Shown here piece by piece: positions 1 to 64,000 of a stretch of DNA of 64,000 nucleotides. The stretch comes from Flavonifractor sp. An10 (lineage in GTDB: Bacteria; Bacillota; Clostridia; Oscillospirales; Oscillospiraceae), in NCBI RefSeq assembly GCF_002161215.1, contig NZ_NFMB01000005.1:124001-188000 (forward strand), read 5' to 3'. The stretch's first letter is position 1. Every line of letters starts with the position of its first letter. Both the position numbers and the translations under genes were made by a program. The notes under the pieces were generated by a model. That model made no database searches. It was not told the origin of the DNA and worked only from the letters and a program-made list of their open reading frames with translations.

Positions 1-478
1 GGCCGAACATCCTCCCCCTCCGCCCCAGGGACAGGGCGGCGGCGGCGTTGCACACCAGCTCCGGGAAGTAGACCAGGGCCAGGGCGTTGAGGGGAGTGAG
101 CAGGCCCAGCAGCGCGGCGGCCAGCAGGGCCGCCGCCGTCAGCCCCAGCCGGAGGGGCAGCCAAAGCCCCGCACCCATGGCGCGCAGACGGGCCAGATAG
201 AGCCCCTGCACCCCGCAGAACAGGGCCACGCCCAGGGCGTACCAGGCGTCCAGCACCAGCAGGAAGAAATCCGCCGCCAGGGTGAGGGCCAGGGCGGCAC
301 ACACCAGCCGCCCCTCCCTGTCCCCGGCCCGGAGCAGGGCGGACAGGAGGCACAGGGCGATGCCGGAATACTTCAGCGCCAGGCTCCATCCGCCCCCCGT
401 GCCGGCCAGATCCAGGGCCAGGAAGCCGGCGTAGAGGGCCGCCTCCGCCCCCAGAAACCAGACGGTGCCCCGCCCCAT
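1..478 (-). CDS. polytopic membrane protein, possibly YhhN/TMEM86-like (3' end outside window)
   Basis: Reading from ATG at 478 (good site GGGGGGAGG just upstream), the frame is open to the window edge, giving about 159 residues with no stop. The product is almost entirely hydrophobic: about five transmembrane segments separated by short charged loops (for example RAGDREGR near residue 50 and LARLRAMG near 100). The order of segments and the acidic spot ADFFLLVLD recall the YhhN/TMEM86 lysoplasmalogenase family, but no diagnostic motif can be checked by eye, so this is only a suggestion. The gene faces away from the acetyltransferase at 602, and the 120 bases between them hold both promoters. 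The C-terminus is missing because the window starts inside the gene. Confidence 0.6.
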   Translation of the reverse strand, partial: MGRGTVWFLGAEAALYAGFLALDLAGTGGGWSLALKYSGIALCLLSALLRAGDREGRLVCAALALTLAADFFLLVLDAWYALGVALFCGVQGLYLARLRAMGAGLWLPLRLGLTAAALLAAALLGLLTPLNALALVYFPELVCNAAAALSLGRRGRMFG

Positions 479-601
479 AGACCTCCCCCCTTTTCATACA
501 GGGCCTATTATACCTCCCGCAGGGCCGCAATGCAAGGCATTGCGCCCCCGGCGGCGGCATGGTAGAATGGGGGCACAGGAAGCTGGAGGGAGGCGCGTGT
601 G

Positions 602-1051
602 ATGGAGCTGGTGAATCTGCGGGAGCGGGGCGGCCTGGCCGCCCCGGCGGCGGCGTGGTTCCACGACAGGTGGGGCATCCCGGCCCGCTCTTACCGGGAG
701 AGCATGGACGCCTGCCTGGCGGGGGCGGGCGCCGTTCCCCAGTGGTACCTGGCTCTCCAGGAGGGCCGGATCATCGGCGGCGCCGGCGTGATCGAGAACG
801 ACTTCCACCTCCGCAGGGATCTGCGCCCCAACCTCTGCGCCCTCTGGGTGGAGGAGGGCTTCCGCCGCCGTGGGGTGGCGGGCGCGCTGCTGGCGCACGC
901 CTGCGCGGATATGGCCCGGCTGGGCTGCCCCACCCTCTATCTGGTCACGGAGCACACCTCCTTTTACGAGCGGTACGGCTGGCAGTTCCTGTGCATGGTT
1001 CCGGAGGCGGATTCCCCATGCCTGCTCCGGATGTACCGGCACCGCACATAA
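602..1051 (+). CDS. GNAT-family N-acetyltransferase
   Basis: About 149 residues, the usual size of a single-domain GNAT enzyme that moves an acetyl group from acetyl-CoA to an amine. The acetyl-CoA binding motif A is visible as LWVEEGFRRRGVAGALLAHA (residues about 80-100), with the R-R-G-V-A phosphate-binding turn. It is followed by a beta-strand (PTLYLVTE) and FYERYGW, the typical GNAT C-terminal signature. GTG at 599 and ATG at 602 are both possible; ATG is preferred because the GGAGGGAGG site sits about 9 bases before it. It appears to be a single-gene unit with a TAGAAT-like -10 near 560. The substrate cannot be read from sequence. Confidence 0.85.
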   Translation: MELVNLRERGGLAAPAAAWFHDRWGIPARSYRESMDACLAGAGAVPQWYLALQEGRIIGGAGVIENDFHLRRDLRPNLCALWVEEGFRRRGVAGALLAHACADMARLGCPTLYLVTEHTSFYERYGWQFLCMVPEADSPCLLRMYRHRT

Positions 1052-1091
1052 GACAGCGCACCCCCTGTCATACATGGGGAGGCGCTCTTTT

Positions 1092-2879
1092 TTACTGGGC
1101 TCCGGCCTGGTTCCCGCCCCAGGTCTGGAGAATGGCGGCCAGCTGGGCCCGGGTCAGGCTCTCCTGCGGGAGCAGCCTGCCCTGGCCGTCCCCTTTCAGG
1201 ATCCCCGTGTCCGCCGCCCAGCGGACGGCCTCCTCCGCCCAGCCGGAGACCTGATTCCAATCGGGGAAGGCGGGCTCCGCCGCCGCCCCGGTATCCTGTC
1301 CCAGCAGCTGGGCGCAGCGGTACAGCGCCGTGACCAGCTCCTCCCGGGTAACGGGCTCCTCCGGGCGGAACAGCTCCCCCTCCAGGGCGGGGAACAGGTT
1401 GTTTTCCACCGCCCACCGGGCCGCCTGCGCATACCAGCTGCCCTCAGCCACGTCCTCCGGCAGGGCCGCGCCGGACACTGCCGGTTCCCCTGCCACACGG
1501 TAGAGCAGGCCGGCCGCCATGGCCCGGCTCACCTGGGCGTCGGGGGAAAAGGTGGTCAGAGAGGTGCCGGTGAGCATGGTATTCACATAGGTGTAGTACA
1601 CCGCACCCGCGTACCAGGCATCCCCCGCCACGTCGGCATAGGGGCTGTACCACAGGGCGATCTCCGCGCACTCCTCCGCAGTGAGGGCCGCCGTATCCTC
1701 CGCGGCATTCACGCCGTTGGCCTGATCCGTCTGATCCGCCGCCTCCAGATATTCCCGGGCGGGGTGGCCCTCCATCCGGCAGGGGCGGCTCATGAGGCGC
1801 AGCTGACTTTCGGCGGAGGCGCCGTCCACAAAATAGTTGGAGGCGGTGCCCCGGGCGCCCTCCCCGGCCATCAGGATCTCATAGCCGGTATTTTCCAGCA
1901 GGGCGGCATCGCTCTCCGCACTTCTGCGGGAGTACGGGTACGCCACGGTGGTCGGGTTCTCACCCGTCCAGCCGCCCAGGCAGCTCACCATCAGCTCATA
2001 GTCCGCCCGGATTACGGCCGCATAGTCCTCCAGCGTTTCCCCCTCCAGCAGGGAAGCGCCGATGCGCCCTTCCCGGTTGTAGCGGTGGAGGGCATAGGTA
2101 TGGGAGCAGAGGTTGATCTCCCCGCTGTCCTGCATCTCTATCAGCTCTTCCCATACACAGTAGGGCGCACTCTCCCCCAACCTGGTGCCGCCGCTGTCCA
2201 CCGTCTCCCACGCGGCATCCACCTGCTCCCCGATGAGATTGAAGTCCGCCTTCATCCGGTATTTTTTCAGCAGAGGCCAGGCGTTGGTGTATACCCCCTG
2301 GGTGCCGTCATCAATGGAGATAATGAGCGCCTTGTCCGGCAGAGGCTTCTCCCCGTTGATGTAGGCCAGCAGATCCTCCGAGGTGATGGTGGTGTACCCA
2401 TTGTCCCGGAAATACTGGAGATCCGCCTCAAAATCCGCCGGATCCAGGGAGTACTCCTCAAACTCCACCCCATTGGCGACATCTTCCTGCGTGATGAAAT
2501 TGTGGTACATGAGCACCGTGACCTTGCTGAGGCTCTGGGAGTTGGTGCCCGCCTGCATGGGCTCGGACATTGCCCCCTTTGTCCCGTCCGGCGCCAGGGG
2601 GCATACCCGGTAATAGCAGCTCTCCGGCCATGCCGCCTCATCGTCCCGGAAGGAGCCGGAGGACGCCGTGCCGATGAGGGCATAGTCCCCGTCCCGGGTC
2701 TGGCTCCGATAGATCTCATAGGTTTCGCCCTCCCGGGCCGTCCACATCAGGATCACGTGATTGGGATCCTGCCAGGTGGCGCTGTCCAGCGTCCAGCTCT
2801 CCGCCGCGCCGGCGGTGCCGGAGAGAAGGCCGGTCATCAGAACCAGGCTCAACAGCGCCGCGCATACTCTTTTTCCCAC
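1092..2879 (-). CDS. secreted SLH-anchored polysaccharide deacetylase
   Basis: A 595-residue exported protein starting at GTG 2879 behind AAAGGAGAGG. A Sec signal peptide (residues 1-26, ending GTAGAAE) is followed by a short fibronectin-like strand region (about 30-110). A NodB-type carbohydrate esterase domain follows (about 118-370), with VLMYHNF, the metal-binding ISIDDGT and the SHTYALH histidine motif. The C-terminal third carries three SLH repeats (for example DVAGDAWYAGAVYYTYVNTML and FSPDAQVSRAMAAGLLYRVAG) that would hold the enzyme on the cell wall. Known members remove N- or O-acetyl groups from peptidoglycan or other glycans; the substrate here is unknown. It is monocistronic, downstream of the hairpin element at 2994-3294. 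Confidence 0.85.
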   Translation of the reverse strand: MGKRVCAALLSLVLMTGLLSGTAGAAESWTLDSATWQDPNHVILMWTAREGETYEIYRSQTRDGDYALIGTASSGSFRDDEAAWPESCYYRVCPLAPDGTKGAMSEPMQAGTNSQSLSKVTVLMYHNFITQEDVANGVEFEEYSLDPADFEADLQYFRDNGYTTITSEDLLAYINGEKPLPDKALIISIDDGTQGVYTNAWPLLKKYRMKADFNLIGEQVDAAWETVDSGGTRLGESAPYCVWEELIEMQDSGEINLCSHTYALHRYNREGRIGASLLEGETLEDYAAVIRADYELMVSCLGGWTGENPTTVAYPYSRRSAESDAALLENTGYEILMAGEGARGTASNYFVDGASAESQLRLMSRPCRMEGHPAREYLEAADQTDQANGVNAAEDTAALTAEECAEIALWYSPYADVAGDAWYAGAVYYTYVNTMLTGTSLTTFSPDAQVSRAMAAGLLYRVAGEPAVSGAALPEDVAEGSWYAQAARWAVENNLFPALEGELFRPEEPVTREELVTALYRCAQLLGQDTGAAAEPAFPDWNQVSGWAEEAVRWAADTGILKGDGQGRLLPQESLTRAQLAAILQTWGGNQAGAQ

Positions 2880-2993
2880 AGAAACCTCTCCTTTCAGTCT
2901 CCAGCGGCCTTGTGTGTTACCCAGTCAGTATACAAAAAATGGGAGAGTATGGCAACCCCTTTCCCCAATTCCGGCATGGAGCGCGCAAAAAAA

Positions 2994-3294
2994 GGGCGGA
3001 TCACCTCTTGGATGATCCGCCCTGTCGAAAAAGTGGCTTTGCCGCTTTTTCGAGAAGGATGCAGTCCGCCGCGCGCAGGATTTGTCCGCTTCAGGCGGAC
3101 AAATCCCACACTTGCGGCCTGAGAAGTATTTTCTCCGACGCACACCCCCCAGGGGGCCCTCTCTTGCCCCTTCGGGGCAATTCACCTTGTGTCGCCGGAG
3201 AAAACAGATTTCAGTTTTTTCGCGCCTGCGGGCGCGAACTCTGCGAGGCTTTTTCGACAGCCTGAGGGCGGATCATCCAAGGGATGATCCGCCC
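2994..3294. repeat. hairpin-rich element with palindromic inverted ends
   Basis: A 301-base non-coding block. Its ends are 29-base palindromes (2994-3022 and 3266-3294), each built from GGGCGGATCA and TGATCCGCCC arms. Read inwards, both ends continue into TGTCGAAAAAG (3023-3033 and its complement at 3249-3259), so the whole has inverted ends of about 40 bases. Inside lie several hairpins: GATTTGTCCGC around a short loop near 3078-3104, CCCCTTCGGGG near 3170, TTCGCGCC/GGCGCGAA near 3219-3238, and TTTTCTCCG pairing with CGGAGAAAA. It may be a non-autonomous mobile element, a REP/BIME-type repeat or a structured RNA. It could also end transcription of the gene at 3306-4079. Confidence 0.7.
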
Positions 3295-3305
3295 TCTTCA
3301 TGCGC

Positions 3306-4079
3306 TCACATCAGACGAACGGTATAGTAGACAGCCAGAATCAGCAGCCAGGCCACCAGCACGCCGTACAGCAGGGTCAGGGCCCCCAGCACCAGGGCCG
3401 CGATCACCACCACAGCCACCACGGCGCAGGTCACGTAGAGCAGGACGTAATTGGCGCTCTTGGGCAGGATCTCCACCCAGCTGCCGCCCAGCTTCAGCTT
3501 GCCCCCGGCGGTCTGCATGATGCAGAACACCACCACAGTGCCCACCAGAATCACGCCCAGCACGATGGCGTAGGTGTAGGCGATCTCCGGGAAGCTCACC
3601 CGGTAGGGCACCACCTTCACGCCCAGGATGCCCAGGGCGCTGAGAACGGCGGCAAAGAAGAACTCCCGCTGGTACAGATAGTAGATCAGCGCCAGCACCG
3701 CCACGGCGGGCACCGCCACGTAGAGCAGGCGGATGCCGCTCTCGTCAAAGACGCGGATGATCACCGCACAGGCCGCCAGGGCCAGGGCAATGATGGCCAG
3801 CGCGGCGGACAGGCCGGCGTGCTTTCCCGACTTGCGGGCCTTGACCGCCCAGATCAACAGCAGGACAAAGCAGATGGGCAGGGCGATGGCCAGGCCGGTA
3901 AACACATGCCGCAGGGCCAGAGCCAGGGGAATCTGCTCCGGGGTGTAATGGGAATAGACCTGATTGAGCAAAAGCAGCAGGGCCTCCAGCACCACGGCCC
4001 CCACGATCCACCAGAGGACTTTGGTCAAAATCGCGTCTTCCTGCTTGGCGCGCTGAATTTGTTGTTCTTTCTTGTTCAT
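3306..4079 (-). CDS. conserved multi-pass membrane protein of unknown function
   Basis: A 257-residue protein with a basic, cytoplasmic N-terminus (MNKKEQQIQRAKQED) followed by seven strongly hydrophobic stretches, so probably seven membrane spans. Start ATG 4079 lies behind AGGAG with 8 bases of spacing. No catalytic or binding motif is visible. It stands alone: upstream is the divergent flavinylation operon (4268 onwards), and downstream is the hairpin element. The function is unknown; the call rests on a long GC-rich frame with a good ribosome site and regular membrane segments. Confidence 0.75.
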   Translation of the reverse strand: MNKKEQQIQRAKQEDAILTKVLWWIVGAVVLEALLLLLNQVYSHYTPEQIPLALALRHVFTGLAIALPICFVLLLIWAVKARKSGKHAGLSAALAIIALALAACAVIIRVFDESGIRLLYVAVPAVAVLALIYYLYQREFFFAAVLSALGILGVKVVPYRVSFPEIAYTYAIVLGVILVGTVVVFCIMQTAGGKLKLGGSWVEILPKSANYVLLYVTCAVVAVVVIAALVLGALTLLYGVLVAWLLILAVYYTVRLM

Positions 4080-4267
4080 GTATCCATCTCCTGTGGCTGG
4101 GCGTCTGATTTGGAATGGTCTTGCGTGGACGCCACCAAGTCATCAATCTTCTTTATTCTAGCAGAAAATTCGCCGCTTTGCAAGCAAAGATTCGTTTTCT
4201 CTTTTCACTGTCCGAAAACTATGGTAGAATACCCTTGATCAAACCTGCGATTATTAAGGAGTATGCC

Positions 4268-5320
4268 ATGAAACACCGGATTTCTTCCCTCCTTTTGACG
4301 GGTATTTTTTTTCTGTGCGCCGGCTGCGGCGCACCGGCCGCCTCCGGAGCGGCGGAGCCCGCCTCCCTGCAGTTTTTTTCCATGGACACGGTGATGAGCA
4401 TCACCGCTTACGGCGAACAGGGTCAAGCGGGCGTTCAGGCCGCCCGGGAGGCGGTGAACCGGCTGGACGGCCTGCTCTCCCGCACCGATCCGGACAGCCA
4501 GATCTCCCGGCTCAACGCCCACGCCGGGGACGGCACGGCGGTGGAGGTGGAGCCCGACGTGGCGGAGCTGCTCTCCTTCGCCCAGTCCGTCTCCCAGCTG
4601 CTGCCCGGCGACTTTGACATCACCATCGCCCCGGTCATGGACGCCTGGGGCTTCACCACCGAGGAGCGGCACGTGCCCACGGAGCAGGCCCTCTCCGCCG
4701 CCCTGGCCCTGGTGGACAGCAGCCAGCTGGAGGTGGACGAGGCCGCCTCCACCGCCCGGCTGCTCCAGGCGGGCATGGAGGTGGATCTGGGCGCCGTGGC
4801 CAAGGGCTTCGCCGCCGGGGAGGCGGAGGAGGCCCTGCGGGAGGCCGGCGTGGAGCGGGCCACCATCGACCTGGGGGGCAATGTGACCGTGATCGGCACC
4901 CGGCCCGACGGCGATCCCTGGCGGGTGGCGGTGAAGGATCCCCGGAACACCGACGGCTACCTGTGCATCCTGGAGCTGGAGGACGTGACCCTGTCCACCT
5001 CCGGCGGGTATGAGCGGTATTTTGAGGAGGACGGCGTGCGCTACCACCACATCATCGACCCCAAGACCGGCTATCCGGCGGACTCCGGCCTGCTGTCCGT
5101 CACGGTGGTCACGGCCAACCACGTGCTGGCCGACGCCCTGTCCACCGCCCTGTTTGTGGCCGGGCCGGAGGAGGCCCTGGACTTCTGGCGGAGCCGGGAC
5201 GACTTCGAGCTGGTGCTGTGCACCGATGACAGCCGCATCATTGTCACCCAGGGGCTGGAGGATGCTTTCCAGCTCTACGACCAGGACGGAGGCTACACCT
5301 ATGAGATCGCCCGCCGCTGA
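4268..5320 (+). CDS. apbE: FAD:protein FMN transferase (ApbE), lipoprotein
   Basis: 350 residues from ATG 4268 (AAGGAG site). The N-terminus is a lipoprotein signal with lipobox LCAGC (cysteine about 19), placing the enzyme on the outer face of the membrane. The ApbE fold is recognisable: FFSMDTVMSITAYG at the start of the mature domain, DLGAVAKGFAAGEA (the D-x-G-A-x-A-K-G motif), ATIDLGGNVTVIGTRPDG, STSGGYERYFEEDGVRYHHIIDPKTGYPA, and the late ADALSTALFVAG segment. Known members attach FMN through a phosphoester bond to a Thr/Ser in target proteins, using FAD and Mg2+. The next two genes overlap or follow closely and belong to the same extracytosolic flavin/electron-transfer theme. Confidence 0.93.
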   Translation: MKHRISSLLLTGIFFLCAGCGAPAASGAAEPASLQFFSMDTVMSITAYGEQGQAGVQAAREAVNRLDGLLSRTDPDSQISRLNAHAGDGTAVEVEPDVAELLSFAQSVSQLLPGDFDITIAPVMDAWGFTTEERHVPTEQALSAALALVDSSQLEVDEAASTARLLQAGMEVDLGAVAKGFAAGEAEEALREAGVERATIDLGGNVTVIGTRPDGDPWRVAVKDPRNTDGYLCILELEDVTLSTSGGYERYFEEDGVRYHHIIDPKTGYPADSGLLSVTVVTANHVLADALSTALFVAGPEEALDFWRSRDDFELVLCTDDSRIIVTQGLEDAFQLYDQDGGYTYEIARR

Positions 5321-5699
5321 CCGCCGCCGCCCCACCCTGTGGGACGGGCTGCTGGCCCTGCTGGTGGCTGCCGCCGCCGCGGCGCTGTTCTTTTTTCTCC
5401 GGCCGGCGGAGAGCAACTTTTTGACCGCCTCCATCGTCTTAGATGGCGAGACCATCGGCACCTACGATCTCACCGGCCTGACGGAGCCGGTCACCCTCAC
5501 GGTGGATCAGGCCGACTACCCCCTGACCATCCGGCTGGAGCCGGGGCGCGTCTGCATCGGGGAGAGCGCCTGCCCCAGCCAGGACTGCGTCCACACCGGC
5601 TGGATCAGCCGGGCGGGGGAGCAGATCATCTGCCTGCCCAACCGGCTGGTGATCTCCCTCACCGGAGGCCAACAGGAGTTTGACGCCGTGACCGGCTGA
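5301..5699 (+). CDS. NusG domain II-containing protein, membrane-anchored
   Basis: 132 residues from ATG 5301, overlapping the end of apbE by 20 bases, which suggests translational coupling. One N-terminal membrane helix (GLLALLVAAAAAALFFFL) is followed by an extracytoplasmic beta domain of the NusG-II type. Conserved pieces include the paired cysteines in CIGESACPSQDCVHTGWI and the late motif IICLPNRLVI. In many Firmicutes such proteins sit beside ApbE and a Gx transporter in loci for flavinylated extracellular electron transfer. Their exact role is not established; the three cysteines may bind a metal or form a disulfide. Confidence 0.85.
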   Translation: MRSPAADRRRPTLWDGLLALLVAAAAAALFFFLRPAESNFLTASIVLDGETIGTYDLTGLTEPVTLTVDQADYPLTIRLEPGRVCIGESACPSQDCVHTGWISRAGEQIICLPNRLVISLTGGQQEFDAVTG

Positions 5700-5737
5700 A
5701 AAGTTCCCTCATTTTTGGAAAAAGGAGGTGTCTCCCC

Positions 5738-6253
5738 TTGTCGTCCCCCCTGCGGCGGCTGACCCGCTGCGCGGTGCTCACCGCCCTGGCCCTGGCCCTC
5801 TCGGTGGCGGAGGGGCTGGTGCCCCTGACCATTCTCTTTCCCCTGCCCGGCCTGCGGCTGGGCCTGGCCAACCTGGTAACCACCTACGCCCTGTGCCGCC
5901 TGTCCGGGCGGGAGGCCCTGCTCATCCTGGTCTCCCGGTGCCTGCTGGGGGCCCTGCTGGGGGGCAACCTGATGGCCCTGGCCTTCTCCCTCACCGGCGG
6001 GCTGCTGGCCCTGGCCGTGATGGCCGCCCTGGTGCGCTGCCCCTTCCTGTCCCTGTTCGGGGTGTCCATCGCCGGGGCCGCCGCCCACAACACCGGGCAG
6101 ATCCTGGCCGCCATGGTGGTGCTGCTCTCCCGGGCCCCCCTGGTGTACCTGCCCCCCCTGCTGCTGTGCTCCCTGGTCACCGGCGCGGTGACCGGCGCGG
6201 CCTCCACCCTGCTGGTTCACCGGGTTCCGTTTTTTGCCGACATAAAATCGTAA
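5738..6253 (+). CDS. Gx transporter / heptaprenyl diphosphate synthase component I-like membrane protein
   Basis: 171 residues, start TTG 5738 chosen because AAAGGAGG lies 8 bases before it and no better start exists. Five or six membrane segments with the family pattern LTALALALSVAEGLVPL and PGLRLGLANLVTTYAL near the N-terminus. Proteins of this kind were named from heptaprenyl diphosphate synthase component I, but in ApbE clusters they are better regarded as small substrate-binding (Gx) membrane transporters. Third gene of the apbE operon, 38 bases after the NusG-II gene. The likely role is supply of a flavin precursor or quinone-related substrate to the flavinylation pathway; this is inferred from context. 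Confidence 0.8.
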   Translation: MSSPLRRLTRCAVLTALALALSVAEGLVPLTILFPLPGLRLGLANLVTTYALCRLSGREALLILVSRCLLGALLGGNLMALAFSLTGGLLALAVMAALVRCPFLSLFGVSIAGAAAHNTGQILAAMVVLLSRAPLVYLPPLLLCSLVTGAVTGAASTLLVHRVPFFADIKS

Positions 6254-6341
6254 GAATTTTGTCACCCTTTTGTTGTTTCCTTTCCCCGTATCCCGTCGTA
6301 AGATAGTTCCATAGAGAAAACATGCAGGAGGAACCCCACCT

Positions 6342-7586
6342 ATGAAACAGATACTCACGAGAGCCGCCGCCCTGGCGCTGGCGTGCGCCCTCATGCTCCC
6401 CATGGCCGCCTGCGGCGGCGGCACGGAAGCCGCCGACGATACCCGTGGCCGTGGCCACCCCACGCCCACCCCACGCCGGAGCCCGACCCTATGAGGCGGT
6501 GCGCACCTACTGGAGCGGGATCAGCTTGCAGGCCTGGGGCCCGACCAGGTGGTGGAGCACCTGTTCTTCCACCCGGTGATCGCCTACCCCGAGTTCGCCT
6601 TCTCCGACGCGGTGCCGGAGAACCGGCAGAAGGGCCTGGACGACTGGATGGTGACGGCGGACGAGTTCAAGAAGATCCTCCAGAGCGTCTATGACAAGGG
6701 CTACATCCTGGTGAACATGGGGGATGTGTGGAGCGAGGTCACCGGCGAGGACGGCGTCAAGCGCATGGAGCGCAACACCCTCATGCTCCCCGAGGGCAAG
6801 AAGCCCCTGGTCATCTCCTTTGACGACGTGAATTACTACGACTACATGCTGGCCGAGGGCTTCACCTCCAAGCTGGTGCTGGGGGAGGACGGCCAGATCT
6901 GGGCGGAGTGCACCGACCCCTTCACCAAGGAGACCTTCCTCACCCAGGAGCTGGACGCCACCCCCATTCTGGATCAGTTCGTGCTGGAGCACCCCGACTT
7001 CTCCCTCAACGGGGCCAAGGCCATCTTCTCCCTGACGGGCTATCAGGGCATCCTGGGCTACCGCACCCAGAACGACATCGACATCGCCGCCGACGACCCC
7101 GCCCGCCCCGCCTTTGACGCCAGGCGGCAGGCGGAGATCGAGGCGGTCAAGCCGGTGATTGAGCGCCTCAAGGAGACGGGCTGGACTTTTGGCTCCCACA
7201 CCTGGGGCCACATCCGCCTGGACATGGACGACATGGACTGGATCCAGCGGGACACCGTCCGCTGGCAGGAGGAGGTGGGCAGCCTGGTGGGCCCCACCAA
7301 CATCCTGTTCTACCCCCACGGCGGCCGGCCCGACGGGGACGACTGGCACTCCACCGGCCCCGCCTTCCAGTATCTCCAGAGCCAGGGCTTCCGCATCTTC
7401 GCCAGCGTGGGCATCAACTCCTTCTCCTATATCAAGAAGGACATCTCCGCCGTCATCTGCGACCGGCTCCACCCCGACGGCACCACCCTGCGCAACGGCA
7501 AGGCCCTGGAGTGGTACAAGCAGTTCTACGACGCCCGGGAGATCATCGATCTGAATGTGCGGCCCGATCTGGGCGTCACCTGGTAA
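6342..7586 (+). pseudogene. polysaccharide deacetylase lipoprotein, interrupted near the N-terminus
   Basis: A good start (ATG 6342 behind AGGAGG) opens a lipoprotein signal ending MAACGGG, but this frame meets TGA at 6492-6494. The same frame then continues open from about 6495 to TAA 7584 and encodes a deacetylase-like domain of about 345 residues: LVISFDDVNYYDYM (catalytic DD), GSHTWGHIRLDMDDMDW (His-rich metal site) and NILFYPHGGRPDG. Between 6440 and 6545 the sensible reading (a Thr/Pro linker such as ATPTPTPEPDPYEAV) can only be restored by adding single Cs at several short C runs. Either the gene is decaying or the consensus sequence lost bases in homopolymers. Confidence 0.75.
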
Positions 7587-7600
7587 GTTTCGTCCCCCTT

Positions 7601-7641
7601 GGCGCCCTGCCCGGCCTTCCGCCGGGCAGGGCGCCTTTTTC
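7601..7641 (+). terminator. rho-independent terminator
   Basis: Fourteen-base arms GGCGCCCTGCCCGG and CCGGGCAGGGCGCC with a short loop, followed by five Ts, directly after the deacetylase gene. Confidence 0.85.
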
Positions 7642-7643
7642 TC

Positions 7644-7672
7644 TTGACATTCCGCCGGCGGCGTGGTACAAT
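7644..7672 (+). promoter_or_regulatory. sigma-A-type promoter for the MFS gene
   Basis: TTGACA at 7644-7649 and TACAAT at 7667-7672 with 17 bases between, 40 bases before the MFS start. Confidence 0.75.
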
Positions 7673-7711
7673 GACTATCCTTTACCGCGGCTGGGAAAGG
7701 AATGAGTGTCT

Positions 7712-8920
7712 ATGATCCCTCACTGGAAGCAGAAATTCGTCCTCCTCTGGACGGGGCAGGCCCTGTCCATCCTCAGCAGCATGGTCTCCCAGTACGCCCT
7801 GATCTGGTACCTGACCGATCTCACCGGCTCCCCCGCCGTGCTCTCTCTGGCCACCATGGCGGCCATGGTGCCCCAGGGGGTGCTCTCCCTGTTCACCGGG
7901 GCCTTTGCCGACCGCTTTGACCGGCGGATCATCATGATGGTCTCCGACGGGGCCATCGGCCTCATCTCCCTGGCGCTGGCCGCCCTGGCCTTCGCCGGGC
8001 CGCTGCCGGTGGCCCCCATCCTGGTGGTGGCCGCCCTGCGCAGCGTGGGCGGCGCCTTCCACTCCCCCTGCATCCAGGCCGTCACCCCCCTGATCGCGCC
8101 CCCCGAGTCCCTGACCCGGTGCGCCGGGTGGAGCCAGGGCATCCAGACCGTGTCCATGCTCCTCTCCCCCGCCCTGGCCAGCGTGCTCTACGCCCACGTG
8201 CCCCTGGCGTGGATTCTCCTGCTGGACACCCTGGGGGCGGTGTTCGCCATCGGCGGGGTGCTGCTGGCCCGGCTGCCCGTCCTCCGGGCCGGGGCGCACG
8301 GGGCGCCCCTCCGGCTGTGGCAGGACACCAGGGAGGGCCTGGCGGTGCTCCGCTCCCACCGCTGGCTGTGGGAGCTCACCCTGATCTGCGCCCTGTTCTC
8401 CGTGGCCTTCCTGCCCGTGTCCGCCCTGTTCCCCCTGATGAGCATGGACTACTTCGGCGGGGACTCCGCCTCCGCCGCCCTGGTGGAGACCCTGTTCTCC
8501 GCCGGGATGCTGCTGGGCTCGGTGATCCTGGGCCTGTGGGGCGGCACCCGGGACAAGATCATCACCATGACGGCGGCGGTGCTGGGGCTGGGGCTGACCC
8601 TGGTGCTCTCCGGCCTGCTGCCCCCCAGCGGCTTCTGGGCCTTCGCAGCGCTGTCCGGGCTGATGGGCCTGTCCGCCCCCTTCTTCAACTCGGTGTTCAT
8701 GGCCCTGATCCAGACCCGGGTGGAGCCGGAGTACCTGGGCCGGGTACTGGGGTTGACAGGAGCCATCATGACCCTGGCCTCCCCGGTGGGGCTGGGCCTC
8801 ACCGCCCTGTTCGCCGGGGCCGCCGGGCTCACCGTGTGGTTCCTCCTCTCCGGCGTGGTCACCCTGGCCTGCGGGGGGCTCATGCTCCTCCTCCCCGCCG
8901 TGCGCACCTGCTCCCGGTAG
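7712..8920 (+). CDS. MFS transporter, drug-export type
   Basis: About 402 residues with 12 predicted membrane spans. The early loop AFADRFDRRIIMMVSD (residues about 65-80) matches the G-x-L-a-D-R-x-x-R/K-R motif A of the major facilitator superfamily. Overall order fits the enterobactin/macrolide exporter-like group (MFS_3). ATG 7712 fits the AAAGGA site better than the in-frame GTG 7706. The gene has its own promoter at 7644. Substrate unknown. A paralogue of the same size lies at 10220; the two are not adjacent in one operon. Confidence 0.88.
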   Translation: MIPHWKQKFVLLWTGQALSILSSMVSQYALIWYLTDLTGSPAVLSLATMAAMVPQGVLSLFTGAFADRFDRRIIMMVSDGAIGLISLALAALAFAGPLPVAPILVVAALRSVGGAFHSPCIQAVTPLIAPPESLTRCAGWSQGIQTVSMLLSPALASVLYAHVPLAWILLLDTLGAVFAIGGVLLARLPVLRAGAHGAPLRLWQDTREGLAVLRSHRWLWELTLICALFSVAFLPVSALFPLMSMDYFGGDSASAALVETLFSAGMLLGSVILGLWGGTRDKIITMTAAVLGLGLTLVLSGLLPPSGFWAFAALSGLMGLSAPFFNSVFMALIQTRVEPEYLGRVLGLTGAIMTLASPVGLGLTALFAGAAGLTVWFLLSGVVTLACGGLMLLLPAVRTCSR

Positions 8921-8935
8921 TTGCAGGCCATCCAA

Positions 8936-8977
8936 AAACGTGGTACAATGGGCTTCCAGACCCACTGTACCACGTTT
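8936..8977. promoter_or_regulatory. long dyad over the cdd promoter
   Basis: A 17-base inverted repeat with one mismatch (AAACGTGGTACAATGGG and CCCACTGTACCACGTTT around an 8-base centre). The left arm contains the -10 box TACAAT (8944-8949) of a promoter whose -35 is TTGCAG (8921-8926, spacing 17). It may be an operator or a leader hairpin of the cdd transcript, and may also stop the preceding MFS transcript. Confidence 0.6.
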
Positions 8978-9000
8978 CTGTTTGAAGGGAGGACTTTGGT

Positions 9001-9399
9001 ATGATGACTGATCAGGAGCTGGTGGAGCTGGCCTTCACCATGCTGGAGCGCTCCTATGTGCCCTACTCCCACTTCCCCGTGGGGGCCGCCCTGGAGTGCG
9101 CCGACGGCACGATTTTTACCGGCTGTAATGTGGAGAACGCCGCCTTCGGCTCCACCATCTGCGCCGAGCGCACCGCCCTGGTGAAGGCGGTGAGCGAGGG
9201 GCACCGGGACGACTTCACCCGCCTGGCCGTGGTGGGCAACTCCACCGAGCCCTGCTGGCCCTGCGGCGCCTGCCGCCAGATGCTCTACGAGTTCGCCCCC
9301 GAGCTCACCCTGCTGGTGGCGCGAAAGGATCACAGCTTCGTGAAGCTGACCCTGGGGGAGCTGATGCCCCACGGCTTCGGGCCAAAGGGCATGGACTGA
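9001..9399 (+). CDS. cdd: cytidine deaminase
   Basis: 132 residues, the standard length of the small tetrameric Zn-dependent cytidine deaminase, which converts cytidine and deoxycytidine to uridine forms for pyrimidine salvage. The catalytic signature is intact: CAERTALVKAV (C-A-E, proton shuttle glutamate) and PCWPCGACRQ (P-C-x-x-C zinc site). The N-terminal YVPYSHFPVGAALE segment is also typical. Start ATG 9001 follows GGGAGG with 8 bases. It is a single-gene unit under the promoter/dyad at 8921-8977. Confidence 0.95.
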   Translation: MMTDQELVELAFTMLERSYVPYSHFPVGAALECADGTIFTGCNVENAAFGSTICAERTALVKAVSEGHRDDFTRLAVVGNSTEPCWPCGACRQMLYEFAPELTLLVARKDHSFVKLTLGELMPHGFGPKGMD

Positions 9400-9414
9400 A
9401 CCCGCCCGCCCCTC

Positions 9415-9462
9415 TTGACAGAGGGGCGGCGCTGTGTTATCTTAAACATACCGACGGTATGT
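9415..9462 (+). promoter_or_regulatory. tetR promoter with 17-bp operator
   Basis: TTGACA (9415-9420) and TTATCT (9437-9442) with 16 bases of spacing. Immediately downstream, ACATACCGACGGTATGT (9446-9462) is a perfect dyad around a central A. Its position at the transcript start is that of an autoregulatory TetR operator. Confidence 0.75.
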
Positions 9463-9481
9463 ATGAAAAGGAGGGGGCCCC

Positions 9482-10126
9482 ATGGCCCGCAACAAGCATC
9501 CCGAGGAGACCGTGGAGAAAATTCTGGACGTGTCCATGCGCCTGTTCAGCGAGAAGGGCTACGAGCACACCACCATCCAGGACATTGTGGACGCCCTGGG
9601 CATGTCCAAGGGGGCCATCTACCACCACTTCAAGTCCAAGGAGGACATCATCGACCGCCTCAACGACCGCTACTACGAGGGGCTGGACTGGTTCCCCGAC
9701 CTGTCCAAAATCCCCGGGGAGAACGGCCTGGAAAAGCTGCGCTACGCCTTCCACCACTTTCTCACCGACCCGGCCAAGCGGAAGGTTGACCGGCTGGTCA
9801 TCGGCTACGTGGTGAAGAACCCCAAGATCACCCTGCTCACCCTGGAGTCCACCTTCCGGGACGCCGCCCCCTACGTGGAGAAGATCATCCGCCTGGGCAT
9901 GGCCGACGGCTCCATCCAGGGGGTGGAGTACCCCCGCGAGGTGGCGGAGGTGCTCATGCTCCTGACCAACGTGTGGACGGGTATGTTCGCCGGCAGCCGG
10001 GAGGAGTTTGCCCGCAAGCTCCGCTTCAGCGCCGAGTTCCTGAAGCGCTTCGGCCTGCCCGTGCTGGACGAGGAGCTGCAGGCCGACGCCCTCAACTATT
10101 ACGACCAGGTGATTGAGACCCTCTGA
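9482..10126 (+). CDS. TetR/AcrR-family transcriptional regulator
   Basis: 214 residues. The N-terminal helix-turn-helix is clear: TVEKILDVSMRLFSEKGYEHTTIQDIVDALGMSKGAIYHHFKSKEDI (residues about 9-55), including the G-x-x-Y-H-H-F recognition region. The rest is a helical ligand-binding domain with no readable ligand. A dyad with ACCG/CGGT halves lies at its own promoter, and a related dyad lies before the MFS exporter at 10220, so it probably represses itself and that exporter until an exporter substrate binds. ATG 9482 follows AAGGAGG. Confidence 0.93.
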   Translation: MARNKHPEETVEKILDVSMRLFSEKGYEHTTIQDIVDALGMSKGAIYHHFKSKEDIIDRLNDRYYEGLDWFPDLSKIPGENGLEKLRYAFHHFLTDPAKRKVDRLVIGYVVKNPKITLLTLESTFRDAAPYVEKIIRLGMADGSIQGVEYPREVAEVLMLLTNVWTGMFAGSREEFARKLRFSAEFLKRFGLPVLDEELQADALNYYDQVIETL

Positions 10127-10140
10127 CCCTCCGCGCCCCC

Positions 10141-10168
10141 ACCGCCCTCCCGGCGAGGGCGGTTTTTC
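10141..10168 (+). terminator. rho-independent terminator after tetR
   Basis: ACCGCCCTC and GAGGGCGGT arms, five-base loop, then a T run. It separates the regulator from the exporter gene, so the latter needs its own promoter. Confidence 0.75.
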
Positions 10169-10180
10169 CGGCTAAGATAC

Positions 10181-10197
10181 ATACCAACCGTCGGTAT
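10181..10197 (+). promoter_or_regulatory. TetR operator before the MFS exporter
   Basis: ATACCAACCGTCGGTAT. Its right part shares 11 consecutive bases (ACCGTCGGTAT) with the complement of the operator at 9446-9462. It lies 23 bases before the exporter start. Confidence 0.65.
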
Positions 10198-10219
10198 TAA
10201 AATGAAAGGAGCTGTTTCC

Positions 10220-11503
10220 ATGAAGTCAGCCCGCCTGTTCTCCCGCGACTTCACCCTCATGGTGATCGGACAGATCATCTCCCTCCTGGGCAACGCCGTC
10301 CTCCGCTTCGCCCTCCCCCTCCAGGTGCTGGACGCCACCGGCTCCGCCGCCGCCTTCGGCGGGGTGCTGGCCCTGTCCATGGTGCCGGTGCTCCTCTGCT
10401 CCCCTCTGGGGGGCGTGCTGGCCGACCGGGTGCCCCGGCAGAGGATCATGTGGGGCCTGGACTTCTCCACTGCCGCCCTGGCGGCGGGCTACGGCCTGCT
10501 CTTCGCCGGGGGGCACTCGGTGGCGGCGGTGGGGGGCATGATGGTGCTCCTCTCCGCCATCCAGGCCCTCTACCAGCCAGCCGTCCAGGCCAGCATCCCC
10601 GTCCTGGTTGCGGAGGAGCATCTCCCCGCCGCCAACGGGGTGGTGGCCCAGGTGCAGGCCCTGTCCAGCCTGCTGGGCCCCATCCTGGGCGGGGTGCTCT
10701 ACGGCTGGGTGGGACTGGCCCCCATCGTATGGGTGGGGGCGGCCTGCTTCTTCGGCTCGGCGGTGATGGAGCTGTTCCTCCGCATCCCCTTCCGGCGGCG
10801 GGAGGACGGCGGCGAGCCCCTGGCCGCTGTGGGCCGGGATCTCCGGGACGCGGGGGTCTTTTTGGTGCGGGAGCAGCCCGGCCTGCTGCGGGTGCTGGCC
10901 CTCATCGCCCTCATCAACCTGTTTCTCTCCGCCCTGTTCATTGTTGGTCTGCCCTACCTGATCAAGATCACCCTGGGCCTGTCCTCCCAGCTGTACAGCT
11001 TTGCCGAGGCAGCCCTGAGCCTGGGCTCCATCCTGGGGGGCATGCTCTCCGGCGCGGCCCTGGGGCGGACGGGGCTGCGGGGGGCCTGGCGCTTCCTGCT
11101 GGGTACCGCCCTCTCCCTCCTCCCCATCGCCCTGGCCCTGGTGCTGGGCCTCCCGCCGCTGGCGGCCTACGGGGTGATCCTGGCCGCCGTGCTGGCGGGC
11201 ATGGCCTGCGCCATGCTGTTTACCGTGGCCGCCCAGACCTACCTCCAGCGGGCCACGCCGCCCCACCTGCTGGGCAAGGTGGCCGCCTTCGTCTCCGCCA
11301 TCTCCACCTGCGCCATGCCCCTGGGGCAGGCCCTGTACGGCGTGCTGTTCCAGGCCTTCCAGGTCCGGGCCTGGGTGGTGGTGCTTTTCGGCCTGGGGGC
11401 CAGTCTGGCGGTGGCCCTGGCCGCCGCCCCCGCCCTGAGAAAGCTCCCCGGCCTTGACGAAGCCCCCTCCGGCGGGTATACTGAGGAAAGTTTGAAGCCC
11501 TAG
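10220..11503 (+). CDS. MFS transporter controlled by the adjacent TetR
   Basis: 427 residues with 12 predicted spans. ATG 10220 is chosen over the in-frame ATG 10202 because AAAGGAG (10205-10211) sits 8 bases before 10220 and lies inside the longer version. Motif A is visible as GGVLADRVPRQRIMWGLD. The fold resembles MFS_3/enterobactin-exporter-like drug transporters. A TetR-type operator in the leader and the regulator gene just upstream point to inducible export of a toxic compound. The substrate is unknown. Confidence 0.88.
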   Translation: MKSARLFSRDFTLMVIGQIISLLGNAVLRFALPLQVLDATGSAAAFGGVLALSMVPVLLCSPLGGVLADRVPRQRIMWGLDFSTAALAAGYGLLFAGGHSVAAVGGMMVLLSAIQALYQPAVQASIPVLVAEEHLPAANGVVAQVQALSSLLGPILGGVLYGWVGLAPIVWVGAACFFGSAVMELFLRIPFRRREDGGEPLAAVGRDLRDAGVFLVREQPGLLRVLALIALINLFLSALFIVGLPYLIKITLGLSSQLYSFAEAALSLGSILGGMLSGAALGRTGLRGAWRFLLGTALSLLPIALALVLGLPPLAAYGVILAAVLAGMACAMLFTVAAQTYLQRATPPHLLGKVAAFVSAISTCAMPLGQALYGVLFQAFQVRAWVVVLFGLGASLAVALAAAPALRKLPGLDEAPSGGYTEESLKP

Positions 11504-11514
11504 GAGGTCATTTG

Positions 11515-12678
11515 ATGGAAGAAACTCAGGTCTACGCGGCGTCCTGCCCGGACTACAGCCAGGCGGAGACGTGTATCCGCGCCCTAGTGGAGCAGATGGG
11601 CGGCATGGGCCGGTTTGTCCGCCCCGGGGAGCGGATCGTCCTCAAGGCCAACCTGCTCCGGGCCGCCCCGCCGGAGAGCGCCATCTGCACCCACCCGGCG
11701 GTGGTGGAGGCGGTGGCCAAGCTGGTGAAGGAGGCGGGGGGAACGCCGGTGATCTGCGACAGCCCCGGCGGCGCCCTGCACAAGGAGGCCGTGCTCCGCA
11801 GTCTGTACGAGAAGACCGGCATGGCGGCGGCCGCCGCGGCCGCGGGGGCAGAGCTGTCCATGGATTCCTCCACCCGCACCGTGTCCCTGCCGGAGGGGAA
11901 GGTGCTCCGCCAGGCGGAGATCATCACCCCCGTGGCGGAGGCCGACGGGGTGATCGACCTGTGCAAGATGAAGACCCACGTGCTCATGAGCATGACGGGG
12001 GCGGTGAAGAACCTGTTCGGGGTGATCCCCGGCCTGTCCAAGGTGGGCTATCACGCCACCCACCCGGATCACGAGACCTTTGCCGACGTGCTGCTGGATC
12101 TGACCGGGTATGTGAAGCCCCGGCTCAGCCTGATGGACGGCATCCTGGCCATGGAGGGGGACGGCCCCGGCTCCTCCGGCACCCCCCGGCAGGCGGGGCT
12201 GCTGCTGGCCGCCGCCAATCCCCTGGCCCTAGACACCGCCGCCGGGGCCATCATGAACCTGCCCCGGCAGGACAACCCGGTGCTGCTGGCCGCGGAGCGG
12301 CGGGGACTCACCCCCTGCCGCATGGAGGACGTGGAGCTCATCGGCGGCACGGTGGAGGAGCTGCGCATGGCGGACTACAAATTCCCCGCCAGCACCAAGT
12401 CCAATCTCATGGACTTCCTGGGCCCTCTGGCCCGCCCGGCGGAAAGGCTCTGCAAGAAGGCCCTCTCCCAGACTCCCAGGATCGACGGCGCCAAATGCGT
12501 GGGCTGCGGCATCTGCGCCAAGTCCTGCCCCGGCCAGGCCATCGCCATGACCGCCCCGGGGAAAAAGGCCCGCATCAGCCAGAAGGCCTGCATCCACTGC
12601 TACTGCTGCCACGAGCTGTGCCCCCAGAAGGCCGTGGAGCTGCACCAGAGCTGGCTGGGGCGGCTTCTGACAAAATAA
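11515..12678 (+). CDS. DUF362 domain protein with C-terminal 2x[4Fe-4S] ferredoxin domain
   Basis: 387 residues from ATG 11515 (AGGAGG, 7 bases). Residues about 35-230 form the DUF362 domain (VLKANLLRAAPPESAICTHPAVVEAV; CKMKTHVLMSMTGAVKNLFGVIPG). The C-terminus carries two ferredoxin motifs, CVGCGICAKSCPGQAI and CIHCYCCHELCPQKAV, so it should bind two [4Fe-4S] clusters. Proteins of this type are common in anaerobes; their reaction is not established. It starts 11 bases after the MFS gene and may be cotranscribed with it. Confidence 0.9.
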   Translation: MEETQVYAASCPDYSQAETCIRALVEQMGGMGRFVRPGERIVLKANLLRAAPPESAICTHPAVVEAVAKLVKEAGGTPVICDSPGGALHKEAVLRSLYEKTGMAAAAAAAGAELSMDSSTRTVSLPEGKVLRQAEIITPVAEADGVIDLCKMKTHVLMSMTGAVKNLFGVIPGLSKVGYHATHPDHETFADVLLDLTGYVKPRLSLMDGILAMEGDGPGSSGTPRQAGLLLAAANPLALDTAAGAIMNLPRQDNPVLLAAERRGLTPCRMEDVELIGGTVEELRMADYKFPASTKSNLMDFLGPLARPAERLCKKALSQTPRIDGAKCVGCGICAKSCPGQAIAMTAPGKKARISQKACIHCYCCHELCPQKAVELHQSWLGRLLTK

Positions 12679-12743
12679 GCGCATAAATTTTGCGCACATG
12701 GAAATGCTAACGGCGTATCTCAATGTGAGGAGGAAGCGTTTCC

Positions 12744-12947
12744 ATGTTTTTAGATAAGATTGCTCTGATTCTCGCCATCATCGGCGGGCTCAACTGGGGC
12801 AGCATCGGCATCTTCCGGTTTGACATCGTGGCCGCCCTGTTCGGCGGCCAGGACAGCATGGTCAGCCGGATCATCTACACCCTGGTGGGCCTGGCCGCCA
12901 TCTGGTGTATTTCCCTGCTGTTCCGGGACACCAGGGGCAAGGAATAA
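12744..12947 (+). CDS. DUF378 family small membrane protein
   Basis: 67 residues, ATG 12744 with an AGGAGGA site. The family signature is plain: IALILAIIGGLNWGSIGIFRFDIVAALFG followed by RIIYTLVGLAAIWCI. Two membrane helices. It is a widespread Firmicute family with unknown function. Single gene, followed by a strong terminator. Confidence 0.9.
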   Translation: MFLDKIALILAIIGGLNWGSIGIFRFDIVAALFGGQDSMVSRIIYTLVGLAAIWCISLLFRDTRGKE

Positions 12948-12954
12948 ATCCCCG

Positions 12955-12985
12955 GCGGGGCCCTCGTGGAGGGCCCCGCTCTTTT
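12955..12985 (+). terminator. rho-independent terminator
   Basis: GCGGGGCCCTC and GAGGGCCCCGC around GTG, followed by TCTTTT. Confidence 0.85.
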
Positions 12986-13025
12986 GCTTTCCGGTTAGTT
13001 GCCACAAATTTCTTCTGCAGGGGTC

Positions 13026-13071
13026 TTGACATTGGTTTGCCGTCGATCTATACTACACCCCAGGGGGGTGT
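13026..13071 (+). promoter_or_regulatory. copper-regulated promoter with CsoR-type operator
   Basis: TTGACA (13026-13031), 17 bases, TATACT (13049-13054), then ACACCCCAGGGGGGTGT (13055-13071), a dyad of C-run and G-run halves like known CsoR operators. The operator starts at the end of the -10 box, so a bound repressor would block RNA polymerase. Confidence 0.8.
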
Positions 13072-13079
13072 TAAGCACC

Positions 13080-13343
13080 ATGATGGCAGATGAGAAAAAA
13101 ATCCTCCGCCTGTTGAAAACCGCCCGGGGACAGATGGACGGCATCATCCGGATGGTGGAGGAAAACCGCTACTGCATCGATATTTCCCAGCAGCTCATGG
13201 CCACCGAGGCCATCCTCAACCGGGCCAACAAGGAGATCCTCTCCGCCCACCTGAAGCACTGCGTCCAGGAGGCCGCCAGCGAGGAGGAGCGGAGCCGGAA
13301 GATCGACGAGTTCGTGACCACCCTGGGACACATTTTGAAGTGA
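13080..13343 (+). CDS. csoR: CsoR/FrmR-family metal-sensing repressor
   Basis: 87 residues, an all-helical DUF156 protein. The Cu(I) ligand set C-H-C is visible: cysteine in [11 protein letters not shown], then histidine and cysteine in [10 protein letters not shown]. The start is ATG 13080 (or 13083), next to the G-rich right half of the operator, so ribosome site and operator are close together. It stands 28 bases before copA, and operator, repressor and pump form a classic copper-efflux operon: Cu(I) binding releases the repressor and induces the ATPase. The C-H-C set makes Cu(I) more likely than formaldehyde or nickel. Confidence 0.9.
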
Positions 13344-13371
13344 GTCCCGCCGCTTAGAAAGAAGCATCCGT

Positions 13372-15960
13372 ATGAAACAGAAATTCAACGTTACCGGCAT
13401 GACCTGTACGGCGTGCTCCGCCCACGTGGAGAAGGCGGTCAGCGGCGTGGCCGGCGTGGAGAGCTGCAATGTGAACCTGCTGGGCAGCTCCATGCTGGTG
13501 GAGTACACCGACCAGACCAATGCCGAGGAGATCATCCACGCGGTGGAGGAGGCCGGCTACGGCGCCTCCCTCCCCGCCCCGGCGGGCCAGGCGGCCCCGG
13601 CCGCCGCCGCCCGGCCCGGCGACACCATGGCGGAGGAGGCCGCCGGCATGAAGCGCCGCTTCCTCACCTCCCTGGTGTTCCTGGTGCCCCTGTTCTACAT
13701 CGCCATGGGCCACATGATGGGCTGGCCCCTGCCCGCCTTCTTCCACCAGAGCTCCAACGCCCTGGTGGTGGCGTTTATCCAGTTCCTGCTCACCCTGCCC
13801 ATCATGTTCATCAACCGGAAGTACTACGCCGTGGGCTTCAAGACCCTGTGGCACCGCTCCCCCAACATGGACTCCCTGATCGCCCTGGGCTCCTCCGCCG
13901 CCGTGGTATACGGCGTGGCGGCCCTGTTCCTCATCGCCTGGAACCTGGGCCGGGCGGCCTACGGCGTGGGGGATGCGGCGGCGGCCCTGAGGCAGGTGGA
14001 GCACTGGTCTATGGATCTGTACTTCGAGTCCGCCGGCATGATCCTCACCCTGATCACCCTGGGTAAGTGGCTGGAGACCCGCTCCAAGGGTAAGACCAGC
14101 GAGGCCATCACCCGGCTGATGGACTTGGCCCCCAAGACGGCCATGGTGCTGCGGGACGGCCAGGAGGTGGAGCTCCCCGTGGAGGACGTGGTGGTGGGCG
14201 ATCTGATCGTGGTACGCCCCGGCGGCCGCATCCCGGTGGACGGGGTGGTCACCGAGGGCTCCTCCTCGGTGGATGAGTCCGCCCTCACCGGCGAGAGCCT
14301 GCCGGTGGAGAAGCTGCCCGGCCACAAGGTGGCCGCCGCCTCCATCAACAAGTCCGGCTCCTTCACCTTCCGGGCCACCCGGGTGGGCGAGGACACCACC
14401 CTGGCCCAGATGATCCGCCTGGTGGACGAGGCGGCCTCCTCCAAGGCCCCCATCGCCAAGCTGGCCGACAAGGTGGCGGGGGTGTTCGTGCCCACCGTCA
14501 TCGGCATTGCCATCGTCACCGCCATCGTGTGGCTCATCGCCACCGGCGGCGACGTGACCCGGGCCCTCACCGCCGGCGTGGCCGTGCTGGTGATCTCCTG
14601 CCCCTGTGCCCTGGGGCTGGCCACCCCGGTGGCCATCATGGTGGGCACCGGCAAGGGTGCGGAGAACGGCATTCTGATCAAGTCCGCCGAGGCCCTGGAG
14701 ACCCTGCACACCGTCAGGACGGTGGTGCTGGACAAGACGGGCACCCTGACCCAGGGCAGGCCGGTGGTCACCGACTGCCGCCCGGCCCCCGGCGTCACCG
14801 AGGAGGAGCTGCTCTGCGTGGCCGCCTCCCTGGAGAAGCCGTCGGAGCATCCCCTGGCCGAGGCCATCACCGCCGAGGCGGAGGCGCGGAACATCCCCCT
14901 GGCCCCCATCGAGGGCTTCCTGGCCACCCCCGGCCGGGGCATCCAGGGCACCCTCCACGGCGAGAGCGTGCTGGCGGGCAACGCCGCCATGCTGGCCGAG
15001 GCGGGCGTCCCCCTGGGCGGCTTTGAGACCGCGGCGGAGGAGCTGGCCCAGGCGGGCAAGACCCCGCTGTACTTCGCCGAGGGCGGTAAGCTCCTGGGCG
15101 TGGTGGCCGTGGCCGACACCCCCAAGCCCACCAGCGCCGCCGCCGTACAGGCCTTCCAGGAGATGGGCATCGACGTGGTCATGCTCACCGGCGACAACCG
15201 GCGCACCGCCGAGGCGGTGGGCCGCCAGCTGGGGGTGACCCGGGTGGTGGCCGAGGTGCTGCCCCAGGACAAGGAAAAGACCGTGGCGGAGCTGCAGGCC
15301 CAGGGCCAGCGGGTGGCCATGGTGGGCGACGGCATCAACGACGCCCCCGCCCTGGCCCGGGCCGACGTGGGCATCGCCATCGGGGCGGGCACCGACGTGG
15401 CCATCGAGTCCGCCGACGTGGTGCTGATGAAGAGCGACCTGCTGGACGCGGTCACCGCCGTGCAGCTGTCCAAGAATGTGATCCGCAACATCAAGGAGAA
15501 CCTGTTCTGGGCCTTCATCTACAACATCATCGGCATACCCCTGGCCGCCGGGGTGTGGTATCCCCTGTTCCACATCCAGCTCTCCCCCATGTTCGGCGCG
15601 GCGGCCATGAGCCTGTCCTCCGTGTGCGTGGTGTCCAACGCCCTGCGCCTCAAGTTCTTCCGCCCGGCGCGGCCGGAGACCCCCTCCCCCGCCCCGGTGA
15701 AAGATATGCCCCGGGAAATTCCCGAATCTGATGAAACGAAAGGAACGAGTACCATGACCAAGGTGATGAACATCAACGGCATGATGTGCGCCCACTGCCA
15801 GGCCCACGTGGAGAAAGCCCTCAACGCCATTGACGGCGTGGAGGCCAAGGTGAACCTGGAGGCCAAAAACGCCACCGTAACCCTGTCCAGGGACGTGCCC
15901 GACGACGTGCTGAAAAACGCCGTCACCGAGGCGGGCTACGAGGTGGTCTCCATCTCCTGA
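13372..15960 (+). CDS. copA: Cu(I)-exporting P1B-type ATPase with HMA domains at both ends
   Basis: 862 residues. An N-terminal HMA domain ([14 protein letters not shown], residues about 9-22) is followed by the membrane pump. Pump motifs are the [10 protein letters not shown] metal channel motif, the phosphorylation site [15 protein letters not shown] in the nucleotide domain, and [11 protein letters not shown]. After the last membrane spans a linker (about 760-794) leads to a second HMA domain starting near residue 795 with [14 protein letters not shown]. Known function is ATP-driven Cu(I) export. The C-terminal HMA is unusual in position and looks like a fused CopZ chaperone. Second gene of the csoR operon; the ribosome site (AGAAAG) is weak. 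Confidence 0.95.
15754..15960 (+). CDS. probable internal translation product: CopZ-like copper chaperone
   Basis: In the copA frame, ATG 15754 is preceded by AAAGGAACGAGTACC, a plausible ribosome site at about 10 bases. Translation from here would give a 68-residue HMA protein with MMCAHC (M-x-C-x-x-C) and the complete ferredoxin-like fold, ending at the copA stop. The linker just before it is poor in structure. This suggests copA produces both a two-HMA pump and a free chaperone. An alternative is a past in-frame fusion of copA and copZ whose old start is only a relic. Confidence 0.5.
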
Positions 15961-15978
15961 GCCGACTGCCAGAAGGGA

Positions 15979-16012
15979 GCCCGGCGGCAACAGCCGCCGG
16001 GCCCTTTTCTTT
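15979..16012 (+). terminator. rho-independent terminator of the copper operon
   Basis: GCCCGGCGGC and GCCGCCGGGC arms, loop AACA, then CCTTTTCTTTT. Confidence 0.88.
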
Positions 16013-16107
16013 TGCCTATTCCATGCCGGTTTTTGCTTTTTGTGTACACAGGTGTGCCACTTTCCCCCTTTGGGATACAATAGGGAAAGGACTTTCAAGG
16101 AGGTTGA

Positions 16108-16722
<615 letters not shown>

Positions 16723-16727
16723 CAATA

Positions 16728-16755
16728 GCTGGCAAAAAGTGTACTTTTTGCCAGC
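16728..16755. repeat. 28-bp palindrome after the recombinase
   Basis: GCTGGCAAAAAGT and ACTTTTTGCCAGC around GT. Its complement contains AAGTACACTTTTTGC, found again at 16875-16889. It could be a recombination subsite or a terminator. Confidence 0.6.
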
Positions 16756-16858
16756 CGGTTTCTTGGCTCCATTGTAGCACGTTAGTTCAGTAATATCAAT
16801 AACTTTAGCCTTTATTTTGCGTACATAATTTTTATTTTACATTACCATCCTCCGCCGC

Positions 16859-16900
16859 ACCCACATTTGTCAATAAGTACACTTTTTGCAAAATGTGGGT
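16859..16900. repeat. 42-bp inverted repeat before the SLH gene
   Basis: Perfect 10-base arms ACCCACATTT and AAATGTGGGT enclose AAGTACACTTTTTGC, the core shared with 16728-16755. It ends 10 bases before the ribosome site of the SLH gene. The 103 bases between the two palindromes are AT-rich and carry no gene. Confidence 0.6.
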
Positions 16901-16923
16901 CGGAAAGATGAGGAGGAAAACAA

Positions 16924-19665
16924 ATGAAAAAGCGATTATTGGCAGGACTGATGGCGATGTGTCTTGTTTTGACGCTGCTTCCTGCCTCCGCACTAGCGGT
17001 GGATGGAAGCACAGAGCAGACGGACTCGTCCGTTGCAAAAGTTGGTGAACTGTATTACGACAGCCTGGCGGACGCTGTCGCAGCCATTGATACAGATACA
17101 GAAGGAATCGTGGAGCTGGTGGCGGATACAACAGTAGATAGAGTAGTTGAGATTGGTTCAGGGAAAGCTGTTACACTGGATCTGGGTTCCTACAAACTAA
17201 CACCATCGGAAACATGCAGTAGCGGAAAGGTTTTGAAAAATTCCGGTACATTGACAATTACGGCGGATGACGGTGGGGCTATCGATGTCACGTATAAGGG
17301 AACAACATGGCACGCTATTGAGAATAGAGGTAATCTGACTATTACCGGCGGACAAATTATAGGATGTTATCAAGCAATTCAGTCAACAGGAAGTGGCACT
17401 ACGGTTAAGATCTCCGGCGGAGAAATTTCTTCTACAGAGATATACAGTAATACGGACGGTGCTGTAAATGTCTATATGGGAACCGTCGAGATCTCGGGAG
17501 ACGCCAAAATTACGGGAGCAAACACGGCTGTCCAGATCAAAGGCGGAAGCCTTACAATTTCCGACAACGCTGTTCTCAGCGGCAAGTTTGGTGTGACGCT
17601 GTTCAATGACGCTCAAGACAATGAATATGGGAAAACTCCTGCTAGCCTGAAGATGACTGGCGGCACCATCGAGGCTACGAGCGGTTTTGCCCTGTCCGGC
17701 AATAATCTGCAGTCTGCCGGATGCAGTGCGGAAATCACCAGCGGCAGTTTGCAACAGACCAGCGGTGAGACCTGCATCTACTGGCCCATGGAAGGAACCT
17801 TGACCATCGGCGGCGATGCCGTCGTAGAGGGCGGCAGCGGCATCGAAGTGAGAATGGGAACCGTCACCATTCAAGACGGCGCCACAATCCTGGGTACCGG
17901 AGCTTATCTGGACGATACGCCGGTTTCCGGCCAGTCTCAGGCGGACGGCTCGGCTATTCTGATCTCCACAGAGATGTATGGGGACGGCGAAAATCAGTTT
18001 GATGAGAGCCCCGATATCACCGTCAACATTGCCGGCGGCAAGCTGGAGAGCTCCAACGGCAATGCGGTTACTGTCTACAACTTGGAAACGACAGAGAAAC
18101 AGGAAGCGAAAGTTAACATCACCGACGGCGAGCTCCAGGCCGCCAGCGGAAAAGCCGCCGTGCAGGTGAACATGATGGAAGATTGCCAAACAGAACTGAC
18201 CACGACGGGAACCGGAGAAAATGCCATTCAGACATCTGGATCCAGTACAACGGTAACCGTCTCTGAGGACGCGTCCCAGGCCTTGGTGGGACAGGGTAGT
18301 GCTTCCTCCTATTATACAGACGTAAATGACGCCTTGGAGAATGTGTCGGCCAGTTCGGAGAATCCGGCCACAGTTTATCTTCTTGACAACGCCGAGGTGA
18401 CGGTGACAGAGGGTATGACTCTGGTCACACCCGATGCCGTTTCCCTGACCGTCAGGCCCGAAGAAGGCAAGGTCATTGAAAAAGTAGAAAATCAAGAAGA
18501 TGGAACAATATCCTACAAGGTTGTGGAGGCTTCGGATTCGACACTGCAGCCTCCCACTGTAAGCCTTACGGCCGACAAGACCAGTGCCTATGTGGGAGAT
18601 AGTATTACTCTGACTGCATCGGCTGTCTCCGCAGAAGGCGCAACAATTACCTACAGCTGGTATAAAGACGGACAAAAAATCTCTGGAGCAACTGCCAGTA
18701 CCCTTACGGTGACCAGTTCCGGAATCTATACCGTCGTTGTGACTGCGCAGAAAACGGTCAACAATAACGTTTATTCCGCTGAGGATGATGCCAGCATTTC
18801 CTGTACGTTTGTTGTCCGCGACGATGACGACGATAACGACAACAACAATTCCGGTTCCTCCAGTTCCGGCTCCACCAGCGTGCGGCGGTACAACATCGAG
18901 GCCGACGCGGGCCGGGGCGGCGACATCAGCCCGGACGGCCGTGTGCGTGTGCGCCGGGGCGAGAACCAGACCTTCCGCATCACCGCCGACGACGGCTGGG
19001 AGATCGCCGACGTGGAGGTGGACGGCGAGAGCGTGGGCGCGGTGGAGCGCTACACCTTCGAGAACGTGCGCACCGACCACACCATCTCCGTCACCTTCCG
19101 GCAGATCGTGACCGAGCCGGAGGAGCCCCAGACCCCCGCCCTGCCCTTCACCGACGTGTCCGAGGGCGACTGGTACCACGACGCGGTGGCGTACTGCTGG
19201 GAGAACGGCATCATGGACGGCACCAGCGGCACCGCGTTTGCGCCCAACATGATCCTCACCCGGGCCATGATGGCCCAGGTGCTCTACAACCTGGCCGGCG
19301 GCACACCCGCCGCCGCGGCGGGCTTCCCAGACGTGAGCCCCACGGCCTGGTACGCCGACGCGGTGAACTGGGCGGCGGCCAACGGCTATGTCACCGGCTA
19401 CGACAACGGCCTCTTCGGCCCCGAGGACGACCTGACCCGGGAGCAGATGGCGGCGATCCTGTACCGCTATGCCGGCTCCCCCGCGCCCGCCGGTACCCTG
19501 GACGGCTTCGCGGACGCCGCGTCCGCCTCCGCCTACGCGGTGGACGCCCTGCGCTGGGCGGTGGGCGAGGGCCTGCTGACCGGCAAGGACGGCGGACGGC
19601 TGGATCCCACCGGCACCGCCTCCCGCGCCGAGCTGGCCCAGATCCTGGCCCGCTTCGCCGGGTAG
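16924..19665 (+). CDS. large SLH-anchored surface protein, chimeric composition
   Basis: 913 residues. Signal peptide 1-27 (ends SALAVDG). Residues about 35-520 are a repetitive beta-helix-like region with many GGT/GGE turns (for example KISGGEI, MTGGTIEAT). Residues 540-640 form an Ig-like domain (YSWYKDGQKISGATASTLTV). An Asp/Asn/Ser linker (about 636-660) leads to a bacterial-repeat module and three SLH repeats (from about 740: FTDVSEGDWYHDAVAYCWENGIMDG). DNA for residues 1-655 is markedly AT-richer than the GC-rich SLH end, so the two parts have different histories. It is probably a displayed adhesin or glycan binder. Confidence 0.9.
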   Translation: MKKRLLAGLMAMCLVLTLLPASALAVDGSTEQTDSSVAKVGELYYDSLADAVAAIDTDTEGIVELVADTTVDRVVEIGSGKAVTLDLGSYKLTPSETCSSGKVLKNSGTLTITADDGGAIDVTYKGTTWHAIENRGNLTITGGQIIGCYQAIQSTGSGTTVKISGGEISSTEIYSNTDGAVNVYMGTVEISGDAKITGANTAVQIKGGSLTISDNAVLSGKFGVTLFNDAQDNEYGKTPASLKMTGGTIEATSGFALSGNNLQSAGCSAEITSGSLQQTSGETCIYWPMEGTLTIGGDAVVEGGSGIEVRMGTVTIQDGATILGTGAYLDDTPVSGQSQADGSAILISTEMYGDGENQFDESPDITVNIAGGKLESSNGNAVTVYNLETTEKQEAKVNITDGELQAASGKAAVQVNMMEDCQTELTTTGTGENAIQTSGSSTTVTVSEDASQALVGQGSASSYYTDVNDALENVSASSENPATVYLLDNAEVTVTEGMTLVTPDAVSLTVRPEEGKVIEKVENQEDGTISYKVVEASDSTLQPPTVSLTADKTSAYVGDSITLTASAVSAEGATITYSWYKDGQKISGATASTLTVTSSGIYTVVVTAQKTVNNNVYSAEDDASISCTFVVRDDDDDNDNNNSGSSSSGSTSVRRYNIEADAGRGGDISPDGRVRVRRGENQTFRITADDGWEIADVEVDGESVGAVERYTFENVRTDHTISVTFRQIVTEPEEPQTPALPFTDVSEGDWYHDAVAYCWENGIMDGTSGTAFAPNMILTRAMMAQVLYNLAGGTPAAAAGFPDVSPTAWYADAVNWAAANGYVTGYDNGLFGPEDDLTREQMAAILYRYAGSPAPAGTLDGFADAASASAYAVDALRWAVGEGLLTGKDGGRLDPTGTASRAELAQILARFAG

Positions 19666-19689
19666 GACTGCTGCCGCCCGCTGATTATG

Positions 19690-19733
19690 AAACGAGCCCG
19701 GCCCCGGAATTTCTTCCGGGGCCGGGCTCGTTT
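19690..19733. terminator. bidirectional terminator between convergent genes
   Basis: Nineteen-base perfect arms beginning AAACGAGCCCGGCCCCGGA with a 6-base loop. T-rich on both exits, between the SLH gene and rarA, and slightly overlapping the rarA stop codon. Confidence 0.85.
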
Positions 19734-21003
19734 ATGCGTCAGGCCCTTTGATCTCCTCCCAGTAGCGCCGGGCGGCCTGCTCATTCTTGTTGTCGCCGTA
19801 CTGGTAGTAGCGGGTGCCCGCCAGGATGTCGGGCAGGTACTGCTGCCTGACCCAGTGGCGGGGGAAGTCGTGGGGGTAGAGGTAGCCCTGCTCCCGCTCC
19901 ATGCCCGCCGAGTCGGCGTGGACGTTCTGGAGGTGCCGGGGGTAGTCGCCGGTCTTGCCCGCCCGCACGTCGGCCCGGGCGGCGGCGATGCCCATATAGA
20001 CCGAGTTGGACTTGGGGGCGGTGGCCAGCAGGATCACCGCCTGGGCAAGGGGGAGCTGGGCCTCGGGCAGGCCCAGCTGGAGGGCGTTGTCCACACAGGC
20101 CTTGGCGATCAGCGCCGCCTGGGGATAGGCCATGCCCACGTCCTCGCTGGCGGAGCAGAGGATGCGGCGGATGGCGGTGGTCATGTCCCCCGCCTCCAGC
20201 AGGCGGGCCAGGTAGTGGAGGGCCGCGTCGGGGTCGGAGCCCCGCAGGGACTTCATCAGGGCGGAGGCGATGTCGTAGTGGTCGTCCCCCTCCCGGTCAT
20301 ATCGCATGGCGGAGCGCTGGGCCGCCGTCTGGGCGTCGGCCAGGGTGACGGTGAGGGTGTCCCCCTCCCGCCGGGCGGAGGTGAGGAGCAGCTCCACCGC
20401 GTTCATGGCCTTGCGCACGTCGCCGCCGCAGGCGGAGGAGATGTGCTCCACCACCCCGTCCTCACAGGCCACCTGGGCCTCCAGCCGCTCCCCCATAAGG
20501 CGGATGCCCCGCTCCACGGCGGGGCGCACGTCGGCGGCCTCGATGGGCTTGAACTCGAACACGGTGGAGCGGCTGAGCACCGCGTTGTACACATAGAAAT
20601 AGGGGTTCTCGGTGGTGGAGGCGATCAGCGTGATCTTGCCGTTCTCCATGAACTCCAGCAGGGACTGCTGCTGCTTCTTGTTAAAGTACTGGATCTCGTC
20701 CAGGTAGAGGAGCACCCCGTCGGGGGCCAGCATGGTGCCGATGTCCTTGATGATGTCCTTGATGTCGGAGATGGAGGCGGTGGTGGCGTTCAAACGGTGC
20801 AGCGGCCGGTTGGTGCGCCTGGCGATGATGTTGGCAACGGTGGTCTTGCCGGTGCCCGAGGGGCCGTAAAACACCAGGTTGGGGATGGAGCCGCTGTCGA
20901 TAATCCGGCGCAGCAGGCCGTCCTTTCCCAGGATGTGGCGCTGTCCCACCACCTCGTCCAGGGTCTGGGGCCGGATCTCGTCGGCCAGGGGCCGGTAGGT
21001 CAT
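19732..21003 (-). CDS. rarA: replication-associated recombination protein A (MgsA/RarA AAA+ ATPase)
   Basis: About 423 residues. ATG 21003 (MTYRPLADEIRPQTLDEVVGQ) is chosen because GGAGG lies 8 bases upstream; an in-frame ATG 21 bases further up lacks a site. Walker A is GPSGTGKTT, Walker B LLYLDEIQYF, sensor 1 IASTTENPYF. The C-terminal MgsA domain is complete (MKSLRGSDPDAALHYLARLL; YPHDFPRHWVRQQYLP). Known family members are clamp-loader-like ATPases acting at stalled replication forks. Single-gene unit. Confidence 0.95.
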   Translation of the reverse strand: MTYRPLADEIRPQTLDEVVGQRHILGKDGLLRRIIDSGSIPNLVFYGPSGTGKTTVANIIARRTNRPLHRLNATTASISDIKDIIKDIGTMLAPDGVLLYLDEIQYFNKKQQQSLLEFMENGKITLIASTTENPYFYVYNAVLSRSTVFEFKPIEAADVRPAVERGIRLMGERLEAQVACEDGVVEHISSACGGDVRKAMNAVELLLTSARREGDTLTVTLADAQTAAQRSAMRYDREGDDHYDIASALMKSLRGSDPDAALHYLARLLEAGDMTTAIRRILCSASEDVGMAYPQAALIAKACVDNALQLGLPEAQLPLAQAVILLATAPKSNSVYMGIAAARADVRAGKTGDYPRHLQNVHADSAGMEREQGYLYPHDFPRHWVRQQYLPDILAGTRYYQYGDNKNEQAARRYWEEIKGPDA

Positions 21004-21030
21004 GTGGGCCGCCTCCTTCCGCATGCAGAA

Positions 21031-21060
21031 AAGTGGAGCGGAATCCCTTCCGCTCCACTT
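21031..21060 (-). terminator. hairpin upstream of rarA
   Basis: AAGTGGAGCGGAA and TTCCGCTCCACTT with a 4-base loop; on the minus strand it is followed by TTC-rich sequence. It lies between the SLH gene at 21094 (downstream of which it falls) and the rarA ribosome site, so it probably ends the SLH transcript. Confidence 0.7.
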
Positions 21061-21093
21061 ATTCTAACATAAGTTCGATCCCCCGTAAAGAGC

Positions 21094-21864
21094 TTACAGA
21101 TCCGGGATGTTCCCCTCCCCCCGGCTCACCGGGGCGTTGGCGTAGAGCCGCAGGAGGGTGAGCACCGCCTGCTCCCGGGTGTAGGTGCCCTGGGGGTCAA
21201 AGGCGCCGCCGGAGCCCTGCATCACCTTCAGCTCCAGCACCGCCGCCGCATCGTCCCTGGCCCAGTCGGCCACGCTGTTCCAGTCGGACAGGGCGGGCGT
21301 GCGGTCAGCGGCCTCATAGGTGCCGCCGTACAGCCGGTAGCAGCGCATGAGGATGGACGCCGCCTCCTGCCGGGTGATGGGACTGTCCGGATCGAAGGTG
21401 GTGGCGCTGCGGCCGTTCAGGATGCCCAGGGCATAGGCCGTATTGCCGTAGCCCCGATCCTCCGGCTTGTGCAGGTCGGTAAAGGGGCCCCACTCGCCGC
21501 AGAATACGTTCCACCAGCTGACGGACGCGCCGAACCGGTTCCCGTCCCGATCCACCGTGGTGGGACAGTAGGCGCTGACAAAGCTGCTGTCGCTGGAGAA
21601 GCCGTGCTGGAAGGCCAGGAAGTGAACCACCATCTGGGCAAATTCGATGCGGGTGATGGCAAAGCGCCAGTGGTTCTGGAGATCCCACGGTACCATGCCC
21701 AGCACGATGGCCTGGTGCACCTCGTCATAGGCCCAGGGGGAGGGCACGTCATCGGGGAGGATCACCGCGTCCCCGTCCGCGTTGCTCTGGGAGTCGGCCC
21801 GCGCCGCGGGCAGCACCCCCACCACCAGCACCAAACTCAGCATCAGGGCCAGAAACCGCTTCAT
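21094..21864 (-). CDS. small secreted SLH-domain protein
   Basis: 256 residues from ATG 21864 (GGAG site). Signal peptide MKRFLALMLSLVLVVGVLPAARA, then two to three divergent SLH repeats: SPWAYDEVHQAIVLGMVP, TRIEFAQMVVHFLAF, TFDPDSPITRQEAASILMRCY, and DPQGTYTREQAVLTLLRLYAN. There is no other recognisable domain, so it may be a minor cell-wall protein that is little more than an anchor. Middle cysteines (SAYCPTTV, VFCGEWG) are unusual for SLH repeats. Confidence 0.85.
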   Translation of the reverse strand: MKRFLALMLSLVLVVGVLPAARADSQSNADGDAVILPDDVPSPWAYDEVHQAIVLGMVPWDLQNHWRFAITRIEFAQMVVHFLAFQHGFSSDSSFVSAYCPTTVDRDGNRFGASVSWWNVFCGEWGPFTDLHKPEDRGYGNTAYALGILNGRSATTFDPDSPITRQEAASILMRCYRLYGGTYEAADRTPALSDWNSVADWARDDAAAVLELKVMQGSGGAFDPQGTYTREQAVLTLLRLYANAPVSRGEGNIPDL

Positions 21865-21942
21865 GTCCCCCACTCCTCTCCGGGTTTTCTCTCTGTGTTT
21901 ACCATAACACGGCGGGCGGCTTCCGTCAAGGGCAAAAGCGCG

Positions 21943-22143
21943 TCAGTCCGGGGTGACGGTAAAAACTTCCTCAATGGGCACGCCGAACACCTGGGCGATG
22001 TTCCAGGCCAGCACCAGGGAGGGGTTGTACTTCCCCTTCTCCAGATTGCCGATGGTCTCCCGGCGCACCCCCACCAGCTTCGCCAGTTCCTCCTGCTTCA
22101 GGTTCAGGCGGGCCCGGTGCTCCTTGATCCGGTTGGTGATCAT
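21943..22143 (-). CDS. small XRE-family HTH regulator
   Basis: 66 residues, essentially one Cro/C1-type helix-turn-helix ([49 protein letters not shown]). This is the YozG-like group that usually accompanies a small membrane protein. The start overlaps the stop of the upstream membrane gene (ATGA, 22140-22143), so the two are translationally coupled. A perfect 14-base inverted repeat over their promoter (22517-22555) is the likely autoregulatory site. Confidence 0.92.
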
Positions 22144-22496
22144 GGCCCGGCGTGCCTCCACTCCCGGAGGGAGGCCCAGAAGCTGGAGACGGCGTACACC
22201 GCCACCGACACGCCCCAGCCCAGGCCGGCCCCCAGATAGAGGGCCTCCGTCCGCCCCCCGCCCAGGGCCAGGGCTGCCAGCACCGCCAGGGCCGTCACTC
22301 CCATGCCGGAGAAAAAGCCCAGGGCCGCGGAGCGGAGGATCTGCCCCTCCTGCATCTCGTCCGGCCGGAGGAAAAAGTACTGAAAGTCCACGGCGAAGGC
22401 AAAGAAGCCCAGGAAATACCGCTCCGGGGTGAACACCCCCACAAAGCCCAGCAGAGACAAAAGGCCGATAAGCCCGTACCATCGTTTCCGCTTCAT
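22140..22496 (-). CDS. DUF3796-like small membrane protein
   Basis: 118 residues with four hydrophobic segments, basic N-terminus [20 protein letters not shown] and a central [18 protein letters not shown] loop. Proteins of this shape (DUF3796/DUF2178 type) are typically paired with a small XRE regulator, exactly as here. Start ATG 22496 behind GAGGAGG. The function of the pair is not known. Confidence 0.75.
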
Positions 22497-22516
22497 GTGG
22501 AAAACCTCCTCAGTTA

Positions 22517-22574
22517 TGTGGTATATTTCGCTCTTTATGTTCGAAATATACCACAGTCCATTCCCCCTGTCAAG
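22517..22574 (-). promoter_or_regulatory. promoter and operator of the HTH/membrane pair
   Basis: On the minus strand TTGACA (22574-22569) and TATATT (22550-22545) with 18 bases between. TGTGGTATATTTCG and its exact complement (22517-22530 and 22542-22555) form a 14-base dyad with an 11-base centre that covers the -10 box. Confidence 0.75.
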
Positions 22575-22640
22575 GGGAATTTTCTTGTCCGGCGGCGGGC
22601 GCTGTGCTACAATCAGGGGGCAGGAGAGGAGGGACACTCT

Positions 22641-22955
22641 ATGAAAAAGTGCCGCATCACCGTGATGCGCATCACCCGGTATGAGGATCTGATGGCCCGC
22701 TATGAAAACCCCATCCCCCACCCCTGCGGGCTGGAGGAGGGCCAGGTGTTCACCGCCAACGGCTGGGAAAAGCCGGCGGGGCTGTGCCAGAGCGCATGGG
22801 ACACCCTCTCCCCCTTCGTGATGGCCCTGTCCCACGGGGCGGAGGGGCTCTATGACGGGTGGATGAAAAATCCCCGCTCGGCCATGCTCTCCTGCAACGA
22901 CGGCTTCCGGCCGGTGAGCTTCCTGGTGGAGGCCCTGGACGAGGAGGCGGACTGA
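22641..22955 (+). CDS. TIGR04076 family protein
   Basis: 104 residues, ATG 22641 behind AGGAGGG, with its own promoter (TTGTCC/TACAAT, about 22586-22614). The sequence has the family pattern throughout: KITV-like MKKCRITVMRITRYEDLMARYENP, LEEGQVFTANGWEKPAGLCQSAW, and MLSCNDGFRPVSFLVEAL. It is a small, common protein of anaerobes with conserved cysteines at positions 4, 29, 48 and 92. Function unknown. Confidence 0.88.
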   Translation: MKKCRITVMRITRYEDLMARYENPIPHPCGLEEGQVFTANGWEKPAGLCQSAWDTLSPFVMALSHGAEGLYDGWMKNPRSAMLSCNDGFRPVSFLVEALDEEAD

Positions 22956-22957
22956 CC

Positions 22958-23130
22958 ATGGCTCAGCCTCTCCCCCGCCGGTACACCGCCTTCGATGTGG
23001 AGACCCCAACCGGAACCGCGGCCGCATGAGCGCCATCGGCCTGGCGGAGGTGGAGGACGGGACCTCCCCGCTCCCCTTCCTTCGTACCTATGATCTGTGT
23101 GAGTTGCGCACCAGAAAAGCCCGGCCCTGA
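22958..23130 (+). pseudogene. DnaQ-type exonuclease fragment
   Basis: ATG 22958 begins RRYTAFDVETP, the start of a DNA polymerase III epsilon-like 3'-5' exonuclease (D-x-E catalytic motif). The frame stops at TGA 23027. A one-base shift restores NRNRGRMSAIGLAEVEDG, which continues the same domain, then it runs into unrelated sequence and stops at 23128. So a frameshift and a deletion of most of the domain have left about 50 codons. It follows the TIGR04076 gene by 2 bases. Confidence 0.65.
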
Positions 23131-23145
23131 GGGCCGGGCCTTTTT
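23119..23145 (+). terminator. rho-independent terminator
   Basis: GCCCGGCCC and GGGCCGGGC around TGA, then five Ts. It ends the TIGR04076 transcript and overlaps the end of the exonuclease remnant. Confidence 0.85.
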
Positions 23146-23213
23146 GCGAAAAATTTCCGTATGAATCCCGCCAAAGCGGTTACACTATCACCAGCGAAAG
23201 CGAGGTGAGCTGG

Positions 23214-23345
23214 ATGCAGAACCAGAATCAGGATCAGATGAAGATCCGCAATCAGAATGGCCAGAAGCAGACCGAGGGCCAGAATCCTCAGAACAAGAAA
23301 AAGGATCAGGCTCAGAACAAGAGCCGTCAGCCCAACCAGTTCTAA
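23214..23345 (+). CDS. 43-residue Gln/Asn-rich small protein
   Basis: ATG 23214 with GAGGTGAG 6 bases upstream. The product is MQNQNQDQMKIRNQNGQKQT followed by similar residues and ends QPNQF. It consists almost only of Gln, Asn, Lys, Asp and Arg, with no hydrophobic core, so it is probably disordered. Length, strong ribosome site and clean stop support a real gene. Similar small Q/N-rich proteins occur in spore-forming Clostridia, but a spore role here is only a guess. Confidence 0.6.
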   Translation: MQNQNQDQMKIRNQNGQKQTEGQNPQNKKKDQAQNKSRQPNQF

Positions 23346-23414
23346 GGTGTTTTCAGTCGCGGGCCGGGGTACACGCCCCGGCCCATTTTTTCCTAAAATT
23401 TTTTCCTTTTTCTC

Positions 23415-23442
23415 TTGACATTCCCGGCCAATTTGGTATAAT
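23415..23442 (+). promoter_or_regulatory. promoter of tRNA-Gln
   Basis: TTGACA (23415-23420) and TATAAT (23437-23442), spacing 16, 32 bases before the tRNA. Confidence 0.8.
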
Positions 23443-23473
23443 AGTATGCGTGCTCACGAGAGCACAGGGAAAT

Positions 23474-23547
23474 AGCGGGTTTGTGTAAGGGTAGCACAGC
23501 AGACTCTGACTCTGTATGTGAGGGTTCGAATCCTTCACCCGCTGCCA
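23474..23547 (+). tRNA. tRNA-Gln (anticodon CTG)
   Basis: 74 bases including encoded CCA. Acceptor AGCGGGT pairs with ACCCGCT. D-loop AAGGGTAGC has the GG pair. The anticodon stem GCAGA/TCTGT encloses CTCTGAC, so the anticodon is CTG reading CAG. The T-arm loop is TTCGAAT. A promoter lies before it and a terminator follows within two bases. Confidence 0.95.
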
Positions 23548-23585
23548 AAGGATGACCACACCTTCGGTGTGGTCATCCTTTTTAT
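23548..23585 (+). terminator. terminator of the tRNA transcript
   Basis: Fifteen-base arms AAGGATGACCACACC and GGTGTGGTCATCCTT with loop TTC, then Ts. The following 285 bases to the HAD gene (23586-23869) hold no gene I can support; they are AT-richer than their surroundings and carry a promoter-like end. Confidence 0.9.
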
Positions 23586-23869
23586 TTTCCTGAAATCTGA
23601 GTTCTAAAAAAAGATATCTTCAAGGATCTGATGCAGTACATCACCAGCATAGAAAACATTAAATTCTCTTAGCCCGGCAATCCCCTGAAAGGCTATATGG
23701 ATAGCTATCAGGGCTTGTTTAGAAGCCAAATATGTCGTCACCCCACCATTTGGCGAATCAGGCATACATACTTGCTCCATTGATTTTCAGGAGGCCGGGA
23801 CTGGTAATTTGACCGCCGTCATGGTATGATGAAGGCGGTATATTCCACCACAGTCAGGAGGCCCGGCCC

Positions 23870-24709
23870 TTGAACTATCAAATCCTATTCTGCGATCTGG
23901 ACGGAACGCTCCTCCGGTCGGACAAGGCTCTCGCTCCCGCCACCCGGGCGGCTCTGGAGCGGGCAGTCCGGCAGGGGGTGGAGTTTGTCCCCGCCACCGG
24001 GCGGTTTTTCAGCGGCATGCCCGCCGTGGTGCGGGAGCTGCCCTTCCTCCGCTATGCCGTGCTGATGAACGGCGCGCTGGTGTACGACCGGCTGGAGGAC
24101 AGGGCCCTCCGCCGGGCGGAGCTGGCGCCGGAGACCGCTGTGCGCGTCATGGAACGGCTGCAGGACTTCTCCGGCACCCTGGACTGCTACATGGAGGACA
24201 GCCAGGGCTGGATGGAGGCCAGGTATCTGCAAGAGCTGGAGCACTGGATCCTGGATCCCCCCGCCCGGGAGATCGTCCGCGCCTCCCGCAGGCCCATGGA
24301 GGATCTGCCCGGCTACATCCGCCGCCGGGGAAGGCCGGTGCAGAAGATCCAGAGCTACTTCCGGGATCCCGCCGTCCAGCGGGAGGTGCTGAACACCCTG
24401 CCGGCGGAGTTCCCGGAGATCACCGTGGCCTGCTCCCTGCCCGGCAACGTGGAGATCACCCACCGGGACGCCACCAAGGGGGCGGCCCTGGAGTTTCTGT
24501 GCGGGCATCTGGACATCCCCGCCGCGCAGGCCGTGGCCTTCGGGGACGAGCGCAATGACTGCTCCATGCTGCGCGCGGCGGGGCTGGGGGTGGCCATGGG
24601 CAACGCCGCCCCCGAGGCCAGGGCCGCCGCCGATGTAGTGACCGCCTCCAACGACGAGGACGGGGTGGCGCAGATGCTTCTCCGGCTGCTGGAGGGGGAG
24701 GCGCCGTGA
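23870..24709 (+). CDS. HAD-superfamily hydrolase, Cof type
   Basis: 279 residues from TTG 23870, chosen because AGGAGG lies 8 bases upstream and no ATG is near. Motif I is LFCDLDGTLLRS, motif II lies in ATGRFFS, the lysine is in ATKGAALEFL, and motif IV is FGDERNDCSMLRAAGLGVAMGNA. This is the full Cof/YidA type IIB phosphatase layout; members dephosphorylate sugar phosphates and nucleotide cofactors. First of three genes joined by 4-base overlaps. Confidence 0.92.
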   Translation: MNYQILFCDLDGTLLRSDKALAPATRAALERAVRQGVEFVPATGRFFSGMPAVVRELPFLRYAVLMNGALVYDRLEDRALRRAELAPETAVRVMERLQDFSGTLDCYMEDSQGWMEARYLQELEHWILDPPAREIVRASRRPMEDLPGYIRRRGRPVQKIQSYFRDPAVQREVLNTLPAEFPEITVACSLPGNVEITHRDATKGAALEFLCGHLDIPAAQAVAFGDERNDCSMLRAAGLGVAMGNAAPEARAAADVVTASNDEDGVAQMLLRLLEGEAP

Positions 24710-25728
24710 GCGAGCCCTGGTATCTCCGCCAGCTGGACAAGGAGGGCCAGGCCGCCTACCACGCCATGAAAACCGGCCTGGCGGAGCTGCGCCCCGCCTT
24801 CCCCGTCCCCCGGCTGGAGGGAAAGGCCCTGGGGGATGTGCTGGCACGGCTGCGGCTGGACTGCCCGGAGCTCTTCTACGTCACCGGCTTCTCCTGCCGG
24901 GTGCACCCGGCGGCCGCCACGGTGGAGTTCCTCCCCCAGTACCTCTTCGACAAGGGAAAGATCCGCGGCCACCAGAGGGCCCTGGCCGCCCGCATCGACC
25001 GGCTGTGCCGCCCGGTTCTGGACAAGGGCGAGGCGGAAAAGGAGCAGTATGTCCACGACTTCATCTGCCGGAACGTGCGCTATGACAAGCTGAAAAAGCC
25101 CTACTCCCACGAGATCCTGGGCCCGCTGGGCCAGGGGGTGGGGGTGTGCGAGGGCATCGCCAAGTCGGTGAAGGCCCTGTGCGACCGGCTGGGCCTGTGG
25201 TGCATCGTGGCCCTGGCGGAGAACAACCCGGAGAAGGGGATCAAGTACCGCCACGCCTGGAATGTGGTGCGGCTGGGCGGTCAGTACTACCACCTGGACG
25301 CCACCTTCGACAATTCTCTGGGCGGGGACGGGCTGGTGCGCTATGACTACTTCAATCTGGACGACAGGCGGCTCTTCCGGGATCACGAGGCCCTGGTCTA
25401 CCCCGTGCCGCCCTGTGCCGACGGAAGCCGCTTCTATTATAAGCAGGCCGGGTGTTCCTTCACCCGGGTGGAGGACGCGGCCAGGCGGGCCGCCCAGGCC
25501 ATCCGGAAAAAGCAGCCCCTGGTGTTCCACTGGCGGGGCGGCCCCCTGACCCGGGAGGTGCTGGGAGAGCTGGCCGCCGCCCTGGAGGCGGCCGCCGGGG
25601 CGAAGGGGCGGCACGCCGCCATCCGTCTGAACTGGCCCCAGGCGGTGCTGGAGATCCACTTTCCGGAGGCCCCGCCGGCGGATACCTGCGTGGCCCAGGA
25701 GGCCAACGAGGGGGAGGCATTGGAGTGA
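24706..25728 (+). CDS. transglutaminase-like domain protein
   Basis: 340 residues starting GTG 24706, overlapping the HAD stop (GTGA). Residues about 105-235 form a transglutaminase/protease-like fold with a Cys-His-Asp triad: GVGVCEGIAKSVKALC, YRHAWNVVRLGGQYYHLDATFDNS. There is no signal peptide, so a cytoplasmic location is expected. Family members include proteases and peptide N-glycanase-like enzymes; the substrate is unknown. It overlaps the next gene by 4 bases, so all three are one translational unit. Confidence 0.85.
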   Translation: MSEPWYLRQLDKEGQAAYHAMKTGLAELRPAFPVPRLEGKALGDVLARLRLDCPELFYVTGFSCRVHPAAATVEFLPQYLFDKGKIRGHQRALAARIDRLCRPVLDKGEAEKEQYVHDFICRNVRYDKLKKPYSHEILGPLGQGVGVCEGIAKSVKALCDRLGLWCIVALAENNPEKGIKYRHAWNVVRLGGQYYHLDATFDNSLGGDGLVRYDYFNLDDRRLFRDHEALVYPVPPCADGSRFYYKQAGCSFTRVEDAARRAAQAIRKKQPLVFHWRGGPLTREVLGELAAALEAAAGAKGRHAAIRLNWPQAVLEIHFPEAPPADTCVAQEANEGEALE

Positions 25729-26396
25729 AGCTGGAGGAATATCTGCCCTTCTGGGATAAGCTGACCGGGGCGCAGCAGAGGCGCCTGACCGGCAGCGCCG
25801 CCCTCCGGCACTTCGACCGGGGGGCCATGGCCTACGGCGGCGGGGCGGAGTGCGCCGGACTGATCCTGCCGGTGGAGGGGCAGCTGCGGGCCTACCTGCT
25901 CACCGACGAGGGGCGGGAGCTCACCCTTTACCGCCTCTTTCCCCGGGACATGTGCCTGTTCTCCGCCTCCTGCGTGCTGCGGGGGATCCAGTTTGACGTG
26001 CTGGTGGAGGCGGAGCGGGACACGGTTGCCCTCTTTCTCCCGGCCCAGGTGTACCAGGGCCTGATGGAGGAGAGCGCGGCGGTTGCCAACTTCACCAATG
26101 AGCTCATGGCTGACCGGTTCTCCGAGGTCATGCGGCGGATGGATCAGCTGCTGAGCAAGAAGCTGGACGTGCGCCTGGCCGCCCTGCTGGTGGAGGAGAG
26201 CCGCCTGGCGGAGTCCTCCACCCTCCGCCTCACCCACGACCGGCTGGCCCGGCACCTGGGCTCCGCCCGGGAGGTGGTCACCCGCCTGCTCAAGGACTTC
26301 CAGGCCGACGGGCTGGTGAAGCTGAGCCGGGGCGGGATAGAGCTGCTGGATCTCCCCCGGCTGGAGGCTCTGGCGGCGGAGCTAGGGCTGGTTTGA
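25725..26396 (+). CDS. Crp/Fnr-family transcriptional regulator
   Basis: 223 residues from GTG 25725 (GGGGGAGG, about 7 bases). An N-terminal cyclic-nucleotide-binding-like beta barrel (GLILPVEGQLRAYLLTDEGRELTLYRLFPRDMCLFSASCVL) is followed by a dimer helix and a C-terminal winged helix (LRLTHDRLARHLGSAREVVTRLLKDFQADGLVKLSRGGIELLD). Few cysteines (about positions 40, 70, 76) and no FNR-type N-terminal cluster, so it does not look like an oxygen sensor of the FNR kind. The next genes (rhodanese and CoA-disulfide reductase) are plausible targets, as in other Firmicutes. Confidence 0.9.
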   Translation: MKLEEYLPFWDKLTGAQQRRLTGSAALRHFDRGAMAYGGGAECAGLILPVEGQLRAYLLTDEGRELTLYRLFPRDMCLFSASCVLRGIQFDVLVEAERDTVALFLPAQVYQGLMEESAAVANFTNELMADRFSEVMRRMDQLLSKKLDVRLAALLVEESRLAESSTLRLTHDRLARHLGSAREVVTRLLKDFQADGLVKLSRGGIELLDLPRLEALAAELGLV

Positions 26397-26540
26397 AAAT
26401 TGGCGATGTGTCCAGCGGCGAGGGATTTTGGGCCGCTGGCAAGCAATTTTTTCGCAGGAATCCTGACGGATTTCAAGGAAAAATTGCGCCGTCCAGGGGG
26501 CAAAAGGCCCGCCGATTGGGCATGTTGACATGTTTCAAAC
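26397..26540. repeat. hairpin-rich remnant, possible MITE or IS end
   Basis: 144 bases with several stems: CCAGCGGC/GCCGCTGG (about 26413-26440), CAATTTTTT against AAAAATTG (26451-26488) and CATGTTGACATG (26520-26531). It ends in CAAACAAGCCC, whose complement GGGCTTGTTT also occurs at 23712. It lies between the Crp gene and the rhodanese promoter and has no coding content. The nature is uncertain. Confidence 0.35.
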
Positions 26541-26633
26541 AAGCCCTAGGGTGATTTTGTCACAGAACTCCGGTTCCCTGTGTGGTATCCTCTCATCATA
26601 CAAGAGAACCCACACGGGAAAGGAGCCTGCATC

Positions 26634-26945
26634 ATGGGACTGTTTGATTGGTTTGCCCGCCGCCCAAGCCTGGCGGAGGGCCTGGAGACCTGGAAGAGCA
26701 CGCCGGGGGCCGTCCTGCTGGACGTGCGCACGCCGGAGGAATACCGCGCCGGACACATCCCCGGCGCCCAAAACCTGCCCCTGAACCGGCTGAGCGCCGC
26801 CTCGGCGCCCGCCGGAGTTCCCCTGTTTGTCTACTGTCACAGCGGCGCCCGCAGCGCCCAGGCCCGGAGGATTTTGGAAGGGGCGGGCCGCACCGTCACG
26901 GATCTGGGCGGCCTGATGGGCTACCGCGGGCCGCTGGAATCATAA
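26634..26945 (+). CDS. single-domain rhodanese
   Basis: 103 residues from ATG 26634 (AAAGGAG). Rhodanese landmarks: VLLDVRTPEEYRAGHIPGAQNLPL and the active-site loop FVYCHSGARSAQA with the catalytic cysteine in Y-C-H-S-G-A-R. Known rhodaneses carry a persulfide on this cysteine and pass sulfur to acceptors. It lies 13 bases before the CoA-disulfide reductase gene, which has its own rhodanese domain, so the two should work together in persulfide handling. Confidence 0.93.
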   Translation: MGLFDWFARRPSLAEGLETWKSTPGAVLLDVRTPEEYRAGHIPGAQNLPLNRLSAASAPAGVPLFVYCHSGARSAQARRILEGAGRTVTDLGGLMGYRGPLES

Positions 26946-26958
26946 GGAGGAAACGGAT

Positions 26959-28671
26959 ATGAAGGTTGTCATCATCGGCGGCGTGGCCGGCGGGGCCACT
27001 GCCGCGGCCCGCCTGCGCCGCCTGGACGAGGAGGCGGAGATCATCATTCTGGAGCGCACCGGCTACGTGTCCTACGCCAACTGCGGCCTGCCCTACTTCG
27101 TGGGCGGGGTGATCACCGACCGGGATGAGCTGACCCTCCAGACCCCGGAGGGCTTCCGCCGCCGGTTCGGCATCGACGTGCGGGTGGGCCACGAGGCCCT
27201 GGAAATCAACCCGGCGGAGCACACGGTGGAGGTGCGCAGTCTGGCCGACGGCAGCACCTATACCGAGAGTTACGACAAGCTGATCCTCTCCCCCGGCGCC
27301 CGGCCCGTCATGCCCGGCCTGCCCGGGGAGGACGATCCCCGGGTGTTCACCCTGCGCACCGTGGAGGACACCTTCCGCATCCGGGACTATCTGGATACCC
27401 ACCCCGTCCGCCGGGCCGTGGTGGTGGGCGGCGGCTTCATCGGACTGGAGGCGGCGGAGAACCTGCTCCACGCCGGGGTTGCCACCACCCTGCTCCAGAA
27501 GGGGAACCAGGTGCTGCCCCCGCTGGATGCCGACATGGCGGCGGAGGTGCACGCCTATCTCCGGGGCTGCGGGGTGGAGCTCCGCCTGGGCGCCCACGTC
27601 ACCGGCTTTGTGCCGGATGGAGAGGGTCTGTCCGTCACCCTGGAGGGTGGGGAGGCCGTCCCCGCCGACCTGGTGCTGCTGGGCATCGGGGTGATGCCCG
27701 AGTCGGAGCTGGCCCGGAGCGCCGGGCTGGCCCTGGGCGTTAAGGGCACCATCGCGGTGGATGAGCACATGCGCACCAGCTGCCCCGACATCTACGCCGT
27801 GGGCGACGCGGTGGAGGTGCGCCACTTCGTGTCCGGGGCGAAAAGCCACATCGCCCTGGCCGGCCCGGCCAACAAGCAGGGCCGCATCGCCGCCGACCAC
27901 ATCTGCGGCATCCCCAGCACCTTCACCGGCTCCCAGGGCACGTCGGTGATCAAGCTCTTCGACATGACGGCGGCCTCCACCGGTCTCAACGAGAAGACGG
28001 CCCGCGCCGCCGGGGTGGACTACAGCAAGGCCGTCACCTACTCCGCCTCCCACGCCACCTACTACCCCGGGGCCCACAACATGACCGTCAAGACCCTCTA
28101 CGATCCCGCCACCGGCCGCATCCTGGGGGCCCAGATCGTGGGCTTCGACGGGGTGGACAAGCGGATGGACGTACTGGCTGCCGCAATCCGGGCGGGCCTC
28201 ACCGCCGCCGACCTCACTGAGCTGGATCTGGCCTACGCGCCCCCCTACGGCTCCGCCAAGGATCCGGTGAACATGGCGGGCTATGTGATCGAGAACCTCC
28301 GCGCCGGCCGGGTGGAGCAGCACCACTGGGACGAGGTGGCCGGCCTGCCCGCCGACGGGTCGGTGGTGCTCCTGGATGTGCGCACCCCCGGCGAGGTGCG
28401 GCGCCAGGGCCTGCTCCGCCCCGACGCGGTGAACATCCCCCTGGATGAGCTGCGGAACCGGCTGGGCGAGCTGGATCCGGCCAAGAAGATCTACGTCAAC
28501 TGCTTCAGCGGCCTGCGCAGCTACCTGGCCTGCCGCATCCTGAGCCAGCACGGCTACCGCTGCTCCAACCTGGCCGGCGGCTGGCGGTTCTGGTCTTACA
28601 ACGCCACCGACCGCGCCCACGACGCCGCGCCCACCCACCTGTGCGGCATCCCCACCGGCCAGGGGAAGTGA
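26959..28671 (+). CDS. CoA-disulfide reductase / NADH-dependent persulfide reductase with C-terminal rhodanese
   Basis: 570 residues, the usual size of the CoADR-Rhd fusion. The FAD site is VVIIGGVAGGATAAARLRRL. The single redox cysteine is in SYANCGLPYFVGG (about residue 43). The NAD site is VVVGGGFIGLEAAENL, and the FAD-binding C-terminal motif is DIYAVGDAVEV. The dimer domain follows, then rhodanese from about 465 (VVLLDVRTPGEVRRQG; catalytic VNCFSGLRSYL). Known members reduce CoA disulfide, CoA persulfide or polysulfide using NAD(P)H. Paired with the upstream rhodanese. Confidence 0.93.
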   Translation: MKVVIIGGVAGGATAAARLRRLDEEAEIIILERTGYVSYANCGLPYFVGGVITDRDELTLQTPEGFRRRFGIDVRVGHEALEINPAEHTVEVRSLADGSTYTESYDKLILSPGARPVMPGLPGEDDPRVFTLRTVEDTFRIRDYLDTHPVRRAVVVGGGFIGLEAAENLLHAGVATTLLQKGNQVLPPLDADMAAEVHAYLRGCGVELRLGAHVTGFVPDGEGLSVTLEGGEAVPADLVLLGIGVMPESELARSAGLALGVKGTIAVDEHMRTSCPDIYAVGDAVEVRHFVSGAKSHIALAGPANKQGRIAADHICGIPSTFTGSQGTSVIKLFDMTAASTGLNEKTARAAGVDYSKAVTYSASHATYYPGAHNMTVKTLYDPATGRILGAQIVGFDGVDKRMDVLAAAIRAGLTAADLTELDLAYAPPYGSAKDPVNMAGYVIENLRAGRVEQHHWDEVAGLPADGSVVLLDVRTPGEVRRQGLLRPDAVNIPLDELRNRLGELDPAKKIYVNCFSGLRSYLACRILSQHGYRCSNLAGGWRFWSYNATDRAHDAAPTHLCGIPTGQGK

Positions 28672-28690
28672 CCGACCCCTTCTGACACAG

Positions 28691-28732
28691 AAAGCACCCC
28701 GCGCCGCCCATCAGGCGGCGCGGGGTGCTTTT
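28691..28732. terminator. bidirectional terminator
   Basis: Eighteen-base arms starting AAAGCACCCCGCGCCGCC with loop CATCA and T-rich exits, between two convergent genes. Confidence 0.88.
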
Positions 28733-28755
28733 GTCATTGCCGGGCCGCGCTGCCT

Positions 28756-30897
28756 CTACCGCTCCAGCAGGCGGCAGAGCATGGCGGCCAGCTCGCCGCG
28801 GGTGGCGGTGCGGGCGCCGCTGTAGGACTCGCCCACCATGCCCAGACCCTGGGCCAGGGCGGCATAGCCCAGCTCGCCGACGGGGATGGAGTCCGCGTCG
28901 GCATAGGCGCAGGTGTAGATGCCCTCCAGCCGGGCCGCCGGGCCGTAGCCGGCGCAGTCCAGCAGGCAGCGCACCAGCGCCCCCCGGGTGACGGGGCTGT
29001 CCTCGTCCCGCTCACTCCGGGTCAGAGCTCCCATGCGGTAGGCGGCGGCATAGGCCCCGTCCACCGTCTCCGCGTCGGCGTTGTCCGGGTCGATGCGCCA
29101 GCCGTCCAGGCTGGCCAGCAGGGCCACCATATCCCACTGGGTCAGGCTCTTGTCCGGCCGGAAGAGGCCGCCGTCGTAGCCCACGCCGTAAGAGGCCAGC
29201 TTCTCCACATCCGCCCGGGCCCAGGAGCCCTCCAGATCCGAGTAGGTGAGGGCGCCGCCGGCCGTCTCCGGCCAGACCGGCTCCCCGGTGGCGGCGTCGA
29301 TGCCCAGGCAGTAGGTGTCCCGCTCCAGGGCGTAGGTCAGCCGCAGGCCGTAAAAGTGGGTGAGGCCCAGCTCCAGCAGCCTGGCCTCCAGGGGCTCGTC
29401 CCCGTCCAGGGGGCGGGGCACCAGCCGGTAGGCCAGCACGGCGTCATAGGTGTCCGCCCAGGCGGCCAGGGCGGAGGCTTCATCCACAATGCCCTCCGGG
29501 CTGGCAAAGGTCACGGCCTCGTCATAGACAGCGCGGAGGCGGTAGACGGAGCCGTCCCCCAGGTCGATGGCTATGGTATAGCGGTTCTCCGGGAAGGGGA
29601 TGCCGTTGGCCTGCTGCACATAGGTAAAGGCGGCATAGGGCAGGCGGCTCTCCCCGCCGTCCGGACTGTCGTAGAGGGTGAGGGCACTCCACCGCGCCCC
29701 GCAGAACTCCGCCAGGAAGGCCTCGGCTCTGGCCTGGGCCTCCGACACGGTCAGGGCGGGGGACTCCCCCTCCTCCAGCCAGGGGGCCGAAGAGGACACG
29801 GACTCCACCGCGCCGGTGCGGGCGTCCACGGTGACGGTGCGGCTGCGGGTCTGCTCCCCGTCCGCCAGGCGGTAGGACAGGGTGCACAGTACCTGCTCCT
29901 CCTCCCCCTCGCCCGTCAGGGCATAGTCGGCGGAGGCCAGGGCATAGTCCTCCAGCCCGTAGGCCGCCTGGGCCCGCAGAGCCTGATCCAGCGTCTGGGC
30001 GGAGCGCACCCCCTCCAGCTTGGCAATGCCCTCCTGTTCGGCCTGGGTCAGGCCGCTCTCAGCCCCGCCCGCAGGGGACTCCGTGGCGGCGTCGCTCCCG
30101 CCGCCGTTGCCCATGCCGGCCATGAGCTCCTCCAGCTCCGTCATGTTGAGGGTCTCACCGGTGGCGGCGTCGATGTAGAGGGTGTCGGTGTCCTCCGGCA
30201 GCCAGCGGAGCACGGCGGCGGAGCTGCCCTCCTCCCTCACATACTCCAGCCGCAGGGCCAGATTGGCGGTCAGCAGCCCGGCGGCCTGGCTCTGGGACAC
30301 GGCCGCCCCGGGCGCGGGCACGTCCCCCAGGAAGGTGCCCGCCGCCGTGTCCCGGGAGAAGGCGGTCACCGCGTTGTCCGACGCCCGAACGGTGACGGAG
30401 TAGTGCAGGGGCGAGGGCAGGCCGTTGAGAAGGAGCTGCCCGGAGAAGCGGAAGCTGTCGCCACCCAGGCGCTCCATGCCCTGCGGCTCCTCCAGCTCCA
30501 CCGACTCGCCCTCTGCCAGCACCCTGTCCAGGAAGGCCCGGGCCGCCTGGGCGGCGGCGTCCGCGTCCCCCTGGGGGAAGACGGGGAAGTCCCCGCCGCT
30601 GGGCGACGTGTCGCTCTCCCCCAGATAGTAACCGGTGACGGTGCCGTCGTCCAGGGCGTCCACAGACAGCGAGCCCTCCGCCCCGTCCCAGCGAAGGCTC
30701 CACACGCCGGTCAGGCCGTCCTCGTAGCGGTCACCCTGGAACTGGTCATAGCCCGTGGTGTCCAGGGCCAGGGTATCCTTGACCGCCTGGGTCACCCGGG
30801 CCAGGGCCGCGTCGGCGGACTCCTCCGCGGCCGCCGCCGGCAGAGCCAGCCCCGACGCCAGGGTCAGGGCCAGCACAAAAGAAAGCAGCTTCTTCAT
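28756..30897 (-). CDS. secreted SLH protein with YcdB/YcdC-like repeats
   Basis: 713 residues. Signal peptide 1-24 (ends AAAAEES). Residues about 30-520 contain two or more YcdB/PepSY-like units (for example VSEAQARAEAFLAEFCGARWS, VNGIPF-like QQANGIPFPENRYTIAIDLGDGSVYRL, and DAATGETLNMTE), a fold found in secreted inhibitors and sporulation-related proteins. The last 190 residues are three SLH repeats (LASYGVGYDGGLFRPDKSLTQWDMVALLASL and others). Probably cell-wall attached; function unknown. Monocistronic, upstream region 30898-31060 without genes. Confidence 0.85.
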   Translation of the reverse strand: MKKLLSFVLALTLASGLALPAAAAEESADAALARVTQAVKDTLALDTTGYDQFQGDRYEDGLTGVWSLRWDGAEGSLSVDALDDGTVTGYYLGESDTSPSGGDFPVFPQGDADAAAQAARAFLDRVLAEGESVELEEPQGMERLGGDSFRFSGQLLLNGLPSPLHYSVTVRASDNAVTAFSRDTAAGTFLGDVPAPGAAVSQSQAAGLLTANLALRLEYVREEGSSAAVLRWLPEDTDTLYIDAATGETLNMTELEELMAGMGNGGGSDAATESPAGGAESGLTQAEQEGIAKLEGVRSAQTLDQALRAQAAYGLEDYALASADYALTGEGEEEQVLCTLSYRLADGEQTRSRTVTVDARTGAVESVSSSAPWLEEGESPALTVSEAQARAEAFLAEFCGARWSALTLYDSPDGGESRLPYAAFTYVQQANGIPFPENRYTIAIDLGDGSVYRLRAVYDEAVTFASPEGIVDEASALAAWADTYDAVLAYRLVPRPLDGDEPLEARLLELGLTHFYGLRLTYALERDTYCLGIDAATGEPVWPETAGGALTYSDLEGSWARADVEKLASYGVGYDGGLFRPDKSLTQWDMVALLASLDGWRIDPDNADAETVDGAYAAAYRMGALTRSERDEDSPVTRGALVRCLLDCAGYGPAARLEGIYTCAYADADSIPVGELGYAALAQGLGMVGESYSGARTATRGELAAMLCRLLER

Positions 30898-31064
30898 GCT
30901 TCATCCCTCCATTGTCCTCTGTTCTGTGCTTTCCACTGGTTCAGCTGCCTCTATTCTATCTGATTTGACGAAAAATTTCCAGAGAAGTTCCGGATTCCTG
31001 TAAAAAATTCCACCCCGCGGGCCGGCGGCAGCATAGTTGCTATGGGGTATCAAAAGAAAAGGTC

Positions 31065-31093
31065 TTGCGGAGCTGCGGATTCCGCACTATAAT
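31065..31093 (+). promoter_or_regulatory. promoter of the molybdenum cofactor operon
   Basis: TTGCGG (31065-31070), 17 bases, TATAAT (31088-31093), 13 bases before the riboswitch. Confidence 0.75.
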
Positions 31094-31105
31094 GGAGAAA
31101 ACAAA

Positions 31106-31200
31106 ATCACCGCTCCGAGCGGGAGCGCCTGCAGGCTGCGGCTATGGCGCTTTCGCCAGGGCCAGAGGGGAAACGCTCTGACCTTCCGTGTTTGAAAAGG
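31106..31200 (+). ncRNA. Moco (molybdenum cofactor) riboswitch
   Basis: A leader of about 95 bases that matches the Moco RNA motif from memory. ATCACCGCTCCGAGC is followed by stems leading to CGCCAGGGC, an inserted hairpin CAGAG-GGGAAACG-CTCTG, and the closing strand CTTCCGTGTTTGAAAAGG. The last parts parallel the E. coli moaA leader (AGGGC, hairpin, CCCGTATCTGGAAAGG). An intrinsic terminator at 31234-31265 lies between it and moeA, so ligand-dependent termination is likely: when cofactor is abundant, synthesis genes are switched off. Confidence 0.85.
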
Positions 31201-31233
31201 GGCCGCACCGCTTCTGGGGAAACTCTGTCCAGG

Positions 31234-31265
31234 AGGGCGCCGCCTTTTCGGGCGGCGCTCTTTTT
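31234..31265 (+). terminator. terminator of the Moco riboswitch expression platform
   Basis: AGGGCGCCGCC and GGCGGCGCTC pair around TTTTCG and are followed by five Ts, 40 bases before moeA. Confidence 0.8.
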
Positions 31266-31304
31266 ATGTGCGGTCGCCCCAACCATCTGGAGGAGAGAAC
31301 AGGC

Positions 31305-32510
31305 ATGAAAACCGGACTGACGCTGGAGGAGGCACAGCAGGCGCTGTGTGACAATATTGACTGTCTGGGGACAGAAAAGCTGCCCCTGGGGGAGGCGCTG
31401 GGGCGGAGGCTGGGGTCGGACATCACGGCCCCTCTGGACCAGCCGCCCTTTGACCGCTCGCCGCTGGACGGGTACGCGCTGCGCGCGGCGGACACGGCCG
31501 GGGCGTGCCGGGAGCACCCGGTGTCCCTCACCGTGGCGGACACGCTCTACGCCGGGGACGCGCCCCGGGTGCCTGTAACGCCGGGCCGGGCGGTGCGGGT
31601 GATGACGGGGGCCATGCTGCCTCCCGGCTGTGACTGCGTGCTGAAGCAGGAGGACACGGACATGGGCTCCCCGGTGGTGGAGATCTACGCCGCTCTGAAG
31701 CCGGGGGACAACTACGTGTACCGCGGGGAGGACTACCGGGCGGGGACGTGCCTGCTGCCGGCCGGGAGCCGGGTGGACGCGGCGGCGGCGGGGGTGCTCT
31801 CCTCCGCCGGCATCACGGAGGTGCCGGTGCGCCGGCGGCCCCGGGTGGGGGTGCTGTCCACCGGGGACGAGGTGGTGGAGCCCGGCGTCCGCCCCCTGCC
31901 GGCCGGAAAGATCTACGGGGCCAACCTGCCCCTGCTGCTCTCCCGGCTGCGGGAGCTGGGGGTGGAGAACGTCACCGGACAGCTGGCCGGGGACGACCCC
32001 CAGGCCGTGGCGGAGGCCATGGCGCGGATGCTGGAGACCTGCGACCTGCTCATCACCACCGGCGGGGTGTCGGTGGGGGACAAGGACATCTTCCACCAGG
32101 CCCTGCCCCTGCTGGGGGCGGAGCGGGTGTTCTGGCGGCTGAGGCTGAAGCCGGGCTCCCCGGCCATGTTCTCCCGCTTTCAGGGCAAGCCCATCCTGTC
32201 CCTGTCGGGCAACCCCTTCGCCGCCTTCACCACCTTTGAGCTGCTGGCCCGGCCGCTGCTCGCCGCCCTGTCCGGGGAGCCGGAGCTGCTGCCCCAGCGG
32301 GAGAAGGCGGTGCTGGACACCCCCTTCCCCAAGGGCAGCGGTATCCGCCGGTTTGTGCGGGGAAAATGCGAAAACGGCCATGTCTCCCTGCCGGAGGGCC
32401 ACTCCTCCGGGGTGCTGCGCTCCCTGGCGGGGTGCAGCTGCCTGGTGGACATTCCGGCGGGGGACGGCCCCCTGGCGGCGGGGGAGACGGTGGATATTTT
32501 GATGTTGTGA
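31305..32510 (+). CDS. moeA: molybdopterin molybdotransferase MoeA
   Basis: 401 residues from ATG 31305 (GGAGGAG site). Family blocks are present: [82 protein letters not shown], and [20 protein letters not shown]. MoeA inserts molybdate into adenylylated molybdopterin. First gene of the riboswitch-controlled operon. The Leu-Ser-Gly-Asn-Pro site is intact. Confidence 0.96.
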
Positions 32511-32566
32511 CAACAGGGGTTGACGCGCCGGGGTCGTCGCGCCCCACGGGGTGTCGCCCATCCACA

Positions 32567-32593
32567 CGGCGGGGGCGAGCCCCCGCCCTACAT
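32567..32593. repeat. G/C-run repeat unit, copy 1
   Basis: The unit CGGCGGGGGCGAGC followed by CCCCGCCCTACAT forms a short hairpin. It recurs with one change at 36620-36646. It sits in the 104-base gap between moeA and moaC. Confidence 0.7.
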
Positions 32594-32614
32594 GAAAAAA
32601 GGTTGGATAGAAAT

Positions 32615-33094
32615 ATGGAAGCGAAATTGAATCACTTTGACGAGGCGGGCAACGCCGTGATGGTGGACGTGACCGGGAAGGAGCCCACCTTCCGGGCCGC
32701 GGTGGCGGAGGGGACGATCCGGGTGTCCCGGCCGGTGCTGGAGGCCATTGTGGAGGGCACCGCCGCCAAGGGGGACGTGCTGGGGGTGGCCCGTGTGGCT
32801 GGGATCCAGGCGGTGAAGCGCACCTGGGAGCTGATTCCCCTGTGCCACCCGCTGATGCTCACCCACGCCTCCATCGACTTCGACATCCTGGAGGCGGACT
32901 GCGCCGTCCGGGCCCGGTGCACCGTGAAGCTGTCGGGCAAGACGGGGGTGGAGATGGAGGCCCTCACGGGGGTGAGCGTGGCCCTGCTCACCATCTACGA
33001 CATGTGCAAGGCCATGGACAAGTCCATGGAGCTGACGGAGATCCACCTGGTGCACAAGGAGGGCGGCAAGTCGGGGGTGTACGACCGTGGGTAA
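32615..33094 (+). CDS. moaC: cyclic pyranopterin monophosphate synthase MoaC
   Basis: 159 residues, full family length. [22 protein letters not shown], the active region [15 protein letters not shown] (catalytic His and Lys context), and [27 protein letters not shown] with the conserved D-M-x-K. MoaC converts the MoaA product into cyclic pyranopterin monophosphate. ATG 32615 has only a weak ribosome site. It is separated from moeA by 104 bases with a repeat unit, and overlaps mobB by 8 bases. Confidence 0.96.
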
Positions 33095-33593
33095 GGGGCC
33101 GGCCATCGCGGCGGTGTCCGGGGTGAAGAACTCGGGCAAGACCGCCCTGATTGAGGCCATGCTGCCCCATCTCACCGCCGCCGGGCTGCGGGTAGCGGTG
33201 ATCAAGCACGACGGGCACCGCTTCCTGCCGGAGCCCCCGGACACGGACACGGGCCGCTTCCTGGCCGCCGGGGCCTGGGGCACGGCCATCTTTGACGGAG
33301 AGAAGTACAAGGTGGTGCGGCGGGAGGTTGTGGACGAGGCCGCCCTGATCGCCCAGTTCCCGGAGGCCGACCTGATTCTGCTGGAGGGGTTCAAATACTC
33401 CGCCTGGCCCAAGCTGGAGGTGGTGCGGGCTGGGAACTCGGCGGCCCCGGTGTCCGACCCGGCCACCCTGCTGGCCCTGGTCACCGACCTGCCTCTGGAG
33501 GTGCCCGGCGTGCCTATCCTGCCGCTGGGGGACGCAGAGGGTGCGGCGGCGCTGCTGATTCGATACGTCAAGGAGGCGAAGGCCCGTGAATGA
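33087..33593 (+). CDS. mobB: molybdopterin-guanine dinucleotide biosynthesis protein MobB
   Basis: 168 residues starting GTG 33087, inside the end of moaC. The P-loop is [17 protein letters not shown], followed by [11 protein letters not shown] and [20 protein letters not shown], all MobB family features. MobB is a GTPase that supports MobA in adding GMP to the cofactor; mobA itself is not in this window. Translational coupling with neighbours on both sides (8-base overlaps). Confidence 0.94.
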
Positions 33594-34560
33594 CCAATAT
33601 GGACGGCGCATCCACTACCTGCGGGTGTCGGTGACCGACCGGTGCGGCCTCCGGTGCCGCTACTGCATGCCGGAGGAGGGGGTGGAGTGGGTGGAGCACA
33701 GCCGCATCCTCTCCTACGAGCAGATTGTCCGGCTGGTGCGGGCGGCGGCGGGCCTGGGCATCGACACGGTGCGCCTCACCGGCGGGGAGCCCCTGGTGCG
33801 GAAGGGCCTGGACAAGCTGGTGTGGGCCGTCAAGGCCATCGACGGTATCCGCGCCGTCACCCTGACCACCAACGGCGTGCTGCTGGCCCAGCAGCTCCCC
33901 GCCCTCTGCGCGGCGGGGCTGGACGGGGTGAACCTGAGCCTGGACACCCTGGACCGGGGGCAGTACGCCGCCATCACCCGGCGGGATCTGCTGCCCCGTG
34001 CCCTGGAGGGGCTGGAGGCCGCCCTGAACACGCCGGGGCTGAAGGTGAAGCTCAACTGCGTGCCCATGGGGGACAACGACGACCAGCTGGTTCCCCTGGC
34101 CGCCCTGGCCCGGGACCGGGCCCTGGACGTGCGCTTCATCGAGCTGATGCCCATCGGGCTGGGGAGCTCCCTGCCCCGCCGCACCCAGGCGGAGGTGCTG
34201 GAGAAGCTGGAGGGAGCCTTCGGCCCCGCCCTCCCCTGCGCCCAGGGGGGCGGCAGCGGGCCGGGCCGCTATGTGACCTTTGCCGGCTTCACCGGCCGGG
34301 TGGGGTTCATCAGCGCGGTGAGCCACCAGTTCTGCGAGTCGTGCAACCGGGTGCGGCTCACCGCCACCGGCTTTCTCAAGACCTGCCTCCAGTACGAGAC
34401 GGGGGTGAACCTGAAGGCGCTGCTGGAGAGCGGCGCCGACGGGGCCGCCATCCGCGCCGCCATGGAGGGGGCCGTCTTTGCCAAGCCCGCCTGCCATCAC
34501 TTCTCCGCCGCCGGCACGGCGGAGGACGAGCGGCGGAGTATGTATCAGATTGGAGGATGA
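33586..34560 (+). CDS. moaA: GTP 3',8-cyclase MoaA (radical SAM)
   Basis: 324 residues from GTG 33586 (AAGGAGG). N-terminal radical SAM cluster VTDRCGLRCRYCMP (C-x3-C-x2-C). TGGEPLVRKGL binds SAM. The second C-terminal cluster is CESCNRVRLTATGFLKTC. The usual C-terminal GG is replaced by a QIGG end, consistent with MoaA. The enzyme makes the first step of molybdenum cofactor synthesis from GTP with MoaC. Confidence 0.97.
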   Translation: MNDQYGRRIHYLRVSVTDRCGLRCRYCMPEEGVEWVEHSRILSYEQIVRLVRAAAGLGIDTVRLTGGEPLVRKGLDKLVWAVKAIDGIRAVTLTTNGVLLAQQLPALCAAGLDGVNLSLDTLDRGQYAAITRRDLLPRALEGLEAALNTPGLKVKLNCVPMGDNDDQLVPLAALARDRALDVRFIELMPIGLGSSLPRRTQAEVLEKLEGAFGPALPCAQGGGSGPGRYVTFAGFTGRVGFISAVSHQFCESCNRVRLTATGFLKTCLQYETGVNLKALLESGADGAAIRAAMEGAVFAKPACHHFSAAGTAEDERRSMYQIGG

Positions 34561-34565
34561 GCGGC

Positions 34566-35003
34566 ATGGGAAAGGTGCTTGCCGTGTGTATCAGCGAGAA
34601 AAAGGGAACCCAGAAGAAGAACGTGGGCTCCGCCCGGTTCGTGGAGGACTGGGGCATCCAGGGGGACGCCCACGCGGGGAAGTGGCACCGGCAGGTGTCC
34701 CTGCTGTCCCACGAGAAGGTGGAGGCCTTCCGGGCCAGGGGCGCCGTGGTGGACGACGGGGCCTTTGGGGAGAACCTGGTGGTGGAGGGGTACGACTTCA
34801 AGACCCTGCCCATCGGGACGAAATTCCGGTGCGGCGACGTGGAGCTGGAGCTGACCCAGGTGGGCAAGGAGTGCCACAGCCACTGTGAGATCTACAAGGT
34901 CATGGGGGACTGCATCATGCCCCGGGAGGGCGTGTTCACCCGGGTGCTCCACGGGGGCACCATCTCCGTGGGGGACGAGCTGACCATGGTGGAGGAGGGA
35001 TGA
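34566..35003 (+). CDS. MOSC domain-containing protein
   Basis: 145 residues. ATG 34566 is preferred: the TTGGAGG site lies 9 bases before it, while the overlapping ATG 34557 touches that site. The MOSC pattern is clear: WGIQGDAHAGKWHRQVSLLSHEKV, DGAFGENLVVEG, and the late cysteine in VGKECHSHCEIYKVMGDCIMPREGVF. MOSC domains belong to the sulfurase C-terminal fold and are thought to handle sulfur or cofactor. In Clostridia such a gene usually sits between moaA and mogA, as here. Confidence 0.92.
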   Translation: MGKVLAVCISEKKGTQKKNVGSARFVEDWGIQGDAHAGKWHRQVSLLSHEKVEAFRARGAVVDDGAFGENLVVEGYDFKTLPIGTKFRCGDVELELTQVGKECHSHCEIYKVMGDCIMPREGVFTRVLHGGTISVGDELTMVEEG

Positions 35004-35005
35004 GC

Positions 35006-35497
35006 ATGCGCGTTGCCATCATCACCCTCAGCGACTCCGGCTGCGCCGGCCAGCGGGAGGACAAGAGCGGCCCGGTGATCCGGGCGCTGGCGGAGGCGGC
35101 GGGCTATACGGTGGCGCACACCGCCCTGCTGCCCGACGGGGTGGAGCCCCTGGCCTCCGAATTGAAGCGCCTGTGCGACAACGACCTGGCCGATCTGATC
35201 CTTACCACCGGGGGCACCGGGTTCTCCCCCACCGACCTGACGCCGGAGGCCACCCTGTCCGTGGTGGAGCGGCCCGCCCCCGGCATTGCCGAGGCCATGC
35301 GGTGGCAGTCCCTCCAGATTACCCCCCGGGCCATGCTCTCCCGGGCGGCGGCGGGCATCCGCAAGCAGGCCCTGATCGTCAACCTGCCCGGCAGCCCCAA
35401 GGCGGTGCGGGAGTGCCTGGAGTTCATCCTCCCCTCCCTGGCCCACGGGCTGGAGATTCTCAAGGGCACCGCGGGCAACTGCGCCTCGCCAGAATAA
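35006..35497 (+). CDS. molybdopterin adenylyltransferase-like protein (MogA/MoaB)
   Basis: 163 residues; ATG 35006 fits the GGAGGAGG site (7 bases) better than the overlapping ATG 35000. Motifs: ITLSDSGCAGQREDKSGP, ILTTGGTGFSPTDLTPEATLSVVER, and LIVNLPGSPKAVRECLEFILPSL. The T-T-G-G-T-G-x-x-x-x-D signature places it in the MogA/MoaB group that adenylylates molybdopterin before MoeA acts. Last gene of the first Moco operon; the hairpins after it (about 35563-35594) can end the transcript. Confidence 0.93.
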   Translation: MRVAIITLSDSGCAGQREDKSGPVIRALAEAAGYTVAHTALLPDGVEPLASELKRLCDNDLADLILTTGGTGFSPTDLTPEATLSVVERPAPGIAEAMRWQSLQITPRAMLSRAAAGIRKQALIVNLPGSPKAVRECLEFILPSLAHGLEILKGTAGNCASPE

Positions 35498-35647
35498 ACT
35501 GCGCTCCGTTCCGCCCCGCGGATGCGGGGCATCCACTCCGCTTCGTTGATTCTGGCTCTCCTCCCGCGACCCGCTTTGCTGGGCTCGCGGGAGGGTTAGA
35601 GAAACGGGTACAGGCAGTGTGAGCCTGTCGGCTCATTTTATATAAAT

Positions 35648-35742
35648 TCTTCGAGCCCGCCCGCCTAAGGCGCTGCTATGGCGTCGGGCCGGGGTGTGTC
35701 TGGAAACGGATGCGCCTACCATTTTGTAAAGGAGAATGTACC
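35648..35742 (+). ncRNA. possible second Moco-type riboswitch before modA
   Basis: The leader shares ordered pieces with the 31106 riboswitch: TTCGAGC near the 5' end, GCTGCTATGGCG, GGGCCGG, a stem closed by a GGAAAC loop, and CC-T-TTTG-AAAGG at the 3' end. The last part merges with the modA ribosome site, so it would act on translation rather than termination. Stems are weaker and contain several G-U pairs. A TATAAA box lies just upstream (about 35640). Moco motifs before modABC are known in other bacteria; this assignment is from memory of the motif. Confidence 0.5.
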
Positions 35743-36612
35743 ATGAAACGAATTGCAGCCCTGTCCCTTGCCCTGGCCCTCATCCTGGGCCTGGCCGCCT
35801 GCGGCGGCGGAAATGCCGGCACCGCGGACACCCCCGCGGCCAACAGCACCACCCCGGCCGCGGAGACCACCGCGCCCCAGGCCGAGCCGGTGGAGGTGGT
35901 GGTGTTTGCCGCCGCGTCCCTGGAGGCCACCCTGACGGAGATCGCCGACCTGTACAAAGAGGTGGCCCCCGAGGTCACCCTCACCTTCAACTTCGACTCC
36001 TCCGGCACCCTGCGCACCCAGATCATAGAGGGCGCGGTGTGCGACCTGTTTATCTCCGCCGGCCAGTCCCAGATGAACGACCTGGAGGCCGGGCAGAATG
36101 AGGACGGCGCCGACTTCGTGTACGCCGACACCCGCATCGACTTTGTGGAAAACAAGGTGGTGCTGGCGGTGCCCGACGACAACCCTGCCGGTATCGAGAC
36201 CTTCTCCGACCTGGCCACGGACAAGCTGTCCCTGCTGTGCATCGGCAACGACGACGTGCCGGTGGGCTCCTACTCCCTGGAGATTCTGGACACCCTGGGC
36301 ATCGACATCGCCCAGCTGGAGGCCGACGGCAAGGTGACCTACGCCTCCAACGTCACCGAGGTGGCCAACCAGGTGAAGGAGGGCGCCGTGGACTGCGGCA
36401 TCATCTACGCCACCGACGCCTATACTTACGAGCTGACCGTGGTGGATCAGGCCACCGCCGACATGTGCAGCCAGGTCATCTACCCCGCCGCCGTCATGAA
36501 GAGCAGCAGCGGCGAGGCCGCCGAGGCCGCCGCCCAGGCCTTCCTGGACTACCTCCACACCGATGAGAGCGCCATCGCCGTGCTGGAGGGCGTGGGCTTC
36601 ACCGTCCTGTAA
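35743..36612 (+). CDS. modA: molybdate ABC transporter substrate-binding protein ModA
   Basis: 289 residues from ATG 35743 (AAAGGAG). Lipoprotein signal with LAACGGG. Mature domain begins EVVVFAAASLEATLTEIADLYKE, the ModA fold, with SSGTLRTQIIEGAVCDLFISAGQSQMNDLE and late TYASNVTEVANQVKEGAVDCGIIYATDAY. The Ser/Tyr residues that bind molybdate in ModA are in these blocks. It captures molybdate or tungstate outside the membrane for ModB/ModC. Confidence 0.95.
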   Translation: MKRIAALSLALALILGLAACGGGNAGTADTPAANSTTPAAETTAPQAEPVEVVVFAAASLEATLTEIADLYKEVAPEVTLTFNFDSSGTLRTQIIEGAVCDLFISAGQSQMNDLEAGQNEDGADFVYADTRIDFVENKVVLAVPDDNPAGIETFSDLATDKLSLLCIGNDDVPVGSYSLEILDTLGIDIAQLEADGKVTYASNVTEVANQVKEGAVDCGIIYATDAYTYELTVVDQATADMCSQVIYPAAVMKSSSGEAAEAAAQAFLDYLHTDESAIAVLEGVGFTVL

Positions 36613-36619
36613 TGGCGGA

Positions 36620-36676
36620 CGGCGGGGGCAAGCCCCCGCCCTACATACGCACAGGGGCGGGTTTCAACCCGCCCCT
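36620..36676. repeat. G/C-run repeat unit, copy 2, plus a second hairpin
   Basis: CGGCGGGGGCAAGC with CCCCGCCCTACAT (36620-36646) repeats the unit at 32567. It is followed by AGGGGCGGGT and ACCCGCCCCT around TTCA (36653-36676). Both units are of the dispersed intergenic repeat type common in Clostridia. They fill the 96-base gap between modA and modB. Confidence 0.7.
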
Positions 36677-36708
36677 GCCACCATCATGACACAGGACGGT
36701 GAACAATC

Positions 36709-37410
36709 TTGGACTGGTATCCGCTATTCAACTCCCTGCGCATCGCCGCCGTGTCCACGGTGATCATCTTCTTCCTGGGGATTGCGGCGGCCTACTATGT
36801 GGCCAAGCTGCCCCGGCTGGTGAAGGGGGTGCTGGACGTGGTGCTCACCCTCCCCCTGGTGCTGCCCCCCACGGTGGTGGGCTATTTCCTGCTGCGGCTG
36901 CTGGGCCCCAAGCGGGTGCTGGGCCTGTGGTTTCTGGAGACCTTCGACCTGCGGCTGACCATGGTGTGGTACGCCGCTATCTTCGCCTCGGCGGTGGTGG
37001 CCTTCCCCCTCATGTACCGCACCGCCCGGGGGGCCTTTGAGTCCTTCGACCCCACCCTGGCCTACGCCGCCCAGACTCTGGGCCGCTCCAACACCTGGAT
37101 TTTCTGGCGGGTGCGCATGCCCTGCTGCAAGCAGGGCATCATCGCCGGCACGGTGCTGGCCTTTGCCCGGGCCCTGGGCGAGTACGGCGCCACCTCCATG
37201 ATCGCCGGGTACACCCCCGGCAAGACCGCCACCATCTCCACCACGGTGTACCAGCTCTGGCGCACCGGCGACGACGCCGGGGCCATGAGATGGGTGCTGG
37301 TGAACCTGGCCATCTCGGCGGTGGTGCTGCTGACCGTCAACATGCTGGAGAAGAAAGACCGCCGGCCCCGCCGCCGCGCGGCCCCGGTCACCGGGGAGGT
37401 GGGGGAATGA
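36709..37410 (+). CDS. modB: molybdate ABC transporter permease ModB
   Basis: 233 residues. TTG 36709 is the only start at the right length; the ribosome site (GGACGGTG) is weak. Five membrane spans, with the ABC permease EAA loop visible as AYAAQTLGRSNTWIFWRVRMPCCKQGIIAGTVLAFARALGEYGATSMIAGYTPGKTATI. The last part is typical of ModB. The stop overlaps the modC start. Confidence 0.94.
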   Translation: MDWYPLFNSLRIAAVSTVIIFFLGIAAAYYVAKLPRLVKGVLDVVLTLPLVLPPTVVGYFLLRLLGPKRVLGLWFLETFDLRLTMVWYAAIFASAVVAFPLMYRTARGAFESFDPTLAYAAQTLGRSNTWIFWRVRMPCCKQGIIAGTVLAFARALGEYGATSMIAGYTPGKTATISTTVYQLWRTGDDAGAMRWVLVNLAISAVVLLTVNMLEKKDRRPRRRAAPVTGEVGE

Positions 37411-38462
37411 GGCTGTCGGTGGACATCCACAAGGACTTCGGCCCCTTCCGCCTGGACGCGGCCTTTGAGACCGACAGCGGCGCCGTCACCGGCGTGCTGG
37501 GGGCCTCGGGCTGCGGCAAGAGCGTCACCCTCCGCTGCATCGCCGGCATTGAGACCCCCGACGAGGGCCATATCGAGCTGGACGGGGAGGTGCTCTTTGA
37601 CTCCGCCGCCCGCATCAACCTGTCCCCCCAGAGGCGGCGGGTGGGGTATCTGTTTCAGAACTACGCCCTGTTCCCCAACATGACGGTGGAGCAGAACATC
37701 GCCGCCGGGGTGCGGGACAGGGCCGGAAGGAAGGAGACGGCGGCGCGGCTGATGCGCGCCTTCTACCTGGAGGGGAACGAGCACAAGTACCCCCGGCAAC
37801 TCTCCGGCGGGCAGCAGCAGCGGGTGGCCCTGGCCCGCATCCTGGCCAACAAGCCCCGGGCCCTGCTGCTGGACGAGCCCTTCTCCGCCCTGGACAGCTA
37901 CCTGAAATGGCAGGTGGAGCTGGAGCTGCTGGATCTGCTGGGCAGATTTGAGGGCCCCGTGCTCTTCGTCACCCACAGCCGGGACGAGGTGCGCCGCCTG
38001 TGCAGCCAGGTGTGCGTGCTGGATCAGGGCCGCTCCCAGCCCATGCAGCCGGTGGCGGAGCTCTTTGAGGCCCCCCGTACCCTGTCCGCCTGCCTGCTCT
38101 CCGGGTGCAAGAACGTGTCCCGGGCCCGCCCCCTGCCCGGCGGGCGGGTGGAGGCCCTGGACTGGGGGATGACCCTGGAGCCGGGGGTTCCCCTACCCCC
38201 CAACCTGAGCCACGTGGGCATCCGGGCCCACTTCCTCCGGCCGGTGGACGGCCCCGGCCCCAACCGCCTGCCCTGCACCGTGGAGCGGGTGGTGGACGAG
38301 ATGTTCTCCACCGTGGCCATGATGACCACACCAGGCGGGGGGCAGGGCTTCTCCCGGCTCCGCATCGAGCTGGACAAGGCCGCCTGGGCCGCCCTGGGCG
38401 ACCCCAAAGAGCTGTGGGTGGAGCTGCCACGGGAGCATCTGCTGCTGCTGACCGGCGGCTGA
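37407..38462 (+). CDS. modC: molybdate ABC transporter ATP-binding protein ModC
   Basis: 351 residues from ATG 37407, overlapping modB (ATGA). Walker A GASGCGKSV, Q-loop VGYLFQNYALFPNMTVEQN, signature LSGGQQQRVALARILA, Walker B ALLLDEPFSALD, and H-loop VLFVTHSRDEV. After about residue 235 there is a C-terminal TOBE-like region that may sense molybdate. Walker A has Val in place of the usual second Thr (GKSV instead of GKST/GKSS), a mild deviation. Confidence 0.95.
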   Translation: MRLSVDIHKDFGPFRLDAAFETDSGAVTGVLGASGCGKSVTLRCIAGIETPDEGHIELDGEVLFDSAARINLSPQRRRVGYLFQNYALFPNMTVEQNIAAGVRDRAGRKETAARLMRAFYLEGNEHKYPRQLSGGQQQRVALARILANKPRALLLDEPFSALDSYLKWQVELELLDLLGRFEGPVLFVTHSRDEVRRLCSQVCVLDQGRSQPMQPVAELFEAPRTLSACLLSGCKNVSRARPLPGGRVEALDWGMTLEPGVPLPPNLSHVGIRAHFLRPVDGPGPNRLPCTVERVVDEMFSTVAMMTTPGGGQGFSRLRIELDKAAWAALGDPKELWVELPREHLLLLTGG

Positions 38463-38496
38463 CCGCCCGTCATTCTGGAAAAAGGATGGTAACCCC

Positions 38497-39516
38497 ATGA
38501 AGCTGATAGACACCAAGGACGCGGTGGGCCATGTGCTCTGCCACGACCTGACCCAGATCATCCCCGGCGTCACCAAGGACGCCCGGTTCCGCAAGGGCCA
38601 CATTGTCGCCCCCGAGGACATCCCCGTGCTGCTGAGCATGGGCAAGGAGCACCTGTACGTGTGGGAAAAGACGCCGGGTATGCTCCATGAGGACGAGGCC
38701 GCCGAGCGCCTGCGGGCGCTGTGCCAGAACGAGCATATGCACCCCACGCCGGTGAAGGAGGGGAAGATCGAGCTCATCGCCGACTGCGACGGCCTGTTCC
38801 GGGTGGACGTGGAGCGGCTCAACGCCCTCAACGACGTGGAGGAGCTGATGATCGCCACCCGCCACACCAACACCGCCGTCCGCAGGGGGGACAAGCTGGC
38901 GGGCACCCGCATCATCCCCCTGGTGATCCAAGAGGAGGTGCTCCAGGCCGCCGAGGAGCGGGCGGGGAAGGAGCCCCTGCTCTCCCTCACCCCCTGGAAG
39001 CTGAAGACCTGCGGCCTGATCACCACCGGCAGCGAGGTGGCCAAGGGACTGATCCAGGACGCCTTCACCCCGGTGATTGTGGACAAGCTGGCCGCCTGCG
39101 GCATCACCGTCACGGAGCACTGCCTGCCCGGCGACGACCGGGCGGCCATCACCGCCGCCGCCCTGGATTTCCACGCCAAGGGGGTGGATCTGGTGCTGTG
39201 CACCGGCGGCATGAGCGTGGATCCCGATGACCGCACCCCCGGCGCCATCCGGGACACCGGGGCGGAGATCATCTCCTACGGCGCGCCGGTGCTGCCCGGG
39301 GCCATGTTCCTGCTGGCCTACTTCGCCGACGGCACCCCCATTCTGGGCCTGCCCGGCTGCGTCATGTACGCCAAGGCCACCGTCTTTGATCTGGTGCTCC
39401 CCCGCATCGCCGCCGGGGTGCCCATCTCCCGCCGGGAGCTGAAGGCCCTGGGCCACGGCGGCCTCTGCCTGGGCTGCCCCGAGTGCCGCTACCCCGTCTG
39501 CCCCTTTGGGAAATAG
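38497..39516 (+). CDS. MoeA-like molybdopterin-binding protein with cysteine-rich C-terminus
   Basis: 339 residues from ATG 38497. The core is the MoCF-biosynthesis fold (LKTCGLITTGSEVAKG, DLVLCTGGMSVDPDDRTPGAIRDTG, ILGLPGCVMYAKATVFDLVLPRI). It begins with MKLIDTKDAVGHVLCHDLTQIIPG, the usual start of this stand-alone Clostridial family. The C-terminus CLGCPECRYPVCPFGK has four cysteines (C-x2-C-x2-C-x4-C) able to bind zinc or an Fe-S cluster. It follows modC by 34 bases and is probably cotranscribed; it may couple uptake to cofactor assembly. Confidence 0.9.
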   Translation: MKLIDTKDAVGHVLCHDLTQIIPGVTKDARFRKGHIVAPEDIPVLLSMGKEHLYVWEKTPGMLHEDEAAERLRALCQNEHMHPTPVKEGKIELIADCDGLFRVDVERLNALNDVEELMIATRHTNTAVRRGDKLAGTRIIPLVIQEEVLQAAEERAGKEPLLSLTPWKLKTCGLITTGSEVAKGLIQDAFTPVIVDKLAACGITVTEHCLPGDDRAAITAAALDFHAKGVDLVLCTGGMSVDPDDRTPGAIRDTGAEIISYGAPVLPGAMFLLAYFADGTPILGLPGCVMYAKATVFDLVLPRIAAGVPISRRELKALGHGGLCLGCPECRYPVCPFGK

Positions 39517-39610
39517 GCCCGCAGGCACCGGCAGCATGACGGTCGGGCGTGGAAACAAAATCTGATGCCCTCCTCCCCTCCAATCCGGGTTACTGACCAA
39601 AAAATCAGTA

Positions 39611-39639
39611 TTGCCGTTGTACGCCGACGGGGATATACT
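39611..39639 (+). promoter_or_regulatory. promoter of the MATE gene
   Basis: TTGCCG (39611-39616), 17 bases, TATACT (39634-39639). Confidence 0.6.
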
Positions 39640-39689
39640 GTTGGATCGTATGGAAAAACCCGGAGACGAGGGAAAGAGGGAGTGGTTTC

Positions 39690-41027
39690 ATGCCGGCCTT
39701 GGTAAACGATCTGACCAGCGGCAGCGTCACACGAAAGCTGGTGCGGTATGCCCTGCCGTTGATGGCCTCCAGCCTGCTCCAGGCCACCTACAGCATCACC
39801 GACATCATCGTGGCCGGCCATTTTATCGGGGACGTGGGCATCACCGCCATCAACAACGGCAGCGTGGTCATGAATATGCTGACCCAGGTGGCCATCGGCC
39901 TGACCGTGGGCGGCAACATCCTGGTGGGCCAGTATTTCGGCTCCGGCGACCAGGAAAACCGCCGGAAGGCCGCCGGAAACCTGCTGACGCTGAGCCTGCT
40001 GCTGGGCCTGCTCTTCGCCGCGCTGGTAGTCCTGCTGGGCCGGCCCCTGCTCATACTGCTCCAGTCCCCCACCCTGGACGAGGCCACCGGCTATCTGACC
40101 ATCTGCGGCGCGGGCCTCCTCTTTATCTTCCTTTACAACGCCCTGTCCGCCATTCTGCGGGGCGTGGGCAACTCCCGCATCCCCCTGTACTGCATCATCG
40201 CCTCGGTAAGCCTCAACGTGGTGCTGGACATCCTCTTCGTGGCGGTGTTCCGCTGGGGTGTGTCCGGGGCTGCCCTGGCCACCGTGCTGGGACAGGCGGT
40301 GTCCTGCCTGACCGCCCTGGTCTTCTGTCTCTGCCACCGGGCGGATCTGGGCCTGCTGCCCCGCTTCCTCCGCCCGGAGGGGGGCATGATCAAGCGCATC
40401 CTGAAGCTGGGCTTTCCCACCGCCCTCCAGTGGACGATCGCCTCTATCTCCTGGCTGGTGGTGCTGGCCCTGATCAACCAGCACGGCGTCACCATCTCGG
40501 CGGCCAACGGCGTGTCCAACAAGATCCGTGACTTCTGTCAGCTCTTTATCTCCGCCCTCACCACCGGCGGCGGCACCATGTGCGCCCAGTGCCTGGGAGC
40601 CCGCCTCTTCGACCGGGCGGAGCAGGTGATGAAGACCTGCCTGAAGCTGGCCCTGGCCCTGGCGGCGGTGATCATTGTGGTGGCCGAGCTCTTCGCCCCT
40701 CAGTTCTCCATGATCTTCACCCCCGACCCGGAGGTGCAGCGCTGGGCGGTGATCAACCTGCGCATCGAGATCATCTGCCAGCTGTTCTATGCCGCCATGT
40801 TCGCCTACAACACCCTGGCCACCGGCTCGGGCCACACGGTGTTTGTCATGTGGAACTCCTTCCTCAACTGCATCGTGGTGCGGCTGATCCTGGCGGTGAT
40901 CCTGAACCACTTCTTCGGCATCTACGGGGTCTATGTGGCCTGCGGCATCGCGGTGTCCAGCTCGGTGCCGGTGTGTGTGTGGTTCTACCGCTCCAAGCGC
41001 TGGATGACCATGAAACATATCCGATAA
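39690..41027 (+). CDS. MATE-family efflux transporter
   Basis: 445 residues, 12 predicted membrane helices. Typical MATE start (LVRYALPLMASSLLQATYSITDIIVAGHFIGDVGITAINNGSVVMNMLTQ) and a second-half repeat (ILKLGFPTALQWTIASISWLVVLALIN). MATE proteins export cations or drugs with Na+ or H+. ATG 39690 with GAGGGAG upstream. Single-gene unit with a terminator. Confidence 0.93.
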   Translation: MPALVNDLTSGSVTRKLVRYALPLMASSLLQATYSITDIIVAGHFIGDVGITAINNGSVVMNMLTQVAIGLTVGGNILVGQYFGSGDQENRRKAAGNLLTLSLLLGLLFAALVVLLGRPLLILLQSPTLDEATGYLTICGAGLLFIFLYNALSAILRGVGNSRIPLYCIIASVSLNVVLDILFVAVFRWGVSGAALATVLGQAVSCLTALVFCLCHRADLGLLPRFLRPEGGMIKRILKLGFPTALQWTIASISWLVVLALINQHGVTISAANGVSNKIRDFCQLFISALTTGGGTMCAQCLGARLFDRAEQVMKTCLKLALALAAVIIVVAELFAPQFSMIFTPDPEVQRWAVINLRIEIICQLFYAAMFAYNTLATGSGHTVFVMWNSFLNCIVVRLILAVILNHFFGIYGVYVACGIAVSSSVPVCVWFYRSKRWMTMKHIR

Positions 41028-41033
41028 GAAAAG

Positions 41034-41068
41034 AGGTCACGCTGTGTATTCCACAGCGTGACCTTTTT
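41034..41068. terminator. bidirectional terminator
   Basis: AGGTCACGCTGTG and CACAGCGTGACCT with loop TATTC, then Ts; between convergent MATE and Lgt-like genes. Confidence 0.88.
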
Positions 41069-41840
41069 ATGCTTCTGACTTCCGCCCCCGGCGGGCCAGC
41101 CAGGTCAGGGCCGCCCCCGCCGCCGCCAGGCTGAGCCACTGGGAGGTGGACAGGGGCCCCAGGAAGCCCCGGGCCGGATCCCCCCGGAAAAACTCCAGTG
41201 CAAAGCGCACCGGCGCGTAGAGGAGCAGGTAGGCCGCCAGGCTCTTCCCCGGCGGAGCCGCCCGGCGGCTGTACCGGAGCAGGAGGAGGAAGATCACCCC
41301 CTCCGCCCCCGCCTCCCACAGCTGCACCGGGAAGCGGACGCCGCCGGGGCCCACCGCCCCGGCGGGGACGGGGATCCCCCAGGGGGGATCCAGCTCCACA
41401 CCGTAGCAGCAGCCGGTGAAGAAGCACCCCACCCGGCCCAGGGCGTGCATCAGGGGCACCGCCGGCACCAGTACGGGGCAGAAGGCCCCGAAGTCCGCCC
41501 GGAAATACCGGGCGGCCAGCCAAGCCCCGGCGATGCCGCCGAAGAGGCCGCCGTAGAACACCAGCCCGCCGGACAGCCACCGGGCGGCAAAGGCGGCGGG
41601 GCTCTCCCACAGCAGGGGGAGCTCCGCCGCCAGCTGGGGCAGCCGGGGCAGCAGGTAGAGCAGCTTGGCCCCCGCCACAGCCCCTATGGCCCCGAACACG
41701 TAGAGATAGGCGCAGTCGTCCCTCGACAGCCCGAAGGACGGGCACCGCGCCAGGGCGCACACCAGCCCCAGGCAGGCCCCCAGCACGCCCAGCAGGCCGT
41801 AGAGTGGCACCCCCCGGCCCAGCAGCTCAAGCAGGGGCAT
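41067..41840 (-). CDS. prolipoprotein diacylglyceryl transferase family protein (Lgt-like)
   Basis: 257 residues with seven membrane spans. The Lgt signature HALGRVGCFFTGCCYG is present (H-x-x-G-R-x-G-C-F-x-x-G-C-C-Y-G), and SGGLVFYGGLFGGIAG and LYAPVRFALEFFRGD match other Lgt blocks. Full Lgt adds diacylglycerol to the lipobox cysteine. This copy is short, and its loops are GC-rich and divergent, so it could be a second, specialised Lgt beside a housekeeping copy elsewhere. It overlaps the preceding gene by one base (TAATG), so translation is coupled. Confidence 0.85.
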   Translation of the reverse strand: MPLLELLGRGVPLYGLLGVLGACLGLVCALARCPSFGLSRDDCAYLYVFGAIGAVAGAKLLYLLPRLPQLAAELPLLWESPAAFAARWLSGGLVFYGGLFGGIAGAWLAARYFRADFGAFCPVLVPAVPLMHALGRVGCFFTGCCYGVELDPPWGIPVPAGAVGPGGVRFPVQLWEAGAEGVIFLLLLRYSRRAAPPGKSLAAYLLLYAPVRFALEFFRGDPARGFLGPLSTSQWLSLAAAGAALTWLARRGRKSEA

Positions 41841-42121
41841 TACAGAAACATGCCGATGCCCACAAAGGCGGTGGTGCAGGCGACGCAGGCCAGCAGGAAC
41901 AGGCCGCCCAGGACGATGGCTACCACAGAGAGCACGAAGCCCGCCAGGCGGAGGCCGTCGTCATAGCCCATGGCCTTGGATCTGGATGCGTAGTACAGGC
42001 CCGCCACGCCCACCAGCAGGCCCACCAGGCTGTTGACAAACAGGCTGGCCACCAGGCCCACAATGCCCAGCACCAGGGAAATAATGGCCTCATTCCGGCC
42101 GGGAATATTCTGGTTGTACAT
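41840..42121 (-). CDS. DUF4190-like small membrane protein
   Basis: 93 residues with two or three hydrophobic segments and a glycine-rich pattern: EAIISLVLGIVGLVASLFVNSLVGLLVGVAGLYYASRSKAMGYDDGLRLAGFVLSVVAIVLGG. This resembles DUF4190 proteins. Start ATG 42121 with GGGGAG. Same operon as the Lgt-like gene. Function unknown. Confidence 0.8.
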   Translation of the reverse strand: MYNQNIPGRNEAIISLVLGIVGLVASLFVNSLVGLLVGVAGLYYASRSKAMGYDDGLRLAGFVLSVVAIVLGGLFLLACVACTTAFVGIGMFL

Positions 42122-42209
42122 GGAACTCTCCCCTCTCTCCCGGCTCCTGTCGAACCGGGGCGAATCTGTCTCCAGTATACCCGCCGGGGGCCGCCGGTGT
42201 CAAGGTGTT

Positions 42210-42914
42210 TTACAGGTGGAAGCGCCGCCGAACCTCCTCCCGCAGGGAGGGCACCCGGCGGATGATGATCAGGGGGATCACCATGCCCACGCACACCACC
42301 AGCACCACCAGAGACCAGCCCGGCGCCCAGGTGTGGAACAGCCAGCGGTCTACCAGCAGCTCCACCCCCAGCAGGAAGATCCCCACGCTGCCGATGAGGA
42401 TGGTGAGGGTGGTGATGGGGGAGCGGTGATAGACCAGCAGCACCAGCCCCAGCACAAGCAGCACCGCGCCCCCCCACAGGATCAGCGGCGCGGCCAGGCC
42501 CAGGAACCAGGTGCGCCCGTCCAGATCCACCGAGATCAGGTAGACGTACAGGAGCACCGCCCCGATGCCCACCGCCAGCCGGAGAAGCAGGTGCATCCCC
42601 CGGGCCAGCAGGGGCGGCACCAGCCACAGCCACAGCATGGCCGCCGCCCCGATGACGTACAGCGACCAGGCCCGCCCGGCGTGGAGGAACAGGTTGAGCA
42701 CACCGCAGCACACCGCCACCGAGGCCAGCATGGCGGTGATCAGCAGGCCCACCTCCACCTTGGATACAGGGGCCACCTCCCCCCGCCGGGTGGGAAAGGG
42801 CTTGGGCGAATCGGTATCCACCGGCTGGCGGGGATCCGCCACCGGCGTATGGCACAGGGGGCAGAAGGACGCGGTGGGATCCAGCTCCACCCCGCAGTGG
42901 ACACAGTAGGACAT
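42210..42914 (-). CDS. zinc-ribbon membrane protein
   Basis: 234 residues. The N-terminus is a zinc ribbon (YCVHCGVELDPTASFCPLCHTPV, two C-x2-C pairs), then a 25-residue linker and six hydrophobic segments. ATG 42914 has AAAGGAGG 9 bases upstream. It lies 22 bases after the acyltransferase gene at 42937 and is probably in the same operon. Such proteins often sense or scaffold membrane processes; the exact role is unknown. Confidence 0.82.
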   Translation of the reverse strand: MSYCVHCGVELDPTASFCPLCHTPVADPRQPVDTDSPKPFPTRRGEVAPVSKVEVGLLITAMLASVAVCCGVLNLFLHAGRAWSLYVIGAAAMLWLWLVPPLLARGMHLLLRLAVGIGAVLLYVYLISVDLDGRTWFLGLAAPLILWGGAVLLVLGLVLLVYHRSPITTLTILIGSVGIFLLGVELLVDRWLFHTWAPGWSLVVLVVCVGMVIPLIIIRRVPSLREEVRRRFHL

Positions 42915-42936
42915 GGGCGTTGCCTCCTTTCGGTTA

Positions 42937-44214
42937 TCAGGTGCGGTTGCTCTCCACCCTGACATGGATGCCCTCCCGCACCAGGAAGCGGAAAAACTCC
43001 CGCTCGGTGTCGGACTCCTGCCCCGTGCCGGCAAAGGTGATCTCCATGGTGTCGCCGTAGCTGATGGAGGCGCAGTTGGGCCGCGGGGTGGTGTTCTGCC
43101 CCAGGATGACCTCCATGCGCACAATATGGGGGGCCATCTCCTCCGGCACCGGGAAGGGGCCGGGGTTGGTATAGGTGCCCGAGTAGGGCAGCACCCCCGC
43201 CAGCTTGTAGCCCAGGGCCATCACCGGGTTTTTCAGGACAATGGGCACCAGCTGGAGCAGCCGGTTGCGGGTGAAGCGGACATTGCCCGCCAGCTCGGCC
43301 TGCATCTGCTGCCGGTTGATGCGCAGGCGCAGGTAGTGGTGCACCTGGGAGAGCACCTCCTCAAAGGTGTAGCTGCCCAGGGACGGGTCGATGGCGGGCC
43401 GGGCGGTGAGGATGAAGTTGCGCAGGCTCTCGGTGGGGAACCAGGGCCGCAGGTTGATGGGGATGGCCAGGGCCACCGGCCGCTCCCGCCGGGGGGCCTC
43501 CCGGTGCTGTTTGTCCAGCAGCACCTTGAGCAGCACCGCCGTCAGGTACTCGGTGATAGACACGCCGTACCCCTTGGCCTTCTCCCTGAGGGCGGACACG
43601 GAGCAGAAGCCCATGGTGACGTTGAGGGTATAGAAGGGCTCCGCCGTGCCGTTGTTCTGGTAGGCCTTCTCCCCCCGCTTTTCCCGCCGGGGGCGGACGG
43701 TGGCATAGCGGCCGTAGGCGTCCTCCCGCTCCTCCTTCCGGGGCGGCTCCTCCACGTCCAGGATGCCGTGGGTGTTGGGGATGTCATGCCCCAGCTCCCG
43801 CAGGTACACCGCCAGCAGGGTCTTGAAGAACACCAGGGCGCCGCCGCCGTCGCTGACGGCGTGGAATACCTCCAGGGAGATGCGCCGGTCGTAGACGTAG
43901 AACCGCACCAGCCAGCCGTTGTCCTCCCGGAAGCGCACCGGCTGGCAGGGGTTGGAGATGTCCTCCTTCACGAAGGGGCCGGGGGCCGGGTTCGGCTCAA
44001 AGTAATACCAGAAGGCCCCCTTCCGGATGCGCACGCCGAAGGAGGGGAAGCGGGGCATGGTCTTGTCCACCGCCCGCTGGAGGGCCGCCCGATCCACCTT
44101 CTCCGCCATCACCGCCGAAAACCGGTAGATGGCGGAGTACTTCTCCTTCTGCAGGGCGGAATAGAGCACCGCCGCGTTGTCCAGGGGATACCACTCCCCC
44201 GCCGCCTTGGCCAT
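42937..44214 (-). CDS. condensation-domain/alcohol acetyltransferase-like acyltransferase
   Basis: 425 residues from ATG 44214 (GAGAGGGGGG site). The CoA-dependent acyltransferase fold shared by alcohol acetyltransferases, PapA proteins and NRPS condensation domains: the catalytic H-x3-D-G motif is EVFHAVSDGGGALVFFKTLL (residues about 120-140), and a second family block is PVALAIPINLRPWFPTESLRNFILTARP. No carrier protein or synthetase is nearby. The neighbouring zinc-ribbon membrane protein suggests action on a lipid or surface molecule; this is inference. Confidence 0.82.
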   Translation of the reverse strand: MAKAAGEWYPLDNAAVLYSALQKEKYSAIYRFSAVMAEKVDRAALQRAVDKTMPRFPSFGVRIRKGAFWYYFEPNPAPGPFVKEDISNPCQPVRFREDNGWLVRFYVYDRRISLEVFHAVSDGGGALVFFKTLLAVYLRELGHDIPNTHGILDVEEPPRKEEREDAYGRYATVRPRREKRGEKAYQNNGTAEPFYTLNVTMGFCSVSALREKAKGYGVSITEYLTAVLLKVLLDKQHREAPRRERPVALAIPINLRPWFPTESLRNFILTARPAIDPSLGSYTFEEVLSQVHHYLRLRINRQQMQAELAGNVRFTRNRLLQLVPIVLKNPVMALGYKLAGVLPYSGTYTNPGPFPVPEEMAPHIVRMEVILGQNTTPRPNCASISYGDTMEITFAGTGQESDTEREFFRFLVREGIHVRVESNRT

Positions 44215-44344
44215 CTGCTGCCCCCCTCTCTGCAATCTGGTTTTCATAATTATATCACACTCTCTCGGTCGCCACAAGGGGAAACGCCCCGGAGGGGCGT
44301 GGGGACGGAAAAGTATGCTGTGGGCCGTTTGTGTTATAAAATTC

Positions 44345-44480
44345 TATATAAGTGCCAACTCTTCCATGAACTGGCGCTCGGAGTAATATTAGGCCCGATA
44401 AATCTCCTCACGTTCCATGGAAGCAAAAAAGGATTCTTCCACAGCATTGTCGTGAGGACGGGCGGACTTTGAAAAAGATT
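44345..44480 (-). pseudogene. C-terminal fragment of an IS3-family transposase
   Basis: On the minus strand SKSARPHDNAVEESFFASME is followed by REEIYRA, a version of the DDE transposase end of IS3/IS150 OrfB (usually G-N-x-x-D-N-A-x-x-E-S-F-F, the last catalytic Glu). A stop (TAA, 44389-44391) interrupts it, and the continuation YYSERQFMEELALI follows in the same frame. The N-terminal and central catalytic parts are missing. It is a relic only. Confidence 0.75.
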
Positions 44481-45050
44481 GGACAACTTTATCAATATTA
44501 TTGAAGACCCAGATGGGGATAAGAAAGTCCTCTTTTCTCCGGCGTCTTTTTGTAGTTCGAAAACCCCCGGCTATGCCGGGAGGTCTATTATGCCTGCGAC
44601 AAAAAAGACGGCATTCACCCGCTCCCATGCTCCTCCTTTCCAACCGCGACTCGCTGCGCTGGGCTCGCGATTGGTGAGCCGCCCTGTGGGCGACCTTCTC
44701 CGTTATTAAGAGAATATAGATTTTAACCATCCCTTGGATCCGTTGCAAAATGTGGTTTTCCGGGCCCAAGCAGAAAATTGACGCATGAAAAAGTTGCTAA
44801 GAACTGTCAAACTAGCGGTTTCTTAGTAACTTTTCCTTTGGCCTGTGTTTTTGCAATTCCATGCTCAGGGCGGCAGAGTCGTCCTTCCGCCAAGGTTTTG
44901 GCCTTTGGCCGAAACGCTTGTACTGTGCAAAGGTGCCGCCGGCCAGAAGGCCGGATTCGCCTGCCTGAAAATATCTAGACTGATCTGGCCTTTCACAAGC
45001 CGGCGGAAATCGGATGATCTCCGCCGGTTTCGTTACTTTTTATGGAAGTC
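44481..45050. other. non-coding stretch with insertion-sequence debris
   Basis: 570 bases without a supportable gene. A CCCCGGC/GCCGGG palindrome at 44565-44580 resembles the right end of the IS200 copy at 45764-45782, so it may be the end of a lost relative. Other stems are AAAAGTTGCTAAGAA with TTCTTAGTAACTTTT (about 44788-44832), and CCGGCGGA with TCCGCCGG (about 44999-45027) followed by a T-rich run. Confidence 0.45.
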
Positions 45051-45784
45051 AAAACCTCCGGCTAAGCCGGAGGCTTGAGTAGGCCCTATAAGGGCCTGAT
45101 ACGGACGAAGCCCCTTAAGGGGCCCCGAAAGGTTTGCCGACTGCATTTCTTTCTCGGGCTACCCCTTAAGGGGTTCCTTTTATGCCTTCCTGTTCTCGCG
45201 ACCCGTAAACGGGTCAACAAACTCTTTCAGGCCTATCTGGTCTGCTATTTGATCCGATGCCAGTTGGTTTCGGATATACTCTGCTATTTGCTTTTTATTC
45301 CGTCCCACTGTATCCACATAATATCCTCTGGCCCAAAAGTGCCGATTTCCATACTTATACTTCAAATTTGCATGCCGATCAAATATCATCAGACTACTTT
45401 TCCCTTTCAAATACCCCATAATCTGTGATACGCTGTACTTGGGTGGGATACTTATCAACATATGTATATGGTCTGGGCACGCTCTGGCTTCTATAATCTC
45501 TATGCCCTTTTGCTGACACAGTTTTCTTAATATTACTCCTATATCTTGTTTTATCTGACTATATATCTCCATCCTTCGATATTTGGGTGCAAATACGATG
45601 TGATATTGACACCTCCAACTTGTATGCTCTAAACTACTTATGTCTTTGTCTTTCACGATGAAGACCTCCCTGTTATCGTAGTTGTGTGGTCGGCAAACCA
45701 CTTCTACCTTATCAGGGAGTTTTTTCTTTTTCTACTTTTCTCCTCGCTATAAGCTATTTTTTACCCCCGGCATAGCCGGGGGTT
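45051..45784 (-). mobile_element. IS200/IS605-family insertion sequence
   Basis: A single transposase gene flanked by subterminal hairpins, as in IS200: CCTCCGGC-TAA-GCCGGAGG at 45055-45073 on the 3' side and CCCCCGGC-ATA-GCCGGGGG at 45764-45782 on the 5' side. There are no inverted ends, as expected for single-strand transposition. No tnpB is present. Further hairpins (CCCCTTAAGGGG near 45112-45123 and CCTATAAGG near 45085) lie between the gene and the 3' end. Exact ends are estimates. Confidence 0.8.
45180..45656 (-). CDS. tnpA: IS200-type transposase TnpA (HUH Y1)
   Basis: 158 residues from GTG 45656 (GGGAGG site). HUH motif is in ACPDHIHMLISIPPKYSVSQ (H-I-H). The catalytic tyrosine lies in GYYVDTVGRNKKQIAEYI. 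It begins with LEHTSWRCQYHIVFAPKYRR, the common start of the family. Full length, no disruption, so the element could be active. The DNA is distinctly AT-richer than its surroundings, indicating recent arrival. Confidence 0.94.
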   Translation of the reverse strand: MKDKDISSLEHTSWRCQYHIVFAPKYRRMEIYSQIKQDIGVILRKLCQQKGIEIIEARACPDHIHMLISIPPKYSVSQIMGYLKGKSSLMIFDRHANLKYKYGNRHFWARGYYVDTVGRNKKQIAEYIRNQLASDQIADQIGLKEFVDPFTGRENRKA

Positions 45785-45804
45785 GCCTTTGGCGCCACCA
45801 ACCG

Positions 45805-45844
45805 GAAAGTGACGGAGAGGATATTCATCCTCTCCGTCACTTTC
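45805..45844 (-). terminator. terminator of the integrase gene
   Basis: GAAAGTGACGGAGAGGA and TCCTCTCCGTCACTTTC, perfect 17-base arms with a 6-base loop, just after the integrase stop. Confidence 0.75.
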
Positions 45845-45856
45845 TGCTGCTCTGTG

Positions 45857-46906
45857 TTACAGCACCTGCGCCATGAAATTCCCCATCTTTTCGGCGGCCT
45901 TCTCCTGCATCCGCCGGTTGGTGTGGGTGTAGGTGCGCAGGGTGAACCCGGCATCGTAGTGTCCCAGCATGGCGGACACCGTTTTTACATCCACACCGCT
46001 CTGGAGCGCCACCGTGGCAAAAGTGTGGCGCAGATCGTGAAATCTGACATACTCCAGCCCGGCATCCTTCAAGATCTTCTTGTGGAGGTTCACGATGGAG
46101 TCAGGGTGGTACATACCACCGGTCTTGGGAGATGGAAACAGATAGGGGCTCTCCGGGTGCCACTGGTGCTCCTGCACCAGCAGCTCCACCGCCTCCCGTG
46201 GGATGGAGATCTCCCGGACGGAGTTGGAGGTCTTGGGCTGGCAGATGGCCAGCTCTCCCTGGGGATTCCGCCCCACCTGCTTGCTCACCGAGATGGTTCC
46301 GTGCTCCACGTCCAGGTCGGTCCAGAGGAGAGCGGCCAGCTCGCCCTTCCGGATGCCGCTGACCAGCTCCAGGTAGAACAGGGCCAGCACGCCCCGGCGC
46401 TCCGCCGCCTCCAGATAGGCCCTCATATCCTCCGGTTTCAGGATTCTCATCTCCTGCCGCTGGAGCTTGGGTACAATGCAGTCCTCAGCCGGGTTGTGGA
46501 GGAGCAGTCTCTCCTTCACCGCCCGGTCCAGGGCACTGTGGAGCATGGTGTGGACGCCCCGGATGGTGGAACTGCTCAGGCCAGGGTGTTTGGTCTTCTG
46601 CGCGGCTCTGCGGCGGCCGTTCTGCTGCAGCTCCCGGTAAAGGTTCTGAATCTGCCGGGTGGTCAGCTGGTTGAGCTTGACCTCCCCGATGTAGGGGATC
46701 GTGTGCAGCTCAATACCCCGCCGGTAATACTCCGCCGTAGAAAATCGCAGGTTGGGTTTAGCGTAGACCTCAAACCACAGCCTCAGCCACTCCGCCACCG
46801 TGTATTTCCCTGCCCTGGTTATGTCCAGACTGCTGGCTTCCTCTATGCCGGAGGAAAGAGGTTTCTCTTTGTTTTGCGGCGCAAATTTTACGTTCTTAGT
46901 CCGCAA
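45857..46906 (-). CDS. tyrosine-type site-specific integrase, orphan
   Basis: About 349 residues. SAM-like core-binding domain (TVAEWLRLWFEVYAKPNLRFSTAEYYRRGI), then catalytic domain with LELVSGIRKGELAALLW (Arg), RFHDLRHTFATVAL (His-x-x-Arg), MLGHYDAGFTLRTYTH (His, Tyr). All catalytic residues are in place. The start is unclear: TTG 46906 has no ribosome site, and the usual N-terminal arm-binding domain of Clostridial ICE integrases is absent, so the protein may be N-terminally truncated. No conjugation or excision gene is adjacent. Confidence 0.82.
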   Translation of the reverse strand: MRTKNVKFAPQNKEKPLSSGIEEASSLDITRAGKYTVAEWLRLWFEVYAKPNLRFSTAEYYRRGIELHTIPYIGEVKLNQLTTRQIQNLYRELQQNGRRRAAQKTKHPGLSSSTIRGVHTMLHSALDRAVKERLLLHNPAEDCIVPKLQRQEMRILKPEDMRAYLEAAERRGVLALFYLELVSGIRKGELAALLWTDLDVEHGTISVSKQVGRNPQGELAICQPKTSNSVREISIPREAVELLVQEHQWHPESPYLFPSPKTGGMYHPDSIVNLHKKILKDAGLEYVRFHDLRHTFATVALQSGVDVKTVSAMLGHYDAGFTLRTYTHTNRRMQEKAAEKMGNFMAQVL

Positions 46907-47022
46907 CGTCGGTCAAAAGGCCGAAACCGGCTGGGAACACTGGATTTCCCAAAACCACCGACCACCTGAAACCGCCGACCGAGGTGAAAGGGTGCACCTT
47001 CTTTTATCCTAGTACGAAAATC

Positions 47023-47065
47023 GAACGCCTCCAAAGGGCCCGAAACGGGGCCCCCGGAGGCGTTC
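47023..47065. terminator. hairpin between GLUG gene and integrase region
   Basis: GAACGCCTCC and GGAGGCGTTC enclose a second stem (GGGCCC/GGGCCCC). It lies 46 bases after the large gene at 47111 and may end its transcript. Confidence 0.6.
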
Positions 47066-47110
47066 TTCCTTGTTGTGGAGAGATGTGAAATTTTATAGCT
47101 ATCTCCTGGT

Positions 47111-50100
47111 TCAACGTCCCTTTTTCCGCATGCGGCGCAGCACGCAGAAGATAACAGCCAACAGCAGCAGGCAGCCTATTCCGACGATAATCCAGACAAA
47201 GAGACTGCCGGGCTGCTCGGTCACGCAGAAGGTGATCTCCCCGGTCTGACTGGTGAGCAGCAGATATTGCCCGTCAATCTCAAAATCCGCCTGAGACCAG
47301 CCGTTCTCGTCCTTTACCCACAGCGCCCAGCGCTTGCCGGAGTCCGGCAGGCGGTAGTGGACTGTGTAGGACACCTGCTCCAGATCCGGGTCGTCCACTG
47401 TGACGGTATAGGCGGTGCCGGTGTGGGGCTGGCCCCGGTCATCGCTCCAGGTCACGTCCTCCGTGGTGTGGGCGACCTCCGCCCGGCTGCTGAAGCTGCC
47501 GTCCACCAGGATTTCTGGAAGTTCTCCTCCATCGGTCAGGGCCGAGGAATATGGCGTGTACTCCGCCTCCAGGGTCTGGCTGGCGGTCAGATGGGTATAG
47601 TCCAGCTCCGGCCAGGACGCGGAATATCCTTTTTTCGCGGGGATCTCCGGCAGGGATTCGATCCCCTCCCCGTACTGGAAGGGAACCACGGCCACGGTGA
47701 CGCCGTCGGCCACAAAGGTCAGCTCCAGCCGGGAAAACAGCTCGGGCACCCCCTCCGTGCTGCACAGTGCATCGAAATTCACCGGCTCCGCCTTCCCGGC
47801 GTAGCTGATGCCGTCCAGCGCGCCCAGGCTCTCGCTGGTAAAGGTATTGCCGGAGATGGCGCCGCCGCTGTCCACGTCTCCCGCCACGGCGCCCAGATAG
47901 GCGGAGCCCTCGTCGACGGTCACCAGGGTGTGGCAGTTTACCAGGGTGGCCCCCAGCCCGGCCACGCCGCCCACATAGTCTCCGCCGGACAGGCGGCACT
48001 TGCTCCAGCTGTCCCGGATGCTGCCCCAGGAGGCCCCGGCGATGCCGCCTACATAGTCGCCGTCACTGCTGGAGACAGCGCCGTAATTCTCGCAGTTTCC
48101 GACCCGTCCCAGATCCATCAGGCCCACAATGCCGCCGGCATAGTCCTGCTTGCCGGTGATCTCTCCCGTATTGATGCAGGAGGCGACCACGGCCTTGGTC
48201 TGATACCGGAAGTCCAGAGAGCGGTCGCCCTCCTGGATCAGGTCGTCCTCCGGATCAAAGTCGTACTCGATAGCCATGGAGCCCACGATCCCGGCCACAT
48301 TGATATCCCCCTCCACAGTCCCGTCGTTCCGGGCGTCGGACAGATACCCCGTATCTGTGGTCTCAGGCGCTTCGTCTGACACATCCTCAAACCGATCCTC
48401 AACCTCCTCGCCGGAACCGGCCAGAATATCCCGGAGCAGATCGGTGATCACGCCGAACTGTTCATTGATGGCGTCCAGATCGTCCAGCAGGATGTCCGTG
48501 CTGTTGGACACGGAATCCCGCAGGACGTCCCCGTCCTCCAGCAGGCCTGAGAAGATGTCTCCCAGGGCATCCCCCTGCTCCTGGATCTCGCTGCTGATGG
48601 GGTGAATGGTGATGGTGGGCATCTCGGACAGCTGGTACAGTACATCACAGAGATCCTCGCTGAGCTCTGAGGCCAGGGCGGCCAGCTCCTCCATGGTATC
48701 TCCGGCGTTCCGCAATTCGTCCATGGCGTCTCCGGCCTGCTCCAGCAGCTCCCACAGCAGGCGGACGGCGTCCTCTCCGCTGTCCACACTGCGCGTCAAT
48801 GCCCGCAGCGCGGAGGCCAGACTATCCCCGGCGGCCCGGGCCTCCCGGTGGGCGGCCTCCAGCTCCTCAGTATCCACAGAGGGCAATACCAGCTTCGCCG
48901 CGGCCGCCCCGATCTCCCGGGCGGCCGTCTTTGCCTGTTCCAGGCTGGCATAGATGGCAGTCAGCTCGGCCCGGAGCGCCTCGGCGGCATGCTGAGCCGC
49001 CTCTGTTCCGGCCAGTGCCGCGAGGGCGCCCTCCACCTCCGCGGCGGCCTGCTCTGCGGCGGCAATGGCATTATTCAGCTCATCCAGCGCTGTTTGCAGA
49101 TTCTCCCCGGCTTCAGTGTCTCCCAAATGTTTTAGGATGTCGTCCACTTCCGCCTGCGCGGCCGCAAGCTGCTGGGACGCCGTCCGTAAGCTCTCATAGG
49201 CGGTGGTCAAATCCGGCTCCCCGCCAGGGCCGGCATCCGCCAGCGCCTTGGCCAGCTCCGCGCCGGCCTCCCCAAATGCCTGACCGGCGGCCAGAAGGTT
49301 CCCGGCGGCGGCTTGCAGGCGCGCCAGTGTGTCCAGATCGGCCGTTCCGGGGCGGATCACCTGGGCAAGCGCGGCGCTGACCTCCTGCAGGTAGCCGGGA
49401 AGCGCCCCACAGGCGGCCTGAAATGCCTCCAGCTTTTCCAGGAACGCATCCCACTCCGGCGTCCCCCGAAGCTCGCCATCCGCCTCCTGAACGATTTGCC
49501 GCATCCGCCCAAGGCAGCCGGCAATATCTGAGAGGGCTGCGGACACTTCGGTAACTGCCGCCTGAATTTCCGACAGGGCGGTCTCCGTGTCCGGCTTTCC
49601 CAGTACATTGCGCAGATGGGCCAGGGCCGTTTTGAGGTGCTCCACGGCGTCCCGGCCGCGCCGGGCGGCGGAGCCCAGCTCTCCCATGGCATCCTCCATC
49701 TGCTCTGCCGCATCGGGTGCCAGGTCGCCGGCCTCCCGGGCCTCGTCCAACACATCATTCATCTGGCCGGCCAGCTCCTCCATCAGATCCATCGCGTCTG
49801 CGGCGTCGTTCAGGATGGGAGTCAGCTCGTCCATGAGCCAGGAGATCCGGGCGGACGCATCGTTGATCGCGTCGATGTTTTCATTGGCCCAGTCTGTGGC
49901 GGAGTCCATCAGATTACTCATGGCCTCCTGGGCCTCCCCAGCTCGGTCGGAAATGGCCTGCATCCGCTCCGAGAGTTCATCGGAGGTGCCGCGTACATCA
50001 TCGCTGGTCTGGTCGATCAGGCCCCGCAGCACATCCAATTCGTCCAGCAGGTCGCCCACCTGCCCCTCGTTGTAGAGGAGCCGCACCTCCGGCACCAGCT

Positions 50101-50995
50101 GCCCGGCGATACCGCCCACATCCTTCCGGCCCAGAATCGTCCCGGAATTGGTGCAGCCGTTCAGATAGCCGGACTGCCGCCCCACGATGCCGCCGATGTT
50201 ATACCCCACATGGGCGTACCCCACCGCCCCGGTGTTGACGCAGCCCTGCAGGATGCCGGAGGAAAACCCGGTGATGCCGCCGATGTCCGTACACACGGGC
50301 ACATTCTCCGCGGCGTTGAGCTGCTCCTGATTCCAATTGTCCAGGTTCAGCTCCGCGTCCACCTCCGTGGTGTTGATGCTGCCGCTGTTCTCACACTGGA
50401 TGATGGAGCCATAGTTCTGTCCGGCGATGCCGCCCACATAGTGCTCCCCGGTGACAGAGCCGGAGAAGGTGCAGTTGATAATCTGCCCCTGGGCCTCGTT
50501 GATACCCGCGATCCCGCCGATGCTGTCCGCCCCGCTGACCGACCCGGAAAACGAGCAGTTTGTGATGGTGCCCTGGTTCTCTCCTACCAGACCGCCCAGG
50601 GTGTTCTTGCGGTCAGTGGGGGCAATGGTGCCCGAGACGTGGAGGTCCCGCACGGCGCCGGTGGGCTGTATGTATCGGAACAGGCCCCGCACATTGCCGC
50701 TGCCGGTGAGAGACAGCCCGGAGATGGTGTGGCCCTGCCCCTCAAAGGTCCCGCCGAAGGTGGGGATTGGGGTGAAGTCCGCGCCGGTCAGGTCGATGTC
50801 CGCCTCCAGATAAACGGTCTTTCCCCGGGACCAGCTGTCCAGGGTGCAGTTTTGGGAAAGCTCCGCCAGATCCTCCGCCGTGCGCAGATGGATGGCAGCG
50901 GGGTCCTCCGCCGCCAGGGCGGCGGGGGCTATGAGGGAAAGGAGCAGAACCGCCGCTAAAAGGAGGCTCAGGAGCTTACTGATTTTCCGTTTCAT
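47111..50995 (-). CDS. very large membrane-anchored GLUG/coiled-coil surface protein
   Basis: 1294 residues. Signal peptide 1-28. Residues about 60-305 contain GLUG-like repeats (GGLVGENQGTITNCSFSGSV; GGIAGQNYGSIIQCENSGSI). From about 310 to 875 is a long alpha-helical, Ala/Glu-rich coiled-coil region. GLUG repeats resume at about 890-1060 (GGIVGLMDLGRVGNCENYGAV), followed by a beta domain. It ends with one membrane helix (about 1266-1287) and the basic tail RRMRKKGR. It overlaps the RND gene by 20 bases. The long helical insert between membrane-near ends recalls YhgE/Pip-type partners of MMPL pumps, but the sequence differs. Function unknown. Confidence 0.85.
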   Translation of the reverse strand: MKRKISKLLSLLLAAVLLLSLIAPAALAAEDPAAIHLRTAEDLAELSQNCTLDSWSRGKTVYLEADIDLTGADFTPIPTFGGTFEGQGHTISGLSLTGSGNVRGLFRYIQPTGAVRDLHVSGTIAPTDRKNTLGGLVGENQGTITNCSFSGSVSGADSIGGIAGINEAQGQIINCTFSGSVTGEHYVGGIAGQNYGSIIQCENSGSINTTEVDAELNLDNWNQEQLNAAENVPVCTDIGGITGFSSGILQGCVNTGAVGYAHVGYNIGGIVGRQSGYLNGCTNSGTILGRKDVGGIAGQLVPEVRLLYNEGQVGDLLDELDVLRGLIDQTSDDVRGTSDELSERMQAISDRAGEAQEAMSNLMDSATDWANENIDAINDASARISWLMDELTPILNDAADAMDLMEELAGQMNDVLDEAREAGDLAPDAAEQMEDAMGELGSAARRGRDAVEHLKTALAHLRNVLGKPDTETALSEIQAAVTEVSAALSDIAGCLGRMRQIVQEADGELRGTPEWDAFLEKLEAFQAACGALPGYLQEVSAALAQVIRPGTADLDTLARLQAAAGNLLAAGQAFGEAGAELAKALADAGPGGEPDLTTAYESLRTASQQLAAAQAEVDDILKHLGDTEAGENLQTALDELNNAIAAAEQAAAEVEGALAALAGTEAAQHAAEALRAELTAIYASLEQAKTAAREIGAAAAKLVLPSVDTEELEAAHREARAAGDSLASALRALTRSVDSGEDAVRLLWELLEQAGDAMDELRNAGDTMEELAALASELSEDLCDVLYQLSEMPTITIHPISSEIQEQGDALGDIFSGLLEDGDVLRDSVSNSTDILLDDLDAINEQFGVITDLLRDILAGSGEEVEDRFEDVSDEAPETTDTGYLSDARNDGTVEGDINVAGIVGSMAIEYDFDPEDDLIQEGDRSLDFRYQTKAVVASCINTGEITGKQDYAGGIVGLMDLGRVGNCENYGAVSSSDGDYVGGIAGASWGSIRDSWSKCRLSGGDYVGGVAGLGATLVNCHTLVTVDEGSAYLGAVAGDVDSGGAISGNTFTSESLGALDGISYAGKAEPVNFDALCSTEGVPELFSRLELTFVADGVTVAVVPFQYGEGIESLPEIPAKKGYSASWPELDYTHLTASQTLEAEYTPYSSALTDGGELPEILVDGSFSSRAEVAHTTEDVTWSDDRGQPHTGTAYTVTVDDPDLEQVSYTVHYRLPDSGKRWALWVKDENGWSQADFEIDGQYLLLTSQTGEITFCVTEQPGSLFVWIIVGIGCLLLLAVIFCVLRRMRKKGR

Positions 50996-53480
50996 CTGCG
51001 TTTGGAACCTCCTTGGTCTGATAGCTTCCGGTCTCCAGCATGCCGGAGACGTCGCCGTAGATCACGCCCTGGATGTGGGCGTCCACCACGCCGGACACCC
51101 GGCCCCGCACCCGGCCGTTCACATAGACGGTGCCGCTGGCGCTGCGGCTGACCTCCGGAACCTTGATATTGAACCGGGTCTTTTCCACGATCCTGTCTCC
51201 CAGATACAGGATCTGGGGCAGGATGAACATGACCAGGAACATGGAGATGAGCGTCCCCCGGCACAGGCACTCGCCGATGCCCACGATGGCGGGCTCTGTG
51301 GTGATCCGGGCGATGAGGAACCCGGCGGCGGACAGAATGCTCCCCGAGGTAAGCACCGTGGGGAAGGACAGGTTCAGCGCCTGGACGATGGCCTCCCGCC
51401 GGGGCATGGTTTCCTTCAGTTCGTTGTACCAGGAGGAGATGACGATGGCATAGTCGATGTTGGCCCCCATCTGGATGGAGGTCACCACCAGATAGCTCAT
51501 AAAGAAAATGGGCTGCTGGGTCACGCCGGGGAAGGAGAAATTGATCCAGATACTGCCCTGGATCACCAGGATCAGCAGGATGGGCAGGCCCACGGACTGG
51601 AAGGTGAAGAGCAGCACGATGATGACAAAGACCACCGACAGTACGCTGATCATCACATTGTCTCTGGCAAAGGAAGTGGACAGATCATAGTCGCTGGTGG
51701 AGTCCCCCACCAGATAGACATGGTCGGCGTCATAGTATCGCTCCGCCTCCTGGTGGATGGTCTGGAGGAAGGCGAAGGTCTCCGCTCCCTCCTCCGGCAG
51801 GTCCAGGCTGACCAGCATCCGGGTGTAGTGCTCCCCCAGCAGCTGCGCCCGGGCGTCGGACAGCTGCGCATAGAGGTCGTCCAGATCTGCCTGCTGCTCC
51901 TCGTCCAGGCTCACATACCCCTCCTCTACCTTGTCGTAGGCAAAGAAGAACATGTCCATCAGCGGCACCGCATAGTCGTCCACGCCGCCCACGATCCGGC
52001 CGTATTCCTCATTTTCCGCCCCATAGGCGGCATAAACAAGGCACACCAGCTCGTAGTCCATGTCCGTCATCTCGGCAAACTGCCGGGGCTTGAGCGCATC
52101 CGTGAGCATATAGCCGTCCATGACCTCCACGTTGGACAATCCCATGGCGTAGTCCACCTGGTCGTAGGTCTCCAGCCGGTCCAGCAGGGCCTTCTCGCTG
52201 GCATAGTCCCCTTTCGGCACGATCAGCGCCATGACGTTCTGGGTGCCGAAGGTCTCGTTGACCTTCTCCTCGGCGATCTGTGTCTCGTTCTGCCGGGCGG
52301 TCTCGATCTGGCTGTAGCCGTAGACATAGGGACATTGGCTGGACAGCAGAAAGCCTGCCACAATGGCCACCGCGAACAGGGGCACCCCAACATAGCGCAG
52401 TTTCAGGGCAAACCTGCCCCAGCGGTCGATCTTGGGGATAAAGCTGCGGTGCTGGGTCCTGGCCATGGCCTTGGAGAAGAGCATGAGCAGGCCCGGCATC
52501 AGGGTAAAGACCGAGAGCATGCTGAGCAGAATGGCCTTGATGAGTATGATACCCATGTCAAAGCCGATGCGGAACTGCATGAACATCATGGCCGCCAGGC
52601 CCGAGATGGTGGTGAGGCTGCTGGCGGAGATGGAGGGGATGGCGGCGCTCACCGCCGCGATGCAGGCCTCCCGGTCACCGGCGTGCTCCCGCTCCTCCAG
52701 GAAGCGGTGGAGCATGATGATGGCGTAGTCGATGGCCAGGGCCAGCTGCAGCACCACCGTCACCGAGTTGGACACGAAGGAGATCTCCCCGAAGATAAAA
52801 TTGGTGCCCAGGTTCAGCACCGCCGCCGCGATAAAGGTGAGCAGCAGCACCGGGATCTCCGCGTAGGAACGGGAGGTGAGCAGCAGCACCAGCACGATGA
52901 TCACCGCCGCCACCGCCAGAATGACGCCCATCTCGCTGGCCAGGGAGTCCGCCTGGGAGCTGCCCACGGTGCTGTCGATGTAGTAGTCATAGGGCTCCAG
53001 CAGCTCCCGGATGGCAGACAGAGCATCCAGGCTGATCTCGTCGGTCTCCTCCCCGTCAAAGGTCACGGAGATCAGGGCGTCCGCCCCCTTGAAGTACTCT
53101 GCGATGTCCTCCGGCGTCTCCGGCTCGCTGTCCTCCGTGTCCGCTCCAACGGCACTGCTCCCAAAGGCGGCGGAGGTGACGCCCTCGATCTGCTCCATCT
53201 GCTCCGCCAGCTCCTCCGCCAGGCCGTAGGTCACATGGGAGACCATGACCCTGGCGGTGCCGAAGGTGGTAAACTCCTCCTCCATGAGGGTCAGCCCCTG
53301 GCGGGTCTCCGTGGTATCCGGCAGGTACTCCGTGATGTCGTTGCACACGCTGACCCAGTTCCGGGAGAACAGGCAGAAGACCAAGGCGCAGGCATAGAGG
53401 AAAAAGATCAGGTTCCGCTTGTCCACGATGACCGTGGCCAGCTTTTCAAAAAAGGATGGCTTTTCCGCTTCTCTGCTCAC
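50976..53480 (-). CDS. RND/MMPL-family transporter with bactofilin-like tail
   Basis: 834 residues from GTG 53480 (AGGAG site), overlapping the preceding stop by 4 bases. Two repeats of one helix, a large extracytoplasmic loop and five helices, as in MMPL/hydrophobe exporters. Core motifs are LQLALAIDYAIIMLHRFLEE and IQMGANIDYAIVISSWYNEL (the D-Y in helix 4 of each half couples to protons). The last 50 residues (GTVYVNGRVRGRVSGVVDAH, IQGVIYGDVSG) have the glycine/valine beta-helix rhythm of bactofilins, an uncommon addition. Likely exports lipid or peptide with its neighbours. Confidence 0.88.
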   Translation of the reverse strand: MSREAEKPSFFEKLATVIVDKRNLIFFLYACALVFCLFSRNWVSVCNDITEYLPDTTETRQGLTLMEEEFTTFGTARVMVSHVTYGLAEELAEQMEQIEGVTSAAFGSSAVGADTEDSEPETPEDIAEYFKGADALISVTFDGEETDEISLDALSAIRELLEPYDYYIDSTVGSSQADSLASEMGVILAVAAVIIVLVLLLTSRSYAEIPVLLLTFIAAAVLNLGTNFIFGEISFVSNSVTVVLQLALAIDYAIIMLHRFLEEREHAGDREACIAAVSAAIPSISASSLTTISGLAAMMFMQFRIGFDMGIILIKAILLSMLSVFTLMPGLLMLFSKAMARTQHRSFIPKIDRWGRFALKLRYVGVPLFAVAIVAGFLLSSQCPYVYGYSQIETARQNETQIAEEKVNETFGTQNVMALIVPKGDYASEKALLDRLETYDQVDYAMGLSNVEVMDGYMLTDALKPRQFAEMTDMDYELVCLVYAAYGAENEEYGRIVGGVDDYAVPLMDMFFFAYDKVEEGYVSLDEEQQADLDDLYAQLSDARAQLLGEHYTRMLVSLDLPEEGAETFAFLQTIHQEAERYYDADHVYLVGDSTSDYDLSTSFARDNVMISVLSVVFVIIVLLFTFQSVGLPILLILVIQGSIWINFSFPGVTQQPIFFMSYLVVTSIQMGANIDYAIVISSWYNELKETMPRREAIVQALNLSFPTVLTSGSILSAAGFLIARITTEPAIVGIGECLCRGTLISMFLVMFILPQILYLGDRIVEKTRFNIKVPEVSRSASGTVYVNGRVRGRVSGVVDAHIQGVIYGDVSGMLETGSYQTKEVPNADETENQ

Positions 53481-53797
53481 AGGCTCGACTCCTCCTGGGG
53501 TTCCCGGCGGATCAGCGTGCCATCCCACTGCATCCGGGCGGATTTTGAGGTGGATGTGCCCCGCAGCCTCCCCGCGTACAGGCTCAGCACGGTTTCACAG
53601 GGGATGGTGCTTACCACCGTCTGGATGGGATGGAAGAGGTGCAGCGTCCCGTCCGCCGCCTGCACGCCCTGCACCGTGTTGACATAGCCCACCAGATCCA
53701 GCGAGCCGGTGATGTAGCTTCCCTGATAGCTGAGGGCCAGAACGCCCTCCCGTGGGCCCATCTGGCTCTGTATGGTGACTCGATACCGCTCCGTCAT
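53477..53797 (-). CDS. small beta-rich protein, first gene of RND operon
   Basis: 106 residues from ATG 53797 (AAAGGAG, 10 bases). It has no signal or membrane segment. Alternating strands such as YRVTIQSQMGPREGVLALSYQGSYITGSLDLVG suggest a small beta barrel of lipocalin-like size. No family is recognised. The stop overlaps the RND start (GTGA), so translation is coupled to the transporter. A cytoplasmic accessory or ligand-binding role is possible but unproven. Confidence 0.7.
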   Translation of the reverse strand: MTERYRVTIQSQMGPREGVLALSYQGSYITGSLDLVGYVNTVQGVQAADGTLHLFHPIQTVVSTIPCETVLSLYAGRLRGTSTSKSARMQWDGTLIRREPQEESSL

Positions 53798-53858
53798 GGT
53801 TCCGCGCTCCTTTCCGTTTGCTTTTTCCAGCATAGAAAATCCACCGGGGGAAAACAAG

Positions 53859-53910
53859 ATGCAGATCGGGGCCGCATGTCAGATTTCTGACACCTGACCC
53901 TGATCTGCAT
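53859..53910. promoter_or_regulatory. extended dyad between TetR gene and RND operon
   Basis: The central TGTCAGATTTCTGACA (53877-53892) is nearly perfect. ATGCAGATC (53859) and GATCTGCAT (ending 53910) form a second dyad with exactly the same centre. It lies in the 171 bases between divergent genes, so it is the natural operator. Confidence 0.65.
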
Positions 53911-53968
53911 CTATGCCGCTTTGCGGAAGCTGTGCTAAAATAGAGGAAACGTCTGAACGGAAGGGCGT

Positions 53969-54601
53969 GTGAAACTCGGAATGAAGAAACGGACGTACGA
54001 GGCCAGTGAGGCGGCCAAGCGGGAGATCTGCGCGGCATTGAAAGCGTTGATGGCGCAAAAGCCTCTGAACAAGATCACCGTCGCGGAGATCATGCAGTCC
54101 TGCGGCATGGCCCGGCAGCATTTTTACTATCACTTTGAGGACATCTACGATGCCGTGCGCTGGATGTTCGACCAGGAGGCCGTGGCGCTGCTGCGGGAGC
54201 ACGAGGGGGTCATGCTGTGGCAGGACGGCCTGCTCCAGCTGTTCCAGTACCTCCAGGAGAACTGGTCGGTCTGCCTGTGCGCCCTGCACTCCCTGAGCCG
54301 GGAGCATCTGAAGAGCTTTTTTCAGACGGATATTCACGCCATCATCCAGAGCACAATCCGGAGGATCGTCATGGAACTGGACTGCCAGGCATCCGACCAT
54401 GAGGTGGAGCTTCTGACGCGGTTTTATGTAGGGGCGCTGGTAAGCATGATCGAGGATTGGCTGCTGGGCGACATCCGGGAAACCCCTGAAGAACTGCTTC
54501 AATTTGTCGATCAGCTCCTGAAGGATCATGTCCGCGGCGCGGCCCTGCGGATGGCGGAAACGCGCCCGGCCGCGGAGCAGACTTGTAAGGAGGAGTCGTA
54601 A
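53969..54601 (+). CDS. TetR/AcrR-family regulator (DhaS-like)
   Basis: 210 residues. HTH: AAKREICAALKALMAQKPLNKITVAEIMQSCGMARQHFYYHFEDIYDAVRWMF, with the F-Y-Y-H-F pattern of the TetR subgroup with TetR_C_33/DhaS-like C-terminal domain. Start is GTG 53969 or ATG 53981; GGAAGGG lies between both options, so this is not settled. It faces away from the RND operon, and a strong dyad lies between them, making it the probable regulator of that operon. Confidence 0.9.
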   Translation: MKLGMKKRTYEASEAAKREICAALKALMAQKPLNKITVAEIMQSCGMARQHFYYHFEDIYDAVRWMFDQEAVALLREHEGVMLWQDGLLQLFQYLQENWSVCLCALHSLSREHLKSFFQTDIHAIIQSTIRRIVMELDCQASDHEVELLTRFYVGALVSMIEDWLLGDIRETPEELLQFVDQLLKDHVRGAALRMAETRPAAEQTCKEES

Positions 54602-54602
54602 C

Positions 54603-55208
54603 ATGAAGATGCCGATTATCGCTCTGGGCCGCCAGTTTGGAAGCGGCGGCCGGGAGATTGGGAAACAGCTGGCAGAGAGACTGAACGTCAGGTGCTATGA
54701 CCGGGAACTGATTACACTGGCGGCCCAGAAGGCGGAAGTGCGGGAGGAACTGTTCGCGGGCAAGGAAGAAAAGGCCCCGAATCCCTGGCTGTTTACCGGC
54801 GTCTATGAGGGCGGACACCAGGTGCGGAAGGGGCAGCCGGCGGAGGACATCCTGTTTGAGATGCAGAGCCAGGTGATTCTGGAACTGGCTCAGATGGGGC
54901 CCTGCATTATTGTGGGACGGTGTGCTGATGCCGTCCTCCGCGCCGCCGGCATCCCGGTAATCAGCCTGTTCATCTGCGCACCCTTTGAGGATCGAGTCAG
55001 GCGCCGGATGGAGATCGAGAGCATCGGGCAGAAAGAAGCGGAGGATACCGTCCGGAAACTGGATAAGCGGCGCAAGAAATACTATGACACCTATACCGGC
55101 CGAAATTGGGGCGCGCCGGAGAACTACGATTTCTGCATCAACAGCTCTGTGAGGGGAATGGAGGGAACGGCGGAACAGATTGTTGCCTGGGCCGGGGGCG
55201 CCTGGTGA
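54603..55208 (+). CDS. cytidylate kinase-like family protein
   Basis: 201 residues from ATG 54603 (AAGGAGGAG), immediately after the TetR stop. P-loop IIALGRQFGSGGREIGKQLAERL (G-x-x-x-x-G-G-R variant of the kinase A-loop), LIVGRCADAVLR-like CIIVGRCADAVLR, and the lid FEDRVRRRMEIESI. This is the Cytidylate_kin-like family, widespread in Firmicutes, often in regulatory neighbourhoods; its substrate is not established. It is probably cotranscribed with the TetR gene. Confidence 0.9.
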   Translation: MKMPIIALGRQFGSGGREIGKQLAERLNVRCYDRELITLAAQKAEVREELFAGKEEKAPNPWLFTGVYEGGHQVRKGQPAEDILFEMQSQVILELAQMGPCIIVGRCADAVLRAAGIPVISLFICAPFEDRVRRRMEIESIGQKEAEDTVRKLDKRRKKYYDTYTGRNWGAPENYDFCINSSVRGMEGTAEQIVAWAGGAW

Positions 55209-55304
55209 CACGGCTGGTCTCGCCTCTTTTTAATTTTATATGAGGACTCCGGAAGCCGATAAGGTAGAATAAGCTTCGCAAATTGAAATAATCATTGGAA
55301 AGCG

Positions 55305-56081
55305 GTAGTTGTAAATCCTGGTATGACAGGAAACACCTACTATCGCTTTGAGAAGACTGGTTCGACTGCCACAGACGTACGTGTGCAGTATGACAACGGC
55401 ACGGGTCCCGTCATGGAGGACTACTTTGAGCCCAAACTGGTTGGCGATGTTTACAAAAACTATATCGTTTCCATCTATGGCGGCGAGAACGGTACAGATG
55501 GCATCATAGCCGGTGTGGATGAGAAGCATTACCAGATTCTTACCGGTGAGGGTGTGCTGACCGTCCGCGCGGTGGAGAACGACCAGGCCACCGCTGTCAA
55601 GCCGGAGCAGGATTCCCCCACTACTGCGGCTGAGGGTTCCGCCGTGGCGGTTGCCCCCGCCGATACCGTGTACACCCTGAATGATACCGGTGTTGTGCTC
55701 CCGTCGGGTCACAGCGTATCTCTGCTGTTTGATGAGATCATTACCTCTGATGGCATTGACCGTATGACTCCGTTGGAGGAAAAAGTCGACGAATTCCTGA
55801 ACGGTGCGGATGAGATCCGCCGGTACGAGATCAAGTATCTGGATCTGGTGGACGCCAACAACGGCAACGCCTGGGTCAAGTCCAGCAAGGGTGTGGATAT
55901 CTACTGGGGGTATCCGGAGGGCACGGACTCCAGCACCCAGTTCACCCTGCTGCACTTCTCCGGCCTGCACCGGGACGGCGCACAGTCCGGCTTTGACGTG
56001 GACGACATTGATGCCGTCACGCCGGAAAAGGTTGACATTATTGTAAAAATAGAGGCCGGGAGCCCCTGGGGCGTGGCATAA
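55305..56081 (+). pseudogene. fragment of a large repetitive surface protein
   Basis: An open frame from about 55305 (earliest ATG 55323, no ribosome site) to TAA-type stop at 56081. NTYYRFEKTGSTATDVRVQY and DLVDANNGNAWVKSSKGVDI are followed by YWGYPEGTDSSTQFTLLHFS; both are internal pieces of large secreted adhesin-like proteins of this bacterial group. There is no signal peptide, no anchor and no start, and it ends within a domain (IEAGSPWGVA). It is a stranded internal or C-terminal part of a once larger gene. Upstream 55209-55304 is AT-rich. Confidence 0.7.
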
Positions 56082-56089
56082 CGGGCCGC

Positions 56090-56269
56090 TCAGATCTCCG
56101 GCGCGGACGACAGGCGGGCCGCCCGCTTTGCGCGGCTGCGGTCATAGGCTTTGCCGCTGGGCCGCACCCGGGTCACCGGCGAGAGGCCGTGCCAGCCGCC
56201 CCGCCGGGCGGCATGGTATGCCCGCTGGGCCCGCTTGCTCTGCTTGTTCAGCGGTACAGGCTGCTTCAT
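56090..56269 (-). CDS. small basic protein, conserved in Clostridial accessory DNA
   Basis: 59 residues from ATG 56269 with AGGAGG 10 bases upstream: MKQPVPLNKQSKRAQRAYHA and later WHGLSPVTRVRPSGKAYDRS. Strongly basic (Lys/Arg about 30%). Similar short proteins with K-Q-S-K-R-A-Q and S-P-V-T-R motifs are familiar from integrative elements in Firmicutes (from memory). Its role is unknown; nucleic-acid binding is possible. Confidence 0.7.
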   Translation of the reverse strand: MKQPVPLNKQSKRAQRAYHAARRGGWHGLSPVTRVRPSGKAYDRSRAKRAARLSSAPEI

Positions 56270-56393
56270 GGGTTTTCATCCTCCTGAAATATAACAGTTT
56301 CCTTACATCTTCCCGGATGCTCTTGCCTTTTTCCCCGGCATCCGGTATCCTGAGAGTCCCGATCGTCAGCACGGGAGAATGGAGGCGGTTTTC

Positions 56394-56885
56394 ATGCGGC
56401 AAAAGACTTTCCCGGTGATCGACCCTGCGGCCACCGGGGCGAACATCGTCCGCCTGCGCAGGGCGCAGGGCCTGTCCGTCCGGGATCTCCAGGCATACTT
56501 CGGCTTTGAGGAGCCCCAGGCCATCTACAAGTGGCAGAAGGGGAAGAGCCTTCCCTCCGTCGACAATCTGTACGCGCTGGGCGCCCTACTGGAGGTGCCC
56601 ATGGAGGAGATCCTGGTCTCCACGGATTCAAAATGGAATGAACTGGTTTGTGAGCAGCAGGCAGATGCCTGCTGCTCCGGACTGTCTATAAGCCCTCCAG
56701 CCAAAGGATTCGGAGGGAAGGATAGTGTGAAAGGGAACCGTCAGGGTTCCCTTTCACGTTGGATCAAACAACTTTTTGAAACTTTTTTGAAGTTTCAAAA
56801 AGTTCTGCAGCGTGTCGAAAAGACTTTTTCGACACGCTGCAGCAGCAGGCAGATGCCTGCTGCTCTCCGCATTTTTGGGGGGTGA
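56394..56885 (+). CDS. XRE-family HTH protein, C-terminus runs into a hairpin element
   Basis: ATG 56394 (GGAGG, 8 bases). Residues 1-80 are a helix-turn-helix domain: IDPAATGANIVRLRRAQGLSVRDLQAYFGFEEPQAIYKWQKGKSLPSVDNLYALGALLEVPMEEILV. The family usually ends soon after with an E-Q-Q-A segment; here VCEQQADACCSGL is followed by about 70 residues encoded by the hairpin element at 56653-56864 (VKGNRQGSLSRWIKQLFETF and on). So the reading frame was probably extended by insertion, and the natural end was lost or moved. Confidence 0.8.
   Translation: MRQKTFPVIDPAATGANIVRLRRAQGLSVRDLQAYFGFEEPQAIYKWQKGKSLPSVDNLYALGALLEVPMEEILVSTDSKWNELVCEQQADACCSGLSISPPAKGFGGKDSVKGNRQGSLSRWIKQLFETFLKFQKVLQRVEKTFSTRCSSRQMPAALRIFGG
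56653..56864. repeat. hairpin-rich element with repeated palindromic ends
   Basis: The same 24-base palindrome (AGCAGCAGGCA and TGCCTGCTGCT arms) occurs at 56653-56676 and 56841-56864. Between are three near-perfect hairpins: GTGAAAGGGAACC (56727-56757), AACTTTTTGAAACT (56770-56804) and GCAGCGTGTCGAAAA (56807-56840). The last shares TGTCGAAAAG with the element at 2994-3294, and the plan (palindromic ends, internal hairpins) is the same. Confidence 0.7.
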
Positions 56886-57293
56886 TCTGTCCAGCGGCCG
56901 CGGATACGGCAGGAGCTTGCGGCTCCCGCAGGCCATTTTCCGCTCCGCGCCCCGGCCATCCCCCGGGGGGAGTGCCGGGGCCGCGTTGCGTCATTTGCCC
57001 CGAAGGGCTGCGTTTGTCATCGGCCCATCCTTCCCGGATGGGCCGGGGATGGAGATGTGAGTGCGGCAGGGCGGGGGGTGGAGCAGTGTCACAGCGCAGG
57101 GTGCCGCCGCGCGGGGCGCTGAGGAAGCCGGTGAGGGCCTTCTCCGGTGTCAGAGACCGGAACTGCTGTATAAGCGCGGAATCTGCGCAGTCGTCAAATG
57201 TGCAGCGCTATGGTTCGTCTGCACCTGAACCGGCCTGGGCGGAGCCGCGCCCCTGCCGCATCCGCGGCCGCTGGAGCCGGGGGCTAAGGGCGG
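56886..57293. other. non-coding GC-rich gap
   Basis: 408 bases in which I see no supportable gene, RNA or promoter. CCCATCC and GGATGGG near 57026-57043 can form a small hairpin. Short open frames here have shadow-like composition. Confidence 0.5.
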
Positions 57294-57935
57294 TCAGTCC
57301 GCCTCCCCGGTAAAGGCGCCGAAGGCCTCCGCAAAGGTGTCGTTTACGTCGAAGGGGGCGGCGTAGTCCACCTGGGTGGTGACCAGGGCGGCATCCAGCG
57401 CGGAGGACACGGCGTCGGCCTTCCGGCTCAGCTCCGCGCACATCTTCCGGATCCGGTTCCGGTCGAAGTTGATGGTGGTGACCCGCTTCACATCGCAGCG
57501 GTAGGACACCTGGTTGCCCTCGTTGTTGAAGCAGTAGCCGGTGCCGCCGTTGGGAATCACCACCTCCGAGCTGCGCAGCCCCGCCATCCGGCGCAGCAGG
57601 CGGGCGGCATCCTGCCGCCTGGCGTTCAGGCTCACCTCGCCGTCCAGCCCCGCCGGCAGATCCAGCCCCGCCTTGGCCCGGCAGACGGCCGCAGTCAGCC
57701 GCTCCCGCTCCCGCAGCAGGTAGAGCAGGAATTCCGCCACAGAGGTGATCTGCCCGCTGTACTCGGTGCTGGGCGCCTCCTCGGTGGTCTCGTCCTCGAA
57801 CTGCTTCATGACCTTTTTCCGCAGATAGGTGGTCTGCACCCGGGTGATGTTGGCCTCATCGCCCAGGATGGACTGGGCCTCCTCCATCAGGGACTGCAGC
57901 TTGTTCTGGAACCGGAACGCCTCTTTCAGATTCAT
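57294..57935 (-). CDS. hypothetical protein, helical
   Basis: 213 residues from ATG 57935 (AAGGAGG, 8 bases). Mostly charged helices: MNLKEAFRFQNKLQSLMEEA, later LLYLLRERERLTAAVCRAKAGLDL. The middle RDVKRV-like segment YCFNNEGNQVSYRCDVKRVTTINFDRN is beta-like. No family recognised. Codon use and ribosome site fit a real gene. It may belong with the following zinc-ribbon gene's accessory region. Confidence 0.7.
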   Translation of the reverse strand: MNLKEAFRFQNKLQSLMEEAQSILGDEANITRVQTTYLRKKVMKQFEDETTEEAPSTEYSGQITSVAEFLLYLLRERERLTAAVCRAKAGLDLPAGLDGEVSLNARRQDAARLLRRMAGLRSSEVVIPNGGTGYCFNNEGNQVSYRCDVKRVTTINFDRNRIRKMCAELSRKADAVSSALDAALVTTQVDYAAPFDVNDTFAEAFGAFTGEAD

Positions 57936-58081
57936 CTCGTGCCCTCCTTGTCTGTCCTGCTGCATGGATTATACGGCAGACAGGGGGGCGGTGTCATTAA
58001 ACTGCTGGTTGAAAACGGGAGCGTCCCGGGCTGTCCTCACGGCCGGGGGCCGCGGCAGGGCTACCGCCCAGGCGGCGCCTC

Positions 58082-58810
58082 CTACGGCTCCAGCTCGGGC
58101 GGATCATGGGGGAAGGGGTTGCGGGCCAGGAGCTCCAGCAGCCTCCGCTGCAGCTCCCGCTCTCCCAGCCGCCCGCAGGCGTTGAGGAGTTCCTCCTGCG
58201 GACGGCCCACATAGGCGCTCTGGAACAGCTGCCGGGCCAGGCGGCCGTTTTCCTTCACCTCCCTGACCAGCAGGGGAAGCATCTCCTCGCTGACCAGCAG
58301 GTCGCTCATGTCCCACCCCAGCAGCTGGTATGCGGCCTCCGGCTCCTGGAGGTGCCCCTCCGCGGTGCTGAGGAGCAGCTCCACCATCCGGAGGGCGGTC
58401 TCGGGATCCTGCCGGCCGGTCTCCACCAAAAGATCCATGGTGTCCATCTCCGCCAGCTCCTCTGCACTCCAGCGGCCGGCGGCCTGGGGAAAGGCGGCGA
58501 TGAGCAGATCCCGGCAGGCCCACTCGTTCTGCTCCAGATCCCACCGGCGGATCATATCCTCCAGCTCGGCGCGGGAGAAGCGGGGCGCCTCCGCCGCCTC
58601 CGGCTCGGCGCAGGCAGGGGAGGGGGGCGCCTCCTCCTCTGTCACAGTGACCGTGATCCGCACAGAAGGGGCGCAGGCCTGCGCCAGCTTCGCCCTCTCC
58701 GACGGCTGGAGGGAGGTAATGCTGCCGAAATCGCCACAATAGCCGCACTCCCACCGGCTGCCCCGGAGCATGACGGGCGCGCCGCAGTGGGGGCATCGGA
58801 TGCTCGCCAT
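58082..58810 (-). CDS. zinc-ribbon hypothetical protein
   Basis: 242 residues from ATG 58810 (AGAGGTG). The N-terminus is a zinc ribbon (IRCPHCGAPVMLRGSRWECGYCG, two C-x2-C pairs), then an acidic linker, then an all-helical region (LEDMIRRWDLEQNEWACRDLLIAAFPQ; RQLFQSAYVGRPQEELLNACGRLG) with HEAT-like spacing. No catalytic motif. Function unknown. Confidence 0.72.
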   Translation of the reverse strand: MASIRCPHCGAPVMLRGSRWECGYCGDFGSITSLQPSERAKLAQACAPSVRITVTVTEEEAPPSPACAEPEAAEAPRFSRAELEDMIRRWDLEQNEWACRDLLIAAFPQAAGRWSAEELAEMDTMDLLVETGRQDPETALRMVELLLSTAEGHLQEPEAAYQLLGWDMSDLLVSEEMLPLLVREVKENGRLARQLFQSAYVGRPQEELLNACGRLGERELQRRLLELLARNPFPHDPPELEP

Positions 58811-58903
58811 ATAGACACCTCTTTCTCTTTGCCTTCTGCTCCCCGCGCTTTCTGCCCGCCGGGGAGGAACTGTGATGCGAGTGATAGATATGCCCCGCTG
58901 GAT

Positions 58904-59134
58904 CTATGCGGGAAGACAGATCCCCGCAGTGAGCTCTGTTCCGGTTCCGTCCGGCTCCATGGCCCAGAGAATCCCGTCCCGGTCTGTATAGAGCAGGCAG
59001 TCCCAGCCGTACATCCATTCCACGGAGGAGACATTTTCCGCGAGCCTGCGGAGCTCATAGCCGCCCGCCCCGTCCGGGGGCTCCGCCACCTCCCACAGGG
59101 TGCCGTCATTCTGCAGCAGGAACCGCCGTTGCAT
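58904..59134 (-). CDS. short hypothetical protein, possible decayed beta-propeller piece
   Basis: About 76 residues if started at ATG 59134 (a longer frame reaches 59203). RRFLLQNDGTLWEVAEPPDG and LLYTDRDGILWAMEPDGTG look like two blades of a repeat that reads D-G-T/I-L-W, as in RCC1 or similar propellers. No ribosome site is visible, and a perfect 15-base palindrome (59131-59145, GCATTAT centre) overlaps the start. It may be a remnant. Confidence 0.35.
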   Translation of the reverse strand: MQRRFLLQNDGTLWEVAEPPDGAGGYELRRLAENVSSVEWMYGWDCLLYTDRDGILWAMEPDGTGTELTAGICLPA

Positions 59135-59214
59135 TATTATAATGCCAGGCGGCATGGATGGCAAGGGCGGCAAGCGGCAGAGACCGTAAACCATTTTGTT
59201 CATACCGGCTAACC

Positions 59215-59252
59215 AATCGGAACTTCCGCCGGCGGCGCCCCGGGGCTACAAT
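59215..59252 (+). promoter_or_regulatory. promoter with shared AATCGGAACTTCCG box, copy 1
   Basis: AATCGGAACTTCCG (59215-59228) contains the dyad CGGAACTTCCG. TTCCGC (59224) serves as -35 with 17 bases to TACAAT (59247-59252). It drives the lipoprotein esterase gene. The same layout recurs at 62461 and 63585. Confidence 0.7.
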
Positions 59253-59275
59253 GATCGTGAAAGAAGGTGCCGCAA

Positions 59276-60181
59276 ATGTTTTCCACGCAGCCGCTGCTCG
59301 CGCTTTTTCTGACCCTTGCCATGGAACTGGGCCTCACCGCCTGCGGCGCGGAGGCCGCAGTACAGCCCTCCCCGGAGACGCCCGAGCCGCCGGCCCAGGT
59401 GCAGGAGACGCCGGAGCCCGCGCCTGACCCGGCCACGGAATCCCCGGAGCCCGGGCTGGAGGTCACCGAGGGGACGGAGACCTACCGGGGCTTCCGGATG
59501 GACAATGTGCTCCACGCCCCGGAGGGGGACATCCACTATCACATCTATATCCCGGACAGCTACGACGGCAGCGAGGCCTACGCCCTGTTCCTCACCCTCC
59601 CCGGCTATGAAGGGCTGTACTTCCAGGGCGTGGGGGAGAACCTGTATAGCGAGCGCTTCGCCTTCGAGGCGCTGAATTACAACGACCGCATGATTGTGGC
59701 CGCCCCGCAGCTGGGCGACTGGGGGGATACCTCGGCAGAGCAGGCCATCGCCCTGACGGAGTATCTGCTGGGCCGCTACAACATCGACCGGGAGCGGGTG
59801 TATGCCGAGGGCTACTCCGGCGGCGGGGAGACCATGTCCCGCGTCATGGGGATGCGGCCCGAGCTGTTTACCGCCTATCTCCAGTGCTCCTCCCAGTGGG
59901 ACGGGGCCTATGAGCCGGTGACGGAGGCCAGGGTGCCCGTGTACCTCGTCGTCGGGGAGAGCGATGAATATTACGGCTCTGAACCGAGCCGGAGGGCATA
60001 CAACCGGCTCCGCGAGCTCTATGCGGAGGCGGGCCTGACCGAGGAGGAGATCGGCCGGCTGGTGGTGCTGGACATCAAGGATGCGGACTACTTCCGGGAG
60101 GGCGGCGCCCCCAACCAGCACGGCGGCGGCAATCTGTTTGCGCAGGATCCGGAGATCATGGGGTGGCTGTTCGGACAGTGA
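59276..60181 (+). CDS. alpha/beta-hydrolase lipoprotein (esterase-like)
   Basis: 301 residues from ATG 59276. Lipoprotein signal with lipobox LTACG, then a 45-residue Pro/Glu/Thr linker, then a hydrolase domain. HIYIPDSYDGSEAYALFLTLPGYEG is the typical poly(3-hydroxybutyrate)depolymerase/feruloyl-esterase start. The nucleophile elbow is AEGYSGGGETMS (G-x-S-x-G), the acid is in VGESDEYYG, and the histidine may lie in APNQHGGGN. Predicted to act on an ester outside the membrane. Own promoter with the shared box at 59215. Confidence 0.85.
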   Translation: MFSTQPLLALFLTLAMELGLTACGAEAAVQPSPETPEPPAQVQETPEPAPDPATESPEPGLEVTEGTETYRGFRMDNVLHAPEGDIHYHIYIPDSYDGSEAYALFLTLPGYEGLYFQGVGENLYSERFAFEALNYNDRMIVAAPQLGDWGDTSAEQAIALTEYLLGRYNIDRERVYAEGYSGGGETMSRVMGMRPELFTAYLQCSSQWDGAYEPVTEARVPVYLVVGESDEYYGSEPSRRAYNRLRELYAEAGLTEEEIGRLVVLDIKDADYFREGGAPNQHGGGNLFAQDPEIMGWLFGQ

Positions 60182-60286
60182 CGCCCCATGCACCGGCAGA
60201 ACCCGGCGGCGCCCTGGCCCGGGCAGGCGATTGCAAAAGGCGGCCGGATGTGGTAGAGTATCCAAAAAAGACAGGGAGGCGGCACA

Positions 60287-61435
60287 ATGGAGTATCGTCA
60301 GCTGGGCCGCACCGGCCTGCTGGTCAGCGAGATCGGCATGGGGTGCGAGGGGTTTGTAGGCAAGAGCGATGAGCAGGTCAGGGAAATGGTGGATGCCATG
60401 GAGGCGGGCGGAGTCAACTGCATCGACCTCTACACCCCCAACCCGGAGTTCCGCTCCAGCCTGGGCCGCGCACTGCGGGGCCGGCGGGAGAAATTCATCC
60501 TCCAGGCCCACCTGTGCACCATCTGGAAGGACGGGCAGTACAAGCGCACCAGGGATCTGGACGAGGTGAAGGCGGGCTTTGCGGATCAGCTCCGGCGGCT
60601 GGAGACGGATCACGCGGAGATCGGCATGATCCACTATGTGGACTCCCTGGCCGACTGGGAGACGGTGCGCACCGGCGGCGTGCTGGACTACGCTGGGGAG
60701 TTGAAGGCCCGGGGCGTCATCCGGGCCGTCGGCCTGTCCAGCCACAACCCGGAGGTGGCCCTGGCGGCGGTGAACAGCGGCGCCGTCGAGGTGCTGATGT
60801 TCTCCATCAACCCCTGCTATGACCTCCAGCCCGCGGGGGAGGATGTGGAACAGCTCTGGAACGAGAAGAACTACGAGCAGCCCCTGGTGAACATGGATCC
60901 CCAGCGGCAGGAGCTGTATGAGACCTGCCAGCGGCTGGGTGTGGGCATCACGGTGATGAAGGCCTTCGGCGGCGGGGATCTGCTCAATGCCGAGCTGTCC
61001 CCGGCCGGGAGGGCCCTGACCCTCTGCCAGTGCCTCCACTACGCCCTGACCCGGCCCGGCGTGGCCTCCGTCATGTCCGGCGCCCGGAACCTGGAGGAGC
61101 TGAAAACCAGCATCGCCTATGAGGATGCGCCTGAGGCCGAGCGGGACTATGCCGCCGCCCTTGCGGCCCTGCCCAGGATCAGCTGGGTGGGGCACTGCAT
61201 GTACTGCGGCCACTGCGCCCCCTGCCCGGTGGGCATCGACGTGGCCGGCGTCACCAAGTTCCTGAACCTGGCCCGGGCCCAGGGGGAGGTGCCGGAGACC
61301 GTGCGGGAGCACTACGCTGTCCTGCCCCACCACGGCGGGGAGTGTATCTCCTGCGGGACCTGCGAGAGGCGCTGCCCCTTCGGCGTCCCGGTGCTGGAGA
61401 ATATGCGCCGGGCGGCGGAGCTGTTTGGAATGTGA
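60287..61435 (+). CDS. aldo/keto reductase with C-terminal ferredoxin domain
   Basis: 382 residues from ATG 60287. N-terminal AKR barrel: MEYRQLGRTGLLVSEIGMGCEG, CIDLYTPNPEFRSSLGRAL (catalytic D and Y), LQAHL, and GLSSHNPEVALAAVNSG. The C-terminus has two cysteine sets, HCMYCGHCAPCPVGIDV and ECISCGTCERRCPFGVPV, for two [4Fe-4S] clusters. This AKR-ferredoxin fusion is typical of anaerobes; substrate unknown. It has its own weak promoter (TTGCAA/TAGAGT) without the shared box. Ends at a strong terminator. Confidence 0.92.
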   Translation: MEYRQLGRTGLLVSEIGMGCEGFVGKSDEQVREMVDAMEAGGVNCIDLYTPNPEFRSSLGRALRGRREKFILQAHLCTIWKDGQYKRTRDLDEVKAGFADQLRRLETDHAEIGMIHYVDSLADWETVRTGGVLDYAGELKARGVIRAVGLSSHNPEVALAAVNSGAVEVLMFSINPCYDLQPAGEDVEQLWNEKNYEQPLVNMDPQRQELYETCQRLGVGITVMKAFGGGDLLNAELSPAGRALTLCQCLHYALTRPGVASVMSGARNLEELKTSIAYEDAPEAERDYAAALAALPRISWVGHCMYCGHCAPCPVGIDVAGVTKFLNLARAQGEVPETVREHYAVLPHHGGECISCGTCERRCPFGVPVLENMRRAAELFGM

Positions 61436-61442
61436 GACGGGG

Positions 61443-61481
61443 TGCGCGGACAGGCGGATGGGCCTGTCCGCGCATTTTTTC
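61443..61481 (+). terminator. rho-independent terminator
   Basis: TGCGCGGACAGGC and GCCTGTCCGCGCA, 6-base loop, then six Ts. Confidence 0.88.
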
Positions 61482-61558
61482 TTGCTATTTCCGCCGGAAA
61501 CCAGTAAAATAGTGCTCAAACAGGGCCCAGCGGCACAGGCGGAAAGGCGGCGGCGCAT

Positions 61559-62455
61559 ATGATGTACAACCCCCAGCTGGAGACCTTCCTCCGGGTGGCG
61601 GACGCGGGGAGCTTCAACAAGGCGGCGGAGGAGCTGTTCATCACGCCGCCGGCAGTGATCAAGCAGATCACCTCCCTGGAGTCCAGCCTGGACTTGAAGC
61701 TGTTTATCCGCAGCCCCCGGGGGCTGAAGCTCACCGAGGCGGGAAAGTCCCTCTACCGGGACGCCCAGTATGTGGTGCAGTACTGCAAGGACTCCGTGGT
61801 GCGGGCCAAGAACGCCGCCGAGGAGGGGGACAAGGTCATCCGCATCGGGGTCTCCCCCATGACGCCGGGGCAGTTCCTGCTGGATCTCTGGCCGGCCATC
61901 AAAACCCACTGCCCCAATATCAAATTCAAGATGGTTCCCTACGAGAACACCCCGGAGAACTCGGTGGAGATCCTGCGCAACCTGGGACAGAACATCGACA
62001 TCGTGGCCGGCCTCTTCGACCAGAACTTCCTGGAAAACCGGCAGTGCGACGCCCTGGAGCTGTCCCGGGAGCCCATCCGCTGCGCGGTGTCCATCTACCA
62101 CCCCCTGGCGGCCAGGGATCGTCTGACGGCGGAGGATCTGCACGGGGAGAACTTCCTGCTCATCCGCCGGGGCTGGAACCGCTATCTGGATCAGATGCGG
62201 GACGAGCTGTGGCGGGATCACCCCCAAATCCACATTGTGGACTTTGAGATGTTCAACATCAATGTGTTCAACCAGTGCGAGAACTCCGAGGACATCCTCA
62301 TGACCATCGACAACTGGCGGCAGGTTCACCCCCTGCTCAAGACCATCCCGGTGGACTGGAGCTACACCATCCCCTACGGGCTGCTCCACTCCCCCCGCCC
62401 CACGCCGACGGTGCGGCGGTTTCTCAAGGCGGTTCGGACGGTGTATCAGTTATAA
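61559..62455 (+). CDS. LysR-family transcriptional regulator
   Basis: 298 residues. Winged HTH: PQLETFLRVADAGSFNKAAEELFITPPAVIKQITSLESSLDLKLFIRSPRGLKLTEAG, then a periplasmic-binding-like effector domain (IRIGVSPMTPGQFLLDLWPAIKTHCPNIKFKMVP). ATG 61559 or 61562. It sits between the two AKR genes, and TTTCCGCCGGAAA (61490-61502) before it carries the same halves (TTCCG, CGGAA) as the boxes at 59215 and 63605. It is the first candidate for the regulator acting on those boxes. Confidence 0.92.
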   Translation: MMYNPQLETFLRVADAGSFNKAAEELFITPPAVIKQITSLESSLDLKLFIRSPRGLKLTEAGKSLYRDAQYVVQYCKDSVVRAKNAAEEGDKVIRIGVSPMTPGQFLLDLWPAIKTHCPNIKFKMVPYENTPENSVEILRNLGQNIDIVAGLFDQNFLENRQCDALELSREPIRCAVSIYHPLAARDRLTAEDLHGENFLLIRRGWNRYLDQMRDELWRDHPQIHIVDFEMFNINVFNQCENSEDILMTIDNWRQVHPLLKTIPVDWSYTIPYGLLHSPRPTPTVRRFLKAVRTVYQL

Positions 62456-62460
62456 CGCAA

Positions 62461-62517
62461 ACGTACATACTGCATAACTTTTCGAGACTTCTGCGGAAGT
62501 CTCGATTTTTTTATAAT
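62461..62517 (+). promoter_or_regulatory. promoter with shared box, copy 2
   Basis: GTACATACTGCATAAC (62463-62478) and TCGAGACTTCTGC (62482-62494) line up with the copy at 63585-63616 (about 25 of 35 bases). TTCTGC (62489) is 17 bases from TATAAT (62512-62517). The same region can form TCGAGACTT/AAGTCTCGA and end the LysR transcript in Ts. Confidence 0.6.
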
Positions 62518-62567
62518 GGGAGCACAACAGGAAGCGTCCCCCGCGGGGACGGGATCAGAGGTGTGCC

Positions 62568-63599
62568 ATGAACAACTTTCTCTTTGAAAACGGAACCAGG
62601 GTGCTCTTTGGCGGCGGATGCGTGCAGGAATATCTGGGCAGCTTCGTGAAGGGATACGGCCCCAGCGTGCTGCTGCTCACGGAGGAAGGAGATCGCCGCT
62701 CCGGCGCGGCGGATGAGGTGCGGGATATCCTGCGCCGGAGCGGGAAAACGATGGCGGAGTGCTCCGCCGGCCCCTTCTGCCCCCGGTATGAACAGGTGCA
62801 GCGGGCGGCCCGCCTGTGCCGGGAGCGCCGTGTGGATCTGATTTTGGGGGTGGGGGGCTCCGCCGTGCTGGACGGCTGCAAGGCCGCCTCCCTGGCGGCG
62901 GTGTGCCGGGGAGATCTGTGGGAGAACTTCGGAGAATCCCAGGGCGTGGTGGATGTGCCGCCCCTGCCGACAGGCTTTGTGGCGTCCCATCTGGAGACCG
63001 GGGCCGTCAGCGGGGCCGCGGGCCTGCTCCACGGACGCCGGTGCGTCTGGCGGGACTATCCCCCCTGTGACCCCAAATTCGCCCTGCTGGATCCGGCCCG
63101 CACCCGCGAGCTGTCCCGCCGGGAGCTCATACTCCAGGGCTTTTCCGCCCTGGCCGGGGCGCTGGAGGAATACCTGACCCTGGCGGACGGCATGAGCGTC
63201 TCCCGGGAGATGCTGGAGGCCCTGATGGAGGGGATGGCCCGGGAGCTGCGCATCTGCCGGCAGGCCCCGGGGGACGAGAACGCCCGGAGCAACCTGATGT
63301 GGCGGTGCGCCCTGTGGGGGAACCGGTTCTTCCAGCTGGGACGGCGGTTCTCCTTCCCGGCGCTGCCGGTGCGGGAGGCGGCCGTACTGGCCGCGTCGGA
63401 CTGGGAGGAGTACGCCGGCGTGCTGGCCGTCCTCCTGCTGGCCCTCTGCCGCCGGGAGGCGGAGGGGCATCCTGCGGCCCTGGCGGCCCTCTTGGCGGAG
63501 CTGTCCCTGCCCGCAGAGCCGGAGCAGCTGGGCGCGGCTGTCCGGAGGCGGCTGGAAAAGGTACCGTCCACCAAAAACCTTTTGGTACACACTGCGTAA
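62568..63599 (+). CDS. iron-type alcohol dehydrogenase homologue lacking metal ligands
   Basis: 343 residues, shorter than the usual 380-390. N-terminal Fe-ADH/BDH start (NNFLFENGTRVLFGGGCVQEYLGSFVKGYGPSVLLLTEEG). The NAD-binding segment is LILGVGGSAVLDGCKAASLAA, and DPKFALLDPARTRELSRRELILQGFSALAGALEEYL. In active members the last block contains Asp and His metal ligands (like D-I-M-S-H); here both are Ala, and the later metal histidines are absent. Probably not a dehydrogenase any more; may bind nucleotide or act as regulator. ATG 62568 with AGAGGTG. Confidence 0.85.
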   Translation: MNNFLFENGTRVLFGGGCVQEYLGSFVKGYGPSVLLLTEEGDRRSGAADEVRDILRRSGKTMAECSAGPFCPRYEQVQRAARLCRERRVDLILGVGGSAVLDGCKAASLAAVCRGDLWENFGESQGVVDVPPLPTGFVASHLETGAVSGAAGLLHGRRCVWRDYPPCDPKFALLDPARTRELSRRELILQGFSALAGALEEYLTLADGMSVSREMLEALMEGMARELRICRQAPGDENARSNLMWRCALWGNRFFQLGRRFSFPALPVREAAVLAASDWEEYAGVLAVLLLALCRREAEGHPAALAALLAELSLPAEPEQLGAAVRRRLEKVPSTKNLLVHTA

Positions 63600-63639
63600 C
63601 GAATCGGAACTTCCGCAGAGGGGGAAACGCCCCTATAAT
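63585..63639 (+). promoter_or_regulatory. promoter with shared box, copy 3
   Basis: GTACACACTGCGTAAC (63585-63600, overlapping the preceding stop) and AATCGGAACTTCCG (63602-63615). TTCCGC (63611) and TATAAT (63634-63639) are 17 bases apart. It drives the AKR gene at 63676. Confidence 0.7.
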
Positions 63640-63675
63640 ACAGGACGAAGGCAGCCAAGCAGGAGGATTTTCAGC

Positions 63676-64000
63676 ATGAACACACGTACATTGGGCGCAG
63701 ATCTGACGGTCTCCGCCGTGGGCCTGGGGTGCATGGGCTTCAGCCACGCCTACGGGGCGCCCACGGAGAAAAAGGAGGCGATCCGTTCCATCCGGGCCGC
63801 CTATGACCTGGGCTACACTATGTTCGACACCGCCGAGACCTACGGCACCGCCGCCGATCCCCACCACAATGAGAAGCTGGTGGGGGAGGCCCTGAGAGAT
63901 GTGCGGGACCGGGTGCAGATCGTCACCAAGTTCGGCATCCGCTTCGACGAGACCAGCGCGGCGGTGAACAAGCCGCTGATCCCCGACGCCCGTCCGGAGA
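63676..64000 (+). CDS. aldo/keto reductase (3' end outside window)
   Basis: 108 residues to the window edge, from ATG 63676 (AGGAGG). MNTRTLGADLTVSAVGLGCMGFSHAYG and GYTMFDTAETYGTAADPHHNEKLVGEALR show the AKR start with catalytic Asp and Tyr (F-D-T-A-E-x-Y-G), then IVTKFGIRFD with the catalytic Lys. This is the YakC/AKR13-like group using NADPH on aldehydes or ketones. It carries the shared promoter box and follows the Fe-ADH homologue. Confidence 0.93.
   Translation, partial: MNTRTLGADLTVSAVGLGCMGFSHAYGAPTEKKEAIRSIRAAYDLGYTMFDTAETYGTAADPHHNEKLVGEALRDVRDRVQIVTKFGIRFDETSAAVNKPLIPDARPE

Follow-up and report, generated by a model that had tools for sequence, protein, structure and literature searches.

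The folded block at positions 2994-3294 of the window (the whole 64,000-nucleotide stretch of Flavonifractor sp. An10 DNA analysed here) is most probably a miniature non-autonomous transposable element that has IS1182-type ends, takes terminator stem-loops as targets and duplicates the whole target hairpin upon insertion, its mobility being deduced from sequence comparison. We read it in this way because the two flanks of the element match each other, because relatives carry only a hairpin at the same site, and because an insertion sequence (IS) with like ends lies between two copies of a palindrome. A non-autonomous element had been one of the two possibilities raised by the original prediction, and it is supported by dispersed copies, element-free sites, target duplications measured against controls, and ends shared with an IS of the IS1182 type.

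The element itself is non-coding, measures 239 bp (3022-3260, + strand) and is the long form of what we call family 1. It is delimited by exact 12-bp terminal inverted repeats, CTGTCGAAAAAG at 3022-3033 and CTTTTTCGACAG at 3249-3260, which lie inside the outer inverted arms of the feature (2983-3023 and 3265-3305). These arms, predicted at about 40 bases, are indeed 41 nt each and 88% complementary. Between the 12-bp repeats the interior consists of several hairpins, and the predicted chain of stable hairpins is borne out by folding energies with z scores of -13.7 on the + strand and -12.6 on the - strand, none of 100 dinucleotide shuffles per strand being equally stable. Terminal hairpin 1 (3022-3058, +) includes the left inverted repeat and matches in plan a terminal hairpin of the IS1182-type elements. 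It is followed by a covarying structured core (3060-3249, +; model R1, 155.9 bits) made of a helix at 3062-3069/3114-3121 around a hairpin at 3078-3106, a second helix at about 3126-3140/3193-3206, a hairpin at 3219-3238 and a conserved tail, AACTCTGCGAGGC. The long form (237-239 bp) owes its size to some 45 extra bp with a GC-rich hairpin (3145-3189, +), missing in the short form of 192-194 bp, so that element size ranges from 192 to 239 bp. The window element contains no transposase gene and, among the several mechanically called open frames that overlap it, the four that were scanned matched no Pfam family up to E 0.1, in line with the absence of coding content noted at the outset. A candidate pseudoknot in the core (ACACTT/AAGTGT) was dropped, as it was unsupported by eye.

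Two 31-nt palindromes bracket the element, at 2993-3023 and 3265-3295. The original prediction was right about their presence and mistaken in taking them for the ends of the element: since the palindromes differ from copy to copy, we interpret them as two copies of the terminator hairpin of the neighbouring gene, and their variation from site to site rules them out as the element's own ends. This gene (3306-4079, - strand) encodes a 257-aa protein with no Pfam or NCBIfam match. On the minus strand, the hairpin at 2993-3023 is followed by a T-run and is likely the intrinsic terminator of the gene: it scored as a terminator in a scan of this strand, which yielded 2 sites in the region vs 0.8 expected in shuffles, it precedes a promoter-like site for the next gene, and a hairpin is found at the same place in 17 of 18 relatives. 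Flank comparison identifies 3265-3295 (-) as the second copy of the target hairpin, which lacks the T-run.

The element is not confined to this site. In the Flavonifractor sp. An10 genome (3.88 Mb, 15 contigs), 85 matching pieces, which include several per copy as well as reverse matches of palindromes, were grouped into 40 places including the window copy, and matches were present in 15 of 20 genomes of the genus, again counting this one. The end motif CTGTCGAAAAAG was matched with at most one mismatch 136 times, vs 56 times for the reversed pattern. Copies with both ends, running from TGTCG to CGACA, were mostly 192-193 bp (short form) or 237 bp (long form, about 45 bp extra). In one composite copy (L012, G000:C11:64114-64431), the first hairpin of a family-1 copy is replaced by an element of the second family described below.

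Duplication of the flanks was assessed in 23 complete family-1 copies (14 from the same genome, 9 from relatives), taken from 60 loci examined after leaving out duplicate loci, copies at contig ends and those in which one or both ends had over 2 mismatches. Hairpin stems of at least 9 were present in 83% of their 46 flanks vs 0.7% of 414 control stretches. In 17/23 copies the two flanks were alike (score of at least 17), with a different hairpin at each site; among 506 mismatched flank pairs, the median score was 7, the 95th percentile 13 and the highest score 26. For family 2, duplicated flanks were found in 33/52 copies from this and related genomes; over either family and either orientation, 0.6% of 3158 mismatched pairs passed. 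Copies from other genera gave the same picture, with duplicated flanks in 19/45 (46 copies, one excluded for its closeness to a contig end) vs 0.5% of 1980 mismatched pairs. It counts against our reading that a duplicated flank was not seen in 6/23 family-1 and 19/52 family-2 copies, some of which appear interrupted or end-decayed by eye. It also counts against it that, among 69 copies of the genus, duplication is mostly missing where the inverted ends are: 23/37 copies with inverted ends have duplicated flanks vs 5/32 without them.

We also compared the two hairpins of each target pair with one another. In the 53 pairs compared centrally (both families and IS copies, leaving out those with an odd length difference or short stems), 40 fitted better in direct orientation, 9 fitted better reversed and 4 were ties. 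Three of the nine reversed pairs, which include L009, L202, L215 and L001 among others, are exact reversals, as if the loop had flipped after or during insertion.

A feature made only of non-coding hairpins at the 3' end of a gene could also be a repetitive extragenic palindrome, or an array of terminator hairpins grown by local duplication with no transposition involved. We consider this highly improbable. The same sharp-ended core is found at unrelated sites, many of which have their own duplicated hairpin, and both element-free sites and a nested insertion exist; for copies with inverted ends and duplicated flanks, local duplication is refuted. Repetitive extragenic palindromes likewise occur as palindromic repeats at gene 3' ends; the end palindromes seen here, unlike those, are host target sequence and vary from site to site. 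REP/RAYT systems have a dedicated tyrosine transposase and a GTAG foot.

Sites lacking the element support the transposition reading further. The 257-aa gene was found in 18 relatives, and its site could be anchored in 17. In all 17 there was a hairpin with a stem score of 11-21 no further than 75 nt from the stop codon, and the end motif was absent within 300 nt; a search with the core model gave no match at the site in these 17 loci, one of which (L089) has a copy more than 1 kb away. Because terminators differ in sequence between species, it is the place of the hairpin that is compared here and not its letters. Filled and empty sites were compared between species, plus one nested case. In that copy (L039, G000:C10:30000-31200), a family-2 element splits a family-1 hairpin that is intact in other copies, and the hairpin and its flank are duplicated around it. 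The copy search and the comparison of empty with filled sites that had been proposed as checks hence gave 40 places in the genome and, in 17/18 relatives, a hairpin and no element.

Two intergenic spacers elsewhere were compared as well. The fabH-fabK spacer holds the core in four species and a shortened core in a fifth; in five relatives it is only 13-20 nt long, and in nine its place is taken by a different spacer of 49-161 nt. The pstB-phoU spacer holds the core in Flavonifractor sp. An10 and a remnant in one relative; among 20 loci, the spacer is only 9-14 nt long in 14 by script and in one more by eye, it is of another kind in two, and it is unreadable in one. Both sets look like insertions with decayed ends, some of which are in the course of being lost. 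They weigh against the transposition reading in one respect, namely that the relatives' short fabH-fabK and pstB-phoU spacers show no visible terminator hairpin that could have been the insertion target. A different GC-rich insert, of the GTAGGGGCGGATGCCCTCATCCGCC type, occupies the fabH-fabK spacers of L314, L319, L326, L328 and L329, and is perhaps another small intergenic repeat family.

The window contains a second block with the same plan (56652-56865), whose folding has a z score of -14.4 vs 200 shuffles on the + strand. It had been presented as having the plan of the first block and sharing a word with it. The plan holds; the word common to both is TGTCGAAAA and not the full 10-mer, the blocks differing by one A (TGTCGAAAAAG in the first block, TGTCGAAAAG in the second), and we assign the two blocks to separate repeat families that have in common their plan and their end motif. 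The putative family-2 element measures 160 bp (56681-56840, +); its interior differs from that of family 1 and its ends are related. Flank comparison shows a copy of a target palindrome on its left (56652-56677) and on its right (56841-56865), and family 2 is, to judge from these flanks, a separate family with the same insertion habit. Family-2 copies of about 220 bp also exist in the genome (for example L040, L042 and L048), a long form with some 60 extra bases after position 54 that recalls the long form of family 1.

A candidate for the source of transposase is encoded in the same genome. A 470-aa frame (P0001, G000:C10:285271-286680) matches the IS1182 model NF033551 with 370 bits (cut-off 270), and contains the DUF772 and DDE_Tnp_1_6 domains. 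Its IS has ends CTGTCGAGAAAG/CTTTTTCGACAG and is bounded on each side by a copy of a 36-bp palindrome, the two being near-identical; the terminal inverted repeats are thus common to the small element, with its CTGTCGAAAAAG ends, and to a full IS of the IS1182 type in G000:C10. We then looked at 20 IS loci, two of them taken from the genus search and the others being 18 of the 45 detected in named genomes; 18 of the 20 were usable once L137 (short flank) and L106 (the same copy as L127) had been left out. A duplicated palindrome of 25-36 bp was present at 8/18, including copies in Pseudoflavonifractor phocaeensis, Oscillibacter sp. ER4 and Oscillibacter valericigenes, and in most of these eight one end forms, by eye, a hairpin of the type of the small element's end. 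The 10/18 IS loci without duplication argue against our reading, and so does the lack of association between IS1182-like proteins and the core in 300 genomes of the family (64/98/48/90, odds ratio 1.22, p 0.41), a test made at a loose IS threshold on genomes many of which are fragmented drafts. At L037 (G000:C11:210188-210538) we found an IS1182-type element with an internal deletion, in which the start and end of the transposase are kept and stop codons are present, a possible step towards a miniature element.

On the transposition reading, an IS1182-family transposase acting in trans would recognise the 12-16 bp ends, and the same transposase would recognise a target with stem-loop potential, in the typical case an intrinsic terminator hairpin, the cruciform being the probable form in which the target is recognised. 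Insertion would then duplicate the hairpin, and the window copy keeps the T-run behind one of its two hairpins. With a terminator kept, insertion may do almost no harm; this would account for the high copy number, and suggests how the element could spread widely without breaking terminators, one of which stays in place.

The closest known system is that of IS1272 and TnSha1, which are also of the IS1182 family. It shares with the elements described here the transposase family (NF033551 in the partner), terminal inverted repeats that form hairpins, and stem-loop targets including terminators. In staphylococci, IS1272 inserts into terminators and other stem-loops and deletes the stem-loop wholly or in part, and no duplication arises (PMC4923244, PMC5678879), which counts against our reading; the target here is duplicated whole, instead of being replaced or partly deleted, and the small element has no transposase. 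The hypothetical pathway b of PMC5678879 joins the element at the 5' feet of the cruciform, which may duplicate the whole stem-loop, and the pattern observed here is the one that this pathway would yield. The insertions described here would provide many natural cases of whole-hairpin duplication, an outcome that PMC5678879 depicts for IS1182-type transposition as no more than a possibility. In the portion of the open-access literature consulted, no paper was recognised as describing this element, its core or natural stem-loop duplication.

The element has the features of a miniature inverted-repeat transposable element (MITE): it is short and without transposase, it shares its terminal inverted repeats with an autonomous IS, its copies are dispersed, its target is duplicated in the majority of complete copies, and filled and empty sites exist. 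To our knowledge, the BOX, RUP and SPRITE repeats of pneumococci differ from it in sequence, ends and target. They resemble it in being small and intergenic, with stable hairpins, mutual insertion and terminator-like parts (PMC3049150, PMC10969869, in the passages describing them), and differ from it in their host and in that no duplicated terminator is mentioned for them in those passages of PMC10969869. Bacterial MITEs such as QMITE2, as portrayed in that review (PMC10969869), are likewise elements of about 190 bp with terminal inverted repeats, multi-copy, intergenic and mobilised by an IS, as we infer for the present one; they differ from it in using a short AT-rich site in place of a hairpin target of about 25-39 bp, while the element described here is GC-rich and shows family-wide compensatory evolution of its core.

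This core raises the question of why a miniature transposon retains a structure. For 35 of the 54 predicted pairs, one or more of 63 copies from the genus had both bases replaced by others that still pair. With a fixed structure of 40 pairs, scored on 47 of the genus sequences from which it had itself been drawn, 26/40 pairs showed two-sided changes, and covariation was 0.297 vs 0.110 when shuffled and at most 0.062 with slid partners. In other genera (48 distinct rows), 38/40 pairs were changed on both sides and the score was 0.561 vs 0.165 shuffled, in an alignment biased towards the model to which it had been fitted; two of its rows are weak matches, on the reverse strand, of copies that it contains already. 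The covariance analysis that had been proposed is positive in both samples, and the structured core within the original suggestion of an RNA stands on these compensatory changes. On each of three counts the result is the opposite of a unique sequence with no compensatory changes and no empty sites.

With the model, the core was detected in 162 of 300 family genomes (own included) and in 71 of 106 genera, per-genome copy numbers being lower bounds because at most 10 candidates were scored per genome. In a class-wide sample it was present in 3/391 genomes, Flavonifractor sp. An10 and two of the same family, and none was found in the other 388 (20 of the 388 among those listed), the strict filters of large searches losing weak matches. 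A known Rfam RNA is ruled out, as no family in Rfam 15 reached its gathering score; sub-threshold matches were far below the cut-offs, several of them on terminator hairpins.

Position relative to genes is biased as well. Of 112 copies, 25 lie in sense behind a long frame whose stop codon is at -4 to +10 nt of hairpin 1, while 6 lie antisense at a like distance from the other end. The frames were called mechanically, so that some were judged false, and with these removed (sense L001, L069 and L075; antisense L020 and L027) the counts are 22 vs 4 (p 0.0005). Copies whose ends have decayed, many of them in sense right after stop codons, we take to be older. The orthologous fabH-fabK copies of four species keep their pairing, by eye, despite changes in the arms.

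These data bear on what maintains the core. One alternative is a structured RNA with a function, acting as a 3'-UTR, between cistrons or as a small RNA, which became mobile by acquiring IS1182-type ends, with selection mainly on the transcript. The strong covariation, the spread over more than half of the family genomes sampled, the sense bias behind stop codons and the fabH-fabK orthologues all speak for it, as do unpaired stretches such as AACTCTGCGAGGC and CACACTTG, which hardly vary in the genus alignments and are seen again in most of the family loci displayed. An RNA under selection is expected to have more G-U pairs, and wobble is rare here on both strands: G-U makes up 0.7-1.05% and A-C 1.5-2.0% of pair cells (one ambiguous pair excluded), so that on neither strand is there the tolerance of wobble that one would expect of a sequence selected as RNA. 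The absence of the fabH-fabK and pstB-phoU copies from several relatives, their shortening in others and the sub-threshold Rfam scores also weigh against this alternative, which we regard as possible and rather unlikely.

The rarity of wobble makes a constraint at the DNA level possible. Covariation is nearly pure Watson-Crick, with C-G and G-C exchanged among the core pairs without wobble intermediates. Template switching in hairpins and conversion between copies could keep pairing in this way without any function, the core being a passenger, and such switching would give reversed target hairpins like the 9 of 53 above, three of them exact. While rare wobble favours constraint or correction of the DNA, correction of arms alone does not account for the near-invariant unpaired stretches, which call for some selection; a functionless core is, in our opinion, a possible and rather unlikely explanation. 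Our best guess is that the hairpin architecture is constrained for mobility or for tolerance in transcripts, some copies being kept as 3'-UTR or intercistronic elements, and we consider three views of the core: a need for mobility, a role as RNA, and passive correction of hairpins.

It is tempting, on a speculative note that we would not expect to hold in full, to see here a mobile structured element found across the family, in which a core with a function of its own rides on IS1182-type ends and spreads via copied terminators. Copies in sense behind stop codons would have been retained time and again to exert control from a 3'-UTR or an intercistronic position, and the element would then be a transposable structured regulatory module, not a decayed transposon. 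In any case, a non-coding mobile element, as we interpret it, has a folded core conserved across most of the sampled genera and reaches a density of six copies in 50 kb of the human-derived isolate Vescimonas fastidiosa. The 861-kb replicon of this species is the only plasmid record in which the core was found; two 50-kb stretches of it contain six strong copies, and three strong plus one weak, respectively. The six copies of the first stretch are intergenic according to the PLSDB gene table, which is incomplete, and 2/6 have duplicated flanks.

Six unannotated faecal phage records (MT835961.1, MT837098.1 and four others) match the element, one match spanning 80% of the query; the DNA in question may come from prophages or from the host. 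One viral contig has the exact end motif. Elsewhere in the window, two molybdenum/tungsten cofactor riboswitches (Rfam RF01055) lie on the + strand within 4.7 kb, at 31101-31219 and 35637-35750.
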